A stretch of 64,000 nt of DNA, from positions 124,001 to 188,000 of the forward strand of contig NZ_AP024886.1 in the NCBI RefSeq assembly GCF_024346975.1. The letters run 5' to 3'. The notes below the pieces were generated by a model that saw nothing but the letters and a program-made list of their open reading frames with translations, was not told where the DNA came from and searched no databases. This stretch comes from Vibrio neonatus (lineage in GTDB: Bacteria > Pseudomonadota > Gammaproteobacteria > Enterobacterales > Vibrionaceae). Both the position numbers and the translations under genes were made by a program. Every line of letters starts with the position of its first letter. Position 1 is the first letter of the stretch. Positions 1 through 64,000 of the stretch are shown here, piece by piece.

Positions 1-308
1 GAGTGAGCACCCGAGTGTAAGGTCACGTTAATATTAAGAGTATCCCCGCCGACCACACCACCCGGAGGGTGCAGTAAATAGGTATGGCAAGGCTTGCCTT
101 CTGGGTATAGAGGTCGCTGAATCGCTAACGGCCCTTGTTGACTGCGGTGCTTAATGACCGTTTTATCGCCTCTATCGACAAAGCTCAAACAGAGCTGAGC
201 TTTCCAGCCCTGCTCTGTTTGATGTTTGATCTCTGCGCCCAAAGGCGATAGCGCATCCGCGCTATCTTGCAAAACAGAAGCCGCGTGCAAAGCAGAAGAA
301 ACACTCAT
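1..308 (-). CDS. ureD: Urease accessory protein UreD, N-terminal part
   Basis: The first 102 codons of a minus-strand gene cut by the window edge. UreD (UreH) is a cytoplasmic chaperone that binds the urease apoprotein and, with UreF and UreG, inserts the nickel centre. The translated start MSVSSALHAAS is followed by motifs typical of the family: GPLAIQRPLYPEG, then CHTYLLHPPGGVVGGDTLN (about residues 65-90). Its ATG overlaps the TGA of urtE by four bases (ATGA), so it is translationally coupled to the urea transporter operon. The urease structural genes should lie beyond the left edge. Family assignment is by recognisable motifs; the remainder of the gene is not visible. Confidence 0.88.
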   Translation of the reverse strand, partial: MSVSSALHAASVLQDSADALSPLGAEIKHQTEQGWKAQLCLSFVDRGDKTVIKHRSQQGPLAIQRPLYPEGKPCHTYLLHPPGGVVGGDTLNINVTLHSGAH

Positions 309-1000
309 ACCGTTAGATACTCCTTAATCAAGCCTTCACTCAATTCTTGTATCTCTCCGGTCGCAACTTGCCTGCCTCTGTCTAAGATACAAAAGCAATC
401 TCCGACCTTTCTAGCAAAAGGCAGCTTTTGCTCTACCAGCAATACGGTTAAGCCCATTTTTTCATTGAGCATTCGAATAATATCGCCAATTTCTTGCACG
501 ATATTGGGCTGAATACCTTCTGTTGGTTCGTCTAATATAAGTAATTTCGGATTGACCACTAGCGCACGCCCTATGGCGAGCTGTTGCTGTTGTCCTCCCG
601 ATAAATCGCCACCTCGTCGATGTAGCATCTCTTTTAATACAGGGAAAAGGTCGAAGATAAACTCAGGTATTTGGCGATCGCCCTTATCACGAATCGGCAG
701 TCCCACCTCTAGGTTTTCTTGCACCGTCAACATAGGGAAAATCTGACGCCCTTGCGGCACATAGCCAATCCCTTTACGTGGTCGCTCTTCTGCATCTAAA
801 TCCAGTATCGACTCACCTTTTAGTAAAATATCGCCACTTTTTACCTTAACTAAACCCATCACGCATTCAAGCAAGGTGCTCTTACCCACCCCATTTCGCC
901 CCATCAGCACAGTGCATTTTCCTTCTGGGATAGTGATATCTAAATCCCAAAGGGTATGACTTTCACCATAAAATTGGTTTAGCGATTTAATCTCTAACAT
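305..1000 (-). CDS. urtE: Urea ABC transporter ATP-binding protein UrtE
   Basis: A 231-residue ABC ATPase of the branched-chain amino acid (LivF) type. Walker A GRNGVGKS is at residues 34-41, the signature is LSGGQQQQLAIGRAL, and Walker B is LLILDEPTEGI. It is the second of two ATPases that energise the high-affinity urea importer on the cytoplasmic face of UrtBC. Position as the last transporter gene, immediately after urtD (1 bp gap) and overlapping ureD, is the canonical urtABCDE-ureD order. That order separates it from ordinary livF. Length is usual for the family. Confidence 0.93.
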   Translation of the reverse strand: MLEIKSLNQFYGESHTLWDLDITIPEGKCTVLMGRNGVGKSTLLECVMGLVKVKSGDILLKGESILDLDAEERPRKGIGYVPQGRQIFPMLTVQENLEVGLPIRDKGDRQIPEFIFDLFPVLKEMLHRRGGDLSGGQQQQLAIGRALVVNPKLLILDEPTEGIQPNIVQEIGDIIRMLNEKMGLTVLLVEQKLPFARKVGDCFCILDRGRQVATGEIQELSEGLIKEYLTV

Positions 1001-1001
1001 C

Positions 1002-1853
1002 TTATTCTCCCAAATACACTTGCTTCACCTCAGGGTGAGCTTGCACTTGATCCATGGTGCCTTCCGCCAACACATGCCCTTGGTGAAGCACAGTGACGTG
1101 ACTGGCAATCGAACGTACAAAATCCATGTCGTGCTCAACCACCACCACAGAATGATTGCCCGCCAATGAGTTAAGCAGCTCTGAGGTGCGATCCATCTCT
1201 TGATGCGTCATGCCCGCTACCGGCTCATCCACCAATAGCAGTTTGGGATTTTGCATCAGCAACATACCAATTTCTAACCACTGTTTTTGTCCGTGAGATA
1301 GGTTGCCTGCTAATAATTTAGCGTTGTCTTTCAAATGGATAAGCTCTAATACCGATTCCAACTTATCACGCTGCTGCGATGACATTTTGGCTCGGTATGT
1401 CCCCCATACCGAGCGTACGCCCGCCATAGATAACTCAAGGTTTTGCCACACAGAAATACATTCAATCACGGTCGGTTTTTGGAACTTACGACCGATGCCG
1501 GCATTGGCAATTTCAGCTTCGTTCATTTCCAATAAATTGATGTTTGAACCAAGCCAAACCTTGCCAGAATCAGGCTTGGTTTTACCTGTGATGATATCCA
1601 TCATGGTGGTTTTACCTGCGCCGTTTGGCCCAATAATGCAGCGCAACTCTCCTTCACGGATATAAAGGTTCAGATCATTGATCGCTTTAAAGCCATCAAA
1701 GCTTTTGTTCACCCCTTCTGCGTACAGCAAAATGTTATGACTGGTATCAATGAGCGGGTGAGTTTGCGGAATCAAAAAAGGAAACACTTGATCGCGACGA
1801 GTAAATGAACGCACATTTTCCTTGAGAGTATTCATATTATCTAACGCACTCAT
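1002..1853 (-). CDS. urtD: Urea ABC transporter ATP-binding protein UrtD
   Basis: A 283-residue LivG-like ABC ATPase. Walker A GPNGAGKTT lies near residue 75, the signature is LSHGQKQWLEIGMLL, and Walker B is LLLVDEPVAGM. About 45 residues precede the ABC domain, a common feature of UrtD. The start overlaps the end of urtC by four bases, indicating coupled translation. With UrtE it forms the nucleotide-binding pair of the urea importer. A shorter start is possible (a second Met at residue 7), but the overlap with urtC favours the first. Confidence 0.93.
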   Translation of the reverse strand: MSALDNMNTLKENVRSFTRRDQVFPFLIPQTHPLIDTSHNILLYAEGVNKSFDGFKAINDLNLYIREGELRCIIGPNGAGKTTMMDIITGKTKPDSGKVWLGSNINLLEMNEAEIANAGIGRKFQKPTVIECISVWQNLELSMAGVRSVWGTYRAKMSSQQRDKLESVLELIHLKDNAKLLAGNLSHGQKQWLEIGMLLMQNPKLLLVDEPVAGMTHQEMDRTSELLNSLAGNHSVVVVEHDMDFVRSIASHVTVLHQGHVLAEGTMDQVQAHPEVKQVYLGE

Positions 1854-3025
1854 AGATTGGCCTCCGCTGGCTTAGCCTCTGATTGACTCTGTTTGGCACC
1901 TTGTTGTTTGTTCGCTCTTTTAGCGTAAGTAAGTGCAAACTTGTCACTGATAAAGCCCATCACACCTTTCGGGAAATACATGGTTGAGAACACAAATAAT
2001 CCACCCAGTGCGAACAGCCAAATTTCTGGAAATTCCACCGTAAACCAGCTTTTTGCGTAGTTGATGATCAAAGCACCAACGACCGCGCCCACTAAAGTGG
2101 CACGTCCACCTAACGCCACCCAAGCCACAATCTCAATCGAGTTAATTGGCGCAAACTCTCCCGGATTGATAATGCCCACTTGAGGTACATATAACGCCCC
2201 TGCAATACCTGCGATGACCGCCGATAACACAAAGATCCACAGCTTTACTCCGTCTACGTCATAACCCATAAAGCGAGTACGAGACTCTGTATCTCTTATC
2301 GCCAATGCCACTCGCCCTAAGCGACTAGTGACTACGGTTCTGCACAACACATAGCTGATAATGAGCGCAATGCCAGAGCAAACAAACAGCGCGATTTTGG
2401 TGCCATCTAGCTGCAAGCTAAAGCCTAAAATATCTTTAAAGTCGGTCAATCCATTATTGCCACCAAAGCCCATTTCATTGCGGAAGAACGACAACATCAG
2501 TGCGTAGGTTAAGGCTTGCGTCATAATGGACAGATACACTCCTGAAACCCTTGAGCGAAACGCCAAGTAACCAAACACATACGCCAATGCTCCCGGAATC
2601 AACACCACCATCGCCACGGCAAACCAAAACTGATCAAAGCCCTGCCAAAACCAAGGCAGATCGCTCCAATCCAAAAACACCATAAAATCGGGCAACAATG
2701 GATCACCATACACGCCGCGATCTCCAATCTGGCGCATCAAATACATGCCCATGGCATAACCGCCGATAGCAAAAAATGCGCCGTGTCCTAGACTCAAAAT
2801 CCCCAGATATCCCCACACTAAATCCAGTGCCAGCGCCAACATGGCGTAGCATAGATACTTACCCATCAGCGAAATAGTGAAGGTCTCTACATGCAAAGGG
2901 TGCCCAGCAGGTAAAAGAGTGTTGGCTAGAGGAATTAACACTACAGCCGCTAGCAAGGCAAGAATGGTAATTTGCCCCGCTCTATCTCCGCTCATGGCGG
3001 AAAGTACAAACGATCTTGACTTCAT
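1850..3025 (-). CDS. urtC: Urea ABC transporter permease UrtC
   Basis: A LivM-type inner membrane permease with multiple hydrophobic segments and the conserved stretch LGYLGILSLGHGAFFAIGG. The open frame runs back to 3154, but the start at 3025 (protein MKSRSFVLSAMSGDRAG, 391 residues) is preferred. AAGGAGAGC lies just upstream, and this start does not overlap urtB. The upstream 43 codons would lie inside urtB and carry no membrane-permease similarity that I recognise. The C-terminus is hydrophilic, rich in Lys, Gln and Ala, as in other UrtC proteins. It pairs with UrtB to form the urea channel. Confidence 0.92.
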   Translation of the reverse strand: MKSRSFVLSAMSGDRAGQITILALLAAVVLIPLANTLLPAGHPLHVETFTISLMGKYLCYAMLALALDLVWGYLGILSLGHGAFFAIGGYAMGMYLMRQIGDRGVYGDPLLPDFMVFLDWSDLPWFWQGFDQFWFAVAMVVLIPGALAYVFGYLAFRSRVSGVYLSIMTQALTYALMLSFFRNEMGFGGNNGLTDFKDILGFSLQLDGTKIALFVCSGIALIISYVLCRTVVTSRLGRVALAIRDTESRTRFMGYDVDGVKLWIFVLSAVIAGIAGALYVPQVGIINPGEFAPINSIEIVAWVALGGRATLVGAVVGALIINYAKSWFTVEFPEIWLFALGGLFVFSTMYFPKGVMGFISDKFALTYAKRANKQQGAKQSQSEAKPAEANL

Positions 3026-3035
3026 GATGCTCTCC

Positions 3036-4664
3036 TTAGCTATCAGCGGCGCGGCCACGTTGTGGAAAGAGTCCACGAGGGCGTTTTTGAATGAATAAAA
3101 TAATAAACACCAACACAATAATCTTCGCCAATACAGCGCCAGCCCAAGGCTCAAGGATCTTGTTGAACAAGCCTAAGCTAAGTCCTGCAACCAATGTGCC
3201 CCATAAGTTGCCCACACCGCCAAACACCACCACCATGAACGAATCAATGATGTAAGCTTGCCCCATGTTCGGACCAACATTGGTTAATTGAGAAAGTGCC
3301 ACCCCAGCAATGCCCGCCACGCCAGAGCCCAAACCAAACGTCATGGCATCAACGCGCTCTGAGCGAATGCCCATTGCCCTTGCCATACCACGGTTTTGTG
3401 AAACAGCGCGAACTTGCAAACCTAATGGCGTTTTCTTTAACACCATCAGCAGTCCCATAAACACCAGCACACAAAACATAATGATGTACAGGCGGTTGTA
3501 GGTCAGCGATAGCATAGGATTTAACTGTAAAGCTCCCGACATAAAATCAGGTGTGCTTACTGAACGATTTAAAGGAGAAAATACCGAGCGCACGGCTTGT
3601 TGCAGGATAAGACTGATACCAAAAGTGGCTAACAGTGTCTCAAGGGGGCGCCCATATAAATGACGAATAACGCTTCTTTCAATAAGCACGCCGACTAGCC
3701 CTGACACGATGAAGGCCATTGGAATAGACAGCAACAACGCCAGTGCGGTGTTGTTGGGTAACAGCAGTTGCATCACATAGGTGGTGTAAGCACCTATCAT
3801 AATCAGCTCACCATGCGCCATATTAATCACGCCCATTACGCCAAAGGTAATGGCTAAGCCTATGCCCGCTAGCACCAGCACTGAGCCCATACTAAGCCCA
3901 AAAAACAGCGTCTCGACCCCAGAGTACAAAGCCTGACTCTGTTGATACTGAGCGAGGGTGTAGTTTGCCGCCTCAATAATCTGCTGATTATCCGATGACG
4001 CTAAAACGCTTTGCATGGTTTTAAACACAATAGCGTGTTTTTCATCACTCAAAGAGTGGATAGCCGCCACACGTTTATCCGTCGCCGCATTCACATCTAA
4101 TGCAGTATCAATTGCTAGAGCAAAATGGATCAGCTCAATCACTTGGTTGTCATTCTCAGTAGCTAAACGAGTTTGCAAGGCATTGATTATGTGGTCATCT
4201 GTTTGACCTAGCAGGGATTCCACCGCGCTGCGACGTGTAACAGGGTTAGGGTCGTTTAAGCCAAGGGAGGCAAGCTCTGCGCGAATTGCGCCGCGAAAAC
4301 GGTTATTAACGCGCATTTTTTTAAATAAGGATTTCTTTTCTACAATTCGCTGTTCACCATCCCAAACCGAGGTCGCCGTTGAGCCTACTTTGTGGCTAGA
4401 GATTGTGTATAAAGAAAGGTATTTAGAATGCGACTTATCGTTAAAATAATATAAATCACCGTGTAGCCATGCATTCAATATTTGAGTGGAAGTCTCTGGA
4501 GTTTGGCTTGATACCAGCCAAGCAATCGCTTCTTGTTTACTTTGCGTATCGCGACCTTTCAGTGCTTGAGTAAAACTGTCTGAATCACTCACACTGGCCA
4601 TTGCAAAGTTAATGCTAATCAGCAAGAACACGACAACTTTCAACCCATGATAAAAATGTCTCAT
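3036..4664 (-). CDS. urtB: Urea ABC transporter permease UrtB
   Basis: A 542-residue protein with a secretion signal (MRHFYHGLKVVVFLLISINFAMA). A soluble region of about 230 residues with helical-repeat character follows, then a LivH-type permease domain beginning near SVLVLAGIGLAITFGVMGVINMAHGE. The long N-terminal periplasmic region is normal for UrtB and distinguishes it from LivH. It is the first permease gene of the operon, separated from urtA by about 150 bp that contain a hairpin. This is consistent with more binding protein than permease being made. Confidence 0.93.
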   Translation of the reverse strand: MRHFYHGLKVVVFLLISINFAMASVSDSDSFTQALKGRDTQSKQEAIAWLVSSQTPETSTQILNAWLHGDLYYFNDKSHSKYLSLYTISSHKVGSTATSVWDGEQRIVEKKSLFKKMRVNNRFRGAIRAELASLGLNDPNPVTRRSAVESLLGQTDDHIINALQTRLATENDNQVIELIHFALAIDTALDVNAATDKRVAAIHSLSDEKHAIVFKTMQSVLASSDNQQIIEAANYTLAQYQQSQALYSGVETLFFGLSMGSVLVLAGIGLAITFGVMGVINMAHGELIMIGAYTTYVMQLLLPNNTALALLLSIPMAFIVSGLVGVLIERSVIRHLYGRPLETLLATFGISLILQQAVRSVFSPLNRSVSTPDFMSGALQLNPMLSLTYNRLYIIMFCVLVFMGLLMVLKKTPLGLQVRAVSQNRGMARAMGIRSERVDAMTFGLGSGVAGIAGVALSQLTNVGPNMGQAYIIDSFMVVVFGGVGNLWGTLVAGLSLGLFNKILEPWAGAVLAKIIVLVFIILFIQKRPRGLFPQRGRAADS

Positions 4665-4756
4665 GAACTGTGTCCTATAAAATAATGAGGCTGATAATCA
4701 AAGGTGATCATTCACCAAAAAAATATGCGCTCACTAAAGGTGTTAAAAATCACCTC

Positions 4757-4799
4757 CTTTTGCTCTTTACCGAACTACTGCTACGAAAAAGAGCAAAAG
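4757..4799 (-). terminator. Hairpin between urtA and urtB (attenuator or mRNA stabiliser)
   Basis: Perfect 12-bp inverted repeat: CTTTTGCTCTTT at 4757-4768 pairs with AAAGAGCAAAAG at 4788-4799 around a 19-nt loop. It sits directly downstream of urtA in the minus-strand operon. It lacks a strong U-run immediately after the stem, so partial termination or 3'-end protection of the urtA message is more likely than full termination. This placement is common between binding-protein and permease genes. Confidence 0.6.
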
Positions 4800-4816
4800 A
4801 AAGCCTCACAGAATGA

Positions 4817-6100
4817 TTAATTTCCGCCAGAGCACTTTTTGGTTTCTACGTTAAATGCGCCACAAGAGAAAGGTTTTGACCAGCTTGAAAATAACTTGGC
4901 TGATTCAGGTAAAAAGTCTGACCACGCATCGCCTGCCACTAGACCTTTGGTTTCCCAAACAATGTCAAATTGACCATCGTCTTGGATTTCGCCAATCAAT
5001 ACTGGCTTAGTAATATGGTGGTTTGGCAGCATAGTTGAATAGCCACCAGAAAGGTTCGGCACAGCAACACCAATCAAGGCATCTTGCACCGCTTCAGGGT
5101 CTGTTGTGCCTGCGTTAGTTACCGCTTGCACCCACATGTTGAATCCGATGTAGCTTGCTTCCATTGGATCGTTAGTCACGCGTTTATCGTCTTTGATAAA
5201 TTTATGCCACGCTTCCACAAACTCTTCGTTAGCTTGAGTATCGACACTCATGAAGTAGTTCCATGCGGCAAGGTGTCCCACCAATGCGGAGGTATCCATC
5301 CCGGAAAGCTCTTCTTCACCCACTGAGAATGCCACCACTGGAATATCTTCTGATGAGATCCCCTGTGCGCCTAGCTCTTTATAAAACGGCACGTTTGCAT
5401 CACCGTTGATGGTTGAAACCACCGCAGTTTTCTTGCCTTCTGAGCCAAATTTCTTCACATCTGATACGATAGATTGCCAATCAGAATGACCAAATGGGGT
5501 GTAATTGATCATGATGTCTTTATCAGAAACACCTTTGCTTTTCAGGTAGGCTTCCAAAATTTTATTGGTGGTACGCGGATAAACGTAATCCGTTCCCGCC
5601 AGCACCCAACGCTCAATGCCAAGTTCATCCATCAAGTAATCCACAGCCGGAATTGCCTGTTGGTTTGGCGCGGCGCCAGTGTAAAAGACGTTTTTAGACG
5701 ACTCTTCACCTTCGTACTGCACTGGATAGAATAGGATGCTATTGAGCTCTTCAAATACCGGCAGCATTGATTTGCGCGATACCGAAGTCCAACCACCAAA
5801 CACCACATCAACTTTTTCTTTTTCAATAAGCTCGCGCGCTTTTTCGGCAAACAGAGGCCAGTTAGAAGCCGGATCAACGACCACTGCTTCTAGCTTTTTA
5901 CCTAGTAGGCCCCCTTTTTTGTTTTGCTCATCAACAAGCATCAAAACCGTATCTTTCAATGTTGTTTCACTGATGGCCATAGTGCCTGACAGTGAGTGCA
6001 ATACACCCACTTTGATGGTATCTGCGGCTTGCACCACGCCAGAGCCCAAAGTTAGTGCTAAAGATAAAACGGCTAATTTAGTGTTGAACGCCTTGTTCAT
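4817..6100 (-). CDS. urtA: Urea-binding protein UrtA
   Basis: Periplasmic substrate-binding protein of the urea/short-chain amide type, about 427 residues. A Sec signal (MNKAFNTKLAVLSLALTLGSG then VVQA, cut before ADTIKVG) precedes the LivJ-like fold starting KVGVLHSLSGTMAISE, a signature of UrtA. The open frame extends to 6115, but the ATG at 6100 has GGAG nine bases upstream, and the upstream ATG codons overlap that GGAG. The C-terminus contains the paired cysteines C-GAFNVETKK-C seen in many UrtA proteins. First gene of the operon; expression is probably nitrogen-controlled (see the promoter at 6144). Confidence 0.93.
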   Translation of the reverse strand: MNKAFNTKLAVLSLALTLGSGVVQAADTIKVGVLHSLSGTMAISETTLKDTVLMLVDEQNKKGGLLGKKLEAVVVDPASNWPLFAEKARELIEKEKVDVVFGGWTSVSRKSMLPVFEELNSILFYPVQYEGEESSKNVFYTGAAPNQQAIPAVDYLMDELGIERWVLAGTDYVYPRTTNKILEAYLKSKGVSDKDIMINYTPFGHSDWQSIVSDVKKFGSEGKKTAVVSTINGDANVPFYKELGAQGISSEDIPVVAFSVGEEELSGMDTSALVGHLAAWNYFMSVDTQANEEFVEAWHKFIKDDKRVTNDPMEASYIGFNMWVQAVTNAGTTDPEAVQDALIGVAVPNLSGGYSTMLPNHHITKPVLIGEIQDDGQFDIVWETKGLVAGDAWSDFLPESAKLFSSWSKPFSCGAFNVETKKCSGGN

Positions 6101-6143
6101 AGTGAACATCTCCATATTATGATTGTTAACTCATATGAAAATA

Positions 6144-6160
6144 TCCAAGATTGATGCCAA
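6144..6160 (-). promoter_or_regulatory. Possible sigma-54 promoter of urtABCDE
   Basis: On the minus strand the sequence reads TTGGCATCAATCTTGGA, close to the sigma-54 consensus TGGCAY-N5-TTGCW. GG and the downstream element have the correct spacing; one mismatch (TTGG for TTGC) falls in the -12 element. Transcription would start near 6133, about 33 bases before the urtA start. Urea uptake under NtrC/sigma-54 control is known in other bacteria. Assignment here is inference from one near-match. Confidence 0.4.
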
Positions 6161-6402
6161 GTTTTGCATCAATAAAACAAGCAAGTTAAACGGTTGATTT
6201 TTAAGTAGATAACATATTAACGCACAATAAATGGGCAATAGCAGAATATTTGGATGGGTGATAACGGTGCAAACAAAGAAAGGATTGAACAATAAAAGAG
6301 CATACTTATCCACCTAAATGAGAAATAGTTTCACACTCATTGCTAATAGAGAAGTATGCCCAGTTGCATCACGCAGAGCGTTTGCTGATAAAGGTTATAC
6401 TG

Positions 6403-7770
6403 TTAACCTGTAAAGACCGGATCTTCTGGATATTTAACTAAGGTTTTTTCAGGTCTTGCCAACATGTAGGCTAAGGTCAAAGGCCCAATACGACCAATAA
6501 TCATCACCACGATCATGATGAGTTTTCCTGGCTCTGAAAGTTCAGCGGTAAGCCCGGCACTGACGCCGACCGTCGCAAACGCGGAAATGGTTTCAAAGAT
6601 AATCACTTTAAATGGCGCTTGCTCGGTAATCATGAGTCCAAACATCGCAAAGAACAGCAAAATACCACTGACCACAATAATGGCTAAAGAGCGAGTCACC
6701 GTTTGACTGCCGATAGTGCGATGAAATAGCGCCACATGTTTCTTCTGACTCAAAAAGCTCCATGTTGCCAAGGTTGCCACAACAAAGGTCGATACCTTAA
6801 TACCACCACCGGTAGAGGTTGAACCCGCACCAATTAACATTAACAGCATCATAAAGAGCATTGCAGGAGAAGTCAGCGAGGATAAATCAATGCTGTTGAA
6901 ACCTGCGGTACGCGCGGTTGCCGATTGGAAAAAAGCGGCAAACCATTGCTCAGACGTAGATAAACTGCCTAAAGTGGCGGCGTTGTTACGCTCTAATAGC
7001 CAAAACATCAGCGTACCCACAATAAGTAGAATTGGCGTGCCCAATAACATGATTTTGGTGTGCAGTTGTAGGTGCCTAAAGCCTTTGTGTAAGTTCGCGG
7101 ATAAATCTCCCACCACGGTAAAGCCCAATCCGCCGAGGATAAACAGCGATGCTAGACAACTGATTACAATCGGGTCGCCCACAAAACCTACTAGGCTATC
7201 TGAAAAGAGTGAAAAGCCAGCATTGTTAAAGGCAGAAATAGAATGGAATAAGGCGTAAAACATGCCTGTGCTCCAGCCCATATCCGGCACCCAGCGATAG
7301 CTGAGTATTACAAAGCCAACAAACTCAGCGGCTAGAGCAAAAATAATGATCTTTTTCACCAAGCTGTGCAAATTAATGCGTCGGTCTTGTCCTAGCGCTT
7401 CTTTGGCTAATGCTTGTTGTTGCAAAGACAGGCGCACACCAAACATATAAAGCAATACAGCAGAAAGTGTCATCTGACCAAGTCCGCCAATCTGCATCAA
7501 GATCATCAACAATATCTTGCCGCTGAGAGTGAAATGTTGACCAGTATCCACCACGCCCAAGCCCGTTACACTAATGGCAGAGGTGGCGGTAAACAGGGCA
7601 TCAGTCATCGACAAACCTGAAACAGAAAACACGGGAAGCGTCAGTAGCACCGCAGATGGAAACAAAATCATAAGAAAGCTGAGAACAATAATTCTCGGCT
7701 CACCACCTTTGCCACCCTTTCTTTCAGGCCCTAGGCTATAGACTCGGCTTTGATGAATTCTTGGTATCAT
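6403..7770 (-). CDS. ktrB: Sodium-dependent potassium uptake channel subunit KtrB
   Basis: A 455-residue integral membrane protein of the Trk/Ktr/HKT superfamily, the same length as characterised Vibrio KtrB. Four pore-loop repeats are visible around glycines such as SAISVTGLGVVDTGQ, HSISAFNNAGFS, ATARTAGFNSID and AFATVGVSAGLT. The glycine-rich gating region of the third repeat (LIGAGSTSTGGGIK) is present. A basic N-terminus precedes the first membrane segment. It overlaps ktrA by four bases (ATGA), so KtrA and KtrB are made together. KtrB is the K+-translocating part, gated by the KtrA ring in the cytoplasm. Confidence 0.93.
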   Translation of the reverse strand: MIPRIHQSRVYSLGPERKGGKGGEPRIIVLSFLMILFPSAVLLTLPVFSVSGLSMTDALFTATSAISVTGLGVVDTGQHFTLSGKILLMILMQIGGLGQMTLSAVLLYMFGVRLSLQQQALAKEALGQDRRINLHSLVKKIIIFALAAEFVGFVILSYRWVPDMGWSTGMFYALFHSISAFNNAGFSLFSDSLVGFVGDPIVISCLASLFILGGLGFTVVGDLSANLHKGFRHLQLHTKIMLLGTPILLIVGTLMFWLLERNNAATLGSLSTSEQWFAAFFQSATARTAGFNSIDLSSLTSPAMLFMMLLMLIGAGSTSTGGGIKVSTFVVATLATWSFLSQKKHVALFHRTIGSQTVTRSLAIIVVSGILLFFAMFGLMITEQAPFKVIIFETISAFATVGVSAGLTAELSEPGKLIMIVVMIIGRIGPLTLAYMLARPEKTLVKYPEDPVFTG

Positions 7771-8429
7771 AATGTACGTAGTTTTTGTGCAAGTATGGCT
7801 TCAGGGCCAACAATAATAATCACATCACCAATCTCTAAGCTTTTTTTATAGCTTGGTGAAGAGATCACTTCTGGCCCACGCTTGAGAGCAATAACACTGA
7901 CCCCTTCTTCGCGACATAGCGACATATCGGCTAAAGATTTACCCAGCATTTTCGCGCTCACAATCACTTCGGTTAATGCAATACCACTACCCAGAGGATG
8001 AAAATCCTTCACCCGCTTATCTATCATTTGGTTTGCAATACGAACGCCCATTTCTCTTTCTGGCATGATGACTCTATCTGCGCCAACCTTGTGCAGTATT
8101 CTGGCATGAAACTTATCGTTGGCTTTCACCCACACCGTTTTACAGTGCGCCTCTTTTAATACTAAGGTGGTCAAAATGCTGGCATTGATATCGCTACCGA
8201 TAGCAATCATGACCATGTCATATTGTTCTAATTTTAATTCTGCGACCGTTTCTTCTTGAGAGCAATTAGCCACAATCACCTCGGTTGAAAACTCAACCGC
8301 ACTTTTTACTCGGTCTTCATCAACGTCAATCGCCAGCACTTGTGCTCCTGCTCGGCTTAATTCCTTACAGACGGACAAGCCAAATCGTCCCAAACCTATC
8401 ACTGCATACTGCTTTTTCGTCGATCTCAT
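7767..8429 (-). CDS. ktrA: Potassium uptake regulatory subunit KtrA (RCK protein)
   Basis: A 220-residue cytoplasmic RCK protein. The N-terminal Rossmann fold carries the nucleotide-binding motif VIGLGRFGLSVCKEL (residues 9-23) and an acidic residue after the second strand (AIDVDED). The C-terminal RCK_C domain begins near HPLGSGIALTEV. KtrA forms an octameric ring that binds ATP/ADP or NAD(H) and gates KtrB. GGAG lies eight bases before the ATG. It is the promoter-proximal gene of a two-gene operon. Confidence 0.93.
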   Translation of the reverse strand: MRSTKKQYAVIGLGRFGLSVCKELSRAGAQVLAIDVDEDRVKSAVEFSTEVIVANCSQEETVAELKLEQYDMVMIAIGSDINASILTTLVLKEAHCKTVWVKANDKFHARILHKVGADRVIMPEREMGVRIANQMIDKRVKDFHPLGSGIALTEVIVSAKMLGKSLADMSLCREEGVSVIALKRGPEVISSPSYKKSLEIGDVIIIVGPEAILAQKLRTL

Positions 8430-8567
8430 TTACTTTCTCCAATGACACTGTTCGGTCTAACTACAATCCTTGCGATTTCAGTATAGTAAACATCTGATTT
8501 ACATAACGAAATATTGAATAATTAAAAGATAGTTATCAAAGTTCTAGCATTTTTAAAATAGAGTCAA

Positions 8568-8580
8568 TTTACACTGTAAA
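8568..8580. promoter_or_regulatory. parS2: parS2-type ParB2 binding site
   Basis: Perfect palindrome TTTACACTGTAAA, matching the published Vibrio chromosome II centromere core NTTTACANTGTAAAN. It is about 43 kb left of oriCII, the most distant copy in the window. It lies between ktrA and the next gene, with no other evident operator role. Confidence 0.75.
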
Positions 8581-8588
8581 GATGCCCC

Positions 8589-8711
8589 ATGCTCACAGGG
8601 CTACAAATGCTGAATAAACCGCCACCAGCACCTTTGTCACCAAGAAAAAAGAAACGTTTTAATAACAAAAAGGTACATGTGTACGCTGAAAATTGCTATG
8701 CACGATATTGA
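8589..8711 (+). CDS. Possible small basic protein, 40 residues
   Basis: ATG-initiated ORF of 40 codons, MLTGLQMLNKPPPAPLSPRK and onward, ending YAENCYARY. A second in-frame ATG at 8607 would give 34 residues. Composition is strongly basic (KKKR, NNKK) with a proline-rich start, which is more protein-like than random. No convincing Shine-Dalgarno sequence is seen, and a parS2 palindrome ends just upstream. I do not recognise a family. Confidence 0.25.
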   Translation: MLTGLQMLNKPPPAPLSPRKKKRFNNKKVHVYAENCYARY

Positions 8712-8954
8712 ATAATATTCCAACACTCAAAGATACATTTGAGTTAAAACCTTTATTCAGCTCTGTGTTTTTCACCCCTGAAAATGCGCCCCGTCACCGC
8801 TGGCTAAATGATACAAAATGTTAATAAAATGCACCCAATTGCTGAAAACAACCTGCATTTTAGTGTCTACTCCATCACGATCTTGAACGATAGTTTTCAG
8901 TATAGTTTGCTCTTTTTGTATAGATAACATTAATCTAACAAAGAACTCACTAAT

Positions 8955-9269
8955 ATGCAGAACGATTCAATGACCCAAACGTCACAACGATTTTTACTTT
9001 TAACCAAATATCAACAAGCGGAAGCAAAGAAGCGCCAGCAGTTTATCGAGAAGTACCTGACAGAAACCGAGCCTAAACACTTTCTAGAAGCAAGCCGTTG
9101 GGAAGTATTTTGTCAGAGACACTGTGTTGACATGCAGATAGCAAAACCAAAGCGCGAAGAGTTTGCCAAGTGGTGTTTTGATTTTAAAATGTGGCAAGGT
9201 GACCTGTTTGTGTTAGCACCGCAGTCAACCAATAATGACTACTACTCAGGAAAATGCGCTAACTCATAG
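8955..9269 (+). CDS. Hypothetical protein, 104 residues
   Basis: Not recognised. A soluble, charged protein starting MQNDSMTQTSQRFLLLTKYQ, rich in Lys, Glu and aromatic residues (two Trp-Cys contexts, KWCFDFKMWQG) with predicted helical character. There is no signal peptide or membrane segment. A start at the sixth residue (8970) is also possible. It stands alone between two AT-rich spacers, so neighbours give no clue to its role. Codon use resembles the flanking chromosome. Confidence 0.55.
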   Translation: MQNDSMTQTSQRFLLLTKYQQAEAKKRQQFIEKYLTETEPKHFLEASRWEVFCQRHCVDMQIAKPKREEFAKWCFDFKMWQGDLFVLAPQSTNNDYYSGKCANS

Positions 9270-9706
9270 CATTACCCTACATGACCGCTTTACCATAAAC
9301 CCACCTCATACAACGGCGTAGTAGGCGTCACACCCCTTTTGAAGTTACGGGTAACCACCCCCTCTTCCCAAAAAAGTAAGCCTCATTTCACTCCCTTAAA
9401 ATACGCACATCTTTTGCGCTACACAGCACTATAAATCCATCAATTTGGTCATTACTTAAATGATCGCAAATGCGGTTGATTTTTATTCAAGAAATCCATA
9501 CACACCCCGACAGACATAACAAATATCAATAAAAACTTGAACTTAGCATTAATTTGGTGAATGAATGCTTGTTTTTCATTTTTAGGTGTGGATGATGTAC
9601 ATGCTAACGATAATGATTCGCATAACTGTTCAAAAACAATGAAATCTCCTTTTTCTTTAGCGAATAACTACCAATCACTCTGTCTATATCAAAAATTGTA
9701 GGATTT
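9270..9706. other. Intergenic region upstream of the TonB receptor, 437 bp
   Basis: AT-rich non-coding region. The right part carries a Fur-like box (9609-9627), and the promoter of the receptor gene must lie near it. I see no other gene or strong hairpin. Confidence 0.55.
9609..9627 (+). promoter_or_regulatory. Fur-like box upstream of the TonB-dependent receptor
   Basis: The sequence GATAATGATTCGCATAACT matches 13 of 19 positions of the Fur consensus GATAATGATAATCATTATC, with the left GATAATGAT half perfect. It lies about 80 bp before the start of an outer membrane receptor gene, the expected place for iron repression. Functional assignment is inference. Confidence 0.5.
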
Positions 9707-12157
9707 ATGGATCGTTCTAACAAAATAACCACACTAGTATTAGGGATAATTGCCGCTTTGTATGGCGGATATGCTATCGCACAAACTCAAACTGACTCTG
9801 CAACAACAGAAGAAAATGGCGACCAAGAAATCGTCGTAGTTACAGGGACAGCGCTGACCATTGACCGTTTGGAATTAGAGCAATCACCAAAAGATAATCC
9901 AACGCTATCTGAAGCCATCAAGCATGAACCTCGAGTAGGTGTTGATGACGCGCAAGGAGCAATGCAAGGTGGCGATCTAACACCAGAAGAAATCTCGTTA
10001 TCAGGTGCTAGACCTCATCAAACCAAATACACCATTGATGGTGTCGGCGTAAACAACAACACTACCTTTGGCGGTGCTAATGATTTACCTGGAAGCCTAA
10101 GTTCTGGACATACTTCTGGATACTTCATTGATACCAACCTCATTGATAGTATTGAAGTTTTCGACCATAACATTAAGGCGGAATACGGCGGCTTCACCGG
10201 TGGTGTCGTCAACGCACATGTGCGTAAACCAACCGATGAGTTTGTGATTGATTATAACTATCGTATGAATGATAGTTCTTGGAACTCCAAACAGAAAGTG
10301 GGCGTCAACTTCGCAGATGATTATGGTACCCCTATTGATGGTTCAGGTTACTACCAACCTAACTACCAAAAGCGCATGCACGCCTTGCATATTGGCGGGC
10401 CTATTAGTGAGACACAAAAGCTAGCGCTTAATATCAGTCATCAGGCATCGGATATTCCAATGGCGAATGGCAAAGATTCTGATCAAACCATGGACAACCT
10501 ATTCCTTACCCATATTTGGGAATCAGGTGCATGGCAGACAACCACAGATTTTCGCTACACAGGTCATCATAAAAACACTTTCTTAAATGACGCAAACAGC
10601 AATGATGCCGTTCAAGAAGGCAGTGATTCAGTTGTTACTCACGCAGGCATGGGCGGTACATTTAAACTGGATTACATGTTTGACAGTGGTCACTGGCAAA
10701 CCACGCTGGCCTACGATCACTTACTCGACGAACGTGAATCTGATCATGACTATTTTGGCTCGTTCTTTGTTTTCGGAGCGGATGGTCTAGAAATGTACAA
10801 TCAGGGAAGCTACGGCAACCTGAAACAATCTCAAGACTCATACTTAGTTAAATCAGTCTATTATTCTGATCCAACTTACATCGGTAACTTAGAGCTTCAA
10901 CCAAGTATCGGTATAGAAGCAACCCACCAGCAAAGTAACGTTGATCGCGCCAATGATTTTGTTGCCTACCAATATCTTGATTTTGGTAGTCCAAGCATTT
11001 CGACGTTAACTCGCTACAATGCCTCAAACTACGATGTTGATGCTCAGCAATACGGCCTATTTGCTGACAGTACAATGCAATTGGATCGTTGGAGCCTTTA
11101 CTTAGGTGCTCGTGTTGATCACATGAGTGTATTTGAGCAAACCGTATTCTCCCCTCGTATTGCTACTAGCTGGGATTTCGATCTTGTTAACACTAACCGC
11201 ATTACCTTGGGTGCTAACCGTTACTACAGCTCAAATATGCTTGGCTTCGCACTACAAGCGGAACAAGACAACTACCTTTCTCGCTCTAGTAGTTGTACGC
11301 CAAACGATGGTGATTGGAACAACCTAGACGAAAGTAACCTGACTTGTGCATCAACTGAAACATTCGATGGCGCAGCACTAAGCTCAGCAGATGTACCTTA
11401 TTCTGATGAAGTTACTGCATCTTGGGATATCAATGTCAGCAACTTCGCTTTCGATACGACATACATCTACCGTATGCAAAGAGATGGCATCACCTTCTCT
11501 GAAGACTCAGACCTAGGCATAGCGACGATCCACAACAATATCGAAAGTGACGACCACATTATTAGCCTAGAAGTTGCCACTCGTAAACCATACGAAGTTG
11601 CAGGGGGTTACTTTAGTGCCAACTGGAAAATCGCTTATAACTACCGCCGTGGTCACGGTGACTTAAAAGGCACTTATGGAGCGGGTAATAACCTAAACGG
11701 TGGCTACCAAGATGAGTGGGTAATGGTTGACGGTGAGCTAGTTCGCTACAGCGAAATGGATGTGAGCGGTTACCAATCGCCACTAAAAAGTAGCTTAGAT
11801 CTCAATATGTTCTGGGCGAACGCTGGCGTTGTTTGGAACAACCGCGTGAACTACCAGCAAGGCAAAAAAGACAATGTATATCTAGGTGTTGAATCCGTTG
11901 AAATTGATGGACAGCCAGAAACAGTCAATTCTTTGCAGTCTGTCGAGCTCGACGATCTTGTGACATGGGATATGGCCATTAACTGGACTCCAACTCAGCT
12001 TAATAACCACCTAATCCTAGGTCTAAGCGTAACCAACATTCTAAATACTCAAGAAGTTATCTCTACTTCAGGTATTCATGTTGATGGTGTCGTTGTCCCA
12101 GACGATTACTACAACTCAGGTCGACAAATCTGGCTAAACGTCAACCTGCGTAACTAA
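9707..12157 (+). CDS. TonB-dependent outer membrane receptor (FusA/YddB-like)
   Basis: An 816-residue outer membrane receptor with a signal peptide (cleavage after about residue 26, GGYAIAQ), a TonB-box-like EIVVVTGT near residues 40-48, a plug domain (ISLSGARPHQTKYTIDGVGVNNN, then IEVFDHNIKAEYGGFTGGVVN) and a long beta-barrel. It probably imports a large or iron-bearing ligand using proton-motive force via TonB. The next two genes are an M16 protease and an SbmA/YddA-type ABC transporter. That trio matches FusA-FusC-FusD (ferredoxin import) and E. coli YddB-PqqL-YddA. The last residues LNVNLRN lack the terminal aromatic residue typical of barrel proteins. Specific substrate is unknown. Confidence 0.85.
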   Translation: MDRSNKITTLVLGIIAALYGGYAIAQTQTDSATTEENGDQEIVVVTGTALTIDRLELEQSPKDNPTLSEAIKHEPRVGVDDAQGAMQGGDLTPEEISLSGARPHQTKYTIDGVGVNNNTTFGGANDLPGSLSSGHTSGYFIDTNLIDSIEVFDHNIKAEYGGFTGGVVNAHVRKPTDEFVIDYNYRMNDSSWNSKQKVGVNFADDYGTPIDGSGYYQPNYQKRMHALHIGGPISETQKLALNISHQASDIPMANGKDSDQTMDNLFLTHIWESGAWQTTTDFRYTGHHKNTFLNDANSNDAVQEGSDSVVTHAGMGGTFKLDYMFDSGHWQTTLAYDHLLDERESDHDYFGSFFVFGADGLEMYNQGSYGNLKQSQDSYLVKSVYYSDPTYIGNLELQPSIGIEATHQQSNVDRANDFVAYQYLDFGSPSISTLTRYNASNYDVDAQQYGLFADSTMQLDRWSLYLGARVDHMSVFEQTVFSPRIATSWDFDLVNTNRITLGANRYYSSNMLGFALQAEQDNYLSRSSSCTPNDGDWNNLDESNLTCASTETFDGAALSSADVPYSDEVTASWDINVSNFAFDTTYIYRMQRDGITFSEDSDLGIATIHNNIESDDHIISLEVATRKPYEVAGGYFSANWKIAYNYRRGHGDLKGTYGAGNNLNGGYQDEWVMVDGELVRYSEMDVSGYQSPLKSSLDLNMFWANAGVVWNNRVNYQQGKKDNVYLGVESVEIDGQPETVNSLQSVELDDLVTWDMAINWTPTQLNNHLILGLSVTNILNTQEVISTSGIHVDGVVVPDDYYNSGRQIWLNVNLRN

Positions 12158-12206
12158 ACCTAATGCCATTCATTTTCATCTCTTTTGAGCAATATCATCA
12201 ATAACC

Positions 12207-12241
12207 AGGAGTTGGCGCGCTTTGCGCGCCACTATCGTATG
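12207..12241 (+). promoter_or_regulatory. Hairpin-bridged ribosome binding site of the M16 lipoprotein gene
   Basis: AGGAG at 12207-12211 is 27 bases from the ATG at 12239, too far for normal initiation. Between them is a perfect hairpin, TGGCGCGC-TTT-GCGCGCCA (12213-12231). Folding this stem out leaves eight unpaired bases between AGGAG and ATG, an ideal spacing. A leaderless-distance start at TTG 12185 would place 18 extra residues before a perfect lipoprotein signal. The hairpin bridge is therefore the more economical reading, but it is inference. Confidence 0.5.
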
Positions 12242-15031
12242 AAATATATCCCCATTTTGATAGCCGCATGCATTGCTATAGCTGGCTGCCAACAAACTAA
12301 AACAGACATTGAAGATCCTCAGTTACCAATACGTCAGGATATGATCCAAGGCGAACTTGATAACGGTATGCGTTATATCTTAGTGGAAAATAACCGCCCG
12401 AAAGATCGCGTATCACTTCAGCTGGTTGTTAATGCTGGCTCTTTAGATGAAGACGATGACCAAAAAGGCATTGCTCATTTGGTTGAACATATGGCTTTTA
12501 ACGGGACTGAGCAGTTTCCTGCCAATACCCTAATTGAACATCAACAAGCACTCGGTATGGTATTTGGGCGTGATGTCAACGCCATGACCGAATATTACAC
12601 CACCTCTTACTTCCTACACTTACCAAATAGCTCAGAAGAGATGCTAAGTGAAGGTTTTAACATGCTTTCTCAACAAGCGAGCGCTCTGGTCTTCGATCAA
12701 GATGAACTAGAACGTGAACGTCCTGTTGTCGAAGAAGAATGGCGCAGCACTTTGAGTATGATGGCGCGTCTAGGCAAAGCCAATCGCCAAATTCTACTTG
12801 AAGGTAGTCGCTTTGGCGATCGTGAGCCTATTGGTGATATGGATCTAGTGCGCCATGTGGATGCTAGTCGCATCGAAGCATTTTGGCACGATTGGTACCA
12901 CCCCAATAATATGACTCTGATTGTGGTCGGTTCAACCAACCAAGCTGAAGTGGAAAAAATGCTTAATCGCTACTTTGCGCCTCTGCCGGCCAAAGAGCTT
13001 CCACAACGTCCGCAATTAAACGTACCTTTAGACAATACTCTTGATCTAAAAGTGATTGCCGACAAAGAAATTACCACTGAAGTGCTCTCTTTTAACTTTA
13101 GAGATCATGAAGTGACGCCGCATACTGAATCTGAATTGCGCGCCAAACTGGTCAACGATATCACCATGCAAGTGCTCAACAAGCGCCTGCGCGAACAATA
13201 CCAAGTAGAGAGCGACAACATCAGTAAATTGATGATGATGACGCGTCCAATGGCTGCCGGTTATCGCAACAACCGTCTCATGGTGATTTTGACGGGTAAA
13301 AACTACCTAGCGAGCACCGAAGAAGCATTTGAACAGCTCAGTCGTTTTGCCTCACATGGTTTTAATCAAGACGATCTGAATACTGAACGTCAATCCATGA
13401 TCAATCGCTATTCGCAAATGGCTGACTCACTACGCAGCACAACTAACCGCCGCGAAATGATGTCTATCTTTAACCGTTTGCGCTCACAATCGCCACTGAT
13501 CGATTCTGATCAATACGCTGTGGTGATTGAAAAACTGTCAAATAGCATCACCCTTGACGAAATCAATGCGCACCTCAAGCGCATGGTACAAACGCTCAAT
13601 CCATTAGTTATTGCGCAAGTAAAAGTAGACAACCAGGCGCAATTGCCAAGCGTTGCCCAATTACAACAAGCATGGGAATACGCCAAGGCCAATCCTCCTG
13701 CCGCCATTGCGCCGGTTACCGTAAGCAAAAAGCTCGTTTCTGATGTGCCTGAAGCTGCCAAAATTGTCGCTTACAAAGAGCAACAAGGCGTAAAAATGTG
13801 GACGCTAGAAAATGGCGCTCAAGTTTGGTTTGAATACAGTGATGAGTCGAGCAATGAACTGCGCTTAGATTATCGCGGTTGGGGTGGCAGTCAGCATCTT
13901 CCTGCTGAGCAACGCTCAATTGCACTACTACTGCGTCAAATGAGCAAGTTTGGCTACGGCGACTTTAGCACTGACCAACTGGCAATGCTAAATGCTCCTT
14001 ACTCAAACCGCATCAGCAGTTATGTAAACCAAAGCATGCACGGTTTTTCGGGTACTTCAAACCCGAAATCACTCGAAAACTGGCTACAAAACGTCTACCT
14101 ACAAATCACACAACCGCAAGTGGATGAGGAGCTGTGGCAAGCCTCTAAACGCTTGATGGAGCGTGGTATTGAGAATCAAAAAACAAGCTCAAATGGTCAA
14201 TTTAACACTGCCATCGATGCGATTCGTTATGTGAACAACCCTGAGCGCTTGCGTTTAACCAAAGAGCAATTAAGCAAGATTGAGACTAAAGATCTGTTCA
14301 ACGCATGGAATATGCTGTTTTCCAATGCTAACCAACATCACTTGATTGTGGTCGGTAATGCCGATGCAAAACAGGTGATTGAACTTGCGCAGCGTTATAT
14401 CGGCTCTTTACCATCAAGTGCAGAAGCTTACTCTCAAATTGAACTTCCGCCTCTAGGCAGCGGCAAGCATGAAGTTAGAATTGCCGCCGGCGAAGAGCCA
14501 ATGGCAATCACAAGCTTGCTGTTCAATCAGGACTTTGCTTACAGCACGCAACGTGGTGATAAAGCGTATCTATTAAGCCGCATTATTTCTAATCGTTTAC
14601 GTGAATCTTTGCGTGAAGATGCAGGCGGCGTGTATTCGGTGCGCTTTGCTATTCGACTAGACAGAAACCGCAACCAAGCCTTTGGCATGCTGAGCTATGG
14701 ACATGATCCACTGCGTGGCGAAGAGCTAAGAACCAAAGTAACGGCTGTGCTAGACAAAGTATTAGAACAGGGCGTTACCCAAAAAGAGCTTTCCGAAATC
14801 ATTGCTCAAACAAAGAACTCGCTCGCACCGGACAATATCTCAGATCGTCAGCGCCTAAATTATCTTAATGATGCGGCGCAATACGGAGATAGCCTAACCT
14901 CGGCCGCTGATTATTTGGCATGGGTAGACAGTGTCACTCCAGCTCAAATGGATGAAATGGCAAAGCAAATATTGGTCACTAACAATTGGATCGATGCCAG
15001 CTTAATGCCTGCTGAAAAAGCAGAAGATTAA
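12239..15031 (+). CDS. M16 zinc metalloprotease lipoprotein (FusC/PqqL-like)
   Basis: A 930-residue pitrilysin-family (M16) protease, essentially the length of E. coli PqqL. The zinc motif HxxEH is H80-L-V-E83-H84 (HLVEHMAFNGT), with the downstream glutamate region VVEEEWRS. The second, inactive-type half follows after about residue 480. The start at 12239 gives a lipoprotein signal MKYIPILIAACIAIAGC with lipobox IAGC, so the protease is anchored in the periplasm. It sits between a TonB-dependent receptor and an ABC transporter, as in FusC and PqqL systems. There it would cleave an imported protein such as a ferredoxin or another iron protein. Substrate is inferred, not shown. Confidence 0.88.
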   Translation: MKYIPILIAACIAIAGCQQTKTDIEDPQLPIRQDMIQGELDNGMRYILVENNRPKDRVSLQLVVNAGSLDEDDDQKGIAHLVEHMAFNGTEQFPANTLIEHQQALGMVFGRDVNAMTEYYTTSYFLHLPNSSEEMLSEGFNMLSQQASALVFDQDELERERPVVEEEWRSTLSMMARLGKANRQILLEGSRFGDREPIGDMDLVRHVDASRIEAFWHDWYHPNNMTLIVVGSTNQAEVEKMLNRYFAPLPAKELPQRPQLNVPLDNTLDLKVIADKEITTEVLSFNFRDHEVTPHTESELRAKLVNDITMQVLNKRLREQYQVESDNISKLMMMTRPMAAGYRNNRLMVILTGKNYLASTEEAFEQLSRFASHGFNQDDLNTERQSMINRYSQMADSLRSTTNRREMMSIFNRLRSQSPLIDSDQYAVVIEKLSNSITLDEINAHLKRMVQTLNPLVIAQVKVDNQAQLPSVAQLQQAWEYAKANPPAAIAPVTVSKKLVSDVPEAAKIVAYKEQQGVKMWTLENGAQVWFEYSDESSNELRLDYRGWGGSQHLPAEQRSIALLLRQMSKFGYGDFSTDQLAMLNAPYSNRISSYVNQSMHGFSGTSNPKSLENWLQNVYLQITQPQVDEELWQASKRLMERGIENQKTSSNGQFNTAIDAIRYVNNPERLRLTKEQLSKIETKDLFNAWNMLFSNANQHHLIVVGNADAKQVIELAQRYIGSLPSSAEAYSQIELPPLGSGKHEVRIAAGEEPMAITSLLFNQDFAYSTQRGDKAYLLSRIISNRLRESLREDAGGVYSVRFAIRLDRNRNQAFGMLSYGHDPLRGEELRTKVTAVLDKVLEQGVTQKELSEIIAQTKNSLAPDNISDRQRLNYLNDAAQYGDSLTSAADYLAWVDSVTPAQMDEMAKQILVTNNWIDASLMPAEKAED

Positions 15032-15051
15032 TAATTTTCGACATTAATACA

Positions 15052-15081
15052 AGCACATACGGCTTATACGCTGTATGTGCT
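15052..15081 (+). terminator. Hairpin between protease and ABC transporter genes
   Basis: Inverted repeat AGCACATACGGC (15052-15063) and GCTGTATGTGCT (15070-15081) with a 6-nt loop and one G-U pair. Only a short TTTA follows, so it may be a weak attenuator or RNA processing site inside the three-gene cluster rather than a true end. Its right arm overlaps the in-frame ATG at 15075, arguing that the real start of the next gene is 15102. Confidence 0.5.
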
Positions 15082-15101
15082 TTAGTCATCTCAGGGAATG
15101 T

Positions 15102-16838
15102 ATGTTAATCCTTAAACAATTTTATGCTATTGCAAAACCCTATTGGTCGAGCAAAGCCAGTCTCATGTCATGGTTGCTATTTGCCGCCACTGTAGCCCTA
15201 TCTTTATTACTTGTTCAGGTGATGGTGAAACTGAACGTTTGGAATAAAGAGTTTTTTGATGCCTTGGCCGCATTAGATGGTCCGCTAATTTACGATCTGC
15301 TACTTAAATTTATCGGCTTTGTTGCCATCATCGTAGTGATGAAAGTCTACGCAAAGTGGCTACAACAATGGGTGGAAATACGCTGGCGTACTTGGCTTAC
15401 TGAGCGCCTTGTCGGTCGCTGGTTGAGCAACCAAAACTTTTATCGACTCACACTTACCGAAGAGCCTGATAACCCAGATCAACGTATTGCTGAAGACATT
15501 AAATTACTCACCACCGATACCTTAACCCTGATTTTAGGCTTAATCCAAAGTGTGGCAACTCTATCTGCGTTCAGTATCATTTTGTGGAACCTTTCCAGCG
15601 ACTTTTTGTTGCCTTTATTTGATGACATCAAAATATCCGGCTATTTGCTGTGGCTGGCGCTCATTTATTCGTTAGCTGGTGCGGGCGTAACTCACTTCTT
15701 TGGCCATAAACTGCATAAGCTTTACTACCAACAACAACAGCGAGAAGCGAACTTTCGTGCTCGACTGCTACGTAGCCGCGACAGTGCCGAGCAAATTGCT
15801 TTAATGCACGGTCAACAGCGCGAAAAATCCCAGTTAGACTCCACATTTGATGATATTTCATTCAACTGGAAGTCCTTAATGGGGCGCGAAAAAAAACTCG
15901 GTATGGTCATCAACACCTACCACCAAATTGCAACTATGGTGCCATACTTTGCCGCTATTCCTGCACTGATGGCAGGCGCAATTACCGTTGGCGGACTCTT
16001 CCAAGTGCGTATGGCCTTTATGCGTGTTTACAGCTCACTCAGTTGGTTTATCTTCCGCTATGACGACCTAACGTATTGGAGTGCCACAGTTGTCCGTTTA
16101 ACCCAATTTATTGAAGCTATGGATAAGTGCGAAGCATTCTCACAAACCACGCCAAACAAAGGGGCTACTACCACTCATTCAGTAACAGAAGACAAACCTT
16201 TGGCTACACCTTACGGTTTATCTTGCGAGCAATTGAGCATACAAAAGCCAAACGGTCAGACGCTGCTTTCTAATATTTCATTGCAAGTGAAATCAGGAGA
16301 GTCACTGATGATCAAAGGGGCCAGTGGCTTAGGTAAATCGACACTACTGCGCACACTAGCTGGCATTTGGCCGTTTTATCAAGGTCAATTCCGCACCGAT
16401 GATCACAACGTGTTGCTACTTCCTCAAAAGCCTTATCTGCCCAAAAGCAGTATGCGTGAATGTTTAAGCTACCCACAAGCACCAAACTCAGACGATGCGC
16501 CATATCAAACCGCTCTAGAGCAAGTTGGACTTAGCGCACTGGCAGAAGACTTGGACAATGAAACCGAATGGCAAATGAAGCTCTCGGGAGGCGAACAACA
16601 AAAGATTGCTCTAGCCCGCGCTTTAGTACAAAAACCTCAACTGCTGATTCTGGATGAAGCCACCAGTAGCCTTGATGAACCAAGTGCCTACGCCCTGATT
16701 GAGCAATTGCGTACCCTATTGCCCCACAGCACCATCTTGATGGTCAGTCACCAAAGCCACCTAACTGAGCTGTTTGAACGGGTAATGGAGCTAGGCACAG
16801 ACAAGCACACCACAAAGCCATTGCTTTCAGCGAGTTAG
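15102..16838 (+). CDS. SbmA/YddA-type ABC transporter, fused permease and ATPase (FusD-like)
   Basis: A 578-residue half-transporter. About six membrane helices in the first 330 residues belong to the SbmA/BacA/YddA class, followed by an ABC ATPase with Walker A GASGLGKST (residues 406-414), signature LSGGEQQKIALARAL and Walker B LLILDEATSSLD. The start at 15102 has AGGGA just upstream. The longer frame from 15075 begins inside a hairpin. E. coli YddA and Pectobacterium FusD are the closest functional matches by gene order. The role is probably to move peptides or a by-product of protein processing across the inner membrane. Direction of transport cannot be read from sequence. Confidence 0.85.
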   Translation: MLILKQFYAIAKPYWSSKASLMSWLLFAATVALSLLLVQVMVKLNVWNKEFFDALAALDGPLIYDLLLKFIGFVAIIVVMKVYAKWLQQWVEIRWRTWLTERLVGRWLSNQNFYRLTLTEEPDNPDQRIAEDIKLLTTDTLTLILGLIQSVATLSAFSIILWNLSSDFLLPLFDDIKISGYLLWLALIYSLAGAGVTHFFGHKLHKLYYQQQQREANFRARLLRSRDSAEQIALMHGQQREKSQLDSTFDDISFNWKSLMGREKKLGMVINTYHQIATMVPYFAAIPALMAGAITVGGLFQVRMAFMRVYSSLSWFIFRYDDLTYWSATVVRLTQFIEAMDKCEAFSQTTPNKGATTTHSVTEDKPLATPYGLSCEQLSIQKPNGQTLLSNISLQVKSGESLMIKGASGLGKSTLLRTLAGIWPFYQGQFRTDDHNVLLLPQKPYLPKSSMRECLSYPQAPNSDDAPYQTALEQVGLSALAEDLDNETEWQMKLSGGEQQKIALARALVQKPQLLILDEATSSLDEPSAYALIEQLRTLLPHSTILMVSHQSHLTELFERVMELGTDKHTTKPLLSAS

Positions 16839-16876
16839 ATCCACTAGCTAAATACAGAAAGTAAACTGGCAAGAAA

Positions 16877-16913
16877 AAGGCCTGACTCCAATAGTGTATG
16901 GGAGTCAGGCCTT
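16877..16913. terminator. Bidirectional Rho-independent terminator
   Basis: Perfect 13-bp stem: AAGGCCTGACTCC (16877-16889) and GGAGTCAGGCCTT (16901-16913), 11-nt loop. It is flanked by AAAA on the left and TTAATTT on the right. It closes the receptor-protease-transporter cluster and the convergent DUF1254 gene. Confidence 0.85.
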
Positions 16914-16943
16914 AATTTGCCTTTATAACGTCACGTTATTGAG

Positions 16944-18431
16944 TTATTTAACCTGTTTAAAATCACTAGGTTTCCATGAGTTATCAAACCATGCTTGCGT
17001 TGGGCCATAAACACGGAAAATCACGTTATAACCTTTGCCATCCACCGTTTGAACCCAATTTCCTGCAGCGCCTTGTGGTGCTTTAGGTGCAAAGTGGATA
17101 GTGGTTGAGCCGTCCGCGTTTTTCTTCACACCTTTGCTTAATCCATCGACCCCAGCCGCTTTTTGATCTGTCTCTAACATAGAGCGGGTTTGGTTGTCGT
17201 ACACCATAAATGACCAGAACTTAGTTACAGGCACACCTGCTGGTAGCGTGACCGTATAGTGTTTTGAACCATCAAGCAGCTTGTCGTCTTGATCTCGAGT
17301 CGCTAGAAGGTAATCAGAGCCTTTACCCTCGGTTTTGGTCACCATATCTGGGGTGATACCTGTCGCCATAAAGTGGAACAATGCTCGATCATCGGCGTTA
17401 ATCACGCCATTTTCATTGTCGATAAACTCATGACCATTTACCAATGGCGTAAACCACTTTCTATCTTGATAGCGAGTCACCGACTCGTCTGGATGGAAGT
17501 AATAACTGCGCGCTTCGGCGGTCGCGATCTTTGAGGCTTCTTTTAAAATGCCTTGCATGCGTGTATCTGGCGTAAATGGCTTGCCTTTTTCAATGCCTAA
17601 ACGTTTTGCCATAGATAACCACTCTGCATCAAACACTGCTGATGGCTCATATTGGATCAACTCATTGATTTCCGAATAAAAAGACTCATCCATCGCGTGC
17701 ACTGTGTTGTACTTAACGCCCGAGAAGTTTTTAAAGTTAGTACGTTCTTGCTTGCCGTATGGGTACAACTTCATGGTCTCTTTTAGCTTAGCAATATCAC
17801 TGTCCATCGTTTGTGGCGTAGTAATCACACGCAGTAATAACCAGTGACGGTAACCCTCTGATTTAATGTGAATATACCCTTCAGGCAGCTCTCCCTGATA
17901 CGAAGAATGGTAGAAGAAGTATTTTCCGCCGTTACCTTGGTCTTGTGGATGAGTTGCTCCAACACGTGCCACAAACTTAAAGGCTGCGTTATCTACTAAA
18001 CCGAGGACGGGAGTGCCGACTTCAAGAACGACTGGTCCTTGTTTTAAGTCAATCTCACCTGATACATAAGGAGTGGTTGTGTTGGCGGTTAACCAGATAC
18101 TTTTTGCATCCAATAAGTCCTCAGAAATACCTATAGTGCGGTTTGCCTCCATACCAATGCTTTGATGACCGGCTAGTAAACCTTGAATAGAAGCAACAGG
18201 GATGCCTGAAAGGAAAACACGAACCGCATCGGCTGTATCCACAAAATCACTCGCCTTATTGTGCGTATCAAGAGACGGCGCACCATCTGTGTACGAAAGC
18301 TCACCTAAATATTTTGACTCCACTTGATTAGGAGTAATGATTGAAGCGGGTACGTCGGCCTCGTAGGTTGCAGCATTCGCAGATGCAACTAAACCCAGAG
18401 TCATGATCGTAGCAATAAGTGTTTTTTTCAT
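16944..18431 (-). CDS. Exported DUF1254/DUF1214 protein
   Basis: A 495-residue protein with a clear Sec signal (MKKTLIATIMTLGLVASANA). It has the DUF1254 region in the first half (AVRVFLSGIPVASIQGLL, GISEDLLDAKSIWLTANTTTPY) and DUF1214 at the C-terminus (VTLPAGVPVTKFWSFMVYDNQTRSML, VYGPTQAWFDNSWKPSDF). The family is widespread but its biochemical function is not established. AGGTGG lies five bases before the ATG. It is transcribed divergently from a LysR regulator 130 bp away, the usual arrangement for a regulator and its target. Confidence 0.88.
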   Translation of the reverse strand: MKKTLIATIMTLGLVASANAATYEADVPASIITPNQVESKYLGELSYTDGAPSLDTHNKASDFVDTADAVRVFLSGIPVASIQGLLAGHQSIGMEANRTIGISEDLLDAKSIWLTANTTTPYVSGEIDLKQGPVVLEVGTPVLGLVDNAAFKFVARVGATHPQDQGNGGKYFFYHSSYQGELPEGYIHIKSEGYRHWLLLRVITTPQTMDSDIAKLKETMKLYPYGKQERTNFKNFSGVKYNTVHAMDESFYSEINELIQYEPSAVFDAEWLSMAKRLGIEKGKPFTPDTRMQGILKEASKIATAEARSYYFHPDESVTRYQDRKWFTPLVNGHEFIDNENGVINADDRALFHFMATGITPDMVTKTEGKGSDYLLATRDQDDKLLDGSKHYTVTLPAGVPVTKFWSFMVYDNQTRSMLETDQKAAGVDGLSKGVKKNADGSTTIHFAPKAPQGAAGNWVQTVDGKGYNVIFRVYGPTQAWFDNSWKPSDFKQVK

Positions 18432-18561
18432 ATATCCACCTGTAATTTCAACTAAGTCTAAGTATTTGCTGTTGCGTAAAGAATAGGCACTTGCCTTATT
18501 TGCGTCTAACGACTTATGCTTATAATTGATTATGACTTAAGTGAATAATAGGCTCGCATTT

Positions 18562-19524
18562 ATGAACCGAAGCTTAGCTAGAGTGGATTTAAACCTGTTG
18601 GTGACAATGGATGTGTTGTTAAGGGAAAGAAATGTCTCTCGGGCGTCTGAAGTGTTGTTTGTTTCTCAATCTGCGGTCAGTAGAGCGCTGGCACGCCTAC
18701 GCGCCACGTTTGATGATCCTTTGTTTACTCGCGTATCAACAGGGTTAGTGCCTACCGAAAAAGCGCTACTTATCGAAAAGCAGCTACTGGTATTGCTCCC
18801 TCAACTGCAGCAAGTGTTCGGTTCAGAGCAGTTTGACCCCTATGTTGCAGACAATAGTTTTGCTATCTCTATGCCTGCTTTTTTATCTAGTGCTCTATTT
18901 CCCAAATTAGTATTAAGACTGCAAAAAATCGCCCCCAAAGTGACCATCACTGAACACTCTGCCAAAGCTAACCCGTATCCTGCTATTGACCAAGGTTATA
19001 TTGATTTTGCATTGCACTTTATCCAACCTGCCAATGCAAAATATGTGGCGACACACTTGGGTTCATTGAGACCTCAGTTATTCGTACGCAACTCTCACCC
19101 TTTGAGTAAGAATAAAGAGGTGACACTGCAAGATACGATAGCATTTCCTATGATTGGCATGGTCGTCGATGAGGATCAGCACCACTCCTTCAATGCACCC
19201 ATTTTACAAGTCTACAAAGATATGATGCACGACAATCGCCCTATATTGAGAAGCTCACAGACTCAGGTGTTGGTCGATGTGCTGATTAAAACAGACGCCA
19301 TATTATTTGGCACTAACAGCATCCAAGCCCTCCCCGATTTCGGCGAGCACTTTATTCAATTACCATCGCCAGAGTTAGATGGAAAAGAGGCGCTTGCGGT
19401 TCCGGCATACCTTATTCACCATCAAAGGTGTTCCAGCAGCGCAGCGCACCTATGGATGCAAACGATATTAATAGAAGAGTTGAGTGCATTGCTGCCACAC
19501 AATAGCAACTTACATGATATTTGA
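18562..19524 (+). CDS. LysR-family transcriptional regulator
   Basis: A 320-residue regulator with an N-terminal winged helix (RVDLNLLVTMDVLLRERNVS, then VSQSAVSRALARLRATFDDPLFTR) and a periplasmic-binding-like effector domain. The open frame allows a GTG start at 18541. The ATG at 18562 puts the first residue at the normal distance from the DLNLL motif. The divergent neighbour is the DUF1254 gene, which it probably controls through the 110-130 bp between them. The effector is unknown. Confidence 0.9.
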   Translation: MNRSLARVDLNLLVTMDVLLRERNVSRASEVLFVSQSAVSRALARLRATFDDPLFTRVSTGLVPTEKALLIEKQLLVLLPQLQQVFGSEQFDPYVADNSFAISMPAFLSSALFPKLVLRLQKIAPKVTITEHSAKANPYPAIDQGYIDFALHFIQPANAKYVATHLGSLRPQLFVRNSHPLSKNKEVTLQDTIAFPMIGMVVDEDQHHSFNAPILQVYKDMMHDNRPILRSSQTQVLVDVLIKTDAILFGTNSIQALPDFGEHFIQLPSPELDGKEALAVPAYLIHHQRCSSSAAHLWMQTILIEELSALLPHNSNLHDI

Positions 19525-19862
19525 TGCTTAATTGTACATTGCTAACTAAAGCCAAATCGTATGAGAGCTCCATATTCTCGAGTTTGGCGATGATATTCCC
19601 CAATCACAAAACAATATGCACCAATACGACACTAAAAATAAAAGCATTTAAATTCAGTACCTTAAGTGCTATTTAATTTCCAAACTCATACTGGTAAACA
19701 TTACATTCCATTTTTGCTAGTTATATCAAACCATTCGCACGACTATCATCAAGCCTACAAATTATGTCAATAACGATAGCAACTTAGCCATTTTCCTTAA
19801 TTTTCGCTTCGTTGTTTGCTTGGCATCAAATTAAATTTAATCACCGTTAGGATAGATTCCGT
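19525..19862. other. Intergenic region, 338 bp
   Basis: AT-rich spacer between the LysR gene and the 185-residue exported protein gene. No terminator with a good stem, no additional ORF and no recognisable operator was seen. The promoter of the downstream gene must lie in its right part. Confidence 0.5.
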
Positions 19863-20420
19863 ATGAAAAAAAGACTTGTTGCCGTAGCCTTTGCTGCTAG
19901 CGTTGCTTCTTCATTTGCATGTGCACAAACACCTGTTATGTTTTCAACTATCGACATGAACGCACCACAAGATAATGTGGTTCACGGCGTACGTTTGGCG
20001 GTTCTACACGGTAAAGTATCTGAAGTTAAAGGTGTTGATTTCTCTTTAGTTGGTTTGTCTGAATCTGATCGTACTACAGGTGCAAACTTCAGCATCGCCT
20101 TTGGTGCAAACAAAGTTAACAAAGAAATGACTGGTGTCTCTCTTGGTTGGTTTAACTGGAACACAGGTAAAGCGACAGGTGCTAACTTAGGTTTAGCGAA
20201 CATTACTCATGATGTGAATGGTCTTAACTGGGCAGCAGTAAACTACTCAACAGGCACAACAGTAGCCGATGTGGGTCTTGTAAGCCTTTCAAACAAATCT
20301 ACTGTTCAAGTAGGTTTCTTCAACAAAACTAAACACATTGATGCGGTACAAGTAGGTTTAGTGAACTGTGCAGATAACGGATTTTTTAAATGTTTCCCAA
20401 TCGTCAACTTCCCTAAATAA
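19863..20420 (+). CDS. Exported repeat protein, LA_2272 surface-repeat-like
   Basis: A 185-residue exported protein (signal MKKRLVAVAFAASVASSFACA) built of short imperfect repeats with Gly-Val/Leu-x-x-Asn patterns such as TGVSLGWFNWNTGKATGANL, TVADVGLVSLSNKS, VQVGFFNKTKH and VQVGLVNCADN. This resembles the LA_2272-type surface repeat seen in many bacterial outer membrane proteins of unknown role. It ends with a cysteine pair (NCADNGFFKCFP). A strong terminator follows, so it is monocistronic. Confidence 0.7.
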   Translation: MKKRLVAVAFAASVASSFACAQTPVMFSTIDMNAPQDNVVHGVRLAVLHGKVSEVKGVDFSLVGLSESDRTTGANFSIAFGANKVNKEMTGVSLGWFNWNTGKATGANLGLANITHDVNGLNWAAVNYSTGTTVADVGLVSLSNKSTVQVGFFNKTKHIDAVQVGLVNCADNGFFKCFPIVNFPK

Positions 20421-20458
20421 GCAAAGATGACGTTATAGCAATTACAACGCTAATATCA

Positions 20459-20487
20459 CCACAGGTCTGAACCACTCAGACCTGTGG
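20459..20487 (+). terminator. Rho-independent terminator
   Basis: Perfect 12-bp stem CCACAGGTCTGA (20459-20470) / TCAGACCTGTGG (20476-20487), 5-nt loop, followed by TCTCTTTC. It ends the exported repeat protein gene. It also lies just beyond the last gene of the convergent efflux operon. Confidence 0.82.
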
Positions 20488-20494
20488 TCTCTTT

Positions 20495-21658
20495 CTACAA
20501 TACCTTTCCCTCTCGCATTTTCACTGCCTGCTTACGCCTTCTTAGGGCATACACCAGTATTGACCAACCAATCACCTGCGCAATTAATAAGAAATATTGA
20601 GGCGTGACTTGAGAAAAGTCAGCCCCCATTTGATTCAGTTTTAAGAAACCTTGAATGGCCGGAGTGCTTGGGAATAAGTTGGACAACCAAATTAATGGAG
20701 TTGGGATAGCCTCAAGTGGCCAGATAAAGCCGGCGCTAAAGACTAATGGCATTGAACTCATTAGCACAATCACAGTCACTAACTCACGTCTCGGTACTAG
20801 CATGCCTAACAATAGCCCTATCATGCAGCCGGACAATAAAAAGGGCGTGCCGAAGATCAACAATTGCAATGGATGCGCTAAGCGAGCCACCGAATAAAAA
20901 TCAAAGCTCCAACCAAAATAATAAGCGCCCAATACGTAATAAAACCCGGTAAAGCACACCACTCTCGCCAGTAACCTCTGCCACGACTCGCGCTGTTCTT
21001 TAGCATTCTGGGCTATGGTTGGCTGGGTAATGGTTGCCCCTACGATACCAACGCCCATCACTAGGGTTTGTTGCAGAATCAACACAAACACCGCAGGAAC
21101 TACATAATTAACGTATCCGCCAGTCACGTTAAAGGTGGGCTTCATGTTCACATCAATTGACGCGTGGTGCTTGGCGGCGCTCACTAAAGGCTCCCCTTCC
21201 ATAACCAGACGCGCCACTTTTGCTTTAGCGGCCAAAGTACCACCAGCTCGGGCTAACCCTTCCACAATGGTGCCGTATACAAGAAAATAGGAAGCATCAC
21301 CGGCAAAGGATAAGGTCGGACTCTTGCCCAGCAGTAGATCGCGATAGAAATGCTCTGGAATGACTAAAATCCCTCGCACATCGCCATTTAAAAACTGCTG
21401 TTTCGCCTGTGCAATGCTGTGTGCTCGCTCCACAATCTGAATTTGCGAGGTAGCATCAACCATGCGTTCCAGATCAAAACTCACCTTGCTTTTATCTAGA
21501 TTCACCACCGTAATATGTTGCTGATTCGGAATTTGTTTTGCATATGGCAGTGGGTATAAAAACGAATAGAATACAACGCCACCGAAGATAGTAAGTACTA
21601 CCACCGGATTGGTTAAAATGGCTTTTAATTCAAGCTTAAATATGGACAGCCAATTCAT
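20495..21658 (-). CDS. ABC-2 type permease, second of two
   Basis: A 387-residue inner membrane protein with one N-terminal membrane segment (NPVVVLTIFGGVVFYSFLY). A periplasmic region of about 150 residues follows (FDLERMVDATSQIQIVERAHS), then about five C-terminal helices with the ABC-2 motif region MSSMPLVFSAGFIWPLEAIPTP. It overlaps the upstream permease gene by four bases. The pair, with HlyD and TolC-like partners, resembles YhhJ/YbhR-type drug or toxin exporters. No ATP-binding subunit is encoded in the operon. Confidence 0.85.
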   Translation of the reverse strand: MNWLSIFKLELKAILTNPVVVLTIFGGVVFYSFLYPLPYAKQIPNQQHITVVNLDKSKVSFDLERMVDATSQIQIVERAHSIAQAKQQFLNGDVRGILVIPEHFYRDLLLGKSPTLSFAGDASYFLVYGTIVEGLARAGGTLAAKAKVARLVMEGEPLVSAAKHHASIDVNMKPTFNVTGGYVNYVVPAVFVLILQQTLVMGVGIVGATITQPTIAQNAKEQRESWQRLLARVVCFTGFYYVLGAYYFGWSFDFYSVARLAHPLQLLIFGTPFLLSGCMIGLLLGMLVPRRELVTVIVLMSSMPLVFSAGFIWPLEAIPTPLIWLSNLFPSTPAIQGFLKLNQMGADFSQVTPQYFLLIAQVIGWSILVYALRRRKQAVKMREGKVL

Positions 21659-22794
21659 GCTAACGCCCCTTTTATCTTTTTCGGAGCCAGTTTAGCCAGC
21701 ACCAGTAGCAGAACTAAATACCCCAACATAGGAACGAGAAAACCTAATGTTTGCAAAGTAGAAGCGCCATAAGACACCTGACTCACCTGCGCCTCGATAT
21801 AATGGCTTATTGGCAACAAACTGCGCCAACCTTGTGCCAGCGTCCCCATATCCGTTACCGGAAAAGTGATCCCCATAAAGGCAAAACCTGGGGCGGTAAA
21901 TGCACCGGCAAAACTCAAGGCTCTGGCAGCATCAAAGGTCATAAAGAAGAATACTGCGCCGACTAATGTGCACGCCAGCACTGTGGCAAGTTGCGCAAAG
22001 ATAAGCACCGCATAGCCGCCTTGCATCGGCCACTGCAAGTAGGCATAAAACCAAAGTAAAGAGCCCACACCCAGCGTCCAATAAATCGGAATGTAACAGG
22101 CTAATGTTTTCGTCATAGCGCCCACTACGCCCTGCTCAAGCCACTTATCCATAGTGCCTAGTCTCTTATGCATTGCTAACGTCAGCACAGTGCCCACTAC
22201 AATCACAATTTGCCAAACGGCTGGCACAATCGCTGATACCAAAAACTGTGCGTAGTTGCTGTTTGAGTTAAACAGCGGCGTAATTTGCGTGCGCACCGTA
22301 ACCGCTTTGCCTAACGCACTTTTAATGGTTGAGTTACCAGAGGCTAGCTTCTTCGCCGTTTGTATCTTCGCATCAAATGTTCCCACTGAGCGCAATACCG
22401 ATGAATTAACCAGTTTCCCCACCAAAATGTACTGGCTGTTATAAAACACGCTCACTTGCGGTGGATTGGACAAGAAAATATCGCGGTCAAAATCTCTCGG
22501 GATCACCACATAGGCATAGATATCACTGCCACTGAGTGCCCTTTTGGCATCGTACTCACTTTGAAAGTGAGTGCTAACATACAAAGTTTCACTGGCATCA
22601 AGGTATCGAACTAACTCGTGTGACAAACGGCTTTGCTGATGATCGACGACTGCAATCGGCAGTGCACGCGCGATACCTTGTGAAAAGATCCACCACAGGC
22701 TCACTGCCAGCAAAATCGGCACCCAAGTAATGGAGGCCAATAGCCATTTATCTCGCCACAATCGTTGCCATTCGTCCGCTATAAAACGAAACAT
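21655..22794 (-). CDS. ABC-2 type permease, first of two
   Basis: A 379-residue protein with the same architecture as its downstream partner: an N-terminal membrane anchor (WLLASITWVPILLAVSLWW), a periplasmic domain, and a C-terminal helix bundle containing AGAFTAPGFAFMGITFPVTDMG. It probably forms a heterodimeric transmembrane channel with the product of 20495-21658. The start is four bases from the end of the HlyD gene, so the genes are co-translated. It lacks any Walker motifs. Confidence 0.85.
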   Translation of the reverse strand: MFRFIADEWQRLWRDKWLLASITWVPILLAVSLWWIFSQGIARALPIAVVDHQQSRLSHELVRYLDASETLYVSTHFQSEYDAKRALSGSDIYAYVVIPRDFDRDIFLSNPPQVSVFYNSQYILVGKLVNSSVLRSVGTFDAKIQTAKKLASGNSTIKSALGKAVTVRTQITPLFNSNSNYAQFLVSAIVPAVWQIVIVVGTVLTLAMHKRLGTMDKWLEQGVVGAMTKTLACYIPIYWTLGVGSLLWFYAYLQWPMQGGYAVLIFAQLATVLACTLVGAVFFFMTFDAARALSFAGAFTAPGFAFMGITFPVTDMGTLAQGWRSLLPISHYIEAQVSQVSYGASTLQTLGFLVPMLGYLVLLLVLAKLAPKKIKGALA

Positions 22795-22798
22795 ACGA

Positions 22799-23779
22799 TT
22801 ACTCTTTTTCGTCTAGCGTTAACACAACACTCATACCAATACGGAATTTATCCAAATCTTGCAGTGGACGAGCTTCCACCTCAAAAGTGCGTAAATCAAA
22901 GCCCTGACTGCTGTCTGTTGATCGCCATGTGGCAAAGTCGCCCATTACTGAGATATGCGAAATACGAAAACGAACCGTTTTATCCAACGCGGGAACAAAC
23001 GCACTGATTTCAGCATCTTTTTGGAAATGTTTAAGCAGATCTTCGCGCACATTAAACACCGCCCAAGAATCTAAGGTATCAATAACGGTCACTACCGGGA
23101 ATCCTTGCGGAGCAAGCTCACCGCTATGCAGTAGCACTTGTGAGACCTCACCATCAAACCAACTTTCAATATGGGTATCTGCCGCATAGGCTTCGACTTC
23201 TGCCACTGCGCCAGCTGCCATACGCGCTTTTTCACTGGCGGCTTTTTTGGTTTCAGAGCGTGCGCCTTCTTTGGCTAACAAGTACATTTGATGAGCAGCA
23301 TTTTCTGTATATTTAGCCGCTTTCCACTGCGTGTATGCCTCGTCACGTTTTTGCTCGGCGAGTACGCCGTCTTGATATAAATTATCCACGCGGCGATAGG
23401 TTTTCTCCATCAACTCAGACGCAGCTTTAGCTTTACTCCATTGGTCGCGAGCGGCAGAAATTTGCTGAGTACGAGCGCCGTTTTCCGCTTCTTGAGCCAA
23501 TGCACCGGCGGCTTCTTGGCCTGCGCGCGCCTGCTCTAATTTGGCATCAATTTCAGGGCTGTAGATGGTAAAGATAAGGTCGCCTTCCTTAACCTGATCG
23601 CCCTTTTTCACATTGATGCTTTCAATGCGACCCGGAACTTTAGAAGAGATGCTGTATTGCTGAGCGGTCATCTGTCCTTGAATGCGAATTGGCTGTGGTT
23701 GGTAAGCTTGATAAAAACCGTATCCAACAAGACCAATAAGGACTACTGCGACTAGAGCAATAGGGGTTTTAGCTGACAT
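22799..23779 (-). CDS. HlyD-family membrane fusion protein
   Basis: A 326-residue periplasmic adaptor. It has an N-terminal membrane anchor (IALVAVVLIGLVGYGFYQAY), a biotinyl-lipoyl half-motif (GQMTAQQYSISSKVPGRIESINVKKGDQVKEGDLIF), a long coiled coil (about residues 75-190) and a second lipoyl/beta-barrel part (LHSGELAPQGFPVVTVIDT). It links the ABC-2 permeases with the TolC-like channel. The start overlaps the end of the upstream TolC-like gene by 11 bases. Confidence 0.9.
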   Translation of the reverse strand: MSAKTPIALVAVVLIGLVGYGFYQAYQPQPIRIQGQMTAQQYSISSKVPGRIESINVKKGDQVKEGDLIFTIYSPEIDAKLEQARAGQEAAGALAQEAENGARTQQISAARDQWSKAKAASELMEKTYRRVDNLYQDGVLAEQKRDEAYTQWKAAKYTENAAHQMYLLAKEGARSETKKAASEKARMAAGAVAEVEAYAADTHIESWFDGEVSQVLLHSGELAPQGFPVVTVIDTLDSWAVFNVREDLLKHFQKDAEISAFVPALDKTVRFRISHISVMGDFATWRSTDSSQGFDLRTFEVEARPLQDLDKFRIGMSVVLTLDEKE

Positions 23780-25187
23780 TGACTTCTCCTTTAGTGCCTA
23801 CGCTAGCTTCATTGATAGCCTTGTTAGGACGGGTCTCATATTGATTAAAAGTGTTCATTTTGCCACTCAGTGCGAGCAGTTTATTCAGTGATATTAAGTA
23901 GTTAAAACGAGCAACATGCTGCTGGGTTTGAATGCTGGCAAGGTATAACTCCGCATCCACCACATCTAACGAGTTAGATAACCCTTGGCTAAACATTTTT
24001 CGACGTAAGCGTAGGTTTTCTTCGGCAAGCTCGATACTGGTCTCTAACCCTTTGACCTCTTCCATCGACTGCTCGGCTTCTAAATACGTTTTTTGTACTA
24101 ACACCGAAAGATCTTGCTTCGCCTGAGCGCGCAAATGAGTGATTTGCAATACCGCGCTATGAGCGGCATCCAGTTGGCTAGAGCGTCCACTGGTTTCAAG
24201 TAGCGGAATGCTGACCCCTACCCCGACAAACCAGTCTGGCTTTAATTGCGAAGCTAACGAGTCATCTTCATACAGGTTGTAATCTCCGTATAAATACACA
24301 TCTGGGTAGTACTTACTTTTTTGCACATCCGTCAGCCCTTTAGCTTGTTTCTCTTTAGCATCCAAAATAGACAGGCCCGGATAGGTCACTAACGTTTCGT
24401 TGGTATAGGCACTCAAAGGAGGAAGCGATTTATTGATGAAGAGGGGACTCACAGGGGTCACGGTTTGCGACTGATTTAAAATTTGCGTTAATGCACTGGT
24501 GGCAATTTCTAAATCTCGCTCTGCTTTTTTCCTATCTACTTTGGCTTTGGCGAGCGATGCATCCGCTTGTAATCTTTCTACTCGAGCAATCTGCCCTTGC
24601 TTTTCTAACTTGGCGGCAAAGCTGGCATGTTGCTCCAAGCCTTTCTCTACATTTTTATAGGTTTCAACCACTTGCTTAGACAGTACAACCCCAAAATAGT
24701 ATTTGGCTAGGTCTTCGTATCGCGCTTGTCGCTCCATCTCTAGTTGCGCACGAGCTTCGTCCGTTTGTGCAGACGCAATAGATTGTGCCGAAATGATTTT
24801 ACCCCCGGTGAAGATGGGCCAAATCGCTCGAATAGAAGAGGTAAATACGTCTTTTTCTGCAATAGTTGAATAAGAGCTGGCTAAGATTGGCAGAGAAATA
24901 GGCGGCAGTGCGATAGGGGTCGAAATACTATCGGCAATCTGTTGTCCACTGAGCTTAATGTCATCATCCAGACGGGTGTAGTTGGCATTTAAAGTGACCG
25001 ACGGCAAATTTAAGCTCTGTTTGGCACTTTGCAGGTTTTTGTAACGGTCAACATTAGCTTGGCTAGCCGCCAGTGAATTGTTTTGTTGCTGTAACAACGC
25101 CCACGCTTGAGAGAAGGTCACAGGTTGAGCAACAGCAGGTAGCGCAAACCCACACATCAACGCAATGACAATACGTTTAAATTTCAC
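23769..25187 (-). CDS. TolC-family outer membrane efflux protein
   Basis: A 472-residue outer membrane factor with signal MKFKRIVIALMCGFALPAVAQ. It has two repeats of the OEP domain, with coiled-coil stretches and the conserved endings of each repeat (LSGKMNTFNQYET). It is the first gene of a four-gene operon encoding a complete conduit from inner membrane permease to outer membrane channel. The dedicated TolC-like protein is typical of exporters with specific cargo. The substrate is not evident. Confidence 0.88.
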   Translation of the reverse strand: MKFKRIVIALMCGFALPAVAQPVTFSQAWALLQQQNNSLAASQANVDRYKNLQSAKQSLNLPSVTLNANYTRLDDDIKLSGQQIADSISTPIALPPISLPILASSYSTIAEKDVFTSSIRAIWPIFTGGKIISAQSIASAQTDEARAQLEMERQARYEDLAKYYFGVVLSKQVVETYKNVEKGLEQHASFAAKLEKQGQIARVERLQADASLAKAKVDRKKAERDLEIATSALTQILNQSQTVTPVSPLFINKSLPPLSAYTNETLVTYPGLSILDAKEKQAKGLTDVQKSKYYPDVYLYGDYNLYEDDSLASQLKPDWFVGVGVSIPLLETSGRSSQLDAAHSAVLQITHLRAQAKQDLSVLVQKTYLEAEQSMEEVKGLETSIELAEENLRLRRKMFSQGLSNSLDVVDAELYLASIQTQQHVARFNYLISLNKLLALSGKMNTFNQYETRPNKAINEASVGTKGEVNVS

Positions 25188-25580
25188 CTTGTTCTATTCC
25201 TTGGCGATATCTGTCGATTAAAAATTAGAATATATACTCTATTTTATCTCGAATACTAAAACAATCAGACTACAAGTGTAGTGTGATATCACTGACTTAA
25301 AAGATAGATTTTTCATACAATTAGAAAAAATTACACGATTTGGCATACTCAAATACGAATAAGTCGCCTGCTACGATAATACTCTCTATTCAAACAAGAT
25401 AAATATCAGATGGCATTTAACTGCAAATTTCTCTCCATCATCCCTTAATCCTATTAAGAACAGTGCCTTAACAAAGCGTATTCTCATTAAAACTCGCCAC
25501 TATGAACCCATATTCTTTGACACAAATTGCAGATGCGACCATCATAAAAGAGTCGCTTTTATTGAGGATATGGATGTTAA
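25188..25580. other. Intergenic region between divergent efflux operon and cti, 393 bp
   Basis: AT-rich region that must carry promoters for both directions. A perfect 10-bp palindrome GTGATATCAC at 25283-25292, about 96 bp from the TolC-like start, could be a regulator operator. No additional gene is visible. Confidence 0.45.
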
Positions 25581-27932
25581 ATGAAAAAGTACGCACTGAT
25601 TGCCTTCATCATCGCCTTTACTGGCTGTGGTACCTTCGTAGGATTAAATTTTGAAGCGCTGTTTGGCCCCGAAAAAGTTCAAGATAGAACCATCTCACAT
25701 GACTTCTCACAAGCTCAGTATTTTATCGATGAGGTGCAGCCTATTCTCGATAAACGCTGCGTTGTCTGCCACGCCTGTTATGACGCTCCCTGCCAACTCA
25801 AGCTAACCTCTGCAGAAGGCATAGACAGAGGGGCAACCACAGCAATGGTGTATCAAGGTGCTCGCTTGACCGCCACCACTCCAACTCGATTATATGAAGA
25901 TGCATTTTCCACCCAAGAATGGCGTAATCATGGCTTTTATCCTGTTTTGAATGAACGCCTACAACGCGCAGACGCCAATATAGAAGCGGGAGTAATGGCG
26001 CAGTTGTTAATTCAAAAAGAAGAGTTTCCGCTTCCGCAAGATGTCATTTTAGATGATGACGATTTTGATTTTAGCCTCGACCGCGCCTTTGTCTGTCCCA
26101 CTTCAGATTCTATTCAAGCCTATAAAGAAGAATACCCGCTCGCCGGAATGCCTTATGGCATGCCCGCGCTTGCGAATGACGAACAACAAACCTTGCTTGC
26201 ATGGCTACGCCAAGGGGCAAGCATGTCAGAGCCTGTGCCTCTCACCAAAGCGCAACTTGAAGATGTGGCTAAATGGGAGACGTATTTCAACCAAGATAGT
26301 CTAAAGCGTCAAATTACTAGTCGCTATATTTACGAGCATCTGTTTCTTTCACATATCTACTTCTCTGAGCATGAACAGACACGCTTCTTTAGTCTAGTGC
26401 GCTCGGCAACGCCTCCCGGTGAACCGGTAAAACGTATTGCGACGCGCCGACCTTATGGCGATCCACAGGTTGCACGTGTCTACTACCGCTTAATTGCAGA
26501 GCGCGAAACCATTGTCGACAAAACCCACATGCCATACGCGCTAAACCAAGAGCGCATGCAAAAGTGGCTAACATGGTTTGATAAAGCCGATTACACCATC
26601 AAAAAACTGCCAAGTTACGACATTGAAGTAGCATCTAACCCCATTCTTGCCTTTGCGGATATTCCTGTCGATTCTCGCTACAACTTCCTTTTAGACGAAG
26701 CGCAAAACACCATAATGGCCTTTATTAAAGGGCCTGTTTGTCGCGGACAATTGGCCCTAAACGTAATTAATGACCACTTCTGGGTATTCTTTACCAACCC
26801 AGGTCGCATGGACAACAAAGTGGCGACTGATTTCCTTAGATCTCAAGCCGAAAACATGGCATTGCCGGGGCAATTAGACAGCAATACCACACCTCTGTTT
26901 AACTGGGTTAAATTCTCTAAATCTCAGTCTATCTATCTGACAGAAAAGATGAACTTCATGAATGACCATTTTAAAAATGGCGAGCATCTAGACATCGATG
27001 TCATTTGGAATGGCGACGGCGCCAACCCTAACGCAGCCCTAACAATTTTCCGCCATTTTGACAGCGCAACAGTGGCAAAAGGCTTAGTCGGCAATCAACC
27101 CAAAACCGCTTGGGTTATCGACTATTCATTGTTAGAGCGTATTCATTACTTGCTCGTGGCAGGCTTTGATATTTACGGTAACTTCGGCCACCAGCTCATT
27201 ACTCGTATGTATATGGATTTACTGAGAATTGAAGGGGAAACCAATTTTATCGCACTGCTGCCAAAAGAGTCTCGCCACGATATTTTATCCAGTTGGTATG
27301 AAGGACAATCTATTGAATTTACTGATTACCTAACGCGTAACGCCAAACCTTTTGATCAAGAATCAGGCATAGAATATCGCACCAATGACCCTAAGACAGA
27401 GCTACTGACACTGCTGACTGAACATGTTTCGGCAATCCTTGAGCCGCGCTATGAAATCGCCAATACACCGCTCAAGCGAGAAAGTGAGTTGTTATTACAG
27501 CAAATCAACAGCCTAGTAGGTGGAGGCATCGAAAACTTTCCACAATTGATGACCATCAACATAGAAGCAGATAACGGGCAACAGCACGTATTTACCTTAG
27601 TGCACAGCAACGCGCACACCAATATCTCCAGCTTATTTGCCGAAGAAGACAACCGTAAACCCGAAGAAGACACTCTCACCTTAGTAAACGGTATTTTGGG
27701 CAGTTATCCAGCGGCTTTCTTGACTCTGCAAGAGCGAGAGATCCCTGAGTTACTAAAACGCATTCGAGAAGTGGATGACGATGATAACTATGAAGAACTG
27801 CTGGATCGTTTCGCTATTCGCCGTACCGATCTTAGGTTTTGGCCATTTAGCGACAAGATTCATGAGTGGTATGCCAAAGATCAACCGATAGAAAACGGCC
27901 TACTTGACTACAACCGTTTTGAAAATAGATAA
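25581..27932 (+). CDS. cti: Fatty acid cis/trans isomerase Cti
   Basis: A 783-residue periplasmic cytochrome-c-type enzyme that converts cis-unsaturated phospholipid acyl chains to trans, making membranes more rigid under solvent, heat or osmotic stress. A short N-terminal hydrophobic segment with AFTGC (possible lipobox) is followed by the heme-binding motif C60-V-V-C63-H64 within RCVVCHACYDAPCQ, characteristic of Cti. The remaining sequence (for example FVCPTSDSIQAYKEEYPLAGMPYGMPAL) fits the family across its whole length. It is monocistronic with its own terminator. Length is normal. Confidence 0.92.
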   Translation: MKKYALIAFIIAFTGCGTFVGLNFEALFGPEKVQDRTISHDFSQAQYFIDEVQPILDKRCVVCHACYDAPCQLKLTSAEGIDRGATTAMVYQGARLTATTPTRLYEDAFSTQEWRNHGFYPVLNERLQRADANIEAGVMAQLLIQKEEFPLPQDVILDDDDFDFSLDRAFVCPTSDSIQAYKEEYPLAGMPYGMPALANDEQQTLLAWLRQGASMSEPVPLTKAQLEDVAKWETYFNQDSLKRQITSRYIYEHLFLSHIYFSEHEQTRFFSLVRSATPPGEPVKRIATRRPYGDPQVARVYYRLIAERETIVDKTHMPYALNQERMQKWLTWFDKADYTIKKLPSYDIEVASNPILAFADIPVDSRYNFLLDEAQNTIMAFIKGPVCRGQLALNVINDHFWVFFTNPGRMDNKVATDFLRSQAENMALPGQLDSNTTPLFNWVKFSKSQSIYLTEKMNFMNDHFKNGEHLDIDVIWNGDGANPNAALTIFRHFDSATVAKGLVGNQPKTAWVIDYSLLERIHYLLVAGFDIYGNFGHQLITRMYMDLLRIEGETNFIALLPKESRHDILSSWYEGQSIEFTDYLTRNAKPFDQESGIEYRTNDPKTELLTLLTEHVSAILEPRYEIANTPLKRESELLLQQINSLVGGGIENFPQLMTINIEADNGQQHVFTLVHSNAHTNISSLFAEEDNRKPEEDTLTLVNGILGSYPAAFLTLQEREIPELLKRIREVDDDDNYEELLDRFAIRRTDLRFWPFSDKIHEWYAKDQPIENGLLDYNRFENR

Positions 27933-27944
27933 CTCAGAAAAAGC

Positions 27945-27988
27945 AAATGCCCAAAGCCAATACCGAAAGTAACGCGCTTTGGGCATTT
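27945..27988. terminator. Rho-independent terminator of cti
   Basis: Perfect 13-bp stem AAATGCCCAAAGC (27945-27957) / GCTTTGGGCATTT (27976-27988) with an 18-nt loop, followed by CTATAATATT and preceded by AAAAAG. It could work in both directions. Confidence 0.8.
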
Positions 27989-28183
27989 CTATAATATTGT
28001 TCTGAAACAGTCACTTAATCATACATCTCTAATCGATAACCCTTCTTTAGCCGTTCGTGCCAATCTTTCATGTTATAAGCTATATCCATTTCATATACGC
28101 AATCGACCACTTGGTACTGGCTTTCAGACGAGGATTTGGCACTATCTATATCATTCGAAAAAGTGAGCAAAGGGAACGCTGTT

Positions 28184-29155
28184 ATGAAACCAATCTATAT
28201 TTTACATGAGAACGCAGAATGGGTTGCTCCACTTCATGAAGCCTTTAAAAAGCTAAATGTCTCCGCCAAAGAGTGGTTCGTCAATGAAGGTCATATCGAG
28301 TTTGATTGCGCTCCAGAAGATGCCATTTACTACAACCGCATGAGCGCCTCTTCACATACCCGCGGGCACCGTTATGCGCCTGAACTGACTCGCGTTATTG
28401 ATAAATGGCTTGGTTTGCACGACGTGACTGTGGTCAACGGCAGTGGCGTTATCGATTTAGAAGTGTGTAAGATTTCACAATACGCTGCCTTACAAAAAGC
28501 CGGCATTGCAACGCCAAAAACTCAAGCGGTAGTAGGTAGCGATTTAATCGTTGCCGCTGCAGAAAAATTCAACACTTGGCCTCTGATCATCAAACCAAAC
28601 CGTGGTGGTAAAGGGCTTGGAGTTGAAAAATTCAACAGCCTTGATGATGTAAAACTCGGTCTTAGACGACTCAAAGCCGACGCACCTCTTGATGGTATTT
28701 GGTTACTGCAAGAATACGTAAAATCAACTCAGCCTTACATCATCCGTTGTGAATATGTCGGTGGTAAGTTCTTATACGCAGTTAAAGTCTCAACCGAAGG
28801 TGGATTTGAGCTCTGCCCTGCGGATGGTTGCTCTATTGAGGATGCTTTCTGTCCAGCATTTGCAGACAGTAAGCCTGCTGACAGCCAAGAAAAAGATAAG
28901 TTTGAAATCACCACAGCTCTGGATGATTCACCGTTGATAGAGCTGCATGAAAAGTTCTTAGCCAATAATCACATTGATATTGCAGGCATCGAAGTAATCA
29001 GTGATGAAAACGGCAACTGGTATTCTTATGATGTGAATACCAACACCAACTATAACTCAAAAGCCGAAATTAAAGGTGGCGTCGCAAAATCTGGCATGCA
29101 AGCTATCGCTGAATATCTGGTGCAGTTAGCAGATAATACCAACCGTACTAAATAA
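28184..29155 (+). CDS. ATP-grasp (RimK-like) ligase family protein
   Basis: A 323-residue ATP-grasp enzyme. The ATG at 28184 is chosen over the open TTG at 28136 because AAAGGGA lies eight bases upstream and the protein then starts MKPIYILHENAEWVAPL. ATP-grasp features include WPLIIKPNRGGKGLGVEKF (glycine-rich loop), WLLQEYVKS, and the metal-binding DVNTNTNYN end of the catalytic domain (near residue 290). Such enzymes join an acid to an amine, for example a peptide or amino acid ligation. The substrate is not known. The last six codons and the stop come from a half copy of a 162-bp repeat. Confidence 0.82.
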   Translation: MKPIYILHENAEWVAPLHEAFKKLNVSAKEWFVNEGHIEFDCAPEDAIYYNRMSASSHTRGHRYAPELTRVIDKWLGLHDVTVVNGSGVIDLEVCKISQYAALQKAGIATPKTQAVVGSDLIVAAAEKFNTWPLIIKPNRGGKGLGVEKFNSLDDVKLGLRRLKADAPLDGIWLLQEYVKSTQPYIIRCEYVGGKFLYAVKVSTEGGFELCPADGCSIEDAFCPAFADSKPADSQEKDKFEITTALDDSPLIELHEKFLANNHIDIAGIEVISDENGNWYSYDVNTNTNYNSKAEIKGGVAKSGMQAIAEYLVQLADNTNRTK

Positions 29156-29217
29156 CGGGTCATTCTAGCTTGTTAAAATGCTCAATAACGGCGTTAGAAT
29201 TTTTGATTGTAGAATAA
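29136..29217 (+). repeat. Half copy of the 162-bp palindromic repeat
   Basis: 82 bp matching the left half of the full elements at 30683 and 63630, with a few mismatches, ending exactly at the centre of the element. It begins ATACCAACCGTACTAAATAA. The first 20 bases form the end of the ATP-grasp reading frame, including its TAA stop. Confidence 0.85.
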
Positions 29218-29250
29218 AATCTTAATTCACAGCCAAGAGCCCAAAACCAA

Positions 29251-29290
29251 AAAAGCCATTTTCCTCTTACTTATCAGGAAAATGGCTTTT
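29251..29290. terminator. Bidirectional Rho-independent terminator
   Basis: Perfect 15-bp stem AAAAGCCATTTTCCT (29251-29265) / AGGAAAATGGCTTTT (29276-29290), 10-nt loop, A-run before and T-run after. It separates the ATP-grasp gene from the convergent bactofilin gene. Confidence 0.88.
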
Positions 29291-29313
29291 TTATTGATAT
29301 TCGTTGTTTCTCT

Positions 29314-29742
29314 TTAGCTATTTGATGCTTTGCTAGCTTTGATCGGCTCAGCTTTTTTCTCTTTTGATGCAAGCTCTACCACTTGCTCTTTTTCAGCCGG
29401 TTTAATGTCACCATTAAACTTACCGCCACGCTCAATGCTCAAGTCATCGGTAAAAATTGTGCCTTTCACCTGACCATTTTCTAAGATCTCTACTGAGGTA
29501 GCGTGACAAGTGCCTTCAATAATGCCATTGACGATCACTTTACCGGCAAAGATATCACCCGTAACTCGTCCAGATTGAGTGACCATAAGTGCTTGCTCTA
29601 CGCTAACTTGCCCAATGACAACGCCATCGACATGCATATCACTTTCTAGTTTAAACACACCTTCAACTTGGCAGCCTTTCGCGATAAGCGTGGTAGCTGA
29701 ATGTTTACTAGGTTTACCGTTACTTTGACCAAACAATCCCAT
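29314..29742 (-). CDS. Bactofilin (polymer-forming cytoskeletal protein)
   Basis: A 142-residue bactofilin. The central beta-helix core (about residues 20-115) shows short hydrophobic/glycine repeats: LIAKGCQVEGVFKLESDMHV, GVVIGQVSVEQALMVTQSGR, GDIFAGKVIVNGIIEGTCHA. The C-terminal tail is lysine- and glutamate-rich. Bactofilins polymerise without nucleotides on the membrane and scaffold cell-wall or polar proteins. AGAGGT precedes the ATG. It stands alone rather than next to an M23 peptidase as in some species. An M23 gene lies 14 kb away and no link is implied. Confidence 0.9.
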   Translation of the reverse strand: MGLFGQSNGKPSKHSATTLIAKGCQVEGVFKLESDMHVDGVVIGQVSVEQALMVTQSGRVTGDIFAGKVIVNGIIEGTCHATSVEILENGQVKGTIFTDDLSIERGGKFNGDIKPAEKEQVVELASKEKKAEPIKASKASNS

Positions 29743-29997
29743 TATTTACCTCTTGGTTATGCTGTGCAGTGTTAGTTGAAACATTCACCAAACCAATGTG
29801 AACGAAGTGCGATATTTTCCTCTATCACTGCCAGATGAACAACTTTTAACGGCATTGGAAGCACCAAAAGGTGACCTAAGATCAAAAACAAAGCGATAGT
29901 ATGGAATAACACGCAAAACCTTAGCTAAAAACACAGCCAAAGACACACCAAAATAAATAACTTACTTTACAACAACTTAACAATATGTGGTTCACTA

Positions 29998-30654
29998 CTA
30001 CGAGCTGTGTTTTAACTCTCGCAACACCTCATTTAACGACGGTAAAATTCTATGCCCCAATGCGATGACCTCATCGGTTGGGGTCACTAGATCAGGAATT
30101 TGTACCATCTGTAAGTTTGCCGCAACTCCGGCTCTTACGCCGTTATTTGAATCTTCAAACCCTAAACAATACATAGGATCAATATTCAGTCGCTTAGCCG
30201 CTAATAAATAAATTTCAGGGTCGGGTTTGCCACACGTCACTTCACAGCCGCAAGTCAGGCTATCAAAATAATCATACAGACCGGCCAGTTTAAGTTTGAT
30301 TGGGGCGAGGCGCTTATCGGTCGAAGTGGCAACAGCCATTGGGATCTGTTTACTTTTAAGCCACTGTAGAAGCTCAACAACTCCCTCTTTCACCGGAATA
30401 GCTTGATGCTCTGACACAGCATGATAATACTGCATCCACTGTTTGCGCAGCTTAGGATAATCAATATCCTTGGGGTATCCCGCTCGAATAGTGCGCTCAA
30501 TCCCTTGCTCATTTTGCCCAATAATGGCTAAGTATTCCGGTTCTAAAAACTCGATACCTAAGGTATGGCAGGCTTTTTCAAAGGCTTGTAAACAAACGCG
30601 CTCTGTATCTAACAACAGCCCATCCATATCAAAAATTACTGCTTTAAACGTCAT
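29998..30654 (-). CDS. HAD-superfamily hydrolase, beta-phosphoglucomutase-like
   Basis: A 218-residue HAD phosphatase. Motif I is FDMDGLLLDTE (nucleophile Asp near residue 9, acid Asp two later), motif II is VATSTDKR, motif III lysine is in CGKPDPEIY, and motif IV is GFEDSNNGVRAG. A helical cap sits between motifs I and II, as in YniC/GPH-type sugar phosphatases and beta-phosphoglucomutases. It probably acts on a small sugar phosphate. Exact substrate cannot be inferred. Its upstream side abuts the full 162-bp repeat. Confidence 0.9.
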   Translation of the reverse strand: MTFKAVIFDMDGLLLDTERVCLQAFEKACHTLGIEFLEPEYLAIIGQNEQGIERTIRAGYPKDIDYPKLRKQWMQYYHAVSEHQAIPVKEGVVELLQWLKSKQIPMAVATSTDKRLAPIKLKLAGLYDYFDSLTCGCEVTCGKPDPEIYLLAAKRLNIDPMYCLGFEDSNNGVRAGVAANLQMVQIPDLVTPTDEVIALGHRILPSLNEVLRELKHSS

Positions 30655-30682
30655 CGAGCTTTCTCGCCTACCTATTAACTTT

Positions 30683-30844
30683 ATACCAATCGTACTAAAT
30701 AACTGATCATTCTAGCTTGTTAAAATGCTCGATAACGGCGTTAGAATTTTTGATTGTAGAATAACTACTTATCGAAAAATTCTGCCTTGTTCTCGAGCAT
30801 TTTTCCTGCGCTAGTTCTGATCACTTACTTAGTGTGATTGGTAT
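30683..30844 (+). repeat. 162-bp cruciform-type interspersed repeat, copy A
   Basis: Element bounded by ATACCAATC and GATTGGTAT. Its two halves form a long imperfect palindrome: the first 27 bases and the complement of the last 27 differ at only a few positions. Inner blocks AAAATGCTCGA and AGAATTTTT also recur in mirror order. It is nearly identical (one visible difference) to the reverse complement of 63630-63791. No ORF. It resembles a non-autonomous miniature element or an RNA-hairpin repeat spread in Vibrio genomes. Confidence 0.88.
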
Positions 30845-30944
30845 TACTCATAAAATGGATGGCTAACTTATCATAAATTGGCGCCATTGCGGCGTTAGAA
30901 GAGTGCAATAAGTTTTGTTGTTCTTTTGGCAGAAATCTCAATAG

Positions 30945-31943
30945 TCACTTACCCGTCACTGAGTCTTTATACATTTTTGGGGTTAAGCCTGACACTCGCT
31001 TAAATGCACGAGAGAAGTGCGACAAATTGGCATAACCTAATTGACTGGAAACATAGGTTAAGGAGTGCCCCTCTTCCAATAGCTCACAAGCAACGGACAG
31101 CATTAGGTTTTCTTTTAGTTGCCTAAATGTGGTTTTCTCAGCTTTTAATTTTCGTTGCAAGGTTCTAACTGAGTAATCGAGTAACTGTGCCGCGTACTCA
31201 ACGCTGAGATCTTTCTCTTTTACATAGGGCTTTAATACCTCAAACACATTGTCAGTAAAACTGGTGTGCCATTCCACAACCGCAGGTTTGGCGCTAAATG
31301 AGCCTGAAGCAAGATAAATGGGCTGTGCAAGGATATGCTGCGGAATGCGAATGGCTTTGTACTCTTGATCGATAAAGAGCTTGCATCCTGTTGGCAAAAT
31401 AGACTGGATAATATCCGTCTCTGTGCCCTGAATTTTAATGCTGTCAGGTTGCCAGCGAGAGCGGGTCAGTAAGCTTATTAGCTCAATAATATACAAAATG
31501 GCAAACACCTCTGCCCACTGAAAATACTGGCGGTCTTTACCTGCCGAATTGACGCAAAACCAACTCTGTCCGTGCTCTTGTTTAAAGAACACATTACTAC
31601 TGGGGGTATCGCTAGTAAAAATCGTATTCAAATGAGGTAGCGCCTCACCAATGGTTGAGTACGGCTTAAACTGATGCAGGATATAGGGAAGAATGCGGCG
31701 TTTAATCGCCAGCGCAATCACCTCAGTAAACTTGGTCATACCCAGCTGATTTGAACTTAAAAACAGGAGCCGTTTAATGGATTCAGAGGGAATAAAGTCA
31801 CTTTCAGCCTGAAATAAATCTGCGGGTAGCCCAGATTCCTCCAATAATTTATGCAGATCAATGCCGTATTCAGTGCACACTTCCACCAAAATCTTAGCGT
31901 AATTAGTCTGCAGCACAGGCACATTAAATGCAGTCGAACTCAT
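30945..31943 (-). CDS. AraC-family transcriptional regulator
   Basis: A 332-residue regulator. The N-terminal ligand domain is of the arabinose-binding-domain type found in OruR/ArgR-like regulators (LVEVCTEYGIDLHKLLEESGLP). The C-terminal double helix-turn-helix includes LSVEYAAQLLDYSVRTLQRKL and the signature SQLGYANLSHFSRAFKRVSGLTPKMY. There is no adjacent catabolic gene, so the regulated target is not evident. Confidence 0.9.
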   Translation of the reverse strand: MSSTAFNVPVLQTNYAKILVEVCTEYGIDLHKLLEESGLPADLFQAESDFIPSESIKRLLFLSSNQLGMTKFTEVIALAIKRRILPYILHQFKPYSTIGEALPHLNTIFTSDTPSSNVFFKQEHGQSWFCVNSAGKDRQYFQWAEVFAILYIIELISLLTRSRWQPDSIKIQGTETDIIQSILPTGCKLFIDQEYKAIRIPQHILAQPIYLASGSFSAKPAVVEWHTSFTDNVFEVLKPYVKEKDLSVEYAAQLLDYSVRTLQRKLKAEKTTFRQLKENLMLSVACELLEEGHSLTYVSSQLGYANLSHFSRAFKRVSGLTPKMYKDSVTGK

Positions 31944-32141
31944 AAAATTCCCTTTTTATATAGTGACTTATACAGCATAGGTTCAATGCATTAAATTACT
32001 AGCTAGCCCAATAAGCAATGTGACGCCAAGACGTATCAGCACACTTAACACGAAGCACTTTCTTATCAGTGGCGTAAAGTGGTAAGCACTTTCTTTGCTA
32101 GCCATGCATACTTTTTGTTCACCAATCAAGAGGAAAGAAAG

Positions 32142-32246
32142 ATGACCGTACACTCAAAAATCCAAGACATTCAAGAATTACCCGAGCACATCGATTTGGC
32201 CACTATGATTCGAGAGCAGCTCCTAGCACTGGATACACAAAAGTAA
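32142..32246 (+). CDS. Possible small protein, 34 residues, upstream of the GGDEF gene
   Basis: ATG-initiated ORF, MTVHSKIQDIQELPEHIDLA and onward to LLALDTQK, with AGAGGAAAGAAAG in good position before the ATG. It ends nine bases before the diguanylate cyclase start, so the two could be co-translated. Acidic and helical in character. Family not recognised. Confidence 0.5.
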   Translation: MTVHSKIQDIQELPEHIDLATMIREQLLALDTQK

Positions 32247-32254
32247 AATAGAGT

Positions 32255-33316
32255 ATGTCTGACTTACTTTGTAGCGACTCAGCAAAACAAAAATGGAAAG
32301 CAAGCTTATTTAGTCTGCTTTTCATTTTGGCTTGCTTGATGATTGGATTAAGCGCGACGACAGAAAAGACGGTAAGCCTTAACTTGGAGGTATTAACAGC
32401 CATTACACTTAGTCTAGTGACTGCGCTTATTATCTATCGCCTTGAACGCCACAATCACTGCAAAGCACTGACACTGTCTGTTGCGGATAAGATGATGGGA
32501 GTGCTCATTTTAGATCCATCGCTAAAAGTCGAATATGTAAACAAACAGCTTTGTCACATCACCGGCTTCACCGAAAAACAGCTCACCAATATCACATTTA
32601 AAGAACTGCCTTTTGTGCAGCACACCGCGCTATTTGACACTGTAGTGGAAAAATTACGGGTAAGTGAACATTGGAGCGGTGATTTCAGTGCCAGTAACCC
32701 GTCTGGTGAAGTATTTAGCTGTTTGCTCCATGCGGGTAAACAGCTTGATAAGTGGGGCAAGACTCAGCGCATTGTCATCACTTTCACTGATATCAGTCAC
32801 CTAAAAAGAGCGCAGCAAAAACTAATGACCTTAGCGGAGAAAGACCCTCTGACTAAGCATTGGAATCGTCGTCGCTTTGATAGTGCACTTAGCAAGCTCA
32901 GTAATACAGTGCAACAAGATCCCTCGTTTCATGCATGCTTGATCATTGTTGATATCGATTATTTTAAAGAGATCAACGATCGGCATGGTCACGATGAAGG
33001 AGACAGAGTCTTGATTGAAGTTGCCAATACCTTAGCCAATAACAGCCGAGACAGTGATCTAGTGTGCCGAATTGGTGGGGAAGAATTTGCCGTGCTCATG
33101 CCCAAAACAAATATGCTTGATGCCATAGAAGCTGCGCATCGATTAAAAGCCAGTATTTATCACAACCGCGACCTAAATGTGACCGTCAGCTGCGGCGTAT
33201 CTCCTGTGCTTGAACAAGAGCTACAAACCTATCGCGAAGCTGATCAAGCGCTCTACCAAGCCAAACGAGCAGGGCGAAATCGAGTCATGAGTTCAGCCTG
33301 TTCAACACAAATATGA
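32255..33316 (+). CDS. Membrane-bound diguanylate cyclase with PAS domain
   Basis: A 353-residue protein. Two membrane helices (about residues 15-33 and 40-62) are followed by a PAS sensor (KMMGVLILDPSLKVEYVNKQ) and a GGDEF domain with active-site motif GGEEF at 274-278 and DPLTKHWNRRRFD at its start. It should make cyclic di-GMP from two GTP. No EAL domain is present. I do not see a clear RxxD inhibitory site. Directly downstream is an HD-GYP response regulator, a plausible opposing phosphodiesterase. Confidence 0.9.
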   Translation: MSDLLCSDSAKQKWKASLFSLLFILACLMIGLSATTEKTVSLNLEVLTAITLSLVTALIIYRLERHNHCKALTLSVADKMMGVLILDPSLKVEYVNKQLCHITGFTEKQLTNITFKELPFVQHTALFDTVVEKLRVSEHWSGDFSASNPSGEVFSCLLHAGKQLDKWGKTQRIVITFTDISHLKRAQQKLMTLAEKDPLTKHWNRRRFDSALSKLSNTVQQDPSFHACLIIVDIDYFKEINDRHGHDEGDRVLIEVANTLANNSRDSDLVCRIGGEEFAVLMPKTNMLDAIEAAHRLKASIYHNRDLNVTVSCGVSPVLEQELQTYREADQALYQAKRAGRNRVMSSACSTQI

Positions 33317-33428
33317 GCAGATTCACATAAGTTCTCAACTTATGCAGTGGTGAGATAAGCAATCTGTTTCTACACTTCTATTAATAGACTAAAAGTATCG
33401 TAATTTCATTGAGTTAAATGAGGAAAGA

Positions 33429-34454
33429 ATGACTTCCAAACCTATAGTGCTTGTGGTTGATGATACACCAAACAATTTGGATGTGCTGACTGGCGTACTG
33501 GAAAATGACTACCAAGTGCGCGTTGCGATCAACGGCCGACTGGCAATCAATATTGCGCAAATGCAGCCGCAGCCGGATATCATTTTACTCGATATTATGA
33601 TGCCAGAGATGGATGGCTATCAGGTTTGCCAAATTCTCAAATCTCAACCTAATACAGCGCCCATTCCTGTTATTTTTGTCACCGCCAAAATTGCCCCAGA
33701 AGATGAAGTAAAAGGGTTAGAGCTAGGCGCTGTCGATTACCTAACTAAACCGGTCACACCTGCGGTTGCACTGCGCCGAATCAAAACTCAATTGGCACTG
33801 CACGATCAACAAAAAGCCTTGTTTGAAAAAGTAAAAGAGCAAACTAAAAAGATCAACGAAGGTAAATTAGAAACCATACAAAGCCTTGGCCGCGCCGCTG
33901 AATTTAAAGACAACGAAACGGGCATGCATGTGATGCGTATGAGCCATTATTGCTACGTACTGGCATTGGCGGCAGGTATGACAGCAGAAGATGCGGAAAC
34001 CTTACGTGACGCCGCACCTATGCACGATGTAGGCAAAATTGGCATTCCAGATGAAGTGCTGTTAAAGCCCGGCAAGCTCAATGCCGAAGAGTGGAAGATC
34101 ATGCAAAGCCACGTCAATATTAGCGTAGAAATTCTAGGGCAATACAGCCACTCTGAGCTACTTAAAGTGGCCATTGATGTGGCGCAAAACCACCATGAAA
34201 AATGGGACGGTACAGGTTACCCAAATCAAACCGCAGGCACTGACATCCCTCTAGTGGGTCGCATTGCCGCTATCGCCGACGTCTTTGATGCCCTCACCTC
34301 AGCCCGCCCATACAAGCAAGCGTGGAGCGTTGAAAAAGCCATCGAACTGATCCGCAGTGAAAAAGGCAAACATTTTGACCCTATGCTGGTGGATCTGTTC
34401 ATCGAAAACCTTGATGAGATTTTGCGGTATAAAGAGCAGTATCAAGATCAGTAG
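33429..34454 (+). CDS. Response regulator with HD-GYP phosphodiesterase domain
   Basis: A 341-residue two-domain protein. The N-terminal receiver has phosphoacceptor D55 (IILLDIMMPEMDG). The C-terminal HD-GYP domain has H199-D200 in MHDVGKIGIPDE, HHEKWDGTGYP carrying the GYP signature, and ADVFDALTSARPYK. It should hydrolyse cyclic di-GMP under phosphorylation control. AGGAAAG lies before the ATG. Its kinase is not adjacent. The upstream gene is a diguanylate cyclase. Confidence 0.92.
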   Translation: MTSKPIVLVVDDTPNNLDVLTGVLENDYQVRVAINGRLAINIAQMQPQPDIILLDIMMPEMDGYQVCQILKSQPNTAPIPVIFVTAKIAPEDEVKGLELGAVDYLTKPVTPAVALRRIKTQLALHDQQKALFEKVKEQTKKINEGKLETIQSLGRAAEFKDNETGMHVMRMSHYCYVLALAAGMTAEDAETLRDAAPMHDVGKIGIPDEVLLKPGKLNAEEWKIMQSHVNISVEILGQYSHSELLKVAIDVAQNHHEKWDGTGYPNQTAGTDIPLVGRIAAIADVFDALTSARPYKQAWSVEKAIELIRSEKGKHFDPMLVDLFIENLDEILRYKEQYQDQ

Positions 34455-34576
34455 TGTGAGTTTTATCTCTTGGGTTAATCATTTCTCTTTGATTGCACTT
34501 GGTGTAATCAAAGGAAACCTTCTGATGATATAAAGCCTGCGCATATTAGTTCCTTGATTCGAAAACAGCACATATT

Positions 34577-34595
34577 CAAATCACAATGTGATTTG
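34577..34595. promoter_or_regulatory. Perfect palindrome, possible operator upstream of DUF3626 gene
   Basis: CAAATCACA-A-TGTGATTTG, a perfect 19-bp palindrome about 155 bp before the DUF3626 start. A degenerate second copy lies at 34669-34687, 92 bp further on. This is a pattern typical of a dimeric repressor or activator. The binding protein is not known. Confidence 0.45.
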
Positions 34596-34668
34596 TTTAA
34601 GGCGTGTATTCATATCATTGACTCAAATTAGACTAAAAATATTGCCTACAGCGCTAAAAAATATACCG

Positions 34669-34687
34669 CAAATCATAATGCGATTAT
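34669..34687. promoter_or_regulatory. Degenerate copy of the 34577 palindrome
   Basis: CAAATCATAATGCGATTAT differs from the perfect palindrome at four positions and lies about 62 bp before the DUF3626 start. Confidence 0.35.
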
Positions 34688-34749
34688 CGAGTGTTTTAAT
34701 AAGCTAGGATTGATATAAAGTTGTGCTTTCATTAAAAGCTGGAGATTTA

Positions 34750-35595
34750 ATGTTCACCAACGCAGTGGAACAAGCAATCAACAATATCCGATTAAAGTCT
34801 AAGGGAATCGATGAGCATTTGGATTGCGCCGTCACTATCAACTTTCATCCAGACCGAGTGACTGCTGACAACAAACCTCTACTGCAGGCCATTGCTGATG
34901 ATGGCTTTTTAAAATCCCAATTTGAAACAGGCACCAGTAATGGCGGCTTAACCGCTTATGTTGGTGGAGAACGATGGTTGTGGGAACATAATGTCTTTGA
35001 TGGAGCGTACGATGAGGCACCAAATAGTTTAAGGCCCAAGTATGGCGCTCTAAATTTCCGAAATTACGCTACAGGCGCTTCGCCTCGTTTCGGTTCTTCT
35101 TACTTTCAATTAAAAGCTCATGTCTTAGAGCGAACCACATTTTGTTATCCAGACAGTTTCTTTGCACCTGAAGACTTTGCTATTTTTAGCAAAGTGAAGA
35201 CACTCATCGAGAAAGCAACTTCATCAAGCGCTGACTTGCTAGATGATTATATCGAAGCCCATATTCATGGGACTATTTCAGTCAAAGACGATATTGAATG
35301 TATCGTATTAGATCCCATTTATTCCGAGACTCAGATAGCAGAGCAAGCCTTACTACAGGGAGTGCCAATAAAATGGCACAATGGGTATGAGTTAAGCATT
35401 CAAGAAATGGCTCGCCACCCACAATATCGGGGACAAGAATATATTGAACTAGCCCGCAATTTAGCTCAAGAAGGTAAAATTAACGCCAAAATTCTGGGAC
35501 GAGCCATTGTAGAGCAAGGTTACAGCGAGCAAGAGATAAAGAAAGTTTGGCACTACTTAGCTCGATTTGGATACCAAAAAGCCAAATCAGAATAG
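34750..35595 (+). CDS. DUF3626-domain protein
   Basis: A 281-residue soluble protein. The ATG at 34750 has GGAG six bases upstream; the frame is open from 34723. It carries the DUF3626 hallmarks: NFHPDRVTADNKPLLQAIAD, FETGTSNGGLTAYVGGERWLWE, RPKYGALNFR and FGSSYFQLK. Similarity to toxins that modify phosphates has been proposed for parts of this family, but no function is established. The upstream region contains two operator-like palindromes. Confidence 0.8.
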   Translation: MFTNAVEQAINNIRLKSKGIDEHLDCAVTINFHPDRVTADNKPLLQAIADDGFLKSQFETGTSNGGLTAYVGGERWLWEHNVFDGAYDEAPNSLRPKYGALNFRNYATGASPRFGSSYFQLKAHVLERTTFCYPDSFFAPEDFAIFSKVKTLIEKATSSSADLLDDYIEAHIHGTISVKDDIECIVLDPIYSETQIAEQALLQGVPIKWHNGYELSIQEMARHPQYRGQEYIELARNLAQEGKINAKILGRAIVEQGYSEQEIKKVWHYLARFGYQKAKSE

Positions 35596-35598
35596 GGC

Positions 35599-35943
35599 TT
35601 ACAACTGCCAAAACCCCTGCTCAATAGACCCTAGAATATAAATAGCAAACTGGCCTTTAGCTGGAATTTCCAGTGGCGGAACCGCAATTATAGCTCCTTG
35701 CATTTCAACCTCAGATACCGCTTTTTCAATGTCATCGACTAGCCAATATGGGCGAACAACTGGCGTTTCTGTTTCACGCAATGGAGCACGAACACCAATA
35801 ATACTGCCATCAGACAACACACTTGTTCTCGCCCCACCTAGCAGTGCATCTGGAGCGCCAAAGCTGACATTTTGCGATAGTTCATACGCTTTACAAACAG
35901 ACTCAACATCTGGGGTCACGATTTCGAGGTAATGTATCTTCAT
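35599..35943 (-). CDS. VOC (glyoxalase-like) family protein
   Basis: A 114-residue single-domain protein of the vicinal oxygen chelate fold (MKIHYLEIVTPDVESVCKAYE at the start, PYWLVDDIEKAVSEVEMQGA in the second half). Metal ligands are not all obvious, so it may be a binding protein rather than an enzyme. It is convergent with the DUF3626 gene, only a few bases apart. Confidence 0.82.
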   Translation of the reverse strand: MKIHYLEIVTPDVESVCKAYELSQNVSFGAPDALLGGARTSVLSDGSIIGVRAPLRETETPVVRPYWLVDDIEKAVSEVEMQGAIIAVPPLEIPAKGQFAIYILGSIEQGFWQL

Positions 35944-35970
35944 TATAATTCCGGTAGGGTCTGGTTAAGC

Positions 35971-36462
35971 TCAGACTTTGATTCTCGCCATTTGATAAAC
36001 ACTAACGTATTCACCGTTACGAAAAGCAAAAGCCTTAGACTCCCCTTCAATCGTGAAGCCGAACTTTTTGTATAAACTCAGCGCTCGCTCATTATCCACG
36101 TACACAGTCAGTTCTATTCTTTTTAAATCTAACCAATTATCAGCAAGATCAATAGCCGTTGCCAGTAGAGCGCTACCAACACCGTAACCTTGCATATGAT
36201 CTTTCACACCCATACCAAAAGTAGCAACATGCCTACGCCTCGGATTGGTTTCCAACATAAGACCTAAATTACCGACAATTTCACCATCAAGCATAGCGAC
36301 ATAGGAATGAACATGATCCGGAATATTCGAAATGCGCTTTTCCCACAACTCAATTGAAGGGTGTGGTAGTTGCAAGGTGCCACTGTAAGCATTTTCAAAT
36401 TCATATATTTCTTTGATTGCTCTTGCATCTGTTGCTTCTGAGCGGCGGATTTGTATTTCCAT
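35971..36462 (-). CDS. GNAT-family N-acetyltransferase
   Basis: A 163-residue acetyltransferase. Motif A is HMQGYGVGSALLATAIDLADNW (acetyl-CoA pyrophosphate loop), followed by LKRIELTVYVDNERALSLYKKFGF, a signature of RimI/L-type and L-amino acid acetyltransferases. The start at 36462 (MEIQIRRSEATDA) fits the family; the frame is open to 36495. AGGAG lies upstream at a slightly long distance. The substrate is not known. Confidence 0.88.
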   Translation of the reverse strand: MEIQIRRSEATDARAIKEIYEFENAYSGTLQLPHPSIELWEKRISNIPDHVHSYVAMLDGEIVGNLGLMLETNPRRRHVATFGMGVKDHMQGYGVGSALLATAIDLADNWLDLKRIELTVYVDNERALSLYKKFGFTIEGESKAFAFRNGEYVSVYQMARIKV

Positions 36463-36744
36463 ATTAGGTCTTACTCCTAAACGAACACGCCACATTAATA
36501 AGCTAACAATTAAGTAACTTATAATTTCACTTCATTGATATATAACAGCTTTCTTCTGTTTTCTCCAGAGAATAGAACATCCTTAAACATATTTACTCTG
36601 TAGTTATTTTGCTCTCCAAAGCAATAAAAACAAAAACTCTGCCCGATACACCAAGTGGCATAATATGGTAAAAGCCACCAGCGAATCTGGCCGATACTAC
36701 ACCTGTTCCGACGACAAACACTTTTAATTAAAACAGGTAATGTA

Positions 36745-37275
36745 ATGAAGAAAATCGCTCTTAAAGTAATTGGATTAACAGTTTTGGCATCAGCACTCAC
36801 GGGTTGTATTGGTAGCAATGCCATTACAGGCAAAGTCATGAAATTTAACGTTGAAGTTGTTGATAACCGATATGCGAGAGCGGGGGTGAACTTTTTACTA
36901 GCGCCAGTTTATGGCATTACCACTGCCGCCGATTATGTGGTGTTCAACTCACTAGAATTCTGGACAGGTAAAAACCCGATTAGTGGCTCGCCACACATCT
37001 TTGATTCAAAAGTGGAGACTCACTTTGAAATGAACGATGAGCTAGACCCAAGCCTTACTGATGCGCCTATAGGACCAATCTCTAATACTCGAACTATCGA
37101 AACAGGCGAGATGGTGCAAATTGACGAGAATACAGTGCAAATGGATATTCTGTACCAAAACGGAGATACGGCAACCCTAACTGGCATCAAGGAAGGGCAA
37201 AACGTGCGCTTTTATATGGATGGCACTTTAGTATCACAAACCACGATTTCGGAGCTTGAAAGCTTCCACTCTTAA
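36745..37275 (+). CDS. DUF3332 family lipoprotein
   Basis: A 176-residue predicted lipoprotein. The signal MKKIALKVIGLTVLASALTGC has lipobox LTGC at about residue 21. The mature part contains RAGVNFLLAPVYGITTAADYVVFNSLEFW, a hydrophobic stretch found in DUF3332 proteins. Function unknown. It has its own terminator. Confidence 0.78.
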   Translation: MKKIALKVIGLTVLASALTGCIGSNAITGKVMKFNVEVVDNRYARAGVNFLLAPVYGITTAADYVVFNSLEFWTGKNPISGSPHIFDSKVETHFEMNDELDPSLTDAPIGPISNTRTIETGEMVQIDENTVQMDILYQNGDTATLTGIKEGQNVRFYMDGTLVSQTTISELESFHS

Positions 37276-37282
37276 GCTATTT

Positions 37283-37304
37283 CGCTCCCCTTTTTAGGGG
37301 AGCG
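37283..37304 (+). terminator. Rho-independent terminator
   Basis: Stem CGCTCCCC (37283-37290) / GGGGAGCG (37297-37304) with a TTTTTA loop, followed by TTTGTTATTT. It ends the DUF3332 gene just before the convergent histidine kinase gene. Confidence 0.85.
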
Positions 37305-37334
37305 TTTGTTATTTCAGCGTCATATACGTTAAGT

Positions 37335-40300
37335 CTATTCTGATTTCAGTAACTTAATTAGCTCAGCTGCCGAGATAAAGTCATAGCCATTTAGCGCATT
37401 ATCCACTTCAATCAGTACCTTTCGTACATCGGCAGGTAGGTTCTTCTCGAGTAAGTCTTTACACTGAGTTTTCGCCTCACTACTAAATGCTAACAGCTGT
37501 GTTTGCAGTTGTTTTATCCCTTGCGCTACTTCGGCACTATTTTCTATCACCTCTGTTTGTAAATCCTCAGCGATTACCTCTGCTGTCTGCGGCGTTACTA
37601 GCAGAGGCTTAATCTCATTCATTACTTTTGCCAGTTCTAAGGTAATTTCATCGAGCTGACTCATTATTCGTTCGCTATCGGCCTTTAACTCAGCCGATGT
37701 TTCCAGCTCGGAGGCAAGCTGTTGCAACTGCTGTGCGCCTATATTGGCGGCATTAGCCTTTAGTGTGTGCGCAAGGCGGGTTGAATACTCCCAATCAAGT
37801 TCCGACCAAGCATTATTGAACTGATTTAAGAAATCGCTCTGCCCTTGAGTAAAGCGCAATAAAATGCGTCCATATAATTCTTGGTTTCCATTGCAGTAGG
37901 CAAGCCCTGCTTGTTGTGAAAGCGTCACATGCTGTTCTTTACTATCAATACGAACGTTATCACAACTATTCTGATTGATATCCGGCTCGACACTGGTGCT
38001 ATTTCCTTTAGCAAACCAACGCGTGAGCACTTTGAACATCTCTGCGACATCAATAGGCTTAGAGATATAGTCATCCATTCCTGCTTGCAGGGCTTTCTCT
38101 CTATCGCCTGACATGGCATTGGCGGTCATCGCAATAATAGGTACAGTCACTCCCATCTCTCGAAGGTGTTTCGTGGCTGAATAACCGTCCATTAAGGGCA
38201 TTTGTATATCCATTAAAATGCCATCAAAGCTACCCTGTTGCACTTTATCTAAGGCTTGCTTACCGTTAATGGCGACTTCAACTTCTATTGACTCTGCTTC
38301 AAGCAAGGTGACGGCGATTTCTTGGTTGAGATCGTTATCTTCAACAAGTAATAACTTAATCCCTGATAATGATACTTTTGCTTGAGACTCGATCGAGGCT
38401 TGCTCAAGCGTAGGCAGATCGCTATCGATTTGTGGCAAATCGACAATGGCATCAAATAAACTCGATGCGGTCAGAGGTTTACGCACCACAAAATCAACAT
38501 AGGGGTTATTTTGCAAAACAGAGCTATCCTCTGTCACACTGGCGGCCACCATCAGGCAGGTATTTAGCTTCTTGTCATTGATTGATTTAAGTTGCTGGCT
38601 AGTTTCCACGCCGTCAAGTTGTGGCATGTCATAATCAATAATTGCTAAATCAAACCTGCCACCCTCTTTGTTACAAATATCTAGAGCCTGCGAACCGCTG
38701 CTAGCCACCGAAACATTGGCTCCCAAACTTTTGATCAAATCACGAATCACGCCAAGGGCGACGGGGTTATCATCGATCACCAGTACTTTCATGCCATAAA
38801 GGCTATAGTGCTCTTTGTTATCCGGTTTGCTTTGGTTGACCCCGACCCAAATATCAAACGTAAAGCAACTGCCTTGATCAGGCTTGCTCGTGGCGCTAAT
38901 ACTCCCTTCCATCAACTCAACTAGCTTACTAGAGATACTTAGCCCAAGCCCTGTGCCGCCATATTTTCTGGTGGTCGATGTATCCGCCTGAGTAAAAGAT
39001 TGGAACAACTGCGACTGCTGTTTCGGCGTCATGCCAATCCCGGTATCTTGCACCGAAAATTGCAGTTGGCAGCGACTGCCTTGCCAAGTAAGCATTTTCA
39101 CCGAGATCAAAATCTCGCCTGAGTGGGTAAATTTGACCGCATTTGAGCCTAGATTGAGCAGCACTTGATTTAAGCGTAATGGGTCCCCCTCAAGCTCTTT
39201 AGGAATATTAGGATCAACGTCAAACAGCAGTTCCAGTTTCTTCTCTTCCACTTTGAGTGAAAGTACATCCGCTAAGCTCTCTAAGATGTTGTCGAGATTA
39301 AAATTAACCCTTTCAACCACCAGCTTACCCGCTTCAATTTTAGAAAAATCAAGAATATCGTTAATGATCCTCAGTAGTGATTCAGCTGCGCCATTGACCT
39401 TGCTGATATAGTTTCGCGCTTTATCATTGAGCTCAGTTTGTAAGGCCAGATAAGACATGCCAATAATGGCATTCATCGGCGTTCTTATTTCATGGCTCAT
39501 ATTGGCTAAGAAATTAGATTTGGCATTGCTGGCCTCTTTCATGGCGTTGGCGGCGCTAATGAGCGAGGTAACATCCTGAATCGAGATAAGGGTAAAACGC
39601 CCGCTAGATAACAAAATAGGCGTTAACATGACCTTTAAGTAAACCAACTCACCACTAGAGGAATTTAAGGTCAGCTGTTGATCTTTTAGTAGCTCAATAG
39701 GTTCGTTTTTTAACCAAAACCTATCCATCGCTTCTTTGACTTTCTTTTCAATATCAGCAGAGAACAACTGCGCAAAACTGCTGTTAAGTAGCTCAGATTC
39801 TGATTTTTCCAAGAGCTGACTGGCGGCAAGGTTGACCTGAATGATCTCCCCCTTATCATCCTCCATCAAAATGGCTGACGGGGCTTCTTGCATCATGGCT
39901 TTGGTATTTTTCTCGGAAATAGAAAGCAGTTGCTGGTTTTGTTCAAGCTCTGAGGTGCGGGTTTGGACTAACTCTTCAAGCTCTGACTTAGATCGTTGTG
40001 AAAGCAGATAGGATCGACGGCCAACAAACATCATAAAAGAGGCAATCGCGATAATCACAATCAGAGCGATGATCAACAACCCCAGCAATACTTCTCGGGT
40101 GGCGTAATAATCACTGAACACTTCATCCATATCAATTTGTGCCACTATGCCTATCTCAACATCTGGGATCCAGCGCCATGATCCCATCACTTGTTTTCCT
40201 AGGTAATCTTGGTAATTCTCTAAGTTAGTGTCGTTTTCCACATCTAGCGGATGCAGGGCAAAAGTCTGCTCTAACAACTTAGAATCCATAGTAATGGAAA

Positions 40301-42128
40301 GAATGGAGGTCAGGTTATCACCCAAAATTCCATCTTCTAGTAGCTTAGATTCAAAGCGATTTCGGCTAAGCATGACGCCTTCACGGCTAATAGCAAATTG
40401 CTCACCCGTGCGCCCAATATTAGAAATACGAAATAGGTTAGAAAAGCCCGCTCTTGGGTCAATCCCCAATGCAAAGATTGCCACCACTCGCCCCGCACTA
40501 TTGGCTATCGGACTTAGCAAAAACATCGCGGCATCAGGCGCACCCTCTATGGCTCCAGTCATAGACTGTAACTGTGTATGTACCGGAGGCACTAGCACCA
40601 CCTCACCATCCCATACTCGCGCAAGTAAATTTGGCGCTTTTTCAAACAGTAAATTTGGCGTGCCTAAGTCGCTATCTCTGTCTGATGCTAGAGTAATGTT
40701 ACCTTCGCCAATAACATAAAAGCCGGAATTGGATGACAATAAAGCGCGGTCATACACAAACTGACGAACCTTAGCCAACACAGGAGTTTCTCGGAGTAAT
40801 GCAGCGCGCTCTACTTGATCATCGGTAATGGCTGATAACTGCCCTAAGATTTCAGATAAAATGGAAAACTCAGGGGTCAATATCAACTTAACTAAGGCGC
40901 GTTTTTCCGCAACCCATTCATATAACAAGTTTTTAGCGCCGTCTTGGGCAAGATCGAGCTGGATTTGATAATTTTCTATTTCACTTTGCTTTAGAGTATT
41001 TAAAGCCAAGGAGATAGAGACGATAAAAGCAATACAGATAGAAATAGTCAGACTGATAAAAATCTTAATTTGGTTTGCTGAGCCAAAGAACTCATGAAAT
41101 AGTTTTCTTTTTTGTAGCCAAATGGTCCATATCAGAACGAACAGCGCAAGGGAGATGAACATGATAAAGAAAGTCCAACGCATCTTTTCAACGCGCCACA
41201 ACGACTCATCATGATCAATGGTTTGTTCAAACAGTTGCTCGGAAGCGCCCAGTTTATTCGAGTACCATTTGCTTCTCATTTCTTCGAGTTTTGCTGCGCC
41301 TATTTGTTTAAGTCCCCAATTGATCAATTCGACCAACTCAGGAGCATCTTTACGCACGCAAAAAGTACTGACATCGGGAAGCGTATTAGGAAACGGAATG
41401 AACTGTACTGAATCTAAGCTACCGACCTTAGCCCAATAATGCATGCTCGATTGGTACGCAAGAAATACATTAATCGTGCCGTTGGCAACTAAGTTTACCG
41501 ATTGCTCATTATCGACCGTGTAAGTGAGCTGAATTCTATCTAAGGCTGATTTAATGTGATTTTGTAGTGCGCTACCTTGTATGGTGCCAACAATGGTAGA
41601 ACTGTCCCAATTATTGATATCCGCAAGTTGTGGCGAGTCTTTATTAATCAAAAAACCAGGGGCTTGCATGGCAATGGGTTCCGAGAATAAAAATCGACTC
41701 TCACGTTCATGGTTGCGACTACATACGGCTAAGATATCGGTTTGCCCTTGATCTAACGCCGCCAATTGTTGATTCCAATTGCGCGTATTATCGGCAATAA
41801 AACGTACTGGAAGTACCCTGTCTAATGCCGCATACAGCTCGCTAGCAAAACCGCTGTGTAGACCCTGCGCATTAATAAAATCATCCGGATGCAGATCAAA
41901 TGATGGGCTATATCTAACCACTGGGTGTTTTTCGACCCACGGCACTAAGTGTGCAGGCAATTGTTCGCTTTCGCTAGCTCCGCTATCTTTTACCTGAACG
42001 TCATTAGCCTGTTTTTCATTAATCTGTTTCTCATGAACTTGTTTCTCATGAACCTGGGCATCAGAAAGCGCAGGAAACGAGCACCCAAACCAAACGACTA
42101 CAAGAATCCATTGAATATATTTCGCCAC
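37335..42128 (-). CDS. Hybrid sensor histidine kinase, five-step phosphorelay
   Basis: A 1597-residue inner membrane kinase. In order: signal peptide; a Gln-rich pentapeptide stretch (VHEKQ VHEKQ INEKQ); a periplasmic SBP_bac_3 sensor (about 60-300); a membrane helix near 320; another near 360; a second extracytoplasmic (Cache-like) sensor; a membrane helix near 700; a PAS domain; HisKA with H879 (SHEIRTPMNAIIG); a HATPase; two receivers with D1165 (IIDYDMP) and D1307 (LMDIQMP); and an Hpt domain with H1454 (LAHTLKANAAN). It resembles BvgS/EvgS-type kinases. The gene divergent to it encodes a binding protein that may share its ligand. The partner response regulator is not adjacent. Confidence 0.9.
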   Translation of the reverse strand: MAKYIQWILVVVWFGCSFPALSDAQVHEKQVHEKQINEKQANDVQVKDSGASESEQLPAHLVPWVEKHPVVRYSPSFDLHPDDFINAQGLHSGFASELYAALDRVLPVRFIADNTRNWNQQLAALDQGQTDILAVCSRNHERESRFLFSEPIAMQAPGFLINKDSPQLADINNWDSSTIVGTIQGSALQNHIKSALDRIQLTYTVDNEQSVNLVANGTINVFLAYQSSMHYWAKVGSLDSVQFIPFPNTLPDVSTFCVRKDAPELVELINWGLKQIGAAKLEEMRSKWYSNKLGASEQLFEQTIDHDESLWRVEKMRWTFFIMFISLALFVLIWTIWLQKRKLFHEFFGSANQIKIFISLTISICIAFIVSISLALNTLKQSEIENYQIQLDLAQDGAKNLLYEWVAEKRALVKLILTPEFSILSEILGQLSAITDDQVERAALLRETPVLAKVRQFVYDRALLSSNSGFYVIGEGNITLASDRDSDLGTPNLLFEKAPNLLARVWDGEVVLVPPVHTQLQSMTGAIEGAPDAAMFLLSPIANSAGRVVAIFALGIDPRAGFSNLFRISNIGRTGEQFAISREGVMLSRNRFESKLLEDGILGDNLTSILSITMDSKLLEQTFALHPLDVENDTNLENYQDYLGKQVMGSWRWIPDVEIGIVAQIDMDEVFSDYYATREVLLGLLIIALIVIIAIASFMMFVGRRSYLLSQRSKSELEELVQTRTSELEQNQQLLSISEKNTKAMMQEAPSAILMEDDKGEIIQVNLAASQLLEKSESELLNSSFAQLFSADIEKKVKEAMDRFWLKNEPIELLKDQQLTLNSSSGELVYLKVMLTPILLSSGRFTLISIQDVTSLISAANAMKEASNAKSNFLANMSHEIRTPMNAIIGMSYLALQTELNDKARNYISKVNGAAESLLRIINDILDFSKIEAGKLVVERVNFNLDNILESLADVLSLKVEEKKLELLFDVDPNIPKELEGDPLRLNQVLLNLGSNAVKFTHSGEILISVKMLTWQGSRCQLQFSVQDTGIGMTPKQQSQLFQSFTQADTSTTRKYGGTGLGLSISSKLVELMEGSISATSKPDQGSCFTFDIWVGVNQSKPDNKEHYSLYGMKVLVIDDNPVALGVIRDLIKSLGANVSVASSGSQALDICNKEGGRFDLAIIDYDMPQLDGVETSQQLKSINDKKLNTCLMVAASVTEDSSVLQNNPYVDFVVRKPLTASSLFDAIVDLPQIDSDLPTLEQASIESQAKVSLSGIKLLLVEDNDLNQEIAVTLLEAESIEVEVAINGKQALDKVQQGSFDGILMDIQMPLMDGYSATKHLREMGVTVPIIAMTANAMSGDREKALQAGMDDYISKPIDVAEMFKVLTRWFAKGNSTSVEPDINQNSCDNVRIDSKEQHVTLSQQAGLAYCNGNQELYGRILLRFTQGQSDFLNQFNNAWSELDWEYSTRLAHTLKANAANIGAQQLQQLASELETSAELKADSERIMSQLDEITLELAKVMNEIKPLLVTPQTAEVIAEDLQTEVIENSAEVAQGIKQLQTQLLAFSSEAKTQCKDLLEKNLPADVRKVLIEVDNALNGYDFISAAELIKLLKSE

Positions 42129-42299
42129 GGACAGTCCCTTTCTCTGAGCACTAAAAATACTTGCTCATTTCATCCATAAATCAACTCAATATAGCTTAGT
42201 TCAAAATCAGCAAAGTATGAGCTTTCATGTTAATTTTCAAAGCTTTGCTACACTAATAAAACATGGACTGCTGTTGCATATATCAAAGAGGATGATCTG

Positions 42300-43289
42300 G
42301 TGACACCTACGCTAACATTGACCCACACATTAACGTTAACAAGGTTTCAATTTTCGACATTGACGTTGTCGATAGTCGCATTGCTATCGCTGTTTACATT
42401 AACCTTCAGTTTTCCTGCTTATTCTGACACAGCCCAGCCCAGCGAACTGTCCACCCAACAGCCACGCATCATACGCATGGCGCCAAAACAATCTGCAGAA
42501 GATGTCTCACACAGCTATCTGGTGTCACTGTTAGAAATTGCTATCAAAGAAACTGAACATGATTTTGGCCCTGCGAAATTAGACTTTATGCCAATACAAT
42601 TGGGGCAAAATTTAGTGCTGCCATTGCTGGATATTGAAGATATTTTAGATACAGTCGCCTCAGCGCCAACCGTCAAACGAGAAGTGCAATTTCGCGCGGC
42701 TCGATTTCCCTTATTGATGGGACTGCTTGGTTACCGCATGATGTTGATTCGCCCAGAAGATGAAGCCAAGTTTTTAGCCATAAAACGCCCTGAACAACTC
42801 AAAGCACTAAAAGCCTGTCAGGGTTCAGCGTGGCCAGATTCCAAAATTCTCGAAGATCAGGGCTATAACGTCATTCGAGTAGACAAATTTGAAACCATGT
42901 TTGATTTTCTGAACAATGAAAGATGTGATTACTTTCCTCGCGCCATTACCGAGGGCTATGGTGAACTCAAAGCCTACAACGCAGCCAATCCTGATAAACC
43001 TTTACTGGCATTTGATAAAGTATTGCTGCACTACACTGTGCCGCTATTCTTCTTTACCAGTCATAAAAACTTCTTACTGGCTTATCGCATAGAAACAGGG
43101 CTGATCCGAGCCAATGAAAAAGGCTTGGTAGAACAACTGATGCGAACCCATCCAGTCACTAAATCGGCCTATCCTCTAGATAAATGGCAAGAATCCATTG
43201 TATTTGAAGTGGAGATCCCTGACTTGCTAAAAACCATCCCGATAGAGAAGAAGCACTACTGGCAACAGCTGCCTGCTCGCAAGCACTAA
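42300..43289 (+). CDS. Periplasmic substrate-binding-like protein
   Basis: A 329-residue exported protein starting at GTG with AGAGGA about seven bases upstream. The signal region contains a Thr/Leu repeat (LTLTHTLTLT) and a hydrophobic core. The mature part resembles family 3 binding proteins (PRIIRMAPKQS, then DILDTVASAPTVKREVQFRA, LLGYRMMLIRPEDEAKFLAI, ITEGYGELKAYNAANPDK). Divergent from a hybrid kinase that has a similar periplasmic domain, so ligand delivery to the kinase is plausible. No ABC permease genes are nearby. Confidence 0.75.
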   Translation: MTPTLTLTHTLTLTRFQFSTLTLSIVALLSLFTLTFSFPAYSDTAQPSELSTQQPRIIRMAPKQSAEDVSHSYLVSLLEIAIKETEHDFGPAKLDFMPIQLGQNLVLPLLDIEDILDTVASAPTVKREVQFRAARFPLLMGLLGYRMMLIRPEDEAKFLAIKRPEQLKALKACQGSAWPDSKILEDQGYNVIRVDKFETMFDFLNNERCDYFPRAITEGYGELKAYNAANPDKPLLAFDKVLLHYTVPLFFFTSHKNFLLAYRIETGLIRANEKGLVEQLMRTHPVTKSAYPLDKWQESIVFEVEIPDLLKTIPIEKKHYWQQLPARKH

Positions 43290-43322
43290 AAAAGGCCTCA
43301 CAGGAAAGCCTGTAAGACCTTA
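43287..43322 (+). terminator. Imperfect terminator hairpin
   Basis: Imperfect inverted repeat centred on CACAGGAAAGCCTGT, with flanking AAGGCCT and AGACCTT and an A-run before it. It lies directly after the binding protein gene and before the convergent M23 peptidase gene. Confidence 0.6.
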
Positions 43323-43349
43323 AAATACACAATTACATAAGAACGCAGT

Positions 43350-44315
43350 TTATTGCGCTGCGGTTTCGTCAGTAGCTGCTGAGTTCGCTTTATAGGACTT
43401 ATTCGAAGAGAGCTTAAGCTGATTGCTAGCTCGACTTTCTATTTTTGCCACCAAAGAATCCCAGCGGATGCCACGTTCTTTTTCAAAAAGCGATTCAAAG
43501 TTGTCGGCGCTCCATTCATGAAATGCTAGCGGATCAAGGGCGCGTCCCACAAAGCGAATTTCATAGTGAAGGTGCGGACCGGTTGAAAAACCGGTATTGC
43601 CCGAATAAGCGATCAACTGTCCTTTTTCGACAAAATCACCCGATTTCACTTTGAACTTTTGTAGATGAGAGTATGAACTTGAAAAACCGTATGAGTGTTG
43701 CAGTCTCAAGAAATTACCCGAGCCCACATCACTTGGCCTAACGACTTCAACCACACCATCAGCGGAGGCATACACAGGCGCCCCAGTATTCACCGCATAA
43801 TCAATGCCGCGGTGTAAGGTCTTTTTGCCCGTTTTAGGGTGGATACGGTAGCCGTAGTGTGAAGATACTCGCACATCCCCAACAGGTGAGCCGTTAGGAA
43901 TATTGTTCAACATATTAAGGCGAACAGATGAAGTAACTGCGGCGGCATCTAAACGACTTTCCAGCTCACCGTCTTTATCAGATACCCCAAGTACAACTTC
44001 TAAATCCCCTAACCTATCAGACACTTGCTGTAATCGTTCTTCACGAGCCCCCAGATCGCCTTCGAGTTCCAGTTTTAGATTTTGTAAATGTTCGACTTCT
44101 TCACTGAGTTTTAAAGAGCGGTTCTGCAACTCTGTTTGTTTAGAAACCGCAAATTCAACTTCGTTATTGAGATAATAAATAGACACACAGGCAGCAATAA
44201 TTGCTGCCACCATGAAATAACCGAAGGTTTTAAGACAACGCTGTAATATTTTTCCTAGCTGGAAATGACGCGTACCATCCACAGTGGAGACGGTGACTAT
44301 CACGTGCTCTTTCAT
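43350..44315 (-). CDS. M23-family peptidoglycan endopeptidase
   Basis: A 321-residue membrane-anchored protein. One N-terminal helix (CLKTFGYFMVAAIIAACVSIYYL) is followed by a coiled coil (about residues 55-110) and the LytM/M23 domain. The zinc motifs are HRGIDYAV (HxxxD) and GPHLHYEIRF (HxH), so it should be enzymatically active on peptide cross-links. The usual role of such proteins is cell-wall hydrolysis in growth or shape control. The last 60 residues are hydrophilic. Confidence 0.92.
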   Translation of the reverse strand: MKEHVIVTVSTVDGTRHFQLGKILQRCLKTFGYFMVAAIIAACVSIYYLNNEVEFAVSKQTELQNRSLKLSEEVEHLQNLKLELEGDLGAREERLQQVSDRLGDLEVVLGVSDKDGELESRLDAAAVTSSVRLNMLNNIPNGSPVGDVRVSSHYGYRIHPKTGKKTLHRGIDYAVNTGAPVYASADGVVEVVRPSDVGSGNFLRLQHSYGFSSSYSHLQKFKVKSGDFVEKGQLIAYSGNTGFSTGPHLHYEIRFVGRALDPLAFHEWSADNFESLFEKERGIRWDSLVAKIESRASNQLKLSSNKSYKANSAATDETAAQ

Positions 44316-44415
44316 TGATACCTTGCTATCTGATTATTTTTTAACCGGAAGCATATTTTACTTGAACCAATGAAATCAGCAAGTTTAAATCTCATTTTTG
44401 ATAGGTTAAAAGTGA

Positions 44416-44772
44416 TTAAAACTCTTTATCAGCAAAACCGGTTACTTCATCAACACGTAATGCTTTACCCAATTTAGTTAATGGGTGCACGACAACCAGT
44501 CCTTTCACACGACGCTTAAGTTGACCCATATCGGCCTGCTCTTGCTTAGTGATAGGGCGAGAAAATGGTTTGTCAGAAAGCTCTTTACGCTCTTTGTTAA
44601 GATCGTAGCTTTCTTTGTGCTTAAGCTGAGCAACTTGCTTTTCTAATTTCGCCATCTCTCTTTCAAATTGTTGAATGATAGATTGGTCGCGTCTTTCAAT
44701 TGCCGCGGCAAGTTTATGTTTGTATTTATCGATTCGGTTGTTCAGGTTTTGGATTTCTTTTTTTGCAGACAT
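44416..44772 (-). CDS. yibL: YibL family ribosome-associated protein
   Basis: A 118-residue basic, coiled-coil protein starting MSAKKEIQNLNNRIDKYKHK, with the C-terminal block LKRRVKGLVVVHPLTKLGKALRV, matching YibL. E. coli YibL co-purifies with ribosomes, but its exact role is not known. AGGAG lies seven bases before the ATG. The gene is monocistronic; a strong terminator lies immediately upstream and ends the previous gene. Confidence 0.9.
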   Translation of the reverse strand: MSAKKEIQNLNNRIDKYKHKLAAAIERRDQSIIQQFEREMAKLEKQVAQLKHKESYDLNKERKELSDKPFSRPITKQEQADMGQLKRRVKGLVVVHPLTKLGKALRVDEVTGFADKEF

Positions 44773-44792
44773 TTGCCGCTCCTAGTAAAAAA

Positions 44793-44816
44793 ACGTGCCG
44801 TCCTAGGACGGCACGT
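44793..44816 (-). terminator. Rho-independent terminator, perfect 24-bp palindrome
   Basis: ACGTGCCGTCC followed directly by its complement (central TAGGA), reading the same on both strands, with TTTTTTT after it on the minus strand. It ends the dehydrogenase gene at 44905. Confidence 0.85.
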
Positions 44817-44904
44817 TAAATTTGATAATGGAAGTAATAGCTGAAGTATATAGTGTTTGCCGATGAAACAACAAATTGATTACTGTGCAATGAAGAATCA
44901 GCGC

Positions 44905-45798
44905 TTAAGATTCAGCTTGTTTACGAATTGCTTTTAGTAAAACTGAAGTGTCCATACGCCCTAGCCCATCTGCAGATAGTGCTTTATAAGCGTCAGTGCT
45001 GGCTTGAGTAAGAGGAAGGGTTAAATTATGTTGTTTTGCTTCTTCTAGGCAGAAACCCAGATCTTTGATCATCCAATCAATGGCAAATCCAAAATCAAAC
45101 TTATCTTGCGCCATGGTTTGCGCTCGGTTTTCCATCTGCCATGAACCTGCCGCGCCATTTTTCAGGCAATCCACCAGCGTTTGCACATCCAAACCTGATT
45201 TCTCAGCAAGCAATAAGCCCTCAGATAACCCGGTTAACGCGCCAGCAATGCAGATTTGATTAACCATTTTAGCGCGCTGACCTTGCCCTGCTTTACCCAT
45301 CAATACCGATGATTTCGCATAAGCCTCAAATACGGGCTGCATCGCATCAAAGTCTGATGCTTCGCCACCACACATCACAGTCAGAACACCATTTTCTGCG
45401 CCCGCTTGACCGCCAGATACAGGGGCGTCCATAAATCTTAACTGTGCTTTAGCGCAAGCCTCGAATAACTCTTCAGCAAGGTTGGCGGAAGTGGTGGTGT
45501 GATCGACGAGAATGGCGCCAGTTTTCATGTGAGCTAATGCGCCAGTTTCTGAGGTAGTAACACTGCGTACATCGTCATCATTACCGACACAGACTAAAAC
45601 AACATCCGCGCCATCAACACACTCAGCAACAGTGGCAAATGCTTGCCCTATATAGTCAGTTTCATCAATATAGTCAGCAACCCATTGCTGAGCCTTGCTG
45701 GTGGTGCGGTTATAAACGCGCACTTCAAAACCGGCTTTCGCTAAATGACCTGCCATTGGGTATCCCATTACCCCTAAACCTAGAAAACTGACTCTCAT
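44905..45798 (-). CDS. NAD(P)-dependent beta-hydroxyacid dehydrogenase
   Basis: A 297-residue member of the 3-hydroxyisobutyrate dehydrogenase / tartronate semialdehyde reductase family (GarR/GlxR type). Rossmann motif GLGVMGYPMAGHLAKAG is at residues 7-23; substrate-binding FMDAPVSGGQAGAENGVLTVM; catalytic lysine in GKAGQGQRAKMVNQ. It oxidises or reduces a beta-hydroxyacid with NAD(P). Precise substrate is not evident. Monocistronic. Confidence 0.9.
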   Translation of the reverse strand: MRVSFLGLGVMGYPMAGHLAKAGFEVRVYNRTTSKAQQWVADYIDETDYIGQAFATVAECVDGADVVLVCVGNDDDVRSVTTSETGALAHMKTGAILVDHTTTSANLAEELFEACAKAQLRFMDAPVSGGQAGAENGVLTVMCGGEASDFDAMQPVFEAYAKSSVLMGKAGQGQRAKMVNQICIAGALTGLSEGLLLAEKSGLDVQTLVDCLKNGAAGSWQMENRAQTMAQDKFDFGFAIDWMIKDLGFCLEEAKQHNLTLPLTQASTDAYKALSADGLGRMDTSVLLKAIRKQAES

Positions 45799-45876
45799 AA
45801 TTTGCTCCTGCTTATCGCTATAGTGTGCTTCTATTCAGGGTACCACGCGTATCAATAAAATTGATGCTAAAAAAAA

Positions 45877-45899
45877 AGAGCAAGCCAATAGCTTGCTCT
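45877..45899 (-). terminator. Rho-independent terminator
   Basis: Stem AGAGCAAGC (45877-45885) / GCTTGCTCT (45891-45899), 5-nt loop, followed on the minus strand by a run of nine T. It ends the YebC-family gene. Confidence 0.9.
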
Positions 45900-45961
45900 A
45901 CAATTCACAGTCTCCAATCCCATTACATTAGATCAAAGACGATTTACTTAAACTTGAACTA

Positions 45962-46678
45962 TTACAGCTCAGCGTTGTGGTAAACCTGCTGTACATCATC
46001 ACAGTCATCAAGAAGATCTTGGAACTTCTGGAATTTCTCTGCGTCTTCACCCGCGATTGGGGTTTGAGTTTGAGGTACGAAAGTGATCTCTTCCACATCC
46101 ATAGTTAGATCTGGGAAAGCGGCATTTAATGCTGTTTTAGTCTTGAAGAACTCAGTATGCGGAGCGAATACAGTGATCACACCGTCTTCTAGCTCAACGT
46201 CAGTTACGTCAACGTCTTCCATCATAAGAGCTTCTAGAATCACTTCGTCGTCTTCACCTTTAAACTGGAATACCGCTTGGTGATCAAACATGTGTGAAAC
46301 AGAACCTTCAACACCGATTTTAGCGCCTACTTTAACAAAACATTGGCGAACGTCTTGGAAAGTACGGTTGCCGTTATCGGTTAGACAGTCAACGATAACG
46401 CTTGTGCCGCCTGGGCCAAAGCCTTCGTAGCGTGCTGGTTGGTAGTCTTCACCACCGCCACCACTTGCTTTATCAATAGCTTTATCGATAACGTGTGCAG
46501 GAACTTGGTCTTTTTTCGCTTTAGCAATCAAATGCTTTAGCGACAGGTTCATATCTGGATCTGCACCACCGTTCTTAGCACACATGTAAATTTCTTTACC
46601 GTACTTAGAATATACTTTAATTTTTGCGCCAGCTGTTTTGGCCATTGAGGCCTTGCGCACTTCAAAACTTCTTCCCAT
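45962..46678 (-). CDS. YebC/PmpR-family protein (YeeN subgroup)
   Basis: A 238-residue protein with the family layout [60 protein letters not shown] and the acidic C-terminus [20 protein letters not shown]. Length and the MGRSFEVRK start place it nearest E. coli YeeN rather than YebC. Members are described as transcription regulators and more recently as translation factors that resolve stalled proline-rich stretches. Cytoplasmic and monocistronic. Confidence 0.92.
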
Positions 46679-46781
46679 CGGGATCTACTCTCTAATTCTA
46701 TGTCTCAGAAAAAGTCACAGTCACCAGCACGCAGCTGGTAATCCAAAAAACTACCTTAACCAATCCTAGCAATTAACTGGG

Positions 46782-47006
46782 TTAAACTGCTGTGATTGGC
46801 TTTAAATTCATCATCTGTCGATATTTCGCAACAGACTCATCAAACCAAAGCACGTGTTGTTCGCTTTTAAGCTTGCTGCGTTGCTCTGAAATATCGAGTT
46901 CAGTACCCTGCGAGTTTTTGACTTTCCACACCAAATAAGATGCTTGTTTGTCTAACTCAACGCGGTATTTGTCTTCAGCAGGAAGTTTAGAAAGATTTAT
47001 CGACAT
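46782..47006 (-). CDS. Hypothetical protein, 74 residues
   Basis: Not recognised. A soluble protein, MSINLSKLPAEDKYRVELDK and onward, with alternating charged and hydrophobic residues, a YLVWKVKN stretch and a KYRQMMNLK end. No signal or membrane segment. A parS2 palindrome lies 70 bp upstream, at 47076. Confidence 0.6.
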   Translation of the reverse strand: MSINLSKLPAEDKYRVELDKQASYLVWKVKNSQGTELDISEQRSKLKSEQHVLWFDESVAKYRQMMNLKPITAV

Positions 47007-47075
47007 GTGAGGTTTTTTATACGAATTCGTGTTGCGTAATATAACACATTTTCAGAGGATGAAAAAACGAGAAAA

Positions 47076-47088
47076 TTTACACTGTAAA
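47076..47088. promoter_or_regulatory. parS2: parS2-type ParB2 binding site
   Basis: Perfect palindrome TTTACACTGTAAA in the spacer upstream of the 74-residue gene, about 3.4 kb to the rctB side of the origin iterons. Confidence 0.8.
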
Positions 47089-47185
47089 GTGGCTGAATTT
47101 ATAGGCAAAAACAGCATTCAAAAATGGCTTTCTCTCACGTAAAAACCGCAGCGATTTATTCAGTAATACTTTGATATATAAACAA

Positions 47186-47222
47186 AAATGCATACACTGC
47201 TTTCAACATAGTGTATGCATTT
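47186..47222 (-). terminator. Hairpin terminator of the 65-residue gene
   Basis: Perfect 13-bp stem AAATGCATACACT (47186-47198) / AGTGTATGCATTT (47210-47222), 11-nt loop, followed on the minus strand by TTTGTTTA. Confidence 0.75.
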
Positions 47223-47334
47223 CAAGACCGTAATTAATATTGCGTCAATAATCACGGAACGCTTTGTCGCCACTGTGTACTTAATCTAATACGCGTCTAA
47301 TCAAATTAAGTACCAACCTGGTGACGGGGTAAAA

Positions 47335-47532
47335 TTAATGCAACAGCCCCAACTCTCGAGCTTCTTCCAGTGTCAATCCACTTTCCCTGATTTCACGCAT
47401 TTGTTCTATTCGGCGTCTTGCCTCTGCAGATTTTAACTGTTTATTCGAAGTAGTTGCGCGGGTTGCGTTCAATTCATCCCACGAACCCGCGAGATCTTGC
47501 ATCTCTTCTCGGCTTATAGAATTAATAGACAT
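47335..47532 (-). CDS. Hypothetical protein, 65 residues
   Basis: Not recognised. A highly charged helical protein, MSINSISREEMQDLAGSWDE and onward to EARELGLLH, rich in Arg, Glu and Ala. It starts with ATG after AGGAGC. No signal peptide. Similar small charged proteins are common beside origin genes but no function can be stated. Confidence 0.65.
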   Translation of the reverse strand: MSINSISREEMQDLAGSWDELNATRATTSNKQLKSAEARRRIEQMREIRESGLTLEEARELGLLH

Positions 47533-47798
47533 CGCTTTGCTCCTAGAATAACAATAATTTATAGGGTTTCTACCCTACTGCTAAGTAACAGAAACCCTCA
47601 CTATTTTGCTTATTAGCTGAGTTCTTCTGACATCGACATTGATATCAATCTAGCCCCTTCCTGTTAAGAGTTTTCGAACCAAAATGTGATGCAGTTATCA
47701 AGCGCATTTTTGATTTATTGGCATAGACTGCATTTGACTACATTTTAACCGTTTTTGATTTACACTTATTATGAATATAGTCAAAGAGGACGGTTTTC

Positions 47799-48272
47799 GT
47801 GAATCAGCTCGATCAATGGCAACAGCAAGTGTCGCATTGGCATAAAGTACGTAAGCATGATCAAGTGGAAACCCTTGCTCAGCTTATCAATAATGCGCCT
47901 CAAGAATTGTGGGGGCCAGAAGTGTCGATAGAGCAAAGTCAGGGATTGGGGTATTGGTTAGACGGCTGTGCACGCATCTATCAGCATCATTTGGAGCAAG
48001 GGAACATCGCCGCTGCCTACTCTTATTTATGCTTAGCACAAGCTCGTTTAGAATCGGTGGTATGTCGCGCCGAAGTGGATCAAAACATTCGATGCAGTTG
48101 CTGTCGAAAATTAGAACAGGTGATGGTATTGATCTTTGAGTTTTGTAAAAAACAACATGATCAAGAGTGGCAAGTAGAGCTACGAAATCAAATAGAAATG
48201 CATATTAAATTTTTAACCCACTACCCTTTCAATGAATCTCCGTTACCAACGCTCAAGCCTTCGTCCAGTTAA
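47799..48272 (+). CDS. Hypothetical protein near oriCII, 157 residues
   Basis: Not recognised. A soluble helical protein with many Gln, His and Trp residues and a clustered cysteine motif IRCSCCRKLEQVM (about residue 90) that could bind metal. GAGGACG precedes a GTG start. It is convergent with rctB, the two ends separated by about 60 bp that contain a possible RctB site. Confidence 0.7.
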   Translation: MNQLDQWQQQVSHWHKVRKHDQVETLAQLINNAPQELWGPEVSIEQSQGLGYWLDGCARIYQHHLEQGNIAAAYSYLCLAQARLESVVCRAEVDQNIRCSCCRKLEQVMVLIFEFCKKQHDQEWQVELRNQIEMHIKFLTHYPFNESPLPTLKPSSS

Positions 48273-48329
48273 ACAATCCGCATAGATCTACTCGACATCA
48301 CGGCGAGGGATTAAGATCTATACGGAAGC

Positions 48330-48336
48330 ATGATCA
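48330..48336. promoter_or_regulatory. RctB-type iteron overlapping the rctB stop codon
   Basis: GGAAGCATGATCAAGAG at 48324-48340 contains the core ATGATCA shared with the origin iterons. The rctB stop (TGA on the minus strand, 48334-48336) lies within it. A very similar flank, GGAAGCATGATCAAG, occurs in the inc-like region (50936-50950). Binding is inferred. Confidence 0.55.
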
Positions 48337-50310
48337 AGAGCCTGATGCGATCTCTCTCAATACTCGCATAACGGTTTCATCGTAATGACCTTCGAAGATC
48401 TGGCGACATACTTTACGTCGCACCGCTAAACCTAAGATCAAACGCTCGATCGAAAGATGCACACCTTCAGAATCTTGATTATATAATTCGATGGTACGAC
48501 TCAGCGCTTCATAGCTCACCACTTTGTCTTCCACTCTCAGCCAATCTAGCTTCTCTAAAAGCTCCTGACACTCTTCTCGGATAGATACAGGTGAATGACC
48601 TGTCATTGCAGACAAAGCCGTTATACTGCGTTCAAGAGCCTCTGGAGAGGTATATTTGGTTAAACTTATGGTGATCTCTTCTGCGTTGATCTCAACTAAG
48701 TGCTTACGCAATTTAACGCGACGACCTAAATGCCCTCTTGGAGAGGTTTTCTTGCGTTGAATTGGCTCAAACTCGCCATCGATGATTTCTGCTAATTCAT
48801 CGAGTTTTTTCTTAGAAACCATTTCGTGGCGCAATGGGTTAGGCAAGGTAGGTGCCATGTTACGCTTACCGGCATTGGTAGTTCTAGCGCGAGCATAACG
48901 AATTACCTCTTCCGCGTTGCATTTGATATCAACTTGGTAGTCTTTCACTTTGCCTTTGGTTTCAAGAACGCTCAGAGTTAAGTGATAGCCCCATAGATTC
49001 ACTACAAACAGTTCATCATTGCCTTTACCGTTGGACAGTTTCTTTAATTCTCGTAGCAAATCCATCGAAAAACGACGCCATTCAATGTTTCTGGCTAATT
49101 TTTGATTTAATTCGCTGAGTAACATGCTGTCGTTGGTGCGACGCGACATTCTGCTTCTGAAATACGAGTACAGTTGGAATACCAAAGTGTGCTGACGTAA
49201 AATTTCAGGCGGGAACAAGAAGAAATAATCACGCGTTAGCAACTCTTCATAAAACGACGGCTCCCAAACTAAAATATAGAGATTAGGTTTGATTTTTATC
49301 TCACCTGCTTCGTTCTCGGTTGGCGCTTCTTCAGAGGCGGTGATTGTTCGAGCTAAGAAACGAAAACGATCACTCTTAAAGCCCTCTGGCATGTTTTCGC
49401 TTAGCCACTGCCCCGTTAATTCATGCAGTTGAAAATCGGTGTATTCGATTCTGTCTATGCTGTCACGAATAGAATCACGCGCCGGACCACTGTCTTTTTT
49501 GCCCCTAAGAGACAAGATATCCGTGATATACAGTGGCGTTTTATTTGGTGCGATCTGAGCATTGATGTGATAATTATCTTGATGATGATCGTGGTATTGC
49601 ACCGTTAGGGTAAACAGCGCAAACAAGGTCATGAGATCATCTACCGTCATAATGTGTTTGGAAGATCGAGTTTCGATCACCGCACGCGTTCCAGAGATTG
49701 AAACCATTGATTTTTGATAGTTTTTACGAGTTCTTGGTGGCGCTAATGCTTGATCAATAATCCCTGCCCAGTTGGTTGGAGAAACGACAAATTGATCGGC
49801 TTCGTCTAACATTGCGGGTGGATTGTTTAATCCATGTTCGCTGAGCAGTTGTTTGTTCACATGAGTTTGAGCAAGCGCTTGGGTTTTCTTTTTCTTGGCC
49901 GTTTTCTTACTGGTTTCGGTTTGTAGACTTCCGGTGCCTAAAGTTGTGATAAGCAGAGATGGGTTTACAAACTTGTGCAGCATGGTTTTTCCAGCAAGCC
50001 CTGTTTCAAAACGGACTGGAGTTTGTCCAAATAAACCTATGTTTACTGCTGCGCGTAAGCGTTGCTGAATGGCTGCACGGGTAATTTGTCCGTCTGTTGC
50101 GTCAATAAGCTCTGTGGTAGAAACTAATCCATCTTTGCTGCTCATGCCACGTAACGAAATGAGGTTAAGCAGTTCAATGATGCTTTTGGTAACACCTTTG
50201 AAATGTTGATACTGCTCAATCCATTCGATTGCTGCATCATTGACTTCAAATAAATGGCCATCTTTATGACTTCTAGGCTGTTTAATTAAGATCTTACTGT
50301 CTTTGGTCAT
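48334..50310 (-). CDS. rctB: Chromosome II replication initiator RctB
   Basis: A 658-residue protein, the length of the characterised Vibrio cholerae RctB, with winged-helix DNA-binding segments and a very basic C-terminal third (IQRKKTSPRGHLGRRVKLRK). RctB binds Dam-methylated iterons at oriCII to start replication and 29/39-bp sites to limit it. It starts at ATG 50310 with weak GGATAATAA upstream. The gene faces the six-iteron array with only the promoter region between, and two 15-bp direct repeats lie about 100 bp before the start. Family and position leave little doubt. Confidence 0.97.
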   Translation of the reverse strand: MTKDSKILIKQPRSHKDGHLFEVNDAAIEWIEQYQHFKGVTKSIIELLNLISLRGMSSKDGLVSTTELIDATDGQITRAAIQQRLRAAVNIGLFGQTPVRFETGLAGKTMLHKFVNPSLLITTLGTGSLQTETSKKTAKKKKTQALAQTHVNKQLLSEHGLNNPPAMLDEADQFVVSPTNWAGIIDQALAPPRTRKNYQKSMVSISGTRAVIETRSSKHIMTVDDLMTLFALFTLTVQYHDHHQDNYHINAQIAPNKTPLYITDILSLRGKKDSGPARDSIRDSIDRIEYTDFQLHELTGQWLSENMPEGFKSDRFRFLARTITASEEAPTENEAGEIKIKPNLYILVWEPSFYEELLTRDYFFLFPPEILRQHTLVFQLYSYFRSRMSRRTNDSMLLSELNQKLARNIEWRRFSMDLLRELKKLSNGKGNDELFVVNLWGYHLTLSVLETKGKVKDYQVDIKCNAEEVIRYARARTTNAGKRNMAPTLPNPLRHEMVSKKKLDELAEIIDGEFEPIQRKKTSPRGHLGRRVKLRKHLVEINAEEITISLTKYTSPEALERSITALSAMTGHSPVSIREECQELLEKLDWLRVEDKVVSYEALSRTIELYNQDSEGVHLSIERLILGLAVRRKVCRQIFEGHYDETVMRVLREIASGS

Positions 50311-50403
50311 TTATTATCCGTCTACATTCAATCGTAACTTAATCATTGTTCCGTATAGCTTAAGAAAAATTCTACTAAAAAGAAAGAAAAATTATAGAGG
50401 TTT

Positions 50404-50437
50404 TTTAAAACTGATCTTTCTGTTTAAAACTGATCTT
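50404..50437. repeat. Two 15-bp direct repeats in the rctB promoter region
   Basis: TTTAAAACTGATCTT at 50404-50418 and 50423-50437, identical, 19-bp period. Each contains a GATC (Dam) site. Position about 100 bp before rctB fits a regulatory or unwinding role. Confidence 0.8.
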
Positions 50438-50524
50438 ATTGATTATGTGATCTAATGATCCGGGCTTTGATTTGCTTGTAAGTTATTGATTAACTAAGAG
50501 TAATTTTTAGAGTGTTTCGGAGCG

Positions 50525-50645
50525 ATGATCAAGGTTACTTCGAAAGAATGATCATACAGAATACGTAAACATGATCAGTGATTTACGGAAGTGTGATCAA
50601 CATAATGAATGAACCATGATCAAGTAAGCGACGAAAGCATGATCA
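50525..50645 (+). repeat. Array of six RctB iterons
   Basis: Core ATGATCA at 50525, 50548, 50571, 50593 (GTGATCA), 50616 and 50639. Spacings are 23, 23, 22, 23 and 23 bp, i.e. two helical turns, so all sites face the same side of the DNA. Each core includes a GATC site for Dam methylation. Six such iterons define the minimal oriCII of Vibrio cholerae. Confidence 0.93.
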
Positions 50646-50660
50646 TTGAATGTAAACAAC

Positions 50661-50669
50661 TTATCCACA
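50661..50669 (+). promoter_or_regulatory. DnaA box
   Basis: Perfect consensus TTATCCACA, 16 bp after the last iteron of the array. oriCII of Vibrio cholerae needs DnaA as well as RctB. Confidence 0.88.
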
Positions 50670-50792
50670 GTGCTTTAGCGTATTTATTGAGCAGCACCCT
50701 AGTTCTAAGGTCTTGCTTGTTCATCATATTCTATTTTGGCTTGTTATAAACCTGCAAAAGCCTGATTTCTGGACGCTTTAATCATTGGAAGC

Positions 50793-51260
50793 ATGATCAT
50801 GAGTGTCATTGATCCATTGTTTCCCTCAATTCAATTCCGTCCAATTTGTTTCCATTGTTGGTATATCAATTGCCAGTCTGTCTTTGGGCGTTCTTTCTTT
50901 AGATTCGATATCGTTTTATTTTTAAAAAATAGAGGGAAGCATGATCAAGTAAATTGGTTTTTCTTGATTTGATTATGCATTGGTAAATGAATTGGGCTAT
51001 TTTTGTACCTTATTTTCTGTAAATGCCCATTCTACTTGATGTTTCCCGTAATCTAGCGAGGAATTTACATGCTTCCGTGTTGAAATTACACTTGATCATC
51101 GATCCGAAAAAGATCCTGTAAAGTATCGGTAAACCTTGATCATATCGAATTGAGACTCTGCTCATCGGTTACCTTGATCATTGTTTCGAGTTTACGCAAT
51201 TTTGCTGAGTTATCTTTATTTTTGCTTAGGAAGAATGATCAAGGTCTTCACTTGATCATT
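50793..51260. repeat. Scattered RctB-type sites (inc-like region)
   Basis: Seven copies of ATGATCA or its complement: 50793 and 50941 forward; 51093, 51137 and 51175 reverse; 51235 forward and 51254 reverse. Irregular spacing and mixed orientation contrast with the tight array and resemble the incompatibility/copy-control region next to rctA. Confidence 0.75.
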
Positions 51261-51265
51261 CTTCC
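51229..51265. repeat. Perfect inverted pair of RctB-type sites
   Basis: GGAAGAATGATCAAG (51229-51243) and CTTGATCATTCTTCC (51251-51265) are perfect complements separated by 7 bp. Two iterons face each other. Such pairs could form a handcuffing or dimer site. Confidence 0.85.
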
Positions 51266-51526
51266 GCTTTTAGTGGCGCACAGTCATTTGCCACTTCGTC
51301 AGCGTTGAGTGTAGAGCAAGGTGATTATGATTTGACCGGTTGCTGAATAATGTTAAAAAAGCACTGAGTTTTTAAAATATAACTCAATAATCATCAGCGT
51401 AGCTATATTGGGTTGCAAATGACCGTAATTCATACAGCTTTTATCATCGTTCCGATTATTGTGGTAAAAATGGGCTTGTGGGTGGCTATTTATCCTGCCC
51501 TACCCTATTTTGCGCTTTTTAGTCTG

Positions 51527-51539
51527 TTTACATTGTAAA
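51527..51539. promoter_or_regulatory. parS2: parS2-type site next to parA2
   Basis: TTTACATTGTAAA, a palindrome with T at the centre, fitting TTTACA-N-TGTAAA. It lies 177 bp before parA2, where a parS2 could let ParB2 influence the rctA-type control region. Confidence 0.8.
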
Positions 51540-51715
51540 TAAGTGACTCCTGTAACTTTTAAAATCTATAAAGTTTTTCGACTAGTTATCGGTGTAAATC
51601 TGACGTCACTATGGCAATATTACAGGTTATTTATGTGATTCAACCCATTAATAAATGTTCAGCACTTAATTGAATTATCTCGTATTAGCTGTACAATTAA
51701 CTTAGTCATACATTT

Positions 51716-52948
51716 ATGGGAAGAATGATGAAAAGAGAATCAACGATAGATAATCTTTATCAATTAGCAGAACAAACAAAACAGGTTCAAGCTGATCGTA
51801 TTGAAATTGTATTGGAAGAGCGAAACGATGAGCACTTCCCTGCAATGTCTAAAGCATTGATGGAAACTCGCTCTGGCTTGACTCGCAGAAAGCTAGACGA
51901 CGCTATCAGCAAAATGGAAGCCAAAGGGCATCAATTTACAAAAAACAACGCCAATCACTACTCTATTTCTTTAGAGGAGGCTCATCATTTGATGGAGTCT
52001 GCCGGCGTTGAAATGTTTCACGAGCGCAAGCGAAATCAAAACAATAAGCCTTGGGTTGTCAATGTGCAGAACCAAAAGGGTGGCACAGGTAAGTCGATGA
52101 CTGCGGTTCACCTAGCGGCTTGTTTGGCACTGAATTTAGATAAGCGTTACCGCATTTGTCTTATTGACTTGGATCCGCAAGGGTCACTACGACTGTTTTT
52201 AAATCCGCAGATCAGTATTAGCGAGCACGATAATATCTATTCAGCGGTTGATATTATGCTGGATAATGTACCGGAAGATACCGATGTAGATTTAGATTTT
52301 CTGCGTAAGAATGTACTACTTCCAACGCAGTATCCAAACCTGAAAACCATTTCAGCTTTTCCTGAAGATGCTATGTTTAACGCAGAAGCGTGGCAATCAC
52401 TATCGCAAGATCAATCTCTTGATATTGTTAAGCTACTTAAAGAAAAGCTTATCGATAAAATTGCTGATGACTTTGACGTTATCATGATTGATACCGGTCC
52501 ACACGTTGATCCATTAGTTTGGAATGCCATGTACGCATCAAATGCGTTATTGATTCCGTGTGCCGCTAAGCGATTGGACTGGGCGTCAACGGTTAACTTC
52601 TTCCAGCATTTACCGACGGTATATGAGATGTTCCCTGAGGACTGGCACGGATTAGAGTTTGTTCGTATGGTGCCAACCATGTTTGAAGATGATAATAAAA
52701 AGCAGGTATCGGTTCTGACTGAAATGAACTACCTGTTACAAGAGCAAGTGATGATGGCGACCATCCCAAGAAGTCGTGCATTTGAAACTTGTGCCGATAC
52801 ATATAGCACTGTGTTTGACTTAACCCCAGGTGATTTTGAAGGGGGCAAAAAGACACTTGCAGTTGCTCAAGATGCGGTTCAAAAAAGCGCATTAGAATTA
52901 GAACGTGTGCTTCATAGCCACTGGGCGTCATTAAATCAGGAGGATTAA
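51716..52948 (+). CDS. parA2: Chromosome II partition ATPase ParA2
   Basis: A 410-residue Walker-type ATPase with an N-terminal DNA-binding region (about 1-105, including RSGLTRRKLDDAISKMEAKG) as in P1-type ParA. Deviant Walker A KGGTGKS is at 121-127, Walker B-like ICLIDLDPQG and switch region VIMIDTGPHVDPL. ParA2 forms filaments or gradients on nucleoid DNA and moves the ParB2-parS2 complex. Alternative ATGs at 51725 and 51728 are possible. It lies four bases before parB2 as part of one operon. Confidence 0.96.
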   Translation: MGRMMKRESTIDNLYQLAEQTKQVQADRIEIVLEERNDEHFPAMSKALMETRSGLTRRKLDDAISKMEAKGHQFTKNNANHYSISLEEAHHLMESAGVEMFHERKRNQNNKPWVVNVQNQKGGTGKSMTAVHLAACLALNLDKRYRICLIDLDPQGSLRLFLNPQISISEHDNIYSAVDIMLDNVPEDTDVDLDFLRKNVLLPTQYPNLKTISAFPEDAMFNAEAWQSLSQDQSLDIVKLLKEKLIDKIADDFDVIMIDTGPHVDPLVWNAMYASNALLIPCAAKRLDWASTVNFFQHLPTVYEMFPEDWHGLEFVRMVPTMFEDDNKKQVSVLTEMNYLLQEQVMMATIPRSRAFETCADTYSTVFDLTPGDFEGGKKTLAVAQDAVQKSALELERVLHSHWASLNQED

Positions 52949-52951
52949 GGT

Positions 52952-53926
52952 ATGGCGATAAAAACATCCGACTTGAACGCTAAATTATTTGGTAAGGCTA
53001 ATAAACGTAGAGCAACAACGCCTACAGAAGCGCAAACCGCAGCTAAAGAAAACGCGCAAGTGATTGAACTTGCGGTGGCAGGGCAGGATATGGTCTCCTT
53101 CCAGTTACAACGTATTCCTGCAGCGAAGATTGAAGAGCAGACAGTAGTTTTTTCTGACAATGCTCGTGAACAAACGTTTCTTAATGAACACGCGTTGTCG
53201 GATATTCTGGATACTCTCAAAGACCGTGGTCAGCAATACCCAGCGGTAGGTAGAAAGAATAGCCAAGGTCAAATCGAAGTTCTTGATGGTAGTCGTCGTA
53301 GAAAATCGTGTATTTTGGCGGAGAAAGACTTTCTCATTTACGTTGCTGAAGACATTAATAGCGAACACGCTAAGTTTTTATCTGACGTTGCTAATGCGCA
53401 CAAGCCACTTTCTTTGTATGAACGTGGCCGTGAAATGCAAGCCAAGCTAGATTCTGCAGAAGTGAGTGACCAAAAAGGGCTCGCATCGCTCTTTAAATGC
53501 AGTGAAGCATTGGTGAGTGGGGCATTAAAAGCGGCCTCATTGCCATTACCATTATTGCAAGCGTATCCAAACGTAACCGAGCTTGGGCGTCCAACTATCG
53601 TTAAGCTACATAAACAGTTTAATGAGCTTGAGGAAGCCGCACAGCAGGGTATTTTAGATAAGTGTCAGCAAGACGGTGCTTACGTTTGGCAACGTTTTAG
53701 CGGTATTAGCGAAGCTAAGATCACCAAGCAAGTATCCTTGTTACTTGAAGGTTGGATTGCTGAGGTCAACGAAACCACGCATAAAGAAGCGAAAAAGCCT
53801 GTAGAGCTAGTAAAAGGCAAAGCGACTTACGTTCGTAAAGGTCAGTCTTTAGCGTTAAATTTGAAAAAAATCGATGACTCTTTAGCTCAAGAAATTATTC
53901 AGTTTATCGAAGCTAAATTGAAATAA
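52952..53926 (+). CDS. parB2: Chromosome II partition protein ParB2
   Basis: A 324-residue centromere-binding protein with the conserved N-terminal catalytic/clamp region (NEHALSDILDTLKDRGQQYPAVGRKN, EVLDGSRRRKSCILAEKDF). A helix-turn-helix core follows (LASLFKCSEALVSGALKAASLPLPLL), then a C-terminal dimer domain. It binds parS2 palindromes (seven seen in this window) and spreads along DNA. AGGAGGAT precedes the start. Confidence 0.96.
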   Translation: MAIKTSDLNAKLFGKANKRRATTPTEAQTAAKENAQVIELAVAGQDMVSFQLQRIPAAKIEEQTVVFSDNAREQTFLNEHALSDILDTLKDRGQQYPAVGRKNSQGQIEVLDGSRRRKSCILAEKDFLIYVAEDINSEHAKFLSDVANAHKPLSLYERGREMQAKLDSAEVSDQKGLASLFKCSEALVSGALKAASLPLPLLQAYPNVTELGRPTIVKLHKQFNELEEAAQQGILDKCQQDGAYVWQRFSGISEAKITKQVSLLLEGWIAEVNETTHKEAKKPVELVKGKATYVRKGQSLALNLKKIDDSLAQEIIQFIEAKLK

Positions 53927-53960
53927 TCGCCAGTCGTTTATTTACTACAAAATAGAATGC

Positions 53961-53992
53961 AAAACGGGTATCAAGAAATTGATACCCGTTTT
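53961..53992. terminator. Terminator of parA2-parB2
   Basis: Perfect 14-bp stem AAAACGGGTATCAA (53961-53974) / TTGATACCCGTTTT (53979-53992) capped by a GAAA tetraloop, with T-run extending right. It also lies at the end of the convergent mscS-type gene. Confidence 0.93.
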
Positions 53993-53993
53993 T

Positions 53994-55262
53994 TTATGCG
54001 TTAATCGAAGCATAAGGTTTGACGGTTTTAAGATCAAACTCTTTTAATATGGAGTAAATATGGTCAAATAAATCGGCTTGGGCGCGTTCATAATCTTTGA
54101 TACTGGTTTTGTTTACGTAGCAATAGATTTCGATAGGTAGTCCGAAACGATTACTTTCTAGTTGGCGCACAACAATGGTTAAGTCCTGTATGACTGCGGG
54201 GTGTGTGGCGAGATAACTAGCAACGTATTCTCGAAAGCAGCCTAAATTTGTTAAACGTCTAAAGTTAATAGGATCGGCATCTTCAGGTAGGGTTTTATTG
54301 TATTGCTCGATTTCTTTTTGTTTACGCAATATGTGAGTTTTCAGCAATCTAAATCTTTGCATTCGCTCTAGCATATCAGCGTCTAAAAAATTAATACTCT
54401 CAGTATCAATAAACAAGGCTCGCTTTATGCGTCTTGCGCCCGTTTCTTCTACGCCATACCAGTTAATAAAAGGTTCACTGACTAAGGTTTGTGAAGGGAT
54501 CATGGCAATGGTGTTATCCCAGTTTTTGACTTTAACGGTGGTGAGCGTCACTTCTTGTACTGTGCCATCAACATTGTGATTGTCGAGCTGTATCCATTCG
54601 CCTGTGGAAATCATTTTGTTGGCGGCTAGCTGAATGCCGGCAATAAACCCCATTATGGTGTCCTTCATAACAAAGGCTATCATCCCAGCCATTACACTGA
54701 CTCCAGATATGAGATAAATAGGTGTTCTATCTAAGATATGCGATATGGTTAGCAACACAGCTAATGCAACGAAAGCGAGTTTGAAAAACTGTACTATGCC
54801 GTGTAGTGGTAAACGGTGGCCAAATTGCTTGGTGGCTAGAACAATTAAGCTGATATCGAAGATCACAAACAGCGCTCTTAATACGAGAATGGCTGCGCCA
54901 ATTTCCAGAAAAGCATTGATGGTTTGGCCGAGAATCGTCACCTTAGGAATGATTAATTCAAAGGTCGACATCACCAAATAGTAAGGCAAGATTAAGGAAA
55001 CCTTTTCTGGAAAGTGTTTTAGTTCAATGGCTCGTTTTATTTTTTCATCATAACTGCGGATACTTTTGCGCACAAAGGTGCGGGTAAACTGACGAACGAT
55101 GAAGCAGGTAAGGGTTGAAAACAATAACGTGATCAGTATTAGCGATGCGTCAGCGAATAAATCGTACCGGTCAAAGGTAACGCCAAATAATGATAGGAAA
55201 TCAATCAGTAGATGTCCTAGATGATCGGACACCCAAGTGCCGGATGTTTCGACTTGCTCCAT
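53994..55262 (-). CDS. Mechanosensitive ion channel (MscS/YbdG-like)
   Basis: A 422-residue membrane protein with about five helices. It has the MscS pore-lining segment (ISGVSVMAGMIAFVMKDTIMGFIAGIQL) and beta domain (GEWIQLDNHNVDGTVQEVTLTTVKVKNWDN), then a cytoplasmic C-terminus. Length and the extended N-terminal membrane part match YbdG-type mini channels. It would open under membrane tension to protect against osmotic shock. Its stop codon lies inside the T-run of the parB2 terminator. Confidence 0.92.
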   Translation of the reverse strand: MEQVETSGTWVSDHLGHLLIDFLSLFGVTFDRYDLFADASLILITLLFSTLTCFIVRQFTRTFVRKSIRSYDEKIKRAIELKHFPEKVSLILPYYLVMSTFELIIPKVTILGQTINAFLEIGAAILVLRALFVIFDISLIVLATKQFGHRLPLHGIVQFFKLAFVALAVLLTISHILDRTPIYLISGVSVMAGMIAFVMKDTIMGFIAGIQLAANKMISTGEWIQLDNHNVDGTVQEVTLTTVKVKNWDNTIAMIPSQTLVSEPFINWYGVEETGARRIKRALFIDTESINFLDADMLERMQRFRLLKTHILRKQKEIEQYNKTLPEDADPINFRRLTNLGCFREYVASYLATHPAVIQDLTIVVRQLESNRFGLPIEIYCYVNKTSIKDYERAQADLFDHIYSILKEFDLKTVKPYASINA

Positions 55263-55329
55263 TAGATAAACCTCCGTGTTCTATCTTTTTCTTATACTAA
55301 GCCTTTCATTTGGTGAGAGTAAAGCTGCA

Positions 55330-55395
55330 ATGAATCTTACTTATCAGAAACCAAGCATCTTACTGATCTTTGCTGTGATATTCATTCATAGCTAA
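55330..55395 (+). CDS. Possible 21-residue hydrophobic leader peptide
   Basis: MNLTYQKPSILLIFAVIFIH then S and stop. The stop codon falls inside a terminator-like hairpin. No strong ribosome binding site is seen (AAAGCTGCA before ATG). If real, it could be a regulatory leader or small membrane peptide ahead of tmcA. Confidence 0.25.
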   Translation: MNLTYQKPSILLIFAVIFIHS

Positions 55396-55408
55396 GCTCC
55401 GCTTAGCT
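55390..55408 (+). terminator. Terminator-like hairpin upstream of tmcA
   Basis: AGCTAAGC-TCC-GCTTAGCT followed by TTTTTATT on the plus strand. It lies in the 245-bp gap between the divergent channel gene and tmcA, suggesting a short transcript or attenuator there. Confidence 0.6.
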
Positions 55409-55507
55409 TTTTATTCACATCAAATCTTTTCTCTATTCTGCTATTCTATGCCAATACTGGATTTGATAACTAATAACTAGTAATCAAACTTATAATCAAG
55501 AAAACAG

Positions 55508-57619
55508 GTGACTCCCTTGCCATACCATACTCACGCTCAACAGTTGATTGCGTTGCAAAATCAGGCTTTAGAAAGCTCACACCGAATTGCTGTGGTGTTG
55601 GCGGGCACTGTGCAGTGGCAACAACAGGTATTGCAGCAGTTGGGGGAATTGCACCACTATCAAGGGGCGTTAATCTTAGGTGAACGCAGCTTAAGTTACG
55701 CGCAAACTGTCTCATTTAAACAGGCTCGTCAAAAGTTAGGTCAAGAAAGCGATCTTATTATTGCCGATTTGAATGCCCCTTTTGATGCCAATGGTTTTAC
55801 TGCTGTCTCAGGCACTTTAAAGGGTGGCAGTTTATTGGTTATTTTGCCAAATACTCAGCCGTCGACTCATTCTCAGTTATGGTTGGAAAAAGCTTGTCAG
55901 GCATTTATTCGTATTGAGCAAGCTTCTACGCGCGGCTTTGAGGTAAACGCCATTGAATCCATTGCTTCCTCATTTAGTGATACTAGCGACGGTAGTAATC
56001 GTTTCTTACAACAAACACAAGTTATAGACGCAATCCATAAAGTTTTGACTGGTCATCGCAAAAGGCCTTTGGTTATTACCGCGGATAGAGGACGAGGGAA
56101 GTCAGCGGCATTAGGGATAGCGGCGGGACAGATCATTAAAGAGTCCAATAAAACAGTATTGGTGACAGCGCCCAGTACACAAGCAGTAAAAACGTTATTC
56201 GAGCACGCCGCGAAGCAGTTAGGTACAGCGCCGCAAAAAGGTTATACGCTAAGTACCAACGGTGGCGGCACATTGCGTTTTATTGCGCCTGACGAATTAC
56301 TTAGGGAAAACCCCAACTGTGATTTGTTGCTGATTGACGAAGCTGCCGCCATTCCTTTGCCTCTGTTGCAATCCATTGTTGAGCGTTATCACCGTACTTG
56401 TTTTGCGACTACGGTGCACGGTTATGAAGGTTGCGGACGAGGGTTTTCAATAAAGTTTTCGGCGTGGCTGAATCAACATCGTGTTGGTTGGAAGTCATTA
56501 AAGCTGACACAACCTATTCGCTGGAACGCAGAGGATCCAGTGGAAGCATGGTTATTCGACACTTTCTTACTTGATGCGGAGGTTGAATCTTTTGCGCTAA
56601 GCGATTATTCGAACGCCACACTGACTCTGATTGAGGTTGACGCAACAACAGAGTGTATCGCAGCACTGCGAAAAGCTTTCGGTTTATTGGTCAATGCTCA
56701 TTATCAAACATCACCAAACGATGTGTTTCAATTGCTTGATGATCGCAATGTGTGCCTGTATCAGGTGTTACTAGAAGGAGATGTAGCCGGTGTCATTCTT
56801 GGCTATCGCGAAGGTGGTTTGAGTGAAGCTCAACTACAAGATATTCAGCTTGGGCGAAGAAGACCAGCGGGCCATTTAGTCCCAGTCTCTATGGTTGCAC
56901 AACTTGCGAATAACGAACCGGCAACGGATTTAAGCCTTAGAGTGATGAGAATAGCAGTTCATCCGCAACTGCAAGGCAAAGGAATGGGCAGTTGGATGTT
57001 GTCGCAACTGGAGTCGTTACAGGGCAATGAGGTGGCATACCTCTCTACCAGTTTCGGTGTGACGGGTGAGCTCTTTAATTTTTGGCGTAGCAATGACTTC
57101 GATGCGGTTCGTTTAGGCAGTAAGCAAGACCAAGCCAGTGGCTGTTTTTCGGTGACTATGGTTAAACCATTGTACAGCCGCCTTGCATGGAGAGAAGAGG
57201 CCAAGACACAGCTTGTTATCAGCTTGCTTGATACCGCGTCAGATATTCATTTAAACCTTGCGACCGAAGTGTTGGTTGCGCTGTTAGTCGATGCTCCTTC
57301 AACGACCGAAGTTTTAAGCGAGCGTCTACAAAAATTAGTCTCGAACTATGTACAGGGCGGTTCTAGCTTTGAAGCGACGCGCGCTATAGTACAGCAGTTA
57401 TTATTGGCTAAGCTAACTTCTGCAAAGGATTACGTTGCAGGTGATGACTTGAGTCACTTTGGCTTGAGAGAGTATGACTCGATTTATGTTATTGCTGAAC
57501 TGTCGATCAAGAAGCTAAGTTGGGCGGCGCTTTGTCAGCAATACGGATTTACTGGCCGTAAACAAGCTGAAGCGCATTATCGCCAGGCTATTACAGCTTT
57601 AACGCCAATATCGCTTTGA
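55508..57619 (+). CDS. tmcA: tRNA(Met) cytidine acetyltransferase TmcA
   Basis: A 703-residue fused RNA-helicase-like ATPase and GNAT enzyme that makes N4-acetylcytidine at the wobble base of elongator tRNA-Met. Visible parts: Walker A TADRGRGKSAALG (about residue 200); Walker B-like DLLLIDEAAAIP; SGTLKGGSLLVI in the N-terminal region; and the acetyl-CoA loop VHPQLQGKGMGSWML. The start is a GTG with no clear ribosome binding site. Its TGA is followed immediately by a parS2 site. Confidence 0.94.
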   Translation: MTPLPYHTHAQQLIALQNQALESSHRIAVVLAGTVQWQQQVLQQLGELHHYQGALILGERSLSYAQTVSFKQARQKLGQESDLIIADLNAPFDANGFTAVSGTLKGGSLLVILPNTQPSTHSQLWLEKACQAFIRIEQASTRGFEVNAIESIASSFSDTSDGSNRFLQQTQVIDAIHKVLTGHRKRPLVITADRGRGKSAALGIAAGQIIKESNKTVLVTAPSTQAVKTLFEHAAKQLGTAPQKGYTLSTNGGGTLRFIAPDELLRENPNCDLLLIDEAAAIPLPLLQSIVERYHRTCFATTVHGYEGCGRGFSIKFSAWLNQHRVGWKSLKLTQPIRWNAEDPVEAWLFDTFLLDAEVESFALSDYSNATLTLIEVDATTECIAALRKAFGLLVNAHYQTSPNDVFQLLDDRNVCLYQVLLEGDVAGVILGYREGGLSEAQLQDIQLGRRRPAGHLVPVSMVAQLANNEPATDLSLRVMRIAVHPQLQGKGMGSWMLSQLESLQGNEVAYLSTSFGVTGELFNFWRSNDFDAVRLGSKQDQASGCFSVTMVKPLYSRLAWREEAKTQLVISLLDTASDIHLNLATEVLVALLVDAPSTTEVLSERLQKLVSNYVQGGSSFEATRAIVQQLLLAKLTSAKDYVAGDDLSHFGLREYDSIYVIAELSIKKLSWAALCQQYGFTGRKQAEAHYRQAITALTPISL

Positions 57620-57632
57620 TTTACAGTGTAAA
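57620..57632. promoter_or_regulatory. parS2: parS2-type ParB2 binding site
   Basis: TTTACAGTGTAAA, starting at the first base after the tmcA stop codon. It forms a pair with 57660 (centres 40 bp apart). Confidence 0.85.
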
Positions 57633-57659
57633 TTGAGATGTTTTGCTCATTACCGACGA

Positions 57660-57672
57660 TTTACACTGTAAA
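57660..57672. promoter_or_regulatory. parS2: parS2-type ParB2 binding site
   Basis: TTTACACTGTAAA, 40 bp from the previous copy and 32 bp before the left end of an insertion sequence. Confidence 0.85.
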
Positions 57673-57703
57673 TTCGAGAGCATTAACAGTCAGTCATTAA
57701 AAA

Positions 57704-58995
57704 GGTTCATCGCGGATTAGCGGGTTCTGAAAAACAAAAACGGTAGTTAATGGTATGGTTACATCGCCAAACACAACCTTCCAAAAACTACCGTCTTCAT
57801 GCCAAATAATACTTTTCTATCTTCCTTCTGGGAAGGCTTTCAGATTATAAAGTCCCATAAAACTGACTCTTTAATTACAATTACCTTAAAGCCTAACGCC
57901 ACTGCCACATGCCGATGTGGCCGCTCATCTGATTCGATTCATGACTATCAATGGCGAGTGTTCAAGGAAACCATGATGCTTGATATTCCTGTCGAGCTTT
58001 GTGTGCAAACTAGGCGGGTAAAATGCCCAGATTGTGGCGTAAAAACAGAGGCAATTTCTTGGATTGCTCCGTATGCGCGAATCACAAATCGACTAAAAAG
58101 CTATATCGAGAAGTTACTCCCACTTCTACCAATTAAGCATATCTCTGAGCTAACAAACGTGCATTGGCACACCGTTAAGCAGATTGATAAGCAACGTCTC
58201 AAGAGAGTCGTGCCTCCCGTGCATTGGAGTGACTTACGCCAACTGGTCATGGATGAATTTGCTATCTTTAAAGGTCACCGATATGCGACCGTCATTGCTG
58301 ACGCACAAACTCATCAAGTGCTTTGGGTTGGTATGGGAAGAAGCCGAAAAGACATCCGTCCGTTCTTTTAGGAACTGGGAGAGCATGCGGTTAACATTGA
58401 AGCTGTGGCGATGGATATGAACACAGCTTTTGATCTTGAAGTACAAACACACTGCCCAAATGCTCGTATCATCTATGACATGTTTCATGTTGTAGCTAAG
58501 TTCGGTCGAGAGGTCATGGACAGAGTTCGCGTCGACCAAGCTAATCAACTAAAAGCTGATAAAAAAGCACGTCGCTGGATAAAACGCTCGCGCTGGGTGT
58601 TATTAAAAAACCGAGAGAATTTAAACGCAAAACAGCAGAGCTATCTTGATGAAATATTATCGATTAACCGAGACCTCATGATAACACACTTGCTAGGGGC
58701 TCTGCTGAAGGAGCTTTGGTACTGTGAGTCAGAGAAGCAAGCTCAAGGGCTATGGGAAGTATGGTGCCAGCAGGTGAGAGAAAGTGGCATACAACCACTA
58801 ATCAACTTCGCTAGAAAGCTCAAGCCTTACCTTCACGGAATAGTAGCGTCAGCATCGTATCATCTGAATACTTGTACACTAGAAGGGATCAACAACAAGA
58901 TAAAACTGATCAAGCGAATGGGGTATGGCTACCGAGACACAGAGTACTTCTTTTTAAAAATCAAAGCGGCCTTCCCCGGAAAACCGCGATGAACC
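57704..58995 (+). mobile_element. ISL3-family insertion sequence, 1292 bp
   Basis: Inverted ends begin GGTTCATCGCGG on both sides (left GGTTCATCGCGGATTAGCGG, right complement GGTTCATCGCGGTTTTCCGG). An exact 8-bp target duplication ATTAAAAA flanks it at 57696-57703 and 58996-59003; ISL3 elements make 8-bp duplications. It lies between a parS2 pair and the tmcA terminator. The intact target duplication suggests recent arrival, but its transposase is interrupted. Confidence 0.92.
57799..58992 (+). pseudogene. ISL3-type transposase interrupted by an amber codon
   Basis: A 397-codon frame of an ISL3 transposase: N-terminal zinc motif (CRCGRSSDSIHD, CPDCGVKTEAISW), DDE core with DEFAIFKGHRYATVIAD and DMNTAFDLEV, and C-terminal EGINNKIKLIKRMGYGYRD. 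One in-frame TAG at 58369-58371 follows RPFF and separates the two halves; the frame is otherwise open. A CAG-to-TAG change would explain it. The final TGA lies within the right inverted repeat. The protein is probably inactive unless the stop is suppressed. Confidence 0.9.
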
Positions 58996-59001
58996 ATTAA
59001 A

Positions 59002-59033
59002 AAGGGCCACAACAGCAAATTGTTGTGGCCCTT
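59002..59033. terminator. Bidirectional terminator between tmcA and the type I exporter
   Basis: Perfect 13-bp stem AAGGGCCACAACA (59002-59014) / TGTTGTGGCCCTT (59021-59033), 6-nt loop, with A- and T-rich flanks. The insertion sequence separated it from tmcA. Confidence 0.88.
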
Positions 59034-59036
59034 AAA

Positions 59037-59049
59037 TTTACAGTGTAAA
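59037..59049. promoter_or_regulatory. parS2: parS2-type ParB2 binding site
   Basis: TTTACAGTGTAAA, three bases after a terminator stem and three before the stop codon of the exporter gene. Without the insertion sequence it would be about 125 bp from the parS2 pair at 57620 and 57660. Confidence 0.85.
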
Positions 59050-59052
59050 TCG

Positions 59053-61170
59053 TTATTGATTGACACTCTTTAAGTTTCCTTTCTTAAGTTCAGCTAGAAC
59101 TTTCTCTTTCGGGCCATCCGCCACAATAGCGCCTGCACTCATTACGATTAAGCGATCCACTACTTCGAGCATAGAGGTTTTATGGGTGATAAGCACTAAT
59201 GTTTCTTGCTGCGATAGATTTTTAAGTTCGGCTTTAATTAGGGCTTCGGAGCGGTTATCCATAGCACTGGTTGGCTCATCAAGCAAAAGTACCGGAGGTC
59301 TGCCCAGAAATGCTCGGGCAATAGCAACCGCTTGACGTTGTCCTCCAGAAAGCAGCTGACCACCTTCACCGACTTGTCTTTCTAATCCTGCCGGGTCTTT
59401 CATGGTGAAGTCCGTGACGCCAGCGCGTTTAGCCGCAAGTAACACCTCATCATCTTCGGCAAGTTGTTTACCGAGGGTGATGTTGTCGCGAATTGAACCG
59501 TAAAATAAGGTGATGTCTTGTGGTACACAACCTATGTTGCTTCTCACGTCAGTATGGTGCAATTGTTGGATGTCGGTATCGTCAACGCGAATATGTCCCT
59601 GTGTCGGCTTATACAGGCCCATAATGAGACGTTCGAGAGTGGTTTTACCCGAACCAATACGACCTATAATCGCCACCTTTTCTCCCGGACGAATAGTGAC
59701 ACTGAGATCTCGAATAGAAGAAACCGGAGAATCAGGGTAATTGAAGCTGACTTTATCGAGCTCAATTTTGCCTTGTAACACTGGGCGATGAATGTAGCGC
59801 TTATCAGCTTCTTGCTCATCAGGCATACTCATGACTTGTTCGATAATCGTCATTGATGACTTTGCTTGATTGTAGCGAGTCGAAAGCAGGGCCACCTGAA
59901 CCAAAGGACCAATGGCGCGGCCACTGAGCATGGTGGCGGCAATCAAGCCACCCATGGTCAGTTCTCCTTCTGAGATAAGATAAACCCCCATTATCAACAT
60001 ACCCACATTGGATGCTTGTTGTAGAAATCCTGCTGAGTTTTGCACGCCGTCTGTAATGCGACGACTTTTGATGTTCCAGTTTGCCATGTGCGCCACAGCT
60101 TCTTCCCAGCGATATTGGAACTGACTTTGCGCGCCAAATATTTTTAGTGATTCTAATCCTGCTAGACTTTCGATTAAGTTAGCGTATTTTTGCGAAGCGA
60201 GGCGAGAGCCTTCTTCGATGCTGTTACGTAGCGGTCGTTGAATAATTAATGAGTGTAAGATCAGCAAAGTCACACAGACGATAGGTACCAGCACTACGTT
60301 GCCCGCAATCAACCAAATAACGAGTAAGAACAGCAAAGCAAAAGGCAAATCAATTAAGGCGGCTATTGTGGCTGAAGTAAAAAATTCTCGAATAGATTCA
60401 AATTCTTGTAGATGTCTGGCAAACGCCCCAACTGATGGCGGACGTGCTTCCATTCTGATTCCCATGACTTTGCTAAACAGCTTTGAGGAAATCAGAATAT
60501 CTGATTTTTTACCCGCTACATCAATGAAATAGCTTCGAAGCGATTTAAGTAGTAAGTCAAAGATAAAAATGACCACGATGCCGCTCGCGAGCACCCATAA
60601 AGATTCAAAGGCTAAATTGGGAACAACTTTGTCGTATACGATTCGAGTGAATAGGGGAGTGGCAATGGCAAAGATATTGATCAAAATAGAGGCAATTAAA
60701 ACATCACGATAAATAGAGCGCGATTCTTTCAATGTTCCCCAAAACCAATGCCCTTTGCGGGTTTTGAGTATTTCAGGTGAACGTTGATCAAAGCGGAACT
60801 GTTTTTTTATTAAAAAATAACGGCCGCTATAATCTTCCTCTAGTTCGGCAAGAGTCACGGTTGTGGCGACAAATCCTGTTTTAGGGCTGACAATTTCAGC
60901 TTGCCCATTGTTCTTGTCTACGCTGAGCAAGACACAGGCTTCGTTTTCTCCTGTCAGTAATATGGCAGGCAGTACTAATGTTGATACTTTCGATAAAGAA
61001 GCGGATTGCTCTTTTGCCACCAAACCTGCACGTTGTGCTGCGCGTGAGAACAAAATAGGGGTTAGCTTGCCGTCAGGGAGAGGTAATCCGTTGAGCAGTG
61101 CTTCTGGCGAGTTGGAGAGGCCGTAGTAGCGACTGATATAGATCAGTGAATGTAATAGTGAGTCTTTCAT
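59053..61170 (-). CDS. Type I secretion ABC transporter (LapB-like)
   Basis: A 705-residue exporter with an N-terminal C39-like domain (about 1-130) that lacks an obvious catalytic cysteine (start MKDSLLHSLIYISRYYGLS). Six membrane helices follow, then an ABC domain with Walker A GRIGSGKTT, signature LSGGQRQAVAIARA and Walker B LLLDEPTSAMD. It is the inner membrane part of a one-step exporter of RTX adhesins or toxins. The HlyD-type adaptor gene is 72 bp upstream in the same direction. The RTX substrate and TolC partner are not in the window. Confidence 0.9.
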   Translation of the reverse strand: MKDSLLHSLIYISRYYGLSNSPEALLNGLPLPDGKLTPILFSRAAQRAGLVAKEQSASLSKVSTLVLPAILLTGENEACVLLSVDKNNGQAEIVSPKTGFVATTVTLAELEEDYSGRYFLIKKQFRFDQRSPEILKTRKGHWFWGTLKESRSIYRDVLIASILINIFAIATPLFTRIVYDKVVPNLAFESLWVLASGIVVIFIFDLLLKSLRSYFIDVAGKKSDILISSKLFSKVMGIRMEARPPSVGAFARHLQEFESIREFFTSATIAALIDLPFALLFLLVIWLIAGNVVLVPIVCVTLLILHSLIIQRPLRNSIEEGSRLASQKYANLIESLAGLESLKIFGAQSQFQYRWEEAVAHMANWNIKSRRITDGVQNSAGFLQQASNVGMLIMGVYLISEGELTMGGLIAATMLSGRAIGPLVQVALLSTRYNQAKSSMTIIEQVMSMPDEQEADKRYIHRPVLQGKIELDKVSFNYPDSPVSSIRDLSVTIRPGEKVAIIGRIGSGKTTLERLIMGLYKPTQGHIRVDDTDIQQLHHTDVRSNIGCVPQDITLFYGSIRDNITLGKQLAEDDEVLLAAKRAGVTDFTMKDPAGLERQVGEGGQLLSGGQRQAVAIARAFLGRPPVLLLDEPTSAMDNRSEALIKAELKNLSQQETLVLITHKTSMLEVVDRLIVMSAGAIVADGPKEKVLAELKKGNLKSVNQ

Positions 61171-61202
61171 GCGTTGTTGTCATCCTTGGCAGCGTTATTG
61201 AG

Positions 61203-61220
61203 CCTTGATCATGCTTTCGT
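61203..61220. promoter_or_regulatory. RctB-type iteron between type I secretion genes
   Basis: CCTTGATCATGCTTTCGT, whose complement ACGAAAGCATGATCAAGG shares ACGAAAGCATGATCA with the sixth origin iteron (50631-50645). It lies 10.5 kb to the right of the origin array in a 72-bp intergenic spacer, so it may be an outlying RctB site. Binding is not shown. Confidence 0.45.
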
Positions 61221-61242
61221 GCATTTACGGGTAAGTGTTTGT

Positions 61243-62634
61243 TTATTCGCGTAATGCGCGGCCTTTAGCACTTAACACTGGCTTTAGTAGATAGTCGAGC
61301 ACGGTATGCTTGCCGGTAATAATATCCACCGAAGCTGTCATTCCAGGAATAATCGGTAATTGACCGTTGCTACCAAACTCTGTTTGTTCTGTGCGAACTC
61401 GTACTAGGTAAAAGCTATTACCTTCTTCGTCCTGAATGGTATCTGCACTGATATGGTCGAGCTTGCCTTGCAGACCGCCGTACTTAGTGAAGTCATAGGC
61501 GCTAAATTTTACGATAGCAGGCAGATCGGGTCGCAAAAATGCGATGTCTTGCGGGGCAATTTTTGCTTCCACGACTAGCGTATCTTCACTCGGCACTATC
61601 TCAACTAAATCCATGCCCGGCTGAATAACGCCACCGACCGTATTGGTGTATAGCTTTTTGATGGTGCCAGTGACAGGGGAGGTGACGACGGTACGGCTAA
61701 CTCTGTCCTCAAGGCCCACGGTGCTTTGAGTCAGCGCCGATAATTCATCTTGGCTTTGATTTAATTTTTCTTGTTGCTCGGAGCGAAAATCAAGAGCGGC
61801 ATCAACTCGACTGAGCAGTTTTTCTCGAATAGCGGCGTTAAGTACAGGGACTTGCCCACGAGCTGAATCAAGTTCTCTTTTAGTATCAATAACTTGACGT
61901 TTTAATTTAATAAATTCTATTTGCGGAACTATGCCTTCTTCTGCCAGAGGCTTCATTAAGTCATATTCTTTTTGTGCAAACTCATACGCTTGTCTAAGGT
62001 TAGAAATTCGACCACGGGTCTCATTCATGTCTTGGATTTTTTGAGCGATTCGCTCATCAATCACTTTTAGTTGGTTTTTTAAATTACCGAGATCTTGTCG
62101 ATATTCTACTCGCTGTCTGGCTGCCAACTTGGGTTGATTCTCTTCAAAGTTAGTCGGATACACCAGTTTATTGGTGCTAATTATTACACTATCGCGCCAA
62201 TTATTTAGGTTGACGTTATCTTTTACTTCAATGCTGGCGACCGAAGCGGAGAGTTGCAGAACTTTGGCGGTTAAGTTGTAGACTTGCTGTTCACGCTCTC
62301 TGAAGTCGGATTGAAAGCGTGTATCATCGATGAGCAATAGTTGCTGACCTTGCGTGACTTGTTGCCCTTCACGTACCAAAATGGCTTTAACCAAGCCACC
62401 TTCTAGGTTTTGTACCACTTGCAGTTGGCTTGAAGGAATCACCTTGCCGTTTCCTACTGTGACTTTGTCTATTTCAGCCCAGTGTGCCCATGCGACGGCG
62501 CAGCCAAAGAATAGCAACACTAACCACAGTAGCAGTCTGGCATTTGAAGGTGTATTTAACAGTAGCGCTGCGGTTTTATCATCAACGTATTCTAGCTCGG
62601 TTCGACCGAGGTTTTTTAGCTTTTCTTGACTCAT
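61243..62634 (-). CDS. Type I secretion periplasmic adaptor, HlyD family (LapC-like)
   Basis: About 463 residues, starting MSQEKLKNLGRTELEYVDD at 62634 (the frame is open to 62697). A single membrane anchor (LLLWLVLLFFGCAVAWAHWA) is followed by a lipoyl half-motif (VIPSSQLQVVQNLEGGLVKAI), a long coiled coil (about 140-300) and the C-terminal HlyD domain (VTGTIKKLYTNTVGGVIQPGMDLVEIVP). It forms the periplasmic bridge with the LapB-like ATPase downstream. Probably the first gene of the operon. Confidence 0.9.
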   Translation of the reverse strand: MSQEKLKNLGRTELEYVDDKTAALLLNTPSNARLLLWLVLLFFGCAVAWAHWAEIDKVTVGNGKVIPSSQLQVVQNLEGGLVKAILVREGQQVTQGQQLLLIDDTRFQSDFREREQQVYNLTAKVLQLSASVASIEVKDNVNLNNWRDSVIISTNKLVYPTNFEENQPKLAARQRVEYRQDLGNLKNQLKVIDERIAQKIQDMNETRGRISNLRQAYEFAQKEYDLMKPLAEEGIVPQIEFIKLKRQVIDTKRELDSARGQVPVLNAAIREKLLSRVDAALDFRSEQQEKLNQSQDELSALTQSTVGLEDRVSRTVVTSPVTGTIKKLYTNTVGGVIQPGMDLVEIVPSEDTLVVEAKIAPQDIAFLRPDLPAIVKFSAYDFTKYGGLQGKLDHISADTIQDEEGNSFYLVRVRTEQTEFGSNGQLPIIPGMTASVDIITGKHTVLDYLLKPVLSAKGRALRE

Positions 62635-62970
62635 AGGCCATCCATTTGCGCATTGAGTGATTAACAGTCCGTTGCTAGGGTGAGGGAACAATGACAACCG
62701 TTCGCAAAGACATAACCCTATAGTATGCCTGTTTGTTGTAAATGTTAAGTAAATGTACCTTACTATCGCTTGTCATGTAATGATTGGTGGGCATGTAGAC
62801 GATTGAATTTTAAGTATAATTACCAAACTATGTATAGCGTCATTGGCGGTATGTCTAAATAGCTTAAAAAATGAGAGAAGAGTTAAGCTAAATGAATATA
62901 CAGGTAAAACCTTCTTGAGATATTTATCTCGAAAGCGCAAAATTTAACAAAAGTCATTTGAGGATGTGAA

Positions 62971-63612
62971 ATGAAGTTAACGGATATTCGTCGCGACTAT
63001 ACGCTGGGCGGTTTACGTAGGAAGAATTTAAAAGAAAACCCAGTAGATCAGTTTAATTTGTGGTTAGAGCAGGCGATTGAAGCAGAGTTGACGGATCCTA
63101 CCGCAATGACAGTGGCAACCGTTGATGAAAACGGTCAGCCGTATCAACGAATTGTGCTGTTAAAAAGTCTTGATGACCAAGGTTTTGTATTTTATACCAA
63201 TTTAGGCAGTCGTAAGGCACTTCATCTACAAGATAACAACAAAATCAGCCTGCACTTTCCGTGGCATCCATTAGAGCGACAAGTTCATGTGACGGGTGTG
63301 GCTGAAAAGCTGACTGCGGCAGAAAACTTTAAATACTTCACCTCTCGACCAAAAGGAAGTCAACTAGCGGCAATAGCCAGCAAGCAAAGCTCGCGCATTT
63401 CAGCGCGTGGAATTTTGGAAGGTAAGTTTTTAGAGCTTAAAAAGAAATTTTCTGATGGTGAAATACCTATGCCGTCATTCTGGGGTGGATATCGTATTAA
63501 GGTTGAATCTATCGAATTTTGGCAAGGTGGAGCTAATCGTTTACATGATAGATTTATCTATACTCGTGTGGGTGATGCTCAACAGTGGGAAATTGAGCGT
63601 CTTGCGCCATAA
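62971..63612 (+). CDS. pdxH: Pyridoxamine 5'-phosphate oxidase PdxH
   Basis: A 213-residue FMN enzyme that oxidises pyridoxine or pyridoxamine 5'-phosphate to pyridoxal 5'-phosphate. Conserved segments: [91 protein letters not shown] and the C-terminal WEIERLAP. Length is normal. GAGGATG precedes the ATG. Its TAA is followed directly by a parS2 site. Confidence 0.96.
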
Positions 63613-63625
63613 TTTACACTGTAAA
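63613..63625. promoter_or_regulatory. parS2: parS2-type ParB2 binding site
   Basis: TTTACACTGTAAA begins at the base after the pdxH stop codon. It is five bases left of a 162-bp repeat. Confidence 0.85.
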
Positions 63626-63629
63626 TATC

Positions 63630-63791
63630 ATACCAATCACACTAAGTAAGTGATCAGAACTAGCGCAGGAAAAATGCTCGAGAACAAGGCAGAATTTTTC
63701 GATAAGTAGTTATTCTACAATCAAAAATTCTAACGCCGTTATCGAGCATTTTAACAAGCTAGAATGACCAGTTATTTAGTACGATTGGTAT
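63630..63791 (-). repeat. 162-bp cruciform-type interspersed repeat, copy B
   Basis: Bounded by ATACCAATC and GATTGGTAT. It is the reverse complement of copy A (30683-30844), same length, with one visible base difference (GGTCA for GATCA near one end). It lies between pdxH and the ACT-domain gene. Confidence 0.9.
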
Positions 63792-63818
63792 AACTATTAG
63801 CACTAGAAAGGGCCTATG

Positions 63819-64000
63819 ATGTCAGGAATTACAGAGTTAACTCAACTACTCGAATCAATGCAACCAGAGTTGCAAAATGATGAATTTGTATTTTGTACCG
63901 TACAAGGTGAGCTGCAAGATTTTGTCGCGTTAAATCCGATTGCCACTTTTATCGAATCTGAAGGGCTGACTTTAGTTGTAGAGAAACAAGCCGCAGAAAA
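63819..64000 (+). CDS. ACT-domain protein, N-terminal part
   Basis: A partial gene cut by the right edge. MSGITELTQLLESMQPELQN, then DEFVFCTVQGELQD and NPIATFIESEGLTLVVEKQAA, match the ACT_3 (formerly DUF2241) family of small proteins thought to bind amino acids. AAAGGG lies before two adjacent ATGs; the second (63819) has better spacing. Start codon choice is uncertain. Confidence 0.8.
   Translation, partial: MSGITELTQLLESMQPELQNDEFVFCTVQGELQDFVALNPIATFIESEGLTLVVEKQAAE

Follow-up and report, generated by a model that had tools for sequence, protein, structure and literature searches.

Protease-associated import is defined as a family in PMC6793856, where FusA homologues fall into 24 clusters, some of them marine; Vibrio is unnamed in the main text of that paper, and our literature search brought up no work describing such a system in Vibrio. 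The closest described systems are the Fus system of Pectobacterium and YddA-YddB-PqqL of E. coli. Ferredoxin import in Pectobacterium is reported to be driven by a direct pull from FusB, not by FusC (PMC7593965), so a relative that is free of FusB poses a real question. An Arg-Arg preceding the YP motif is given as characteristic of FusB in PMC13253070, which also quotes a FusB-box, DTILVRST, and the zinc-site residues of FusC are given as H80, E83 and H84 (PMC6071955). As our Fus reference we used two loci, L126 and L129 (1396 bits for the L126 receptor against 4zgv); both read TonB-REC-M16-ABC (REC, receptor; M16, protease; ABC, transporter), with fusB directly upstream of a bona fide FusA-type receptor.

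The locus described here lies in a window of 64,000 nucleotides, the whole stretch of Vibrio neonatus DNA that was analysed (C2:124001-188000 of a 3.84 Mb genome in two contigs). It is a three-gene operon on the + strand (9707-16838) whose products, by open reading frames and Pfam, are a TonB-dependent receptor, a lipobox-bearing M16 protease and an SbmA/ABCD-type transporter (Table 1). The original prediction of a receptor, a 930-residue M16 lipoprotein protease with H80/E83/H84, and an SbmA-type ABC transporter in succession is borne out by open reading frames, Pfam and motifs alike. Its likening of the layout to FusA-FusC-FusD holds for the order of receptor, M16 and ABC, but the fusB gene found directly upstream of the receptor in L126 and L129 is missing here; the E. 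coli order, which it gave as YddB-PqqL-YddA, is in fact yddA-yddB-pqqL. The contig is marked as chromosome 2 by RctB (48334-50310). The gene for this initiator of Vibrio chromosome 2 is about 31 kb from the operon end, and a ParA-type ATPase is encoded at 51716.

Table 1. Coordinates of the operon genes and associated elements in the window.
Feature	Position	Strand	Basis
Fur-like box, 15-mer CGATAATGATTCGCA	9608..9622	+	11/14 against TGATAATnATTATCA; 99 nt upstream of receptor ATG
TonB-dependent receptor, FusA/YddB family	9707..12157	+	816 aa; Plug (Pfam); PDB matches; tree
Candidate split ribosome-binding site of protease	12207..12238	+	AGGAG 12207-12211, hairpin 12213-12231, 7 nt to ATG
M16 metalloprotease, PqqL/FusC type, predicted lipoprotein	12239..15031	+	930 aa; Peptidase_M16 and M16_C (Pfam)
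Intergenic hairpin, protease-transporter	15051..15082	+	13 bp, 15051-15063 with 15070-15082; then TTT
ABC transporter, SbmA/ABCD type, FusD/YddA position	15102..16838	+	ABC_membrane_2/SbmA_BacA/ABC_tran (Pfam)

Only two PDB entries matched the receptor at E ≤ 1e-3, and both assign it to the FusA/YddB type: 6ofr (E 2e-62), identified as YddB by 1750 bits to the E. coli protein, and 4zgv (2e-36), labelled ferredoxin receptor (FusA). The receptor has a TonB-box-like EIVVVTG at residues 41-47, with E41 and V45 invariant in 8/8 sequences. Its plug spans 55 residues between two anchors, compared with 56 in YddB, 64 in the FusA type and 47, 43 and 48 in the other three receptors of the genome; an extended plug loop is described as a mark of protein-binding receptors in PMC5095587. 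For YddB, PMC6793856 reports an extracellular cavity that is 28 Å wide.

The adjacent gene encodes an M16 protease of the FusC/PqqL type with HxxEH and a distal glutamate. Its PDB matches were headed by PqqL (6ofs, 7e-84), followed by the M16 peptidase 9ldy and then by 6b03 and its kin (6b03 3e-72), 6b03 being FusC (1880 bits to the L126 protease). HLVEH occupies residues 80-84. A motif match had pointed to E165 as the third zinc ligand, but this was rejected on alignment to the FusC reference, in which E165 of FusC, its third ligand, falls on E167 of the window protease. The frame also opens upstream of the ATG, at a TTG (12185), which was rejected as the start; the ATG is supported because in-frame stops stand at -18 in orthologues L037 and L094. 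The genome holds no second full copy of the protease, the two other matches being 29% partial ones.

A pattern match placed a lipobox, IAGC, at the N-terminus of the protease with Cys17 and a Gln at +2; the +2 residue governs outer-membrane sorting of lipoproteins. The same pattern was found in the proteases of 20/20 Vibrionaceae loci (L034-L053; L040 from an incomplete start) and is lacking in E. coli PqqL. Among 18 proteases from L125-L143 it was matched in nine (L125, L127, L128, L132, L135, L138, L140, L142 and L143, the match in L140 being doubtful by eye) and unmatched in nine (L126, L129, L130, L131, L133, L134, L136, L137 and L141), of which L131 and L141 are nevertheless lipobox-like by eye. 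As a predicted feature the lipobox is therefore common in these proteases, not universal, and both characterised ones, FusC and PqqL, are without it; in contrast to these two, the window protease is predicted to be lipidated.

For the transporter the best PDB match was 6tqe, which we take to be Rv1819c, a multi-solute importer, and ABCD proteins came next; the NCBIfam model SbmA (peptide antibiotic transporter) matched far below its cut-off. Translation likely starts at ATG 15102, a longer open reading frame from 15075 opening inside the intergenic hairpin.

Trees were inferred with IQ-TREE from chosen rows (36 receptors, 31 proteases and 25 transporters) and rooted at the midpoint. In all three the window-type genes form one clade at 100/100, with L126 (Fus) and E. 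coli outside it; the E. coli rows are long branches whose place is unsure. The window genes thus do not group with FusA, FusC and FusD, although among the transporters the window clade has the L126-containing clade as its sister (96/89), which speaks against a full split from Fus. Window-type M16 genes also stand beside receptors of other clades at L132 (829-3636) and L141 (13646-16471); because these two proteases fall in the window clade and their receptors elsewhere, receptor and protease seem exchangeable in evolution.

Compared with Pectobacterium Fus, the locus has receptor, M16 and ABC in the same order and HxxEH at the same residue numbers. It differs in that FusB was not found, in that receptor and protease belong to other clades and in that, by pattern only, its protease is a predicted lipoprotein and not the non-lipidated periplasmic enzyme of Fus proper (E. 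coli, L126 and L129 have no lipobox). Judged on sequence, the operon is not Fus proper, and the Fus-like protein-import cluster of the original prediction stands as a member of the FusA/YddB-type family (by sequence, neighbourhoods and trees) but not in this narrower sense. With E. coli YddA-YddB-PqqL it shares the three families, its best solved matches in YddB and PqqL and nearly the same plug span (55 vs 56), but neither gene order nor clade, E. coli (ABC-REC-M16, PqqL without lipobox) being a separate long-branch lineage. Two other Vibrionaceae Fus-type clades (L041-L044; L045-L053) encode the same families in 13/13 loci, with a protease lipobox, and have Fur-like sites of 12-14/14 ahead of nine of the 13 receptors (perfect at L046 and L052). 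Unlike the window, all 13 of these more distant loci have the order REC-ABC-M16 and their receptors are 24-26% identical; there is no intergenic room for a hairpin because the M16 start overlaps the ABC end or lies within 4 nt of it in 13/13. At L095, a fourteenth distant locus of the family, receptor and protease are present with no ABC match.

A genome-wide search for TonB_C (E ≤ 0.001) returned two genes, both on C2 away from the operon. One, with exbB/exbD, is presumably neighboured by hutW-like and haem receptor genes, and the other we take to be accompanied by exbB/exbD and a TPR-like gene. Their YP motifs stand in the contexts TAVNYP and IEPRYP, with no Arg-Arg, and this search found no cognate FusB, that is, an operon TonB with Arg-Arg ahead of YP. 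The TonB of L126 and L129 reads LHRRVNYP, with Arg-Arg ahead of YP, and both loci have the FusB-box DTILVRST.

Upstream of the receptor we scored 15-mers against TGATAATnATTATCA, which we take to be the 7-1-7 Fur consensus. The best 15-mer within 250 nt (shuffles per 1000 reaching the score in brackets) matched at 11 positions in the window (67), L034 (87) and L037 (63); at 12 in L035 (26), L036 (21) and L057 (6); at 13 in L038 (0), L039 (1) and L125 (0); at 14 in L094 (0) and at 9 in L040 (807). A box of at least 11/14 is thus found in 10/11 loci, window included, though the window and L034 are near-copies, and it is perfect in L094. It lies at -76 to -100 in 9/11 loci; L125 has it at -23 and L040 (9/14) is without one. 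The Fur-like box of the original prediction is accordingly present and conserved in position, but the window copy is not significant alone, and it is credible because of this conservation across loci; the 64-kb window holds nine 15-mers of at least 11/14. The positionally conserved candidate box lends support to a putative iron regulation of the operon.

Elsewhere in the same genome, Fur-like scores were 12/14 at tonB1/hutW and 9/14 at btuB, meant as a negative; the haem receptor (8/14) and CirA-like receptor (9/14) have no box by this consensus. Four receptors with a Plug domain are encoded in the genome: the window receptor and BtuB-like, haem-type and CirA-like ones. NRPS condensation and IucA/IucC domains, the only two families sought, gave no match in it at E ≤ 0.001. 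When carriers were compared with 14 non-carriers (taken in list order from the genomes of the genus that gave no match, neither random nor tree-corrected), IucA/IucC domains were found in 0/9 carriers vs 7/14 non-carriers, condensation domains in 2/9 vs 0/14, and 4-7 vs 3-15 Plug receptors per genome, which amounts to a hint at most.

The operon also has two hairpins that are new here, one splitting the ribosome-binding site of the protease and a second, covarying one before the transporter. In T4 genes 25 and 38 a hairpin lies between Shine-Dalgarno (SD) and AUG, and for gene 25 it shortens the spacing from 27 to 11 nt, as given in PMC3014915. The protease hairpin, with 8 bp and a 3-nt loop, likewise lies between SD and ATG: the spacing from SD to ATG is 27 nt linear and would be 8 nt if folded. 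An SD ahead of such a hairpin was found in 8/9 loci compared (8/11 when L040 and L125, which are without the arrangement, are included), with 26-30 nt linear and 7-13 nt folded; L039 has the hairpin without an SD upstream. Like T4, the hairpin would shorten the effective spacing; unlike T4, it belongs to a bacterial chromosomal operon and is known from sequence alone. No chromosomal split ribosome-binding site was found by title or abstract in our literature search, which is weak evidence of absence. The hairpin score was reached in 0-8/500 shuffles per locus (81 in L038) and the 32-nt folding energy in 0-12/500 (27 in L038, 63 in L039); the lowest 32-nt energy upstream of 40 other starts in the window is -7.4, vs -16.1 at the protease. 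Covariation in this stem is modest: weak on eight rows (64/500 shuffles reach the score; L039, with no SD before its hairpin, was excluded and the L057 row is out of register), while on six rows, without L057 and the near-copy L034, 11/500 reach the score and 43/500 the count of two-sided pair changes. In the second hairpin five pairs are changed on both sides and the covariation score was reached in 0/500 shuffles (seven rows, without L040 and L094, in the latter of which an unrelated hairpin occupies the site; L038 lacks sequence at this point). This hairpin possibly acts in mRNA stability or attenuation. It was rejected as a genome repeat, its exact pattern occurring at one place in the genome.

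Close receptor orthologues (55-100%) were found in 8/296 Vibrionaceae genomes and 8/227 genomes of the genus, giving nine distinct carriers with the genome itself included. A search of 5.8 billion proteins, with the 8000 best candidates scored, gave 31 matches, at least 27 of the receptor subfamily (38-97% identity); those named among the matches listed belong to Vibrio, Photobacterium and Shewanella. All three genes are present in 19/20 Vibrionaceae loci taken as best receptor matches, L038 stopping at a contig edge, and the order REC-M16-ABC is kept in orthologous loci L034-L040 where complete and in L057, L094 and L125. Frames are broken in M16 of L037 (8100-10882) and L049 (9729-12322) and in ABC of L040 (5272-7004), breaks that may reflect decay or sequencing error; on their account, some carriers may be able to do without the system. 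A profile search of the wider order at E ≤ 1e-3 matched 136/394 genomes, many weakly, a figure not to be read as the number of Fus-type receptors; at 20 loci chosen among the stronger matches M16 was nearby in 18 and ABC in 13.

The named Vibrio carriers among the matches listed are halioticoli, ezurae, rarus, kasasachensis, stylophorae, panuliri and rhodolitus, and spp. UCD-FRSSP16_10, UCD-FRSSP16_30, J1-1 and SM6. V. halioticoli comes from abalone and V. panuliri from spiny lobster. V. ezurae and V. rarus are described from abalone gut (PMC3877837), UCD-FRSSP16_10 and _30 come from red abalone feces (PMC5026440), V. rhodolitus is described from rhodoliths (PMC6256479) and V. stylophorae from coral. 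Because the abalone carriers are for the most part closely related, carriage cannot be separated from clade, and no niche enrichment is claimed.

Taken on its sequence, the operon is well supported as a protease-associated import system of the published kind (PMC6793856), and we consider it probable that it serves the Fur-controlled import of a small folded protein, most likely an iron-bearing one. Such a cargo would be bound by the receptor and carried across the outer membrane by one of the two general TonB systems, not by a dedicated FusB; beside the exit, where it is probably anchored to the outer membrane, the M16 lipoprotein would clamp and cut it, and the resulting peptide, cofactor or iron complex would enter the cytoplasm through the ABC transporter, with protease output set by the hairpin-bridged ribosome-binding site. 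Import is favoured by the FusA/YddB and PqqL/FusC matches, the kept gene order, the 100/100 clades, the conserved box and the long plug span, and also by the 12/14 site at tonB1/hutW and by a genome with no IucA/IucC or condensation domain and four Plug receptors. Counted against it are the weak window box, the boxless L040, haem and CirA-like receptors, the FusB that was not found, L095 without an ABC match, ABC in only 13/20 order-wide loci, the frame breaks and a heading in PMC6793856 by which iron-limited growth in LB media is not supported by PqqL and YddB. An algal iron protein may fairly be guessed as cargo, since abalone or coralline algae are the source of several named carriers. Far more tentatively, and with the odds rather against it, macroalga-eater vibrios largely without siderophore synthesis might live off the plastid ferredoxin of algae or a comparable iron protein from them, taken up intact, with a general TonB opening the receptor, the tethered M16 replacing the pull or trap of FusB, and the hairpin tuning protease dose.

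A protein or peptide importer serving amino acids, another metal or a cofactor, before which the Fur-like box would be marginal or indirect, is unlikely: the best transporter match to 6tqe, the SbmA/BacA family match and the YddB/PqqL cargo, given as unknown in PMC6793856, would suit it, but the box keeps its position in 9/11 loci and is perfect in L094, and perfect boxes also precede the Fus-type receptors at L046 and L052. The pairing of an M16 protease with an SbmA-type transporter (by the NCBIfam name, its match being far below cut-off) could also fit detoxification, in which bacteriocins or antimicrobial peptides from host or algae are imported and destroyed; a Fur-like box is not expected there, an energised receptor importing poison would be costly and the receptor belongs to the FusA/YddB type, all of which make this quite improbable. 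Many TonB-dependent receptors import small chelates, and a TonB-box-like motif is present here too, but that this one is a common receptor for siderophores or small ligands, with a protease and a transporter as unrelated neighbours, seems the least credible reading, the only solved relatives at E ≤ 1e-3 being FusA and YddB, the plug span long and an M16 gene lying near 18/20 related receptors in the wider order.

If import of a folded, probably iron-bearing protein is what the operon does, a lineage that keeps receptor, protease and transporter, in which FusB was not found and the protease is seemingly membrane-tied, offers a natural test of the role of FusB, and could reveal how gut vibrios with seemingly little siderophore production obtain iron. 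The split ribosome-binding site would add a chromosomal case, conserved across species, to an arrangement for which we found a precedent in phage T4.

Searches around the operon returned little else: Rfam gave no match on 9000-17000, a plasmid collection gave two records of about 1% coverage each, and promoter (13 vs 14.1) and terminator (7 vs 7.6) scans were at shuffle level, and no promoter is claimed on this basis. Across 11,472 nt the window matches L034 (V. halioticoli NBRC 102217) at 95.3% DNA identity. The alignment has a gap at 16918-19694, and the DUF1254/DUF1214 and LysR genes at 16944-19524 are absent from that place in L034. Further downstream, at 25581-27932, the window encodes a fatty acid cis/trans isomerase (CTI, 904 bits).
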